A DNA stretch of 26,185 nucleotides from NCBI GenBank assembly GCA_022777455.1, contig JALFGI010000318.1, positions 1 to 26,185 of the forward strand. Reading direction: 5' to 3'. The DNA is from Clostridiales bacterium. GTDB lineage: Bacteria > Bacillota_A > Clostridia > Oscillospirales > Oscillospiraceae. Of the stretch, positions 1-26,185 are shown piece by piece. A program made the translations under genes and the position numbers. Each line of letters starts with the position of its first letter. The stretch's first letter is position 1. The notes beneath the pieces are model-generated. The model was given only the letters and a program-made list of their open reading frames with translations, searched no databases and was not told the DNA's origin.

Positions 1-40
1 CTTAGGAGGCGGATGCTCTATCCTGCTGAGCTACGGAGAC
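1..40 (-). tRNA. tRNA-Arg (anticodon CCT), 5' part only
   Basis: Read on the reverse strand, the first 40 nt form the 5' half of a tRNA. They comprise a 7-nt acceptor strand GTCTCCG, TA, a D arm with GCTC/GAGC stem, A26, a 5-nt anticodon stem strand TCCGC and the loop CTCCTAA. The anticodon is CCT, decoding the arginine codon AGG. The 3' half lies outside the window. A near-consensus promoter sits a few bases upstream. Confidence 0.9.
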
Positions 41-52
41 GTTTGTCTGATT

Positions 53-81
53 ATTCTATCGAAAAACAACCCCATTGTCAA
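53..81 (-). promoter_or_regulatory. SigA-type promoter for the tRNA-Arg gene
   Basis: On the reverse strand TTGACA (76-81) and TAGAAT (53-58) are separated by exactly 17 bp. The -10 box lies 12 bp before the tRNA 5' end, so the primary transcript has only a short leader. The match to the vegetative promoter consensus is close to perfect. Confidence 0.85.
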
Positions 82-193
82 GTGGGAAAGCAAATCTGAA
101 ACCAGGAGGATCTGACAGAAGATTACAGAAAAACACACACATGATCTGCTCACTACAGCATATACTGTCCAATCGGTTTTAGGAGGGAAGCAT

Positions 194-274
194 ATGGAAA
201 ACAAGGATGCCACCCAGTTGGATATTGATGACCTGATTTTTGATCAGGAAGACGGAGGGGCCAGTCAGCGATAA
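194..274 (+). CDS. possible 26-residue acidic peptide, function unknown
   Basis: This short frame starts with ATG, encodes 26 residues beginning MENKDATQLD and ends with TAA. It has a strong ribosome binding site (AGGAGGG at 181-187) at good spacing, which is the main reason to list it. The peptide is acidic (many Asp/Glu) with no membrane segment or signal peptide, and I do not recognise a family. A TATACT box at 161-166 could serve as -10, but no good -35 precedes it. It ends 25 bp before the -35 of the prfB promoter, and no terminator separates it from prfB. It could be a real small protein, a leader peptide, or the remnant of a longer gene. Confidence 0.4.
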   Translation: MENKDATQLDIDDLIFDQEDGGASQR

Positions 275-298
275 AATGGTGAAATTCAATTTTTGCTC

Positions 299-327
299 TT
301 TACAGGACGGCATCATTGGGTTATAAT
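299..327 (+). promoter_or_regulatory. SigA-type promoter for prfB
   Basis: TTTACA (299-304) and TATAAT (322-327) are separated by 17 bp. The -10 box is 38 bp upstream of the prfB ATG, leaving a 5' leader of roughly 30 nt. Confidence 0.8.
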
Positions 328-365
328 GAACTTAATTATGCAAATTAATGAAATGAGAGATTACT

Positions 366-1493
366 ATGAATATTGCCTTTGATACCTACAAACAGAAACT
401 GAATGACTGCCGTCCTGCTCTGGACGGTCTGGCGGATTCTTTGAACATCGTGGGCCTGCGCAATGAACTGGAGCGTTTGCACGCCATGCAGGAGGCTCCC
501 GGCTTCTGGGATGACCCGGAGAAAAGCCAGAAGGTGGCCATGAAAACCCGCCAGACCGAGAACAAAATTGAGCGCTATGAAAAAATGTGCTCTGACTGGG
601 ACGATCTGATGACCATCTGCGAAATGGCCGCCGAGGAAGATGATGACTCCATGCTGGAGGAACTCCAGACCGGTTTTGAAACTCTGGCCGGAGAAATGGA
701 ATCCTGCCGGCTGGAGACCCTGCTCACCGGCAAATACGACAAGAACAACGCCATCATGTCCTTCCAGGCCGGTGCAGGCGGCACCGAAGCCCAGGACTGG
801 TGCCAGATGCTCTACCGGATGTACACCCGCTGGTCTGAGCGTCACGGCTTTACCTACAAATTGCTGGACTATCAGGAAGGCGACGAGGCAGGCCTGAAGT
901 CCGCTTCCATCATGGTGGAGGGCGAGAATGCCTATGGTTTCCTGAAGGGTGAAAATGGCGTCCATCGCCTGGTCCGGGTCTCTCCCTTTGATGCCAACGC
1001 CCGGCGGCAGACCTCCTTCTCCGCCATTGAAGTCATTCCCGAAATTGAGGATGACTCCGAAGACTTTGAGATTCGTGCCGAAGACTACGAAATGCAGGTC
1101 TATCGTTCCTCCGGTGCCGGTGGTCAGCACATCAACAAGACTTCCTCCGCAGTTCGTCTGATCCACAAGGCCACGGGTATCGTGGTCTCCTGCCAGACGG
1201 AGCGGAGCCAGTTCCAGAACAAGGAAACCTGTTTGCGCATGCTTCGCTCCAAGCTGGTGGAAATCCGCGAACGGGAACATCTGGCCAATATCGCTGACAT
1301 CAAGGGCGTCCAGCAGAAGATCGAATGGGGCAGCCAGATCCGTAACTATGTATTCATGCCCTACACCCTGGTGAAGGATACCCGCACCGGCTGCGAAACC
1401 TCCAATGTAAACGCTGTGATGGACGGTGCTCTGGATCCCTTCATTGAAAGCTACCTCAACTGCCTTGCTACCGGCAATTGGGTGCAGAAATAA
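366..1493 (+). CDS. prfB: peptide chain release factor 2 (RF2), uninterrupted frame
   Basis: Class I release factor that recognises UGA/UAA stop codons and triggers peptidyl-tRNA hydrolysis on the ribosome. The 375-residue product has the usual length. The RF2-type tripeptide SPF is at residues 206-208 (RF1 would have PxT), and the catalytic GGQ loop at 252-254 lies within the usual SSGAGGQHINKT context. Most bacteria read prfB through a programmed +1 frameshift at codon 25 or 26 (CUU UGA C). Here the reading frame is continuous: codons 25-27 are TCT TTG AAC, and there is no Shine-Dalgarno-like stimulator just upstream. The start ATG has only a weak GAGAG site before it. The start is supported by the N-terminal alignment to RF2 and by the promoter at 299-327. 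It is followed by secG with its own promoter. Confidence 0.96.
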   Translation: MNIAFDTYKQKLNDCRPALDGLADSLNIVGLRNELERLHAMQEAPGFWDDPEKSQKVAMKTRQTENKIERYEKMCSDWDDLMTICEMAAEEDDDSMLEELQTGFETLAGEMESCRLETLLTGKYDKNNAIMSFQAGAGGTEAQDWCQMLYRMYTRWSERHGFTYKLLDYQEGDEAGLKSASIMVEGENAYGFLKGENGVHRLVRVSPFDANARRQTSFSAIEVIPEIEDDSEDFEIRAEDYEMQVYRSSGAGGQHINKTSSAVRLIHKATGIVVSCQTERSQFQNKETCLRMLRSKLVEIREREHLANIADIKGVQQKIEWGSQIRNYVFMPYTLVKDTRTGCETSNVNAVMDGALDPFIESYLNCLATGNWVQK

Positions 1494-1523
1494 TGGTATT
1501 TTTCTTGTAAACCAGAAAAACAC

Positions 1524-1552
1524 TTGCTTTTTGGGAACCGTTGTGATATACT
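1524..1552 (+). promoter_or_regulatory. promoter for secG, extended -10 type
   Basis: TTGCTT (1524-1529) and TATACT (1547-1552) are separated by 17 bp. TGA directly before the -10 box gives the TGn extended element. It lies in the 144-bp gap between prfB and secG and leaves a leader of about 80 nt, in which I see no clear regulatory structure. Confidence 0.75.
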
Positions 1553-1637
1553 GTTTCTCACATATGTGGTCTGCTGTCAAACGCGGGCCGGATCATATTC
1601 GCTGTCCGCGAATTGGGCGGAGGGAGGTTTGGTATTG

Positions 1638-1865
1638 ATGAAAACATTGCTGATTGTGATTGAAGCTCTGGCCAGCTTGGCTCTGATTGTGGTTGTGCTT
1701 CTGCAGTCCGGTAAGGAAGCAGGTCTGTCCGGTGCTCTGTCCGGCTCCTCCGATTCCTACCTGAGCAAGAACAAGAAGGGCGGCCTGGATCAGATTCTGG
1801 CTTCTTCCACCAAGTGGATCGCCATTGTCTGGGTTGTGCTCACGCTGGTGCTCAGCCTGGTGTAA
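1638..1865 (+). CDS. secG: protein translocase subunit SecG
   Basis: SecG is the small membrane subunit of the SecYEG channel, assisting SecA-driven export of unfolded proteins. The 75-residue product has the family layout. A first transmembrane helix spans about residues 4-22 and ends in the VVLLQSGKEAGLSGALSG segment typical of SecG. A polar loop follows, and a second helix covers about residues 57-75. The ATG at 1638 is chosen because it follows AGGGAGG (1621-1627) and gives the normal SecG N-terminus. Longer in-frame starts upstream would run through the promoter region. A strong intrinsic terminator follows 21 bp after the stop, so this is a single-gene transcript. Confidence 0.95.
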   Translation: MKTLLIVIEALASLALIVVVLLQSGKEAGLSGALSGSSDSYLSKNKKGGLDQILASSTKWIAIVWVVLTLVLSLV

Positions 1866-1886
1866 TTCAGGATAATTTGAACATAG

Positions 1887-1921
1887 GACCGCAGGAATGC
1901 TCCTGCGGTCTTTGTTATTTT
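1887..1921 (+). terminator. intrinsic terminator of secG
   Basis: A perfect 10-bp stem (GACCGCAGGA at 1887-1896 with TCCTGCGGTC at 1901-1910), a 4-nt loop and a T-rich tail (TTTGTTATTTT) follow the secG stop codon. Confidence 0.9.
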
Positions 1922-1927
1922 GCCTGA

Positions 1928-1955
1928 TGACTTTTGTGCGCCGTTGTGATACAAT
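1928..1955 (+). promoter_or_regulatory. probable extended -10 promoter for the dipeptidase gene
   Basis: TACAAT (1950-1955) is preceded by TGA in the TGn position. The only -35 candidate, TGACTT at 1928-1933 with a 16-bp spacer, is weak. It lies between the secG terminator and the dipeptidase gene. Confidence 0.55.
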
Positions 1956-2015
1956 AGCCCTTGTACAAGATACAGTTCAAAATAACCGTACACCAATTCG
2001 AAAGGAGTACAAAAC

Positions 2016-3458
2016 ATGGAAGAGAAAAGACTGGCCGGGCTGGAACCCAGCGCGGTGTTTGGATATTTTGAGGAGATCGCCTCCATTCCCCACGGCTCTC
2101 ATAACACAAAGGCCATCAGTGACTATCTGGTGAACTTTGCCAAGGAGCAGAACATCCGGTATATTCAGGACGAGAGCAACAACGTGATCTGGGTTGCCCC
2201 GGGCACCTGCGGTCTGGAAGACCACGAGCCCGTGATCCTCCAGGGCCATATGGACATGGTCTGCGAAAAGGATGCCGACTGCCCCCTGAACATGGATGTT
2301 GACGGCCTGGACCTTGCTCATGACGCGACCTCCGTGTTTGCCCGGGGCACCACCCTGGGCGGCGACGATGGCATTGCCATTGCCTATGCCATGGCTCTGA
2401 TTGCGGATCAGACCATCCCCCACCCTCCCCTGGAAGTCATCATCACCGTAGACGAAGAGGTTGGAATGCTGGGCGCCAGCGCCATCGACGTGTCCATGCT
2501 GAAGGGCAGAAGGATGATCAACCTGGACTCCGAGGACGAGGGAATCTTCACCGTCTCCTGCGCCGGCGGTGCCAGAGCCACTCTGTCGCTGAAGGTGGAG
2601 CGCAAAATGGTCTACGGTCCCTGCGTGCGTCTGAGTGTTGACGGTCTCCAAGGTGGCCATTCCGGTGCGGAAATCCACAAAAACCGGGCCAACGCCAACA
2701 AGGTCATGGGCGAGTTCATGAGCCGGATTCTGAAGCTGATGCCTCTGTGCCTGACCTCCTTCGCCGGCGGCAGCAAAGACAATGCCATTCCCCGTTCCTG
2801 CCAGGCCAACGTGGTTGCCATGGGCATCGGTCTGGAGCGGATCAATGCCGTAGCCGAAGCACTTCAGGCAGAGATTCGGGAACAATACGATGAGCCCGAA
2901 GCCACCGTTCAGGCCTTCGACGTGGATGCACTGGGCGGAAACAGCCTGACCACAGAAGATACCGCCAGAGCGATTGCGCTGCTCTGTGCCGCCCCCAACG
3001 CCGTACAGAGCTACAGCGCAGACATCCCCGGCCTGGTGCAGACCAGTCTGAATCTGGGTATTGCCAAACTGGGCGAGAATTTCAGCGTCACCTTCTCCGT
3101 CCGCAGCAGCGTAAACCAGGAGAAAGAAGCACTGCTGGAAAAGCTGCGGGAGCTGTGTGCCTTCTATAACGGCAGCTATTCCCAGATGGGTGAATATCCT
3201 GCCTGGGAGTATCGCAAGGATTCCCCCCTCCGAGATCTCATGGTAAAGCAGTACATGGAAATGTTCGGCAAGGAGCCCCAGGTCCTGACCATCCACGCCG
3301 GACTGGAGTGCGGCCTTCTGGGTGAGAAGCTCCCCGGGCTGGACTGCGTTTCCATCGGACCCCAGATGCACGACATCCACACTAGCCGGGAGAAGCTGGA
3401 AATCGCTTCCACACGGCGTGTATGGGATTTCCTTTGTGCCGTGCTGAAGGAACTGTAA
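2016..3458 (+). CDS. pepD: aminoacyl-histidine dipeptidase (PepD type, M20 family)
   Basis: Cytosolic metallopeptidase of the PepD (Xaa-His dipeptidase) branch of family M20, which splits dipeptides such as carnosine-like Xaa-His substrates during peptide recycling. The 480-residue length matches PepD. Metal-site motifs are in order: GHMDMV with H78 and D80; GGDDG with the bridging D117; DEEVG with catalytic E147 and metal ligand E148; NLDSED near 169-174; and a C-terminal His in PQMHDIHTS. A lid/dimerisation domain lies between. The start is fixed by AAAGGAG (2001-2007) nine bases upstream. The gene stands alone between its own promoter and a terminator. The exact substrate is not shown by the sequence. 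Confidence 0.93.
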   Translation: MEEKRLAGLEPSAVFGYFEEIASIPHGSHNTKAISDYLVNFAKEQNIRYIQDESNNVIWVAPGTCGLEDHEPVILQGHMDMVCEKDADCPLNMDVDGLDLAHDATSVFARGTTLGGDDGIAIAYAMALIADQTIPHPPLEVIITVDEEVGMLGASAIDVSMLKGRRMINLDSEDEGIFTVSCAGGARATLSLKVERKMVYGPCVRLSVDGLQGGHSGAEIHKNRANANKVMGEFMSRILKLMPLCLTSFAGGSKDNAIPRSCQANVVAMGIGLERINAVAEALQAEIREQYDEPEATVQAFDVDALGGNSLTTEDTARAIALLCAAPNAVQSYSADIPGLVQTSLNLGIAKLGENFSVTFSVRSSVNQEKEALLEKLRELCAFYNGSYSQMGEYPAWEYRKDSPLRDLMVKQYMEMFGKEPQVLTIHAGLECGLLGEKLPGLDCVSIGPQMHDIHTSREKLEIASTRRVWDFLCAVLKEL

Positions 3459-3476
3459 TCCACCTGTAATCCAAGT

Positions 3477-3520
3477 TAAAACAGGCAATGCGCTTTTTAA
3501 GAGTGCATTGCCTGTTTTTT
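3477..3520. terminator. bidirectional intrinsic terminator between convergent genes
   Basis: An 11-bp perfect stem (ACAGGCAATGC at 3481-3491 with GCATTGCCTGT at 3505-3515) has a T run on its right and an A run on its left. It can therefore end both the forward dipeptidase transcript and the reverse permease operon, which converge here. Confidence 0.9.
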
Positions 3521-3553
3521 GTCCTTATCCTGCCTGTTCCGTTTGATAAAAAC

Positions 3554-6500
3554 TCATTCCACGCTCTTCAGCGCCTCTGCCATATTGATTTTATCCAGGC
3601 GGAAATAGAAGATAAAATCCACCGCCAGAGCAGAAAACAGCGTAAGCGCCACTGAAATAAGCAGCGATGGCATACCCAGCAGCGGTTTAATCCAGATCAG
3701 GTCGATCTGGATCTGACTCAACACAAATTCCAGCAGCAGTTTTCCCATAGGAATGCCGAAAATTGTACCGAAAACACTGAGTACCAGGTTTTCCTTGAAC
3801 ACATACATGGCAGTTTCTCCGGCGTTGAAGCCCAGCACCTTAATGGTTGCAATCTCACGGATTCTCTCATTGATGTTGATGTTGGTCAAGTTGTACAGCA
3901 CAACCACTGCCAGCACACCGGCGCAGAACACCACAACCAGCACCACCAGGTCCAGGGCAGACATCATGGCATTCACGGATTTTGCCATCTGCTGACTCAC
4001 CGACACATTGGCAACTCCCTCGATCTTGTTCGCCGCAGCACCGGCAATATCAGGATTCTTCCCTTCCCGCACCGACACATAGGCCATCTGAAATTCCGGT
4101 TCCCGGTCCCACTGCTGCCGAATGGTTTCGGGCGTCACAATGGCATAATTGTAGACGTGGTTCTCATAGATACCGGATACGGTCAGTTGAAGCACCTCCA
4201 TATCCGGGTTGCGCAGGGTAATCTGATCCCCGGTTTTGATTCCCAGCATATCGGCAATACCGGCAGAGAGCAGCACCTCGTTGGTGCCCGGCATTGGAAT
4301 GGATTCCTCTCCCCAGTGGAAATCGATGAAGTCCGCCAGCTGTTCCCCCGCCGCAATGATGTAAATGTCCCGGGTTTGGTCATTGGCATCAATTTCACCG
4401 CTGACCTGGCGGAAGAACATGATTTCATCGGAGTAGTTGGCCATTTCCTCCCGGAAAAGCGCCTGCTCCTGAGGGGACTGTCCGTCGCTGAAATAGACCT
4501 CCATATCATACCTGGTCACATCCCGGAACTGCACGTCCACAATTTTGGAAATGGAATCCCGGATGCCGAAGCCGGTCATCAGCAGGGCGGTGCAGCCGCC
4601 GATACCCAGCAGCATCATCACCAACCGCTGGCGGAAACGGAAAATATTCCGAATGGCCACCTTGTTCAGGAAGCTGATGTGCCGCCACAGAGGCAGCTTC
4701 TCCACAAGCAGCTCCTTGCCCGCCGCAGGCGACTTGGGACGGATCAGCTCCGCAGGCACCTCTTTCAGCGCCCGATGGCAGCAGTACCAGGTAACCACCA
4801 GCATGGCCGCCGTGTACAAAGCCGTCACGGAAAGGGCCATCTTCCAGTCAAACCGCAGCTGAATGACCGGTGTGATGAATGTCATGATCTTATAGGCCTG
4901 CCAAAGCACCATGGGAAACACAACGCAGCCCAGTCCGACGCCGATAGCACAGCCTACAATGGCGCTGCTTCCGGCATATTTCAGATATTTGGAAATAATA
5001 GCCCGGTTGCTGTAGCCCAGAGCCTTCAGCGTACCGATCTGGGTGCGCTCCTCCTCCACCATGCGAGTCATGGTGGTGATACACACCAGAGCTGCCACCA
5101 GAATGAAGAACACCGGGAACACCCGGGACACGCCGGCAACAATATCGGAGTTGCTGTCCAGAGAGCAGTAGCCGATGTTGGTATTGCGGTCCAACACATA
5201 AACGCTCGTATCGGTGATGTCCGCAATGGCCTGCCTGGCATCCTCCAGCTTTTGTTTCGCTTCGGCCAGTTCCATTTCGGCGTCCGCGAATTTCTCATCC
5301 GCCTCCTGCTGGGCCTCTTCCAGGTCAACCCAGCCGTCCTCCAGCTTCTGCCGGTTCTCCTCCAGCGTAATTTGGCCTTCGGCAAGCTCTTTTTCTGCCT
5401 GTTTCAGCTCTTTTTCATAGGACTGAATCTGTTTCTGGCCATCCAGAAGCTGCTGCCGGGCAGAATTCAGCTGCTGATTCATGGAAGTACGCTGTTCAGA
5501 AATCTGTTGATACCCTTCCAAAATCTGCTGCCGTGCGGCACGGATCTGCTCTTTTCCATCCTGAACCTGCTGTTTTTGGCTTTCCAGTTCGGCCTGCTGT
5601 GCGGTTACTTCAGAAAGCTTGGCATTCAATTCCTCCCGCTGCTGATACAATTCTGCCAGCTGGGCCTCGTACTCCGCCCTGTTGGCTTGTGCCATTTCCA
5701 GCAGCTTCCGAGCATTTTCCAGGCGAGATTCCGGCACACCCAGTTTTTGGAGGTTTTCAATGGTCCGCTCTGCCGTTTCCTCGTTGATTTCTGCAACCTT
5801 GAGCAACGCTTCCAAGGGACGAATTGCCGCTTCAATCTGAACCAATCCCGTCCGAATCTGCGTCACACCGGATTTGATCTCCGTCAGACCGGCATTGATC
5901 TGAGCCAGAGCGGCATCCAGCTCCGTCTGCTTGGCATTCAGTTCCGCCTGGGTGGCAGCAAGCTGGGAGCCGGCATTGGACAGTGCCCATTCGCCCCCGG
6001 ACTGGGAAGACTCCAGTTTTTGCTTGGATTCCTCCAGCTTTGTCTTGTTGGCTTCCAGCTCCGCCCAACCGTCGGTGATTTTCTGTTCCGCTTCCAGCAG
6101 CTCTGCTTTGCCGTCGGCAAGTTCCTTTTCTCCGTCTTCCAGTTCCTTGCGGGCATCTGCCAGCTTCTGAAGAGCATCTGCCTTTTCCCGCCGGTAGTCC
6201 TGAACACCCTGCTCATATTCTTCTTGTCCATCCCGATAGGCCTGCTCCGCCTGCTCCCGTGCAGAAATCAGCCGCTGCTGGGCAAAGGGCTCCAGCAAGG
6301 GCTCCAAAGCATCTGCCGCCTGGGTGAGGGCATCGTTATATTCCTGGGAATAAATGGCATAGTCTCCCGGGATGGTGGCGTGGATTTCCGTATAGTAACT
6401 GACATCAAAGGCCTCTTCCGGAACAAAATAATAGTTTGTGATGCTGCCGCTGCCCACGGAGGTATTGCCCCGGTTGGTGTCCATATACAGCGGGGTACTC

Positions 6501-7027
6501 ACAAGTCCCACCACCGTAAAGGTGTCCACAGTCAGCTGGTCCAGGGCGGTGTCACTGTTTTCCTGGGAAATCGTCACCGTTTTGCCGATGGCAGATTTTG
6601 AATTCCGGAATCCGTCCGCCAGACATTCGTTCGGACTCTGGGGCATACGCCCCTCCAGCAGTACCAGCTTGTTGATTCGGGCAGGGATGGTATAAAATCG
6701 GTACACCGAGCCGTCTTCACCCTTTGGATTCTCCACGATCAGGTCGGAGTAAAAAACGCCCTCGGCGTCCTCAATTCCCTCCAGCTGCGAAATCTGTTCC
6801 AGCTGATCATGATCCCAGCCGTAAGAGCTGATGAGGCGCAGGTCGAACATATTCTGCTCATCGGTGTAGACCTGCCCTGTTGCCACCATGTCCGTTTTTG
6901 TGGAGCGAAGGCCCACAAAAATAGCAGTGCCCAGGGCTATGATCATGGCGATTGCAATATAACGCCCTATTGACTTCCAAATAGAGCGGCGCAGATTTCT
7001 GCGCATCATGTTTCGCTTCATTACCAT
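3554..7027 (-). CDS. FtsX-like ABC transporter permease with a large extracellular coiled coil
   Basis: Membrane subunit of a MacB/FtsX-type ABC system, a type usually acting on substrates at the outer face of the membrane rather than as a simple channel. The 1157-residue protein has one N-terminal membrane helix (about 18-38). A first extracellular domain follows, then a coiled coil of roughly residues 245-600 rich in Lys/Glu/Gln/Leu with recurring LxxG-xxEL units. After that come three helices with an FtsX core (about 620-735), a fifth helix near 780, a second extracellular domain and three C-terminal helices. It starts inside the end of the ATPase gene: the ATG at 7027 overlaps it, and a second ATG at 7021 overlaps the stop as TAATG. 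The upstream GGAGA favours 7027. The two genes form the last two of a three-gene operon. The substrate is unknown; the fold could also serve signalling to a cell-wall enzyme. Confidence 0.9.
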   Translation of the reverse strand: MVMKRNMMRRNLRRSIWKSIGRYIAIAMIIALGTAIFVGLRSTKTDMVATGQVYTDEQNMFDLRLISSYGWDHDQLEQISQLEGIEDAEGVFYSDLIVENPKGEDGSVYRFYTIPARINKLVLLEGRMPQSPNECLADGFRNSKSAIGKTVTISQENSDTALDQLTVDTFTVVGLVSTPLYMDTNRGNTSVGSGSITNYYFVPEEAFDVSYYTEIHATIPGDYAIYSQEYNDALTQAADALEPLLEPFAQQRLISAREQAEQAYRDGQEEYEQGVQDYRREKADALQKLADARKELEDGEKELADGKAELLEAEQKITDGWAELEANKTKLEESKQKLESSQSGGEWALSNAGSQLAATQAELNAKQTELDAALAQINAGLTEIKSGVTQIRTGLVQIEAAIRPLEALLKVAEINEETAERTIENLQKLGVPESRLENARKLLEMAQANRAEYEAQLAELYQQREELNAKLSEVTAQQAELESQKQQVQDGKEQIRAARQQILEGYQQISEQRTSMNQQLNSARQQLLDGQKQIQSYEKELKQAEKELAEGQITLEENRQKLEDGWVDLEEAQQEADEKFADAEMELAEAKQKLEDARQAIADITDTSVYVLDRNTNIGYCSLDSNSDIVAGVSRVFPVFFILVAALVCITTMTRMVEEERTQIGTLKALGYSNRAIISKYLKYAGSSAIVGCAIGVGLGCVVFPMVLWQAYKIMTFITPVIQLRFDWKMALSVTALYTAAMLVVTWYCCHRALKEVPAELIRPKSPAAGKELLVEKLPLWRHISFLNKVAIRNIFRFRQRLVMMLLGIGGCTALLMTGFGIRDSISKIVDVQFRDVTRYDMEVYFSDGQSPQEQALFREEMANYSDEIMFFRQVSGEIDANDQTRDIYIIAAGEQLADFIDFHWGEESIPMPGTNEVLLSAGIADMLGIKTGDQITLRNPDMEVLQLTVSGIYENHVYNYAIVTPETIRQQWDREPEFQMAYVSVREGKNPDIAGAAANKIEGVANVSVSQQMAKSVNAMMSALDLVVLVVVFCAGVLAVVVLYNLTNININERIREIATIKVLGFNAGETAMYVFKENLVLSVFGTIFGIPMGKLLLEFVLSQIQIDLIWIKPLLGMPSLLISVALTLFSALAVDFIFYFRLDKINMAEALKSVE

Positions 7028-7722
7028 TCGATCTCCGCAATGTCCATGGGATGTTCATTCTGTTCAATACTGGAAACCGTTCCGTTTTTCACCCGGATCA
7101 CCCGATCCGCCATGTCCGTCAGGGCGCTGTTATGGGTGATAATCACCACCGTCATTCCGGTCCGTCTGCCGGTATCCTGCAGCAGCTTCAAAATGGCCTT
7201 GCCGGTCTGGTAGTCCAGGGCGCCGGTGGGTTCGTCGCAGAGCAGCAGCTTGGGATTTTTCGCCAGGGCACGGGCTATGGCCACCCGCGGCGGCTCGCCG
7301 CCGCAAAGCTGGCGGGGGAAATTTTTCATTCTGGCCTCCCGGCCCCCGGCCTTCCGAACCTGCGCCGCAGGAAGGGGCTTATTGCCAATCTGGTTGGCCA
7401 CCTCCACAATTTCCAGCGCGTTCAGATTGCCGATCAGATTATAAAACTGGAACACAAACCCCACATCCATCCGGCGGTACAGGGTAAGCTCCCTCCGGTC
7501 CATGGCGGAAATGTCTTTCCCGTCCAGCAACACCTGGCCGGTGGTCAGGCTGTCCATTCCCCCAAGGATATTCAGCAGCGTCGTTTTACCGGCACCGGAG
7601 GGACCAACAATTACCACCAGTTCGCCTTTTTCAATTTCAAAGCTGGCATCATGAAGGGCATTGATCTGCACCTCGCCCATCTGGTAGGTTTTTCCCACAT
7701 CTTTAAATTCAACAAAGGCCAT
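7021..7722 (-). CDS. ABC transporter ATPase (MacB/LolD type) with an abnormal signature motif
   Basis: Cytoplasmic ATPase that drives the permease encoded directly downstream. The 233-residue product has Walker [10 protein letters not shown] at 40-48, a Q loop in VFQFYN near 90-95, Walker [13 protein letters not shown] ending about residue 170, and the H-loop in VIITHNS. The ABC signature reads LCGGEPPR (139-146), where the family has LSGGEQQR. Just before it, the usual VGL-type helix reads RKAGGRE. The rest of the protein is ordinary. The start at 7722 has GGGGAGGGG at proper spacing. The open frame continues upstream to 7947 but only through gtrA in another frame, so the longer form is rejected. 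ATP hydrolysis may be impaired if these changes are real; sequence error is the alternative. Confidence 0.88.
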
Positions 7723-7739
7723 TCCATGCCCCTCCCCTG

Positions 7740-8159
7740 TTACGCCTTTTTCTTGCGGAATACCAGCAGCTTGCTTCCCACATAGTTCATGATTACCACC
7801 AGCACACTGGCAATCAGCTTCCATCCGATTCGGTTCCAACCGAGAAGATCCACCGTTACCAGCAGAATCAGGTTCTCCGCCGCCAGAGATGCCACCCGGG
7901 TGCCTACAAACTTGAGAAATTCCGGAACAACAGTCTTGGATGACCAATCGTGACTTTCAAATACAAAGGGCTTGTTGGTCAGGTAGGCAAACAGCACCGC
8001 AAAAACCCAGGCAATGGAATTACTCAGCCAGGCAATGTGTAAAATCCAGTCGCAGGGGAAGTAAATCAGGTAATTGACCACAGTAGTCAGTACACCGAAT
8101 ACCAGATAAATCAGCTCAGGACGATATTTTTTCAGGAGTGCTTTCATTTTGGAACGCAT
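7740..8159 (-). CDS. GtrA-family membrane protein
   Basis: Small polytopic membrane protein of the GtrA/DPMS-associated family. Members are thought to help move lipid-linked sugars across the membrane or to assist polyprenyl-phosphate glycosyltransferases. The 139-residue product has four predicted helices (about 16-36, 42-62, 84-105 and 112-132). It carries the family features GVLTTVVNYLIYF near the start, NKPFVFES after helix 2 and NYVGSKLLVFRKKK at the C terminus. The ATG follows GAGGTGG. It is first in the operon with the ABC ATPase, 17 bp downstream, and the permease. No glycosyltransferase is adjacent, so its partner is unclear. Confidence 0.88.
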   Translation of the reverse strand: MRSKMKALLKKYRPELIYLVFGVLTTVVNYLIYFPCDWILHIAWLSNSIAWVFAVLFAYLTNKPFVFESHDWSSKTVVPEFLKFVGTRVASLAAENLILLVTVDLLGWNRIGWKLIASVLVVIMNYVGSKLLVFRKKKA

Positions 8160-8182
8160 AGATCCACCTCAATTTGTAAATA

Positions 8183-8211
8183 TGTATATGGATAACAGCC
8201 GAACAGCACAA
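8183..8211 (-). promoter_or_regulatory. promoter for the gtrA-ABC operon
   Basis: On the reverse strand TTGTGC (8206-8211) and TATACA (8183-8188) are separated by 17 bp, and the -10 lies 23 bp before the gtrA start. It is divergent from the ldhA promoter. Confidence 0.6.
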
Positions 8212-8253
8212 ATATTGGGCCGCTCTGCCCATCATCTTTCACTTTAAAAAGGC

Positions 8254-8281
8254 TTGACAAATCCGCACATTTCGATATAAT
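8254..8281 (+). promoter_or_regulatory. strong SigA promoter for D-lactate dehydrogenase
   Basis: Perfect TTGACA (8254-8259) and TATAAT (8276-8281) boxes with a 16-bp spacer. The -10 lies inside an 18-bp inverted repeat (8272-8289), so binding there would block transcription. Confidence 0.88.
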
Positions 8282-8289
8282 AATATCGA
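8272..8289. promoter_or_regulatory. candidate operator overlapping the ldhA -10 box
   Basis: TCGATAT-AATA-ATATCGA is a perfect inverted repeat with 7-bp arms and a 4-bp centre. The 7+4+7 geometry equals that of Rex (NADH-sensing repressor) sites, but the arm sequence does not match the usual TTGTTAA/TTGTGAA arms. A repressor site is likely; the regulator is not identified. Confidence 0.5.
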
Positions 8290-8312
8290 TAAATTTGTAA
8301 GGAGTTGGTTTC

Positions 8313-9302
8313 ATGAAACTCGCATTCTTCGACGCCAAAACATATGATATGCCCGGCTTTGACGCCTGTGCCAAAAATACGGAGCTGGAAATCAAGTATT
8401 TTGAGACCCGGCTGAACGAGGACACCGTTTCCCTGGCCTCCGGATATGACGCGGTTTGCGTTTTTGTAAACGACACCGTGAACGCCGCCGTTGTGGAGAA
8501 ACTCTACCGTTATGGCATCCGGCTGATCGTGCTGCGCTGTGCAGGCTTTAACAATGTGGATATTGCCGCCTGTCATGGAAAAATCCGGGTATTCCGGGTT
8601 CCTGCCTACTCCCCCCACGCAGTGGCCGAGCACGCCATGGCGCTGCTGCTGACCATCAACCGCAGAACCCACAAAGCATACATTCGCACCAGAGATTTCA
8701 ACTTCAGCCTTCAGGGCTTTGTCGGCTTTGACCTGTACGGGAAAACCGTAGGCATCGTAGGCACCGGCAAAATCGGTCGGGTATTCGCTGACATCTGCAA
8801 GGGCTTCGGGATGAACGTCCTGGCCTATGACAAATACCCCAGTGAGGCCAGCGGTTTGACCTACACCACTCTGGAGGACCTGTTCCAGCGTTCCGACATC
8901 ATTTCCCTCCACTGCCCTCTGACCGAAGAGACAAAGCATATGGTCAACGCCGATTCCATCGCAAAGATGAAGAAGGGTGTCACCATCATCAACACCTCCC
9001 GGGGTGCCCTGATCAACACAGAAGACCTGATTCAGGGCATCAAGGAGAAGAAGGTGGGAGCCGCCTGCCTGGATGTGTACGAGGAAGAGGGAGATTTCTT
9101 CTATGAGGATTACTCCGGCCATGTGGTGCAGGACGACAAGCTGGTGCGGCTGATCGCCATGCCCAACGTGATTGTATCCTCCCACCAGGCCTTCCTGACC
9201 CAGGAAGCGCTGAACAACATTGCTGCCACCACGGTGGACAATGCCCTGAAATTCTTCCAGGGAACTCCCAATGAGGCAACCGAGGTCTGCCTCAGCAAGT
9301 AA
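8313..9302 (+). CDS. ldhA: D-lactate dehydrogenase (NAD-dependent)
   Basis: Reduces pyruvate to D-lactate with NADH, a fermentative redox outlet. The 329-residue length is normal for the D-2-hydroxyacid dehydrogenase LdhA branch. The Rossmann motif GTGKIG is at 150-155, followed by the NAD-selecting acidic residue in YDKYP (D173). The catalytic triad is R230 (NTSRGA), E259 (VYEEEG) and H291 (SSHQAF), with R-to-H spacing equal to that of E. coli LdhA. The LDH-type VYEEEGDFFYED segment separates it from glycerate or phosphoglycerate dehydrogenases. AAGGAG at 8300-8305 sets the ATG. It is a single-gene unit with a strong promoter, a likely operator and a terminator. A LUD-domain gene converges on it. 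Confidence 0.95.
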   Translation: MKLAFFDAKTYDMPGFDACAKNTELEIKYFETRLNEDTVSLASGYDAVCVFVNDTVNAAVVEKLYRYGIRLIVLRCAGFNNVDIAACHGKIRVFRVPAYSPHAVAEHAMALLLTINRRTHKAYIRTRDFNFSLQGFVGFDLYGKTVGIVGTGKIGRVFADICKGFGMNVLAYDKYPSEASGLTYTTLEDLFQRSDIISLHCPLTEETKHMVNADSIAKMKKGVTIINTSRGALINTEDLIQGIKEKKVGAACLDVYEEEGDFFYEDYSGHVVQDDKLVRLIAMPNVIVSSHQAFLTQEALNNIAATTVDNALKFFQGTPNEATEVCLSK

Positions 9303-9311
9303 AGCAATTTA

Positions 9312-9338
9312 CCCTGCCGGACTCCGGCAGGGTTTTTG
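9312..9338 (+). terminator. intrinsic terminator of ldhA
   Basis: A perfect 10-bp GC-rich stem (ACCCTGCCGG at 9312-9321 with CCGGCAGGGT at 9325-9334), a 3-nt loop and a T run to 9338. It lies just before the 3' end of the convergent LUD gene. Confidence 0.9.
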
Positions 9339-9340
9339 TT

Positions 9341-9976
9341 TCACAGTCCCAGGTCTTCACCCACAAGGATGAATTTGATCCGGCCGGCGGGGCGGCAATG
9401 ACGGGTAATCAGAATCTGGTTGCAAATGCAGTCCGGGCTGGTGCAGTCGTGGCAGCAGCCTGTGGACTTGCAGGGAGTTCCGTTGTCAAAGCGCTGAGAA
9501 TTGGCGGGTGCGGCGACGGTACGGGCACGCTGCACCGCCTGCTCCAGCGTATCGCAGACCTTGTTCATGCCTGCAACCACAATCACCGACTCCGGGCCGT
9601 AGACAATCGCCGCCACCCGGTTGCCGTTGCCGTCGATGTTCACCATCTGACCGTCCAGGCTCAGGCCATTGGCGCCGGTGAGAAAAACATCCGCCGTCAG
9701 GCATTGCTTCATCATCGCTCCCCGCTCCTGGGGCGTTGTTGCCTTGTCCCGATCAAGCAAAGTGACATTGCGCTGCCGCAGTTCATCCATCAGGCCGATC
9801 TGCTGGGCGGACATGGCTCCGCCCCAGCCAACGGTGACACCATCGGGAATCAGCTCCATGGCCTTTTGCAGGGCGGATGCCCGGTCTTCACAGTAGAACG
9901 CCTGAAAATGCCGCTTCTGAAGATTCTTAACCAGTGCGGCACCTCGTTTTGTGTACATTTCCCGCTTGGGGTCCAT
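9341..9976 (-). CDS. LUD-domain protein (lactate utilisation, LutC/YkgG-like, DUF162)
   Basis: Belongs to the LUD (DUF162) family whose best known members, LutB/LutC, take part in lactate oxidation; stand-alone members like this one are uncharacterised. The 211-residue protein has the family's GWGGAMS segment near 50-56, the LTGANGLSLDGQMVNIDGNGNRVA core near 99-122 and VIVVAGMNKVC. Its C-terminal tail has seven cysteines (within CKSTGCCHDCTSPDCICN and RHC) and ends in RIKFILVGEDLGL. The cysteines could bind a metal or Fe-S centre, which is inference. The start at 9976 has AAGGAAG upstream and a consensus promoter. The position tail-to-tail with ldhA fits a link to lactate metabolism but does not prove it. 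Confidence 0.88.
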   Translation of the reverse strand: MDPKREMYTKRGAALVKNLQKRHFQAFYCEDRASALQKAMELIPDGVTVGWGGAMSAQQIGLMDELRQRNVTLLDRDKATTPQERGAMMKQCLTADVFLTGANGLSLDGQMVNIDGNGNRVAAIVYGPESVIVVAGMNKVCDTLEQAVQRARTVAAPANSQRFDNGTPCKSTGCCHDCTSPDCICNQILITRHCRPAGRIKFILVGEDLGL

Positions 9977-10004
9977 ATGACCACTTCCTTTTCAGAATAT
10001 AAGA

Positions 10005-10033
10005 AGTATATCAAAATCCCGACGCAAAGTAAA
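10005..10033 (-). promoter_or_regulatory. promoter for the LUD-domain gene
   Basis: On the reverse strand TTTACT (10028-10033) and TATACT (10005-10010) with a 17-bp spacer, 28 bp upstream of the start codon. Confidence 0.75.
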
Positions 10034-10090
10034 GCGTTTCCGTCGTTTGTTTACAGAATGGAAAAGATTCCCTGTCCAACCAAATCGCGC

Positions 10091-10119
10091 TGGACTTTGG
10101 TATTCCAAAGTTTTATAAT
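10091..10119 (+). promoter_or_regulatory. promoter for the NTPase-hydrolase pair
   Basis: TGGACT (10091-10096) and TATAAT (10114-10119) with a 17-bp spacer. The -10 is 23 bp before the TTG start. It is divergent from the LUD promoter. Confidence 0.65.
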
Positions 10120-10142
10120 GGAAGCCGAAGGAGGTGACTGCT

Positions 10143-10703
10143 TTGAAAAACGTGATTCACATCTTCGGGCCGTCCGGCTCCGGCACAACCACCCTGGGTG
10201 AGAAAATCTGCCGGGAATTGGGCTATGTCCTCATGGACACCGACGACTATTTCTGGATGCCTACTGATCCGAAATTCACAACAAAACGCCCGGCGGCGGA
10301 TCGGATTTGCCTGATGCGCCGGGACATGGAAAAGTCTCAAAACGTGGTCATCTCCGGCTCCCTCACCGACTGGGGAGATGTGCTGATTCCCAGCTTCACC
10401 CTGGCCATTCGCATTGAAATGGAGCAGTCCCTTCGGCTGGAGCGAATCCGGCAGCGGGAACAGCGCAAATTTGGCTCCCGAATTGAACCCGGCGGGGATA
10501 TGTACGAGACCCACCGCGCCTTTATGGAGTGGGCCAAAAGCTACGACACCGGCGGCCCGGAAATCAGAAGCCGCCGCAAGCACGACCAGTGGCAGACCCT
10601 GCTGTCCTGCCCGGTGCTGCTGCTGGACGGAGCGGACACCGTGGAAGCCAATTATCAGAAGGTCCTGCAATTTATGAAACAGGAAAGGATGACTACCCCA
10701 TGA
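10143..10703 (+). CDS. small P-loop NTPase, kinase-like, function unknown
   Basis: A 186-residue P-loop protein of the adenylate/shikimate-kinase-like class, often annotated only as AAA family ATPase. The N-terminal phosphate loop reads GPSGSGTTTLG (about 9-19). The lysine expected in GxxxxGK[ST] is threonine, a variant I associate with this family. DTDDYFWMPTDPKF (about 32-45) is a conserved acidic substrate region, and an Arg-rich stretch RLERIRQREQRKFGSR (about 98-113) could be the lid. The start is taken as TTG at 10143 because AAGGAGGTGA (10128-10137) is spaced correctly for it. The in-frame GTG at 10134 sits inside that site. The stop overlaps the next ATG as ATGA, implying translational coupling with the hydrolase. 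The substrate is unknown. Confidence 0.78.
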   Translation: MKNVIHIFGPSGSGTTTLGEKICRELGYVLMDTDDYFWMPTDPKFTTKRPAADRICLMRRDMEKSQNVVISGSLTDWGDVLIPSFTLAIRIEMEQSLRLERIRQREQRKFGSRIEPGGDMYETHRAFMEWAKSYDTGGPEIRSRRKHDQWQTLLSCPVLLLDGADTVEANYQKVLQFMKQERMTTP

Positions 10704-11329
10704 CCACCGTCTTTCTTCACGGCCTGGGCCAAACCGGTGCCAGTTGGAATGAAACCATCGCCCTGCTTCCGAACGAAAATGTCTGTCTCTGCCCTAACCT
10801 GTCGGAGCTGCTTGTCGGGAAACAGGCAACCTTTCAGAATCTCTACGCTGGGTTTGAATCCTACTGTGACCGGATTTCAGGAACGTTTTGTCTCTGCGGC
10901 CTGTCCCTGGGCGGGGTACTGGCTCTGCAATATGCGGCCAATCACCCGCAGCGGCTGAATTCACTGATTTTGATGGGAGCCCAGTACCGCAGTCCGAAGT
11001 TGCTGCTGGCCATTCAGAACCTGATATTCCGGTTCATGAAGAAATCCAATTTTCAGGAGCTTGGCTTTGGGAAGGATGATTTCATCCGTCTATGCGCCAC
11101 CACCGGCCAGGTAAACCTTACCGCCGCACTTCCCGGTATTCCCTGCCCCACCCTGGTACTCTGCGGAGGAAACGACAGCCCCAACAAAAAAGCGGCCTTG
11201 GGACTTTCCAGTGGAATTCCCGGCAGCAAGCTGGTATTCATTCCCCAGGCCGGGCACGAACTGAACAAGGACTGTCCCGAAAAGCTGGCCGATATCCTCC
11301 AAAAATTCCTGGACGGAAGTCTTTCATAA
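10700..11329 (+). CDS. alpha/beta hydrolase
   Basis: A 209-residue alpha/beta hydrolase of unknown substrate. The oxyanion HGLGQTGASW segment is at about 7-16. The nucleophile elbow GLSLGG has S69, the acid is D159 in CGGNDSPN, and the catalytic histidine is H186 in QAGHEL. The cap region is short, making the protein smaller than typical family members of about 230-280 residues. The ATG at 10700 overlaps the stop of the preceding NTPase gene. No separate ribosome binding site is needed, and the pair is probably co-translated. A hairpin follows 17 bp after the stop. Confidence 0.85.
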   Translation: MTTVFLHGLGQTGASWNETIALLPNENVCLCPNLSELLVGKQATFQNLYAGFESYCDRISGTFCLCGLSLGGVLALQYAANHPQRLNSLILMGAQYRSPKLLLAIQNLIFRFMKKSNFQELGFGKDDFIRLCATTGQVNLTAALPGIPCPTLVLCGGNDSPNKKAALGLSSGIPGSKLVFIPQAGHELNKDCPEKLADILQKFLDGSLS

Positions 11330-11346
11330 CAACCGAAAAAACAATT

Positions 11347-11376
11347 ATCCCCGGCGGATCAGTTCCCGCCGGGGAT
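11347..11376. terminator. bidirectional hairpin terminator
   Basis: A perfect 11-bp stem (ATCCCCGGCGG at 11347-11357 with CCGCCGGGGAT at 11366-11376) and an 8-nt loop. On the reverse strand a T-rich tail follows, so it ends the reverse flavodoxin operon well. On the forward strand the tail is weaker (TTTAT). Confidence 0.75.
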
Positions 11377-11445
11377 TTATACAGGAAAATAGCAGAAAAT
11401 ACTGTATGACGTTTTTGATTCGTACGCTTGAATGGTACGGGTCGG

Positions 11446-11949
11446 CTACTCTTTCAGAGCTTCGTACCAAGCCAAAACGTCCGTCAGATTTTCCTCGCTG
11501 ACATAATTGGCATCCTTTTGCAGCAGGCAGAGCATCCTCTCATCCTGCTCCGAACGCTGAGCCTGGGAGGACAGTCCCTTGATCAGCATATCGATCATCA
11601 GCTTGTTTAACCCCTTCAGGCGGCTTCGGTCAAAACCGCCCTGCAAGGTAAACAGCGGAATGTCTTCCGGAATGGCGGTGGCTTTTCGCACCTCGGCCAG
11701 CATGGAACCCGTGTCACACAGTCCCACAGCGCAGACTGCACAGAGGGCGAATCGCTTTCTGGCTTTGGAGAATCCCTTCACATGGCTGGCATGAACCCAA
11801 CCAAGGTAGATAACGGGAGTACCCTGGGGCAGTGAACCTGCACCGCTCTCCATGGAATAAACCGGAAGCTCCAGTCGGCTTCCCAATATCTGGGCATATT
11901 GTTCCGTAAAGCCGGTTCTTGATGTATAGATAATTGCCTGCGGAATCAT
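11446..11949 (-). CDS. flavodoxin-domain protein
   Basis: A 167-residue protein related to the flavodoxin-5/HemG-like family. The N-terminal strand and FMN phosphate-binding loop read IIYTSRTGFTEQYA (about 6-19), then VIYLGWVHASHVKGFSKA where flavodoxins place the second FMN loop. The rest follows an alternating alpha/beta pattern and includes KGLNKLMIDML. Family members carry electrons or act as small flavin oxidoreductases; the partner here is unknown. It is the last gene of the pspC operon and starts 1 bp after the protease gene's stop, with GGAGGAGA as ribosome binding site. Confidence 0.82.
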   Translation of the reverse strand: MIPQAIIYTSRTGFTEQYAQILGSRLELPVYSMESGAGSLPQGTPVIYLGWVHASHVKGFSKARKRFALCAVCAVGLCDTGSMLAEVRKATAIPEDIPLFTLQGGFDRSRLKGLNKLMIDMLIKGLSSQAQRSEQDERMLCLLQKDANYVSEENLTDVLAWYEALKE

Positions 11950-11950
11950 G

Positions 11951-12487
11951 TTATTCTCCTCCTTGTTCCTTTTTCAACATCTCCATCCATACGCCGAACA
12001 CACCCTTTTTCCATGCCAGGCCCAGGCAGGTGAGAAAAACCGCCAAAGAAAGGACCATCAGCAGGATCGGGTGGACGGAGGAATGGCTCAGAAAATGAAT
12101 CACATCGTCTGCCCCCGCCGTTTGCCCGAGGAAATATGCCATGGGAACCATCACCCAAGCCAGCAAGCTCATGATGGGCACCAAGACAAACAGCGCGGAA
12201 TAGAATCGGAAAAACGTCCCTTTCCTGCCGTCTTTGAAGAAGAAAAGAAGATAAATCAGGGAAAGCAGCAGTGGGAGTCCCATCCCCACAAGGTCAAGCA
12301 ATGACTGGGTGGCAGGGGTGAAGTGTCCTCCGGCTCCGGATACGCTGGCCGTAAAAATGCTGAAAGAGAGGATTTTATCTCCGCAGGCAACCATAACCAG
12401 CAGATGCCCCAACTCATGCAGGAAGATGTACGCAGGAATCACCAGCAGCGCCGCCGGAATGACCAGCAGTCTTTTTCTTGTTTCCAT
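11951..12487 (-). CDS. M50-like integral membrane zinc metalloprotease
   Basis: A small hydrophobic protein (178 residues) with HELGH at 24-28 inside its first membrane helix, the zinc-binding motif of M50 site-2-protease-like peptidases. Four or five further helices follow. No PDZ domain is present, and the second metal ligand motif (NPxxDG type) is not obvious. Catalysis is therefore uncertain, and it may belong to a DUF3267-like group. The start at 12487 is chosen for the AAAGGAG eight bases upstream. An in-frame ATG at 12520 overlaps the permease stop, but the extra residues mostly translate the ribosome binding site. It lies between an ABC-2 permease and a flavodoxin gene. Confidence 0.75.
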   Translation of the reverse strand: METRKRLLVIPAALLVIPAYIFLHELGHLLVMVACGDKILSFSIFTASVSGAGGHFTPATQSLLDLVGMGLPLLLSLIYLLFFFKDGRKGTFFRFYSALFVLVPIMSLLAWVMVPMAYFLGQTAGADDVIHFLSHSSVHPILLMVLSLAVFLTCLGLAWKKGVFGVWMEMLKKEQGGE

Positions 12488-12516
12488 TTCCCCTTCTCCT
12501 TTCCCATACCCCGGAA

Positions 12517-13416
12517 TCATTTCCGCCGCTTGCTCAACTGGGTCATGGCAATGTACACACCCATGAGCACCGCGATGGAGCTGATCAGCACCACATACAT
12601 CCCTCCAAGCTCCACCTTGTTTTCAAAGAAATAGAGATTGCAGTCCACGCTGTCCCGGATGGCCTCCACCACCATGGTGGGGAAGCCCTGGTTTTCCATT
12701 TCTGCAAACACACCCCGCAGCGCATGGTTGCGCAGCAGACTGGTTCCATAGGAGCCTGGCAGGAAGGAGATTACCTTCTGCAGTCCCTCGCTGAAGCTGG
12801 AAATGGGCATATAGGCGCCGCAGATGAAGCCATAGCCCGCGCTGACTATGGTGCCCACGGCACTGGCCTGGCCGTTGGTAGACAGGGGGAAAATCACACA
12901 GGAGGAAAGGGCCGTGCCGAACATCACCAGCAGCACCACATCCAGAACCAGTGCCGCCACATCCACTGCCGTCAGAAACCAGCCGACCATCCACAGATAA
13001 CCCAGGCAGACTGCCGTGGCCGCCAGAGAAATGAGCAGCGTGGAGCACAGGGTGGACAGATAATAACTCAGCGACAGCGTGCTCTGTTTGATGGGAGCAA
13101 TGGTCAGGTCCTGACGGGAGCCGGTGGTCTTATCCTGGACCATCAGCAGATTGGAGCAGAAAGCCACCGTCACGCAGCTCACCGCCAGCAGCGACGATAC
13201 CAGCTGACCGCCCACGCAGCCCCAGATGAGTTCATCCGACACCATTGCACCTGCCGCCTCCAATGCGGAGCGGAAGCTGTCCTCATACACGCTTCCCAGG
13301 AAGGTGCTGTAGAGCACCAGAAGGATCAAGGGGGTTATCAGGGAGGTAAAGAACATCCCCCTGTCTTTGAAATACAACTTGATATTGCGCCGAATCAGCG
13401 CGCCCAGTCCGGTCAT
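12517..13416 (-). CDS. ABC-2 type transporter permease
   Basis: Membrane subunit of a drug/lipid/peptide-export type ABC-2 transporter, 299 residues. A short cytoplasmic N-terminus with RRNIKLYFKDRG leads to the first helix (about 20-40). Five more helices follow, including PLSTNGQASAVGTIVSAGYGFICGAYMPISSF, the conserved region near the fifth helix of ABC-2 permeases. The start at 13416 has AAGGAG and overlaps the stop of the small upstream gene (ATGA). Its ATPase is the gene two positions upstream. The substrate is not evident; related pairs export antibiotics, bacteriocins or lipids. Confidence 0.9.
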   Translation of the reverse strand: MTGLGALIRRNIKLYFKDRGMFFTSLITPLILLVLYSTFLGSVYEDSFRSALEAAGAMVSDELIWGCVGGQLVSSLLAVSCVTVAFCSNLLMVQDKTTGSRQDLTIAPIKQSTLSLSYYLSTLCSTLLISLAATAVCLGYLWMVGWFLTAVDVAALVLDVVLLVMFGTALSSCVIFPLSTNGQASAVGTIVSAGYGFICGAYMPISSFSEGLQKVISFLPGSYGTSLLRNHALRGVFAEMENQGFPTMVVEAIRDSVDCNLYFFENKVELGGMYVVLISSIAVLMGVYIAMTQLSKRRK

Positions 13417-13595
13417 TTCCCATTCTCCTTTTTCTCTTTGCCCAAACGGAGAATATTGATCAGATTCCCCGCTGCGGCAAGGCAAAGGGCCAGATGCAGA
13501 AACAGTCCGTCATTCCAGTCGGTGAATAAGCACACTGCCAGGCACACCAACGCAGCCAGGCACAAAAGCATACCAGCTATATATTTCATTTTCAT
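13413..13595 (-). CDS. small two-helix membrane protein, function unknown
   Basis: This 60-residue protein has two predicted membrane helices (about 4-24 and 31-49) and a charged C-terminus, LGKEKKENGK. I do not recognise a named family. It is likely real: its ATG overlaps the ATPase stop (ATGA at 13592-13595), its own stop overlaps the permease start (ATGA at 13413-13416), and its codon use is like its neighbours. The position between ATPase and permease suggests an accessory subunit of that ABC transporter. Confidence 0.72.
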   Translation of the reverse strand: MKMKYIAGMLLCLAALVCLAVCLFTDWNDGLFLHLALCLAAAGNLINILRLGKEKKENGK

Positions 13596-14506
13596 TTTTC
13601 TTCCCCTCCCTCAAACATCTTTCCTGTGACTGCAAGGAACACATCATCCATCTTTCCTTTGGTGATTTCAAAATCCTGGAACAATTCCGGGTATTTCAGA
13701 ATCAGCTCTCTGGCTGCTGCGGTGTTGGGCACCGACACCCGGTAGGCATCCCGGACGGAAGAATAGGGGGACCCCAGCTTCTTGATCTGTGCTTCTTCCT
13801 GGCCGTAGACGGTGATATAGTCTCCGGTGTAGGTGTTTTTCAGAGTCAAGGGCGTACCCTCAGCTGCAATCCGGCCATGATCAAGAATCACCACAAAATC
13901 CGCATCCGCCGCTTCTTCCATGTAGTGGGTGGTGAGAAACACCGTCATATTCTCTTGCCGACGCAGGTCTGCGATGACCTGCCATAGGCTGCTTCTGGTC
14001 TGGGGATCCAGACCGGTGGTGGGTTCGTCCAGAATTAAAATCTTCGGGCGGTGGAGCAGAGCCCGGGCGATATCGATTCTCCGCCGCTGACCGCCGGAGA
14101 GCTTCCCCACTGGGCGCTTCAGCAGGTCCTGGAAGGACAATAGCTTTGCCAGTTCCTCCAGCCTCTGACGGAACTCCGCCCCCCGGATGCCATACAGCGC
14201 CGCCCGGCTCTGGAGATTATCCCGGACGGAGAGATCCTTGTCCAGCACGGAATTCTGGAACACGACGCCCAAGCTCCGTTTGATGGCATCGGGCCGGGTA
14301 TCCAGGTCTGTGCCGCAGACCCGGACGCTGCCGCTGTCCTTGGAAAGCTGACCGCAGAGAATGTTGATGGTGGTGGATTTTCCCGCCCCGTTGACACCCA
14401 GGAAGGCGAACAGCTCACCCTCCTTTACCCGGAAGCTCAGGTCCTGCACCGCCTTCACTTCCCCAAAGGATTTGCAAAGGTGATCGATTTCAATGATATT
14501 TTCCAT
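13592..14506 (-). CDS. ABC-2 transporter ATPase
   Basis: ATP-binding subunit (304 residues) of the DrrA/CcmA-like exporter class. Walker A GVNGAGKST is at 37-45, signature LSGGQRRR at 136-143, Walker B ILILDEPTTGLDP at about 156-168, and the H-loop is in LTTHYMEEA. A C-terminal extension of about 85 residues (TYTGDYITVYG onward) is typical of this class and ends with KGKMDDVFLAVTG. It starts 13 bp after pspC with GAGGGAGA upstream, and is coupled to the small membrane protein and the permease downstream. Transport direction and substrate are inferred only from class. Confidence 0.93.
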   Translation of the reverse strand: MENIIEIDHLCKSFGEVKAVQDLSFRVKEGELFAFLGVNGAGKSTTINILCGQLSKDSGSVRVCGTDLDTRPDAIKRSLGVVFQNSVLDKDLSVRDNLQSRAALYGIRGAEFRQRLEELAKLLSFQDLLKRPVGKLSGGQRRRIDIARALLHRPKILILDEPTTGLDPQTRSSLWQVIADLRRQENMTVFLTTHYMEEAADADFVVILDHGRIAAEGTPLTLKNTYTGDYITVYGQEEAQIKKLGSPYSSVRDAYRVSVPNTAAARELILKYPELFQDFEITKGKMDDVFLAVTGKMFEGGEEK

Positions 14507-14519
14507 ATTCCATTCTCCC

Positions 14520-14708
14520 TCAGATTTGCGGCTCCTCCGGAATCAGCACGGCAGCCACCAGATAGGCCAGGAAGCCGCTGCCGCCCAGGCAGCAGAACAT
14601 GATCCACCCCAGCCGAATGAGCACCGGGTCAATAGAAAAATACGCCGCAATGCCGGAGCACACGCCAACCAGCACTCTGCCCTCTCTGGGGCGATAGATT
14701 CTTTTCAT
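14520..14708 (-). CDS. PspC-domain protein
   Basis: A 62-residue protein consisting of a single PspC domain. It has an N-terminal MKRIYRPREGRVLVGVCSGIAAYF motif split by charged residues, then IDPVLIRLGWIMFCC, and a hydrophobic helix (about 33-56) ending in IPEEP. PspC proteins act at the membrane in phage-shock or LiaRS-type envelope stress responses. It is the first gene of the ABC/protease/flavodoxin operon, with AGAAGGGA before the ATG. Its promoter shares a specific arrangement with the nearby two-component operon. Confidence 0.9.
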   Translation of the reverse strand: MKRIYRPREGRVLVGVCSGIAAYFSIDPVLIRLGWIMFCCLGGSGFLAYLVAAVLIPEEPQI

Positions 14709-14737
14709 CAGGTTCCCTTCTTTCTTGATTTGTGCTT

Positions 14738-14801
14738 ATTATACCTGGAATTCCGGTGTTTTGATAGTCCGCTTTTCTATCTGAATGTGTCAAATATATA
14801 G
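14738..14801 (-). promoter_or_regulatory. promoter and shared upstream element of the pspC operon
   Basis: On the reverse strand, a TATAAT -10 (14738-14743) is preceded 17 bp upstream by CTATCAA (14761-14767). Then, after 16 bp, comes CACATT (14784-14789), and CTATA ends the block at 14801. No consensus -35 is present, which suggests an activator-dependent promoter. The same words at the same distances precede the sensor kinase gene. Confidence 0.65.
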
Positions 14802-14827
14802 AACGGCCCGCCGGGGCGGACCGTTCT
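14800..14827 (-). terminator. hairpin, probable terminator of the two-component operon
   Basis: AGAACGG (14800-14806) pairs with CCGTTCT (14821-14827), and inside it CCGCC pairs with GGCGG across one mismatch. On the reverse strand it is followed by TATATATTT. It lies downstream of the response regulator gene and just upstream of the pspC regulatory block. Confidence 0.5.
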
Positions 14828-14872
14828 GACAAAGCATTCTTATGGTTATCTTTTGATAAGCTGATCGTGAAA

Positions 14873-15063
14873 TTGTAATTTGGCGAACCGGAATTGCCGC
14901 ACCCCTTGGCTCCCCCTATGGGGGAGCTGTTAGGGGCAGACTGAGAGGGTAATGCATTTGCCATTACCTTACTGCGGTACCCTCTCAGTCAGCCTGACGG
15001 CTGCCAGCTCTCCCAAAGGGAGAGCCAAGAGGGGCGTTGCCGTATCTGCCCGCCAAATTACAA
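14873..15063. repeat. 191-bp palindromic MITE-like element
   Basis: The element is bounded by perfect 13-bp inverted ends, TTGTAATTTGGCG (14873-14885) and its complement (15051-15063). Inside, the arms continue to match imperfectly: TTGGCTC near 14905 with GAGCCAA near 15022, and GACTGAGAGGGTA (14939-14951) with its exact complement (14978-14990). Each arm also carries its own small hairpin (CTCCCCC-TAT-GGGGGAG and CTCTCCC-AAA-GGGAGAG). It has no coding capacity and I see no clear target-site duplication. It resembles abundant palindromic repeats I associate with gut Clostridia. With the hairpin and promoter it accounts for most of the 451-bp gap between pspC and the response regulator. Confidence 0.75.
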
Positions 15064-15159
15064 GTTGTCAATGTGCTTACAAAAGCCGATCATCCGTCTA
15101 ACGCATTCTTTATGGCTGTCCTCTCCTCCGGTATTTTGATATACGTCAAAGGATGGTAT

Positions 15160-15903
15160 TTATTTGGACACGTCCAGGAAATCCCGTCGGTATTGAGAGG
15201 GGGTGACGCCCTCCGACTTTTTAAACACCTTGGTAAACACCCGGTAATCCCCGAAGCCCAGCTGCTCCGAAATCTCTCCGATGGACAGTGCAGTAGAGAG
15301 CAGCAGCTTCTTCGCCCGCTCCATACGGATGTTGGTCAGATAGGCCAGGAAATTCACTCCGATCTCACTTTTGAACAGCTGGCTGATATACTGGGCGCTA
15401 AGGTGGAATTCCTCCGCCAGAACGCTCAGACTGATATCTTCGCTCAAATGCTCCTGCAAATACCGGGTGATGGCCATAATGGGCCGTTCCTCCCCCTGGG
15501 TTTCCTCCTGGGGCAGCTGCTGACGGAACAGGGCAATTTTCAGATTGTCAATACAAGCGCCGAATTCCTCATAGTTCACAGGTTTCAGAATATAGTCCGT
15601 GATCTTGAGCCGAAGGGCCTCCCTGCAATAGGAAAAATCATCGTAGCCGGACACAATGACAAAAGCGATCTCCGGATGCTTCATGCGGCTGCACTGGATC
15701 ACCTTTAAGCCATTCATAATGGGGATGTTGATGTCCATGATCACAATGTCCGGCTGCAGGGCATCGATCTGGTTCATGGCTTCCATACCGTCAGCGGCTT
15801 CCCCAACCACCTGGCAGTCGTGGGCTTCCCAGTCAAACAGATGCTTGAAGCCCTCCCGGATCATGATTTCATCGTCCACCAACAAAACCCGCAATTTTTT
15901 CAT
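15160..15903 (-). CDS. response regulator, AraC-type DNA-binding output (YesN-like)
   Basis: Transcription regulator of 247 residues. The receiver domain (about 4-118) has the acidic pair D10/D11, phosphoacceptor D57 (IVIMDINIP), S85 in VIVSGYDD and K107 in ILKPV. A short linker leads to an AraC-type double helix-turn-helix domain (about 145-243) with SAQYISQLFKSEIGVNF and GFGDYRVFTKVFKKSEGVTPSQYR. The ATG overlaps the kinase stop (ATGA), so the pair is translated together. By analogy with YesM/YesN systems it should activate target promoters by binding direct repeats upstream of -35. The best candidates in this window are its own operon and the pspC operon. Confidence 0.93.
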   Translation of the reverse strand: MKKLRVLLVDDEIMIREGFKHLFDWEAHDCQVVGEAADGMEAMNQIDALQPDIVIMDINIPIMNGLKVIQCSRMKHPEIAFVIVSGYDDFSYCREALRLKITDYILKPVNYEEFGACIDNLKIALFRQQLPQEETQGEERPIMAITRYLQEHLSEDISLSVLAEEFHLSAQYISQLFKSEIGVNFLAYLTNIRMERAKKLLLSTALSIGEISEQLGFGDYRVFTKVFKKSEGVTPSQYRRDFLDVSK

Positions 15904-17204
15904 ATTGCTTCCTCCTCCAGCGGCAGCCGAATGTGGGCTGTCACACCGCCCGTTTCATTTTCCGTATACCAAAGGCCGTACTCCTGGCCGCAGAGCAGTT
16001 TGATCCGCTTCTGAACATTCAGGATTCCGATGCTGTTTCCTGTCAGCTTGGCAGGCTGCTTGGCGTAGGAGCGCAGCATCCGGTCAACGGCTTCCTTTTT
16101 TCCTTCCTCAAATCCGGCGCCTGTATCACGAATGCAGATTTCCATCTGGTCATCTCCAACCCGGCGGGCGGAAATGGAGACCTCGCCCCGGTAGCCCTTG
16201 TTTTTCAGGCCGTGGAGCAGACTGTTTTCCACAATGGGCTGCATAATGAAATTGGGCACCTGCGTCCCGCCCAGGTCAGGATCAATGTCATAGTTACACC
16301 GAAGCTCCGGATAGCGGTAGCACATCAGCTCCATATAGGCTTCCAGAAGCTCCATTTCATCGTCCAGAGTAACCATGGGCCGGTCTACTTTGACGCTGAG
16401 CCGGAAGAAATCCACCAGGCGCATCAGCAGCTCCGCCACCTTCTTGTCCCCGTTCAGCTGGGCCTGGATGCGGATGGTATCCAGGGTATTATAGAGAAAA
16501 TGGGGATTTACCTGACTTTTCAGGTACAGCATGGACATCTTCTGTTCCAGCAGCTCCGCCCTGAGAATGTCAGGGTTTTCCAGAATCAGGTAAAACGCCA
16601 GCGTAATCAGGGTAATGCCCAGTCCACTGATCAGCCAGGTATGGTTGAAGGCCTGGAGGGTCGTGCCGATCAGCTCCACGGTGCAGGCAATCAGAATGGC
16701 ATTTTTCTCCTTCCTGTCAATTCCCTTCCAGTTGAACAGCAGCAGCCCGGTGCCCAGGAGAAAATAGAACGCGACGCTGAGATAGCAGAAGGTCACGTGG
16801 ATGCCGTCGGAGTAATTCCCGGCAGGGGTGACTGCGTAATGAATGGGCAGGAGCATATCCCCCACCTCCGCCACCACCAGATAAATCCCGGCAAGGGTAT
16901 CCAGCCGCCGGGGCTTGCCGGTTTCCTCCTCCACCAGAATGGCGATATACTGGTAGAACAGATAAAACACCAGGATCATGGTCCCGATGAACAGCCGGTG
17001 GAACATATTATTCAGAAACAGGGGCACTGTTTCCAGATGATTCACCGTATAAACCGTGATTCCGTCAAAGACCAGGTGGCACAAAACCACCACCAGAAGC
17101 ATGGAAAAGGTGTGGTGCAGCTGGGTAAATTTCTTTTCCGCGGCAAAATAGGAATAGGCCACAAAGGCCAGCACCAGAAACAGTGCTATCTCCATTCGAA
17201 TCAT
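15900..17204 (-). CDS. sensor histidine kinase (YesM/LytS type)
   Basis: Membrane kinase of 434 residues that phosphorylates the response regulator encoded next to it. The N-terminal half (about 4-207) holds six or seven hydrophobic helices with short loops and no large extracellular domain, so it probably senses within or at the membrane. The His_kinase domain carries H235 in SQVNPHFLYNTLD. The GHKL ATPase domain has the N-box QPIVENSLLHG, RDTGAGF and GNSIGILNVQKRI. The ATG at 17204 follows GAGGAGGAATCAGG. The few-loop architecture resembles intramembrane-sensing kinases of cell-envelope responses, but the family assignment by sequence is the HisK_5TM/YesM group. The signal is unknown. Confidence 0.92.
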   Translation of the reverse strand: MIRMEIALFLVLAFVAYSYFAAEKKFTQLHHTFSMLLVVVLCHLVFDGITVYTVNHLETVPLFLNNMFHRLFIGTMILVFYLFYQYIAILVEEETGKPRRLDTLAGIYLVVAEVGDMLLPIHYAVTPAGNYSDGIHVTFCYLSVAFYFLLGTGLLLFNWKGIDRKEKNAILIACTVELIGTTLQAFNHTWLISGLGITLITLAFYLILENPDILRAELLEQKMSMLYLKSQVNPHFLYNTLDTIRIQAQLNGDKKVAELLMRLVDFFRLSVKVDRPMVTLDDEMELLEAYMELMCYRYPELRCNYDIDPDLGGTQVPNFIMQPIVENSLLHGLKNKGYRGEVSISARRVGDDQMEICIRDTGAGFEEGKKEAVDRMLRSYAKQPAKLTGNSIGILNVQKRIKLLCGQEYGLWYTENETGGVTAHIRLPLEEEAI

Positions 17205-17226
17205 CCTGATTCCTCCTCTTCTCTGA

Positions 17227-17290
17227 ATTATATTGGAAACTTCAAAAAGTTGATAGAGGGAAAGCTGACAAAAATGTGCTCATTTTATAG
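17227..17290 (-). promoter_or_regulatory. promoter and shared upstream element of the two-component operon
   Basis: On the reverse strand, TATAAT (17227-17232), a 17-bp spacer, CTATCAA (17250-17256), 16 bp, CACATT (17273-17278) and CTATA at 17286-17290. The spacing and words equal those before pspC. A wider interrupted inverted repeat, GCTGAC/GTCAGC with AAAATG/CATTTT nested inside (17264-17296), overlaps the upstream part. Confidence 0.65.
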
Positions 17291-17354
17291 GTCAGCCCCT
17301 TACCAAAAATGAAGGATATCGCAGAAGCGCTTCCAACTGCGTCGCAGAAAGACG

Positions 17355-17393
17355 AAAGCGTGCCCACGGTTGTTTTCCTCGTGGACACGCTTT
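17355..17393 (-). terminator. terminator of the nucleotide-sugar operon
   Basis: A 14-nt stem with one mismatch (17355-17368 with 17380-17393) and an 11-nt loop lies directly after the stop codon of the phosphohexomutase gene. The reverse-strand tail TCGTCTTTC is only moderately T-rich. Confidence 0.65.
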
Positions 17394-17396
17394 CTG

Positions 17397-19079
17397 TTAC
17401 ATCACCATCTGAGCGGATTTCATAATTTCCGATTCGATTTCCCGGGCTGCCGCTTCCGTTTCCCCGCTGACGGAAACATAAAACTTCAGCTTGGGTTCCG
17501 TACCGGAAGGACGCACGACGATGGAGCAATGATCCTCCAGCAGGAATTTCAGCACATCCGACTTGGGCAGTCCATCCAGACCGGTTCCATAGTCCAGCAG
17601 CTTCACGACCCTCTTCCCGCCAAACTCCGAAATACCGCTGCGGAAGGATTTCATGATCTGCTGCATTTTTCCGAAGCCGGCACTTCCATCAAATTCAAAG
17701 CTGTGCAGGGTATTGAGGCAGTAGCCATAGGTTTTGTACAGCTCCTCCAGCTTCTCCAAAAGGCTGATGCCCCGGGTGGCATAGTAGCTGAACATTTCGC
17801 AGATCATGTACGCGCCGTTCACGCCGTCCTTGTCCCGGACGTAGGCGCCGGTGAGATAGCCATAGCTTTCCTCAAAGCCAAAAATAAAGCTATCCGCCCT
17901 GCCCTGCTGTTCCAGCTTGCCGATCTGCTCGCCGATAAACTTGAAACCCGTCAGCACATTCACGGTTCTGACACCGTAGTGCCGGGCAATCTGTTCTCCC
18001 ATATCCATGGTGACAATGGTTTTCACCATCACAGGATCGGCAGGCATTTTGCCATGCTTGATGCGCTGGCTGCAAATATAGTCCAGCAGCAGCATTCCCG
18101 TCTCATTGCCGGAGAGCAACTGATAGGTCCCCGCCGGAGTTTTCACGGCAATGCCCACCCGGTCGCAATCCGGGTCGGTGGCAAGGAGCAAATCCGCCTT
18201 GCATCTGCGGGCATATTCCATGCCCAAGGCCATGGCTTCCCGAATCTCCGGGTTGGGATAGGGGCAGGTGGGGAAATTGCCGTCCGGCTGCTCCTGCTCC
18301 GGCACCACCGTGATGTTGGTATAGCCCATCTCCCGAAGGGTCCGGGTGACCGGCTTTAAACCGGAACCGTTCAGGGGCGTGTATACGATGGAGACATTTT
18401 GATCCACCGTCTCGCCATACAGCACCGACTGCCGCTTTACTTCCTCCACAAAGGCGGTATAAACTTCCCCGGGGATGTACTGAATTCTGCCGTTTTCCAT
18501 CGCCGCATCAAAACTGCCCGACAGAACATCTTCAAAAACATCCAGCTTTTCGATATCGGCCAGGATTTCCGCCGCCGCTTCGGTGGTGATCTGGCAGCCG
18601 TCGGAGCCGTAAACCTTGTAGCCGTTGTACTTGCTGGGGTTATGGGATGCCGTGATCATGACTCCGGCAGAGCAGCCCAGATACCGGGTTGCAAAGGAGA
18701 CCGTGGGCACCGGCATCAGTGTGGGCCAGATGTGAACCCTTACCCCATTGGCCGCGAAAACAGACGCTGCCGTCTTTGCAAACACATCGCTTTTGATGCG
18801 GCTGTCGTAGCCAATGACAACCGAGGGAGTCGGGAACTTCTTTTTCAGGTAGTCCGCCAGACCCTGGGATGCTTTTGCCACGGTATAGACGTTCATCCGG
18901 TTGGTTCCGGCACCGATAACGCCCCGAAGGCCTCCCGTACCGAAGGTCAAATCCCGGTAGAAAGCATCCTCCATTCGGGGCCTGTCCATCTGCCGCAGCT
19001 CCCGGGCCACGTCCTCATCTGCGCCGGCACGGGACAGCCAGCGTTCGTATTCCTTCTGAATATCCGCAGTCTGTTTCAT
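17397..19079 (-). CDS. phosphoglucomutase/phosphomannomutase
   Basis: Interconverts hexose-1- and hexose-6-phosphates. Beside manA and manC its likely role is mannose-6-P to mannose-1-P, though the sequence type also suits glucose phosphates. The 560-residue length fits the PgcA-like alpha-D-phosphohexomutases. Motifs: FGTGGLRG at 46-53; active-site TASHNP at 143-148 with phosphoserine S145; the Mg-binding loop DPDCDR at 302-307; the sugar-binding FEESYGY near 390; and the phosphate-binding RPSGTEPK at 523-530. The ATG at 19079 follows AGAGGATAAG, 4 bp after the manA stop. It is the last gene of the operon. Confidence 0.9.
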   Translation of the reverse strand: MKQTADIQKEYERWLSRAGADEDVARELRQMDRPRMEDAFYRDLTFGTGGLRGVIGAGTNRMNVYTVAKASQGLADYLKKKFPTPSVVIGYDSRIKSDVFAKTAASVFAANGVRVHIWPTLMPVPTVSFATRYLGCSAGVMITASHNPSKYNGYKVYGSDGCQITTEAAAEILADIEKLDVFEDVLSGSFDAAMENGRIQYIPGEVYTAFVEEVKRQSVLYGETVDQNVSIVYTPLNGSGLKPVTRTLREMGYTNITVVPEQEQPDGNFPTCPYPNPEIREAMALGMEYARRCKADLLLATDPDCDRVGIAVKTPAGTYQLLSGNETGMLLLDYICSQRIKHGKMPADPVMVKTIVTMDMGEQIARHYGVRTVNVLTGFKFIGEQIGKLEQQGRADSFIFGFEESYGYLTGAYVRDKDGVNGAYMICEMFSYYATRGISLLEKLEELYKTYGYCLNTLHSFEFDGSAGFGKMQQIMKSFRSGISEFGGKRVVKLLDYGTGLDGLPKSDVLKFLLEDHCSIVVRPSGTEPKLKFYVSVSGETEAAAREIESEIMKSAQMVM

Positions 19080-19083
19080 TCAC

Positions 19084-20061
19084 TTATCCTCTTACATCCA
19101 AAAACTGGGCCTGGCCATGGATTTTCATGGGCGCAGAATCCGCGGGGACAAAAATACAGTCGCCCTTATAAAAGACGATTTCGTCCCTTCCAAACCGAAT
19201 GATGCCGCAGCCGTTGACACAGAGCAGCACCCGGAAGGACAGCGCATCCGCCCGGTAAGTTACCTGCTGCCGCCGCTCGGTGTTGACGATCATGCGGTAA
19301 ACCTCGAAGTATTTGCACCGGCAAAGCAGCTCCGAGGCCACGCCCTGCCGGTATTTCAGTACCCGCAGGGGCTGCTTTGGCTCTGCGCTGCTGTTCAGAT
19401 TTGCCGCCCGGAGTGCTTTGTCAATATGCAGCTCCCGCTTTTTTCTGTCCTTTCCCACCCGGTCATAGTCATAAAGCCGATAGGTCAGGTTGGAACTTTC
19501 CTGGATTTCCGCCACCAACGCTCCGGCACCAATGGCATGGATGGTTCCGGCTTCCACGAAGAACACATCATCCTTCTGCACCGGCACCTTCTGAAGGGCT
19601 TTCAGAAGTGTTCCTTCCGCAATCATCCGACGCATTTCTTCCCGGTTGCTGTCATGCTTCAAGCCATAGATCAGGCTGGCATCCTTTCCGGCATCCAAAA
19701 CATACCACATTTCCGACTTGCCCCGCTGGCCGTTTTCATTGACCAAGGCAAATTCATCGGTGGGATGGACCTGGACGGACAAATCCTGTTTGGCATCAAT
19801 GAATTTGATCAGAATGGGCAGGGAACTATCTCCGACGTGTCTGGTTCCCAGGTATTCCGGATGGGATGCAATCACATCAGCCAGGCTCTCCCCTTCAAAC
19901 ATTCCGCCCGCCACGAAGCTCAGGCCGTCAGGATGGGTGGAGCATTCCCAGGTTTCCGCCAGAGGAGACAGCTCTATTCGTTTTTCGAATTCGTCGTTTA
20001 ATCGTTTTCCGCCCCAGAGGTAGTCCTTTCCGGAAGGGCGAAGCAAAAACGGGTTATTCAC
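19084..20061 (-). CDS. manA: mannose-6-phosphate isomerase, class I
   Basis: Zinc enzyme converting fructose-6-P to mannose-6-P, feeding GDP-mannose synthesis. The 325-residue product has the short bacterial form. The zinc ligands are Q97 and H99 in SVQVHPTDEFA, E117 in GKSEMWYVL, and H175 in EAGTIHAIGAG. The C-terminal beta domain continues to the end. Translation starts at GTG (20061) after AAAGGAAGGG. The gene lies 31 bp after manC and 4 bp before the mutase gene, so the three GDP-mannose supply genes are adjacent. Confidence 0.95.
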   Translation of the reverse strand: MNNPFLLRPSGKDYLWGGKRLNDEFEKRIELSPLAETWECSTHPDGLSFVAGGMFEGESLADVIASHPEYLGTRHVGDSSLPILIKFIDAKQDLSVQVHPTDEFALVNENGQRGKSEMWYVLDAGKDASLIYGLKHDSNREEMRRMIAEGTLLKALQKVPVQKDDVFFVEAGTIHAIGAGALVAEIQESSNLTYRLYDYDRVGKDRKKRELHIDKALRAANLNSSAEPKQPLRVLKYRQGVASELLCRCKYFEVYRMIVNTERRQQVTYRADALSFRVLLCVNGCGIIRFGRDEIVFYKGDCIFVPADSAPMKIHGQAQFLDVRG

Positions 20062-20092
20062 TTTTCCCTTCCTTTCCGGAGTGGTTCTGTAG

Positions 20093-21409
20093 TCAATATT
20101 CCAGCTGATACTTCTGCTTGTCCTGGACGTTGATCTCCTTGCCCAGCTGCACTTCGATCAGCTTCAGTTCCGTCTCCGCTACCACCGTATGGCGGCATCC
20201 GGCAGACATGGTGATCACATCACCGGCCTTTACCGCTTGCTCAAAGCCATCCACAATGGTTCTTCCCCGACCGGCGATCACCACCCAGACCTCATCCCGG
20301 TTCCGGTGGCTGTGGTAATTCATACTCTGCCCGGGATTCAGGGTAACCTTGATGGTCATGGATTCCTTCTCCACATCCAGCACCTTAAAGCTGCCCCAGC
20401 TCTTGTCGGCAAACATGATTTGCTGCTCGAATTCATCCACATAGGGCTTGATGTAGCTGCTGCGGTCCTTATCCGCCACCAGGATTCCCTCCGGGGAGGC
20501 GGATATCACCACATCATGGAGGCCCATAGCAAGAATCGGTACGTCCATCTCATTGACAATATGAACGCCCCCACAGGTGTGATCCAATACGCCCTTGCCG
20601 ACCACCGATTCCCCCATGGCTTCCGTCAGGGTGTTCCAGGTGCCCAGGTCCTTCCAGGCGCCGGAAAACCGTTTTACCTGGATTTTCTCTTCCTTTTCCA
20701 CCACGGCGTAGTCAAAGGAGATTTTTGTCAGGGTATCGTACTTGGCAAAAAGGTCGTCGTAATCCGTAAAATCAATCAGCTCGTGGGCCTTGTCCAGCAC
20801 ATATTTCAGCTTGTAGGCGAACACGCCGCCGTTCCAGAGGGCACCCTGCGCAATGTACTCTGCCGCCACGTCGGCGGTGGGTTTTTCCTTGAAGGTCTTT
20901 ACCCTTGCAATGGGGTCGGTGTTCTCGGGAATGATATAGCCGTACTTCTCGCTGGGATAGGTGGGCTCCATACCCATGAGGACCAGGTTCGCTTCTCCCT
21001 TGGCGGCCTGTTCCGCCAGACCCGTCAACGCTGTAAAGTAATCATCCTCCACATAGGGGTCTACTGGGCAGACCACCACAGGCTCCTCCGGAGAAACCTT
21101 CATCACATCCGCCAGGTAAGCGCTGGCCAGGGCGATGGCCGGGAAGGTATCCCGGCGGCAGGGCTCTACAGAAATCCCCACCTCGTCCCCCAGTTGGTTA
21201 TGGATGGAAGACACCTGAGTCTTGCTGGTGGCGATGGTCACCGTTGCGGAAGGGTCCGCCTTTTTGATCTGGCGGTAGACCCGCTGGACCATGGATTCAT
21301 AGGTGCCGTCCGCCTGCTTGAAAATCTTGATAAACTGCTTGGAACGGATATCATTGGACAGCGGCCACAGACGTTTTCCGGAGCCGCCGGAAAGCAAAAC
21401 AATATTCAT
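20093..21409 (-). CDS. manC: mannose-1-phosphate guanylyltransferase with C-terminal cupin domain
   Basis: Makes GDP-mannose from mannose-1-P and GTP. The nucleotidyltransferase domain begins with LSGGSGKRLWPLS (6-18). It then has PCRRDTFPAIALA near 82-94, VCPVDPYV (the metal-binding DxD-like region), KTFKEKP in place of the usual FxEKP, and LWNGGVFAYK. A left-handed helix region leads to a cupin domain (about 340-438) with YHSHRNRDEVWVVIAGRG. At 438 residues it is slightly shorter than the two-domain ManC proteins of about 470. The cupin resembles type II phosphomannose isomerases, but the isomerase step is probably carried out by the adjacent ManA. The start has GGAGAAG at good spacing. Confidence 0.94.
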   Translation of the reverse strand: MNIVLLSGGSGKRLWPLSNDIRSKQFIKIFKQADGTYESMVQRVYRQIKKADPSATVTIATSKTQVSSIHNQLGDEVGISVEPCRRDTFPAIALASAYLADVMKVSPEEPVVVCPVDPYVEDDYFTALTGLAEQAAKGEANLVLMGMEPTYPSEKYGYIIPENTDPIARVKTFKEKPTADVAAEYIAQGALWNGGVFAYKLKYVLDKAHELIDFTDYDDLFAKYDTLTKISFDYAVVEKEEKIQVKRFSGAWKDLGTWNTLTEAMGESVVGKGVLDHTCGGVHIVNEMDVPILAMGLHDVVISASPEGILVADKDRSSYIKPYVDEFEQQIMFADKSWGSFKVLDVEKESMTIKVTLNPGQSMNYHSHRNRDEVWVVIAGRGRTIVDGFEQAVKAGDVITMSAGCRHTVVAETELKLIEVQLGKEINVQDKQKYQLEY

Positions 21410-21433
21410 AGTTCTTCTCCCGCTGTGTGATCA

Positions 21434-22285
21434 TCAGTACATTTGCTGACGGGGATACCACCAGGTCGTCCGGTGGGCAGTGGCACTGTTGCACAGCCGA
21501 ATCTGCTCCATATCCTCCGGCGCGATCTCGAAATCCAGCTTCCGGTTTTCCTGCAGATGCAGCAGATTTCGGGAGGAACAGATGGGAACATTGCCCATTT
21601 GCAGATTCCATTTCAGGGCGATCTGTGCCCGGGAAACAGCGTATTTCTCCCCAATTTCCTGCAATTTACTTTTCACTTCCTCCTCCGTGACGGAGAGGGA
21701 GCCCCAGCCCTGAACGGCGATGCCCCGGTTCCGGCAGAAGTCAGCCAGACCTCTTTGCTGGAACTGGGGATTGATTTCCAGCTGGTTGATTTCCGGGACC
21801 ACCCGGCAGTTCTCCGTGATCTGAAGAACGTGGCGTTCCAGGAAGTTGGAAACGCCGATGTGCTTCACCGTTCCCTCTTCCGCAAGCGCTTCCATTTCCT
21901 TCCAGACGGAGATATTTCTCTGCGCATAACTTAGCTCCGAGTATCTGGGCACCGGCTGGTGAATCAGATAGGAATCCACGAAGTCAAGCCCCAGCCGCTC
22001 CAGGCTTTCCTGAAGCTGGGGACGCACCGAGCTGCCGTCATAGGGCATCACGGGATAGAATTTGGTTTGAATGAACAGTTCGTCCCTGGAAACACCCCGG
22101 GCAAAGAGGCTTTTCAGGGCCTTACCCAGGATTTCCTCCGTACCGTAGGAGTAAGCGGTGTCGAGAAAGCGGTAGCCGCTGAGCACCGCCTGCTCGATCA
22201 GCTCCGCCATTTTTTCAGGCTGCTCTTTGTCCAGCTCCGCCGTGCCCAGGCCGATTCCATAGGGCCAATCCTGAATATTACACAT
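21434..22285 (-). CDS. aldo/keto reductase
   Basis: NAD(P)H-dependent carbonyl reductase of 283 residues with a TIM-barrel fold. Counting from this start, the catalytic tetrad is D42, Y47, K75 and H109, within GYRFLDTAYSYG, IQTKFY and YLIHQP. The family's HIGVSNF and NQLEINPQ segments follow. The usual C-terminal cofactor phosphate motif (I-P-K-S) is replaced by ICSSRN, so cofactor preference is open. The start is taken at ATG 22285, with GGGAG nine bases upstream. Another in-frame ATG at 22294 has its GGGAG too close. Both overlap the transketolase gene end (22278). Operon position suggests reduction of a keto sugar or related intermediate. Confidence 0.88.
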   Translation of the reverse strand: MCNIQDWPYGIGLGTAELDKEQPEKMAELIEQAVLSGYRFLDTAYSYGTEEILGKALKSLFARGVSRDELFIQTKFYPVMPYDGSSVRPQLQESLERLGLDFVDSYLIHQPVPRYSELSYAQRNISVWKEMEALAEEGTVKHIGVSNFLERHVLQITENCRVVPEINQLEINPQFQQRGLADFCRNRGIAVQGWGSLSVTEEEVKSKLQEIGEKYAVSRAQIALKWNLQMGNVPICSSRNLLHLQENRKLDFEIAPEDMEQIRLCNSATAHRTTWWYPRQQMY

Positions 22286-23234
22286 GGTCTGCATCTCCCA
22301 TCATGGCCAGTATCTGCTTTTTCAGTCCGTTTTTGTCGATTTCAAACATGGCATACAGGTAATCCGGCCTTGCCATGGGAACAAAACGGTCAGAAATGCC
22401 CGCGATTTTGAATTTCGTCCCCAGGCCCTCTTCCGCGATCACCGCTGCAACCTGATAGCCCAAGCCGCCGATGGTATTGTGATCCTGGGCTGCCAGTACA
22501 AAGCCTGTTTTCGCCGCATCCCGGATGGCCTGCTTGTCCACCGGCTTGATGGTGTGCATATCCACCACCCGAATGCGCTTTCCGGTTTCCTGCCGGATTT
22601 CCTCAGCGGCTTCCACCGCATACTGCACCAAAACGCCGGAGCAGATAATGGCACCGTCATCGCCCTCAACGGGGATGGATGCCTTGCCGATCTGATATTC
22701 ATAGTCCACCGGGTAAATGTCAACAGAGGGAACAACACTGACCCGCATGTAGATGGGGCCGTTCCAGTCCAAAGTGGCCTGCAGCATCTTCTGAGCCTGA
22801 AGTCCGTCGCTTGGCTCCAGCACCGTCATGTTGGGAAAGGCGGTCATGATGCCGCAATCCTCAATGCTCCAGTGGGTGGCACCGGAGAGTCCCCCGGAGA
22901 CACCAGCGTAAACGCCCACTAAGACTGCGTTGGCATTGGCGTAGGCAATGTCCGTGCGGCACTGCTCGCAGGCTCTCATAGAGACAAAGGATGCCATGGA
23001 AAAGGCATAAGGCTTGAAGCCCTCCCGGCAAAGACCGGCTGCAAAGCCCACCATGTTCTGTTCGGCAATGCCAGTATTATACATTCTGTCCGGGTAACGC
23101 TCCATGAATTTTTCCATCCGGCAGGACCGGAACAAATCCGCGGAGACCGCAACAACCTTCTCGTCCTGTGCCGCCAGGTCCACCATATAATTGCCAACCA
23201 CTTCACGGACCCATCTTTTCTTCTTTTCCACCAT
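22278..23234 (-). CDS. transketolase, C-terminal subunit
   Basis: The pyrimidine-binding and C-terminal half of a two-subunit transketolase, 318 residues. E58 in NTGIAEQNM is the glutamate that activates the thiamine diphosphate cofactor. SGATHWSIEDCGIM follows, matching the conserved GPTHQ-xxED segment. The C-terminal domain holds VVDMHTIKPVDKQAI and DHNTIGGLGYQVA. The start ATG at 23234 overlaps the stop of the N-terminal subunit gene (TGATG). The preceding GTG at 23237 is also possible. Split transketolases occur both in pentose metabolism of Clostridia and in polysaccharide loci. Here the genes sit inside a nucleotide-sugar operon, pointing to a special two-carbon transfer rather than a housekeeping role. 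Confidence 0.92.
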   Translation of the reverse strand: MVEKKKRWVREVVGNYMVDLAAQDEKVVAVSADLFRSCRMEKFMERYPDRMYNTGIAEQNMVGFAAGLCREGFKPYAFSMASFVSMRACEQCRTDIAYANANAVLVGVYAGVSGGLSGATHWSIEDCGIMTAFPNMTVLEPSDGLQAQKMLQATLDWNGPIYMRVSVVPSVDIYPVDYEYQIGKASIPVEGDDGAIICSGVLVQYAVEAAEEIRQETGKRIRVVDMHTIKPVDKQAIRDAAKTGFVLAAQDHNTIGGLGYQVAAVIAEEGLGTKFKIAGISDRFVPMARPDYLYAMFEIDKNGLKKQILAMMGDADHV

Positions 23235-24070
23235 CACAGCTCCGCCTTTTCCTGGATTTCTTTCATGGCCTGCTCATATTGCTCTGCCGTCAGTTTCCCG
23301 GCATGCCAGTTCACATTATCTTCCATGAAGCTGACGCCGTTTCCTTTTACGGTGTGGGCCACAATGACGGTAGGAACCTGGGCGGTGGGCTCCGGAAGGC
23401 TGTCGAAGGCAGCCTTGATCTGCTCCATGCAGTGGCCGTTCATTTCCAGAACATTCCAACCGAAGGCCCGGTATTTTTCACCGACGCTGTTGATGCCCGT
23501 CAGTTCTTCCAACGTTCCGTCGGCTTCCAGGCCGTTGCAGTCAACAACGGCAACCAGATTGCCCAGGCGATAATGGGCTGCGTGCATGGCAGCTTCCCAC
23601 ACGGACCCCTCGCCCTGCTCTCCGTCGCCCATCACCACATATACCCGGCTCTCGGTATTTCCCTTCCGCCGCAGTCCGGCAGCGATTCCGGCGCCGATGG
23701 ACAGGCCGTGGCCCAGGCTTCCTGTGGAAACCTCCACAAAGGGATTGACCAGCTTGCAGGAATGCATGGAAAACCTGCCGCCGTTGGTTGCATATTCTTC
23801 AAAAAATTCCTCTTTGCGGAAGCACCCGATTGCCGCCTGATTCAGGCTGGTCACCGCTGCGGCATGTCCCTTGGAGAGGATAAACCGATCCCGCCCCTCT
23901 TCCTCCGGGTTCTGGGGGTTGTATCGCATTTGATACTGCCACAATGCAGTCATCACATCCGCCACGGACAAGTCGCCGCCGATGTGGATGCTCTTTTCGG
24001 CGCAGAGAGTCAGCAGGTCCTTTTTGATCTGCAGCGCCGCCTCTTTCAGCTGGCTCAGGGTTGTCAGCAT
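23234..24070 (-). CDS. transketolase, N-terminal subunit
   Basis: The diphosphate-binding half of the two-subunit transketolase, 278 residues. Motifs: DRFILSKGHAA (61-71) with the conserved substrate/cofactor histidine, STGSLGHGLS (115-124), and the thiamine diphosphate signature beginning GDGEQGEG at 148-155 and closing at DCNG (177-180). Together with the C-terminal subunit it makes a full enzyme transferring two-carbon ketol units. It starts 6 bp after the GDP-sugar epimerase/reductase gene and is coupled to the C-terminal subunit gene by overlap. Confidence 0.92.
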   Translation of the reverse strand: MLTTLSQLKEAALQIKKDLLTLCAEKSIHIGGDLSVADVMTALWQYQMRYNPQNPEEEGRDRFILSKGHAAAVTSLNQAAIGCFRKEEFFEEYATNGGRFSMHSCKLVNPFVEVSTGSLGHGLSIGAGIAAGLRRKGNTESRVYVVMGDGEQGEGSVWEAAMHAAHYRLGNLVAVVDCNGLEADGTLEELTGINSVGEKYRAFGWNVLEMNGHCMEQIKAAFDSLPEPTAQVPTVIVAHTVKGNGVSFMEDNVNWHAGKLTAEQYEQAMKEIQEKAEL

Positions 24071-24076
24071 GTTCTT

Positions 24077-25015
24077 TTACTCCTTATCGTTTTGATTGGA
24101 CAAATACCAATTGTAGAGCTTCCGAATCCCCTGTTCCAGGGAAAGGGTGGATTTCCAGCCCAACTCATGAATTTTGCTGCTGTCGCAGAGTCTGCGCATC
24201 ATGCCGTCGGGCTTTGTGGGATCGGTGACAATCTCCCCTTCAAAGCCAGTGATTCGTTTGATCATTTCGGACAGCTCCAGAATGGACACTTCCTCCCCTG
24301 TTCCGATGTTCACAGGCTCGTAGCCGGAATAATGATTCAGCAGGAAAATGCCCGCGTCCGCCAGGTCATCCGTATCGATAAACTCCCGCAGCGCATTGCC
24401 CGTCCCCCACAGGGTAACACTGGGGGCATTGCTGCGCTTTGCCTCCCGGTATTTCACCAGCAGGGCGGGAATCACATGGCTGTGCCGGGGATCGAAATTG
24501 TCACCGATGCCGTAGGCGTTGGCGGGAATGGCGGTGATAAAGTCCACCCCATACTGCTGATGCAAATAGCTGCACAGCCGTTGACCGCCAACCTTTGCCA
24601 GGGCATAGCCCTCGTTGGTGATTTCAGGCAAGCCGGTAAGCAGCATTTCCTCCTTCATGGGCTGGGGGCAATGCTTGGGGTACATGCAGGCACTTCCCAA
24701 AAACAAAAACTTTTTCACATGGTTTTGAAAGGCAGACCAGATGAGATTCTGCTCCATCTGCATATTCTCATAGAAAAAGTTTGCGGGTGCCTCGCTGTTT
24801 GCCCGGATGCCCCCTACTTTCGCGGCGGCATCGATCACATATTCCGGCTGCTCCTGGGCAAAAAAGGATTGTACCGCTGCCTGATCCAGCAAATCCAGCT
24901 CCCCATGGGTCCGCAGAACCAGATTATGGTATCCCTGCTCCCGGAGCTTTCGCACAAACGCGCTGCCCACCAGGCCGGTATGACCGGCTACATAAATTTT
25001 CGCATTCTGATCCAT
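24077..25015 (-). CDS. fcl: GDP-L-fucose synthase-like epimerase/reductase
   Basis: Short-chain dehydrogenase-type enzyme that epimerises and reduces a GDP-4-keto-6-deoxy sugar with NADPH. The 312-residue protein has the nucleotide loop GHTGLVG (11-17). It keeps all catalytic residues of E. coli GDP-fucose synthase, each shifted by one: S108 and C110 (GSACMYPK), Y137 and K141 (YALAK), and H180 (SHVIPALL). The start at 25015 is chosen because it lies 7 bp after the upstream stop and gives the family N-terminus; longer versions run into the neighbouring gene. Next to a 3-dehydratase it may instead act as a colitose-synthase-like enzyme on a 3,6-dideoxy substrate. That is inference; residue pattern alone fits fucose synthase best. 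Confidence 0.88.
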   Translation of the reverse strand: MDQNAKIYVAGHTGLVGSAFVRKLREQGYHNLVLRTHGELDLLDQAAVQSFFAQEQPEYVIDAAAKVGGIRANSEAPANFFYENMQMEQNLIWSAFQNHVKKFLFLGSACMYPKHCPQPMKEEMLLTGLPEITNEGYALAKVGGQRLCSYLHQQYGVDFITAIPANAYGIGDNFDPRHSHVIPALLVKYREAKRSNAPSVTLWGTGNALREFIDTDDLADAGIFLLNHYSGYEPVNIGTGEEVSILELSEMIKRITGFEGEIVTDPTKPDGMMRRLCDSSKIHELGWKSTLSLEQGIRKLYNWYLSNQNDKE

Positions 25016-25022
25016 CACGGCC

Positions 25023-26185
25023 TCATTTCCGGAAGCCATCCAGGTACTTTCCAATGCAGTCAATGAGATAATCCAGTTCTTCCTGCTTCAGACCATGGTG
25101 GCAGCCCACGTAGAAACCGTTGTGGTCAATGTAAGCCGCATGGGGATACTGGGGCTCCAGGTCGCCGAAGATTTTCTGGTAGATGGGCTGATTCAGCAGC
25201 GGGAGCATGGGTCTTGTCTCGATGTTGCATTTTTCCAGATACAGAACAAAATCCTTCTGTTTGATACCCGTGCCCTCCTTGATGACAATGGGGAACATCA
25301 TGTAGGTATGCTCGATGTTGTCGGGGTGCCGGGGCAGTTGGATCATGTCCTCATATTTTTCCAGGCCGCGGATGAGATAATTGGCGTTCTCATGGCGCTT
25401 GCCCATGATCTCATCCTTCCGCTCCAGCTGTGCCAGACCCAGAGCGCCTTCAATCTCCCCCACCCGGTAGCTGTAGCCGATGCGCTCAAAGCAGAACCGA
25501 CGGTCCAAATCCGTCTGCATTCTCTTGGGACAGACCGTTTTTCCATCGGAAGCAATGCACCGTTCGCAGGTGCAGGCACGGCCGTGGGCCACCAGGGAGC
25601 GGAGAATCTCCATAAAGTGCCGGTCGCTGGTGCAGACCACGCCGCCCACGCCGGTGGTGATGGTGTGGGCCACATAGGTGCTGAAGCAGGTGATACATCC
25701 GAAGCTGCCCACACTCCGGCCGTCCACCTTGGCAAAATGGGCCTCGGCACAATCCTCGATCACCCGCAAACCGTGCTTTTGGGCAATGGCCATGATGGCA
25801 TTCATATTGCAGGGCATACCGAAAGTGTGTACCGGGATGATGCACTTGGTATGCTCCGTGATGTGCCGCTCAATGTCGTTGGGGTCCATGTTGTAGGTGT
25901 CCGGCTCCACATCCACGAAGGTCACCTTCAGCCCTGCGTGAAGGCAGGCATTGGAGGTGGCAATAAAGGTGATGGCAGGCACCAGAACCTCCGTATTCTC
26001 ATCCCAGCCGTCCACCTCTTTCAGGGTTTCCAGGGCAAGATGCAGGGCAGAGGTACCGCTGTTGCACATGACACCGTATTTCTGGCCATGGGCCTGGGCA
26101 AATTCCCGCTCAAACCGATTGACATATTTTCCCTGGGAAAGACGCTGATTGTCCAGTGCGTCCATCACATATTTCTTTTCAATAT
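25023..26185 (-). CDS. DegT-fold PLP enzyme with Lys-to-His change: probable sugar 3-dehydratase (ColD/RfbH-like), N-terminus outside window
   Basis: The fold is that of DegT/DnrJ/EryC1/StrS sugar aminotransferases. CNSGTSALHLALE binds the cofactor phosphate, and D in VIEDCAEA is the ring-nitrogen ligand. At the Schiff-base lysine position (codon 25665-25667) the residue is histidine, in YVAHTITTGVGG where aminotransferases have K-N-[IL]-T-T-G-E-G-G. ColD (GDP-4-keto-6-deoxymannose 3-dehydratase) and RfbH/E1 have the same His replacement. A cysteine set follows in GRACTCERC...VC (codons at 25572, 25566, 25557 and 25530), with another in EDC (25749). Its spacing is near the C-X57-C-X1-C-X7-C [2Fe-2S] motif of E1. 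The frame stays open to the window edge (… IEKKYVMDALD), so about 10-20 N-terminal residues are missing. The product would be a 4-keto-3,6-dideoxy sugar; ordinary aminotransfer is unlikely. Confidence 0.8.
   Translation of the reverse strand, partial: IEKKYVMDALDNQRLSQGKYVNRFEREFAQAHGQKYGVMCNSGTSALHLALETLKEVDGWDENTEVLVPAITFIATSNACLHAGLKVTFVDVEPDTYNMDPNDIERHITEHTKCIIPVHTFGMPCNMNAIMAIAQKHGLRVIEDCAEAHFAKVDGRSVGSFGCITCFSTYVAHTITTGVGGVVCTSDRHFMEILRSLVAHGRACTCERCIASDGKTVCPKRMQTDLDRRFCFERIGYSYRVGEIEGALGLAQLERKDEIMGKRHENANYLIRGLEKYEDMIQLPRHPDNIEHTYMMFPIVIKEGTGIKQKDFVLYLEKCNIETRPMLPLLNQPIYQKIFGDLEPQYPHAAYIDHNGFYVGCHHGLKQEELDYLIDCIGKYLDGFRK

Follow-up and report, generated by a model that had tools for sequence, protein, structure and literature searches.

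What does a DegT-fold protein do when it lacks the lysine of the PLP enzymes of that fold, carries a set of cysteines, and is encoded among GDP-sugar genes? This question is raised by the gene that runs off the end of the window, the whole stretch of 26,185 nucleotides from a Clostridiales bacterium that was analysed here. The sugar 3-dehydratases of this fold are divided, by the accepted view, into those that act on a GDP sugar without a cluster (ColD) and those that use a [2Fe-2S] cluster and take a CDP or dTDP sugar (E1, SpnQ). The family to which the window protein belongs is expected to work like E1 or like ColD, yet when its membership is tested it falls outside both. As the initial annotation had proposed, its combination of a cysteine loop with a GDP context is found in neither enzyme.

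The window protein scores above the gathering threshold of PF01041 (DegT/DnrJ/EryC1/StrS), and its fold matches as well. (The 13 N-terminal residues that are absent from the window fragment were read from P0003, a protein of 399 residues that is 99% identical; residue numbers are those of the fragment.) Alignment to solved structures places His173 opposite both E1 His220 and the PLP lysine of GDP-perosamine synthase, which bears out the lysine-to-histidine replacement that had been read from the codon. The surrounding stretch, STYVAHTITTG, contains no lysine, and neither alignment nor tree places the protein among lysine enzymes with a lysine at another position. The spacing first described for the cysteines, C-X58-C-X1-C-X2-C-X8-C, is that of Cys145, 204, 206, 209, and 218 (Table 1). 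The AlphaFold model of P0003, made with a 63-row alignment, has a mean pLDDT of 89 and a pTM of 0.89; its weakest parts include the blocks of the cysteine loop (pLDDT 82, 57, and 71) and that of the histidine (59).

Table 1. Positions in the window of the putative dehydratase gene, its key codons, and the neighbouring sugar genes
Feature	Position	Strand	Remarks
Putative GDP-sugar 3-dehydratase, DegT-fold	25023..26183 (stop included)	-	PF01041 317.6 bits; 5' end beyond window edge
His173, PLP-lysine position	25665..25667	-	codon CAC; 240/240 homologues listed
EDC cysteine, Cys145	25749..25751	-	clade A only; aligns with E1 C192
Loop Cys204	25572..25574	-	aligns with E1 C251
Loop Cys206	25566..25568	-	aligns with E1 C253
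Loop Cys209	25557..25559	-	same column is Gly in 19/19 RfbH/E1 tree rows
Loop Cys218	25530..25532	-	aligns with E1 C261
fcl/colC-like epimerase-reductase	24077..25063	-	NF047922 418 bits, below cut-off 500; likely start ATG 25015
Transketolase N-terminal half	23234..24070	-	PF00456
Transketolase C-terminal half	22278..23237	-	PF02779, PF02780
Aldo/keto reductase	21434..22294	-	PF00248
manC-like mannose-1-phosphate guanylyltransferase	20093..21409	-	PF00483, PF01050; TIGR01479 189.5 bits, below cut-off 372.95
manA, mannose-6-phosphate isomerase class I	19084..20061	-	TIGR00218 152.9 bits, above cut-off 116.2
Phosphohexomutase	17397..19079	-	profile match; probable phosphomannomutase role

The relatives fall into two clades. 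Clade A, that of the window protein, is found in Clostridia and Negativicutes, where protein search and a genome-contig scan gave 48 loci at 53-92% identity. (Locus counts use the window plus 48 of the 49 contig-scan loci; the Prochlorococcus locus L049, 29% identical, was excluded.) A plasmid search detected a 37%-identical relative on a plasmid of Solidesulfovibrio magneticus, and a protein search from that relative led to clade B. The few named members of clade B are mostly Desulfobacterota (Thermodesulfobacteriota, Desulfobacteraceae, Pseudodesulfovibrio, Geobacter, Deltaproteobacteria, and one entry from Proteobacteria), and the rows sampled are 36-41% identical to P0003. Clade B proteins with the histidine and the loop are also present in three stretches from IMG/VR (L117, L118, and L119). 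The distribution appears patchy, since a sample of 398 genomes from one host's phylum gave a single strong match, the host itself, the other matches listed being 30-36% identical.

Conservation was assessed in 240 homologues, namely the 120 listed of 7394 scored for clade A (including P0003) and the 120 listed of 6237 for clade B. All 240 of those listed have His173 and the four loop cysteines, and from the first to the last loop cysteine these cysteines are the only residues that reach 99% conservation. Before the last cysteine there are eight residues in each of the 120 clade A proteins listed; among the 120 listed for clade B there are eight in 95, nine in 19, seven in 4, and ten in 2. Conserved cysteines with residues between them that are free to vary would be the mark of metal ligands, and the candidate ligand set is probably this single loop, C-X1-C-X2-C-X7-10-C. 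The EDC cysteine (Cys145) is present in 120 of 120 listed clade A proteins and in 0 of 120 listed for clade B, and is probably not a cluster ligand. Three other cysteines, Cys114, Cys125, and Cys361, occur in 120, 119, and 120 of the 120 listed for clade A, and in 0, 0, and 37 of the 120 listed for clade B.

E1, like RfbH a CDP-4-keto-6-deoxyglucose 3-dehydratase, has cysteines at positions 192, 193, 251, 253, 257, and 261 plus two later ones, and its reported [2Fe-2S] ligands are C193, C251, C253, and C261. The early description of the window cysteines as E1-like stands for C251, C253, and C261, whose positions are common to E1 and to clades A and B. It is not supported for the EDC cysteine, which corresponds to the residue next to ligand C193; at 193 itself both clades have alanine. 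In an alignment of 152 rows, in which the rows from loci had been filtered by pattern to 31, position 193 is alanine in 149, serine in two, and cysteine only in the RfbH of L029, which is one of the 31 and the only row without Cys145 and Cys209; alanine is found in 121 of 121 clade B rows. The clades also differ from E1 in the extra Cys209 within the loop and in a longer spacing between positions 253 and 261. Among the rows of the tree set, cysteine at 193 is present in all 19 RfbH/E1 proteins, both ColD-type rows, one other His-type row, and 4 of the 18 rows of the lysine group; given the latter, a cysteine at 193 is by itself no proof of a cluster. (The EDC cysteine is likewise present in Per, a lysine aminotransferase of E. 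coli O157.) The combination of alanine at 193 with a family-wide Cys209, where the 19 RfbH rows of the tree have glycine, argues that the fourth ligand, if a cluster exists, has moved into the loop. Within the RfbH branch, proteins from L029 (4444 onward) and L086 have a longer loop, C-X1-C-X10-C in place of X7, and keep the C193 position.

The GDP-sugar context, suggested initially by manA, manC, and fcl, is supported and has been widened to gmd, fcl, and manC across loci and to a fusion with Fcl. In the 49 loci including the window, tblastn with reference genes finds within 8 kb an fcl-like gene in 47 (a fused domain being counted), gmd in 40, and manC in 36. In the 23 clade A loci whose flanks each extend 6 kb or more, the corresponding tblastn counts anywhere in the locus are 23, 22, and 18. 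The window's own gmd probably lies just beyond the window end, because locus L001 (92% identical) has the same gene order with gmd upstream. The window Fcl resembles E. coli Fcl and ColC in having the Ser, Cys, Tyr, Lys, and His that these two share and that presumably have catalytic roles; lysine replaces arginine at Fcl position 187. In five Selenomonadales loci (L034, 5592-7715; L035; L036; L038; and L041), Fcl and the DegT enzyme form a single protein of 707-709 residues (the Pfam check was made on L034), and shorter or cut versions are present in L033, L039, and L040. Four loci (L004, L013, L027, and L029) contain, besides the family enzyme, CDP genes and a separate RfbH that is 47-54% identical to the RfbH P0125; this speaks for separate nucleotide-sugar substrates of the two enzymes. 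Just past the sugar genes of the window, on the same strand, translations indicate an AraC-type response regulator and a sensor histidine kinase (15160-17204).

The GDP reading is thinner for clade B, where it rests on few loci. In L109, an Fcl scores 354 of the 500 bits of its cut-off, and gmd was not recognised; L119 has a gmd-like gene (387/415 bits), a weak Fcl-like gene (135/500), and a nucleotidyltransferase that is closest to dTDP-glucose synthases. The best model for the kinase of both loci is the heptose kinase HddA, under the cut-off at 133 (L109) and 139 (L119) of 600 bits, and the nucleotidyltransferase of L109 has as its best models, also under cut-off, mannose-1-phosphate and heptose-1-phosphate guanylyltransferases (HddC/manC-like). 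At most, these matches hint at a GDP-heptose as the substrate in clade B.

Sequence, conservation, gene context, fusion, and tree point to a PMP-dependent, probably Fe-S, GDP-4-keto-6-deoxymannose 3-dehydratase, with a probability of roughly 0.6 for a reading in which cofactor, cluster, substrate, and reaction are all predicted. Such an enzyme would convert GDP-4-keto-6-deoxy-D-mannose, made by the gmd product, to GDP-4-keto-3,6-dideoxy-D-mannose. PMP and the 4-ketone would join in a Schiff base, PMP would be deprotonated by His173, which stands in for the aldimine lysine, and the hydroxyl at C3 would be eliminated. The resulting unsaturated intermediate would most likely be reduced via an iron-sulfur cluster on Cys204, 206, 209, and 218, whose electrons would come from a general, not a dedicated, ferredoxin or flavodoxin. 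C5 epimerisation and C4 reduction would follow, both carried out by the Fcl/ColC-like partner.

The main rival places zinc, instead of Fe-S, in the loop of an enzyme with ColD-like chemistry: a GDP-sugar 3-dehydratase in which PMP is regenerated with glutamate, and the loop either holds a structural zinc or has some other non-redox role. ColD of E. coli O55, a GDP-4-keto-6-deoxy-D-mannose 3-dehydratase (L106:33702-34868, which scores about 880 bits against PDB 2gms/3gr9), has the DegT fold, the histidine at the lysine position, GDP-mannose pathway genes, and an Fcl-like partner, just as the family does; the partner is the adjoining gene, annotated as GDP-L-fucose synthase family, which from the known pathway we take to be colC. 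Zinc commonly sits in tetracysteine sites formed by one loop, and the four cysteines here could bind it. However, three of the four align with the residues that we take to be E1 [2Fe-2S] ligands, at the same place after the catalytic histidine, whereas ColD (30% identical) has no such loop and groups in the tree with E1/RfbH, apart from clades A and B. No ferredoxin- or E3-type reductase gene was recognised when 48 loci were scanned with crude motifs, as would suit a zinc site. This absence has been weighed against SpnQ, a dTDP-sugar 3-dehydratase with the histidine and an Fe-S cluster that a review, in which it is named with E1 and ColD as the well characterised 3-dehydratases, describes as using general reductases (PMC8987622). 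The family has the histidine in common with SpnQ-type enzymes, whose sugars are dTDP-linked. On balance this rival seems unlikely, although it deserves serious consideration.

A mirror case, with a CDP context and ColD-like anatomy, is present on a plasmid of Sinorhizobium mexicanum (L114:2923-4251), where a His-type DegT protein without the loop directly follows a CDP-glucose 4,6-dehydratase (TIGR02622, 428 bits). Against the RfbH model this protein scores 318 bits (cut-off 423), and its place in the tree is on the side of RfbH.

Two unrooted trees were compared. In tree 1 (67 rows, loop columns excluded), clades A and B form one clade (support 95/88), RfbH/E1 another (97/84), and ColD-type rows lie on the RfbH side (100/99); a row with proline at the lysine position (K_L092), assigned to the lysine group, sits beside RfbH on a very long branch. 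Tree 2 (60 rows) was made after the removal of ten long or odd rows, including that one and E. coli ColD, and the addition of three, so that one archaeal ColD-type row was left. It agrees with tree 1: A and B together have support of 98/92, RfbH of 100/100, and the archaeal row joins RfbH at 100/99. A single clade of A, B, and RfbH is rejected (p-AU 0.0095), and one of A, B, and ColD less strongly so (p-AU 0.028). Both trees show a three-way join of A+B, ColD+RfbH, and the lysine enzymes; being unrooted, they are compatible with one or several origins of the histidine and with either order of loop gain or loss. Because A+B and E1/RfbH lie on different sides of the join, the cluster of E1 is not simply transferable to the family.

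The position of the lysine enzymes at that join would be compatible with an aminotransferase or other PMP enzyme, such as a perosamine-type transaminase, in which the lysine has been lost or moved. Where the relatives listed bear a name in databases, it is DegT family aminotransferase or perosamine synthetase, as had been anticipated, and the best match in fold is GDP-perosamine synthase, the span from it to E1 and ColD being within 2.5 Z units. GDP-perosamine synthase (Per/PerA), however, has the lysine and no cysteine loop, whereas every homologue listed has histidine and the stretch around it offers no substitute lysine. In E1, ColD, and SpnQ, according to the same review, histidine at this position marks dehydratases (PMC8987622). 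A transaminase is improbable. (A gene of E. coli O157 Sakai that is annotated arnB, L108:16258-17352, has its best match in perosamine synthetase structures, with 346 bits to 3bn1.)

A member of E1/RfbH with the usual [2Fe-2S] cluster, the EDC cysteine as first ligand, and a CDP or other sugar is more improbable still: RfbH (NF011936) is the best NCBIfam model, C-X58-C resembles C-X57-C, and the histidine is shared, but P0003 and P0123 score 249.2 and 238.4 bits against a cut-off of 423 (712 for P0125), the EDC cysteine is off by one in clade A and absent in 120 of 120 listed for clade B, and E1/RfbH forms a separate clade with a CDP context, its union with A and B being rejected and its own genes standing separately in four loci. 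For comparison with SpnQ-type enzymes, the E1 cysteine pattern is also found in P0126, an actinobacterial RfbH-like protein whose gene lies close to one for an NDP-hexose 2,3-dehydratase; P0126 groups with RfbH.

If the enzyme is the proposed Fe-S 3-dehydratase, its product may have a further use in the window, where split transketolase genes and an aldo/keto reductase gene lie between fcl and manC. A ThDP module (transketolase-, PDH-E1-, or YerE-like) is present anywhere in the stretch in 19 of 49 loci, several of the matches being weak, near 30% identity; five of these (L004, L007, L013, L027, and L029) also have CDP genes, which may own the module. YerE carries out the ThDP-dependent branching of a CDP sugar, and YerE-type pathways, like the window, have a ThDP enzyme beside a 3-dehydratase; the window differs in having split transketolase and GDP genes, not a YerE-type enzyme and CDP genes. 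By analogy, C3 deoxygenation would ready the 4-ketone for ThDP-dependent branching, a scheme that the module fits, and in the window the 4-ketone may accept a two-carbon unit from the split transketolase to give a branched GDP-sugar. Split transketolase genes are also found beside RfbH and CDP-sugar genes in L027 and L029, and a Methylovirgula plasmid (L115, 2860-5991) carries rfbF, rfbG, RfbH, and a transketolase pair, a possible CDP counterpart of the window module.

In its wider form the proposal is more tentative, and stands slightly short of an even chance: the family may be a third, separate 3-dehydratase lineage for GDP-manno sugars (of hexose type for clade A and perhaps of heptose type for clade B) with its own single-loop Fe-S site, the cluster-assisted route having been won twice or lost in ColD, and in many anaerobes it may feed ThDP-dependent branching. 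Such a family, in Clostridia and Negativicutes of gut and rumen as well as in Desulfobacterota, crosses the split between GDP enzymes without a cluster and CDP/dTDP enzymes with one, and does so with a different candidate ligand set. One versus two origins of PMP-dependent, cluster-assisted deoxygenation thereby becomes testable, and the motif AHx together with the four-cysteine loop provides a rule for re-annotation. The finding suggests that gut anaerobes display on their surfaces colitose-like and branched GDP-sugars that have gone unrecognised.
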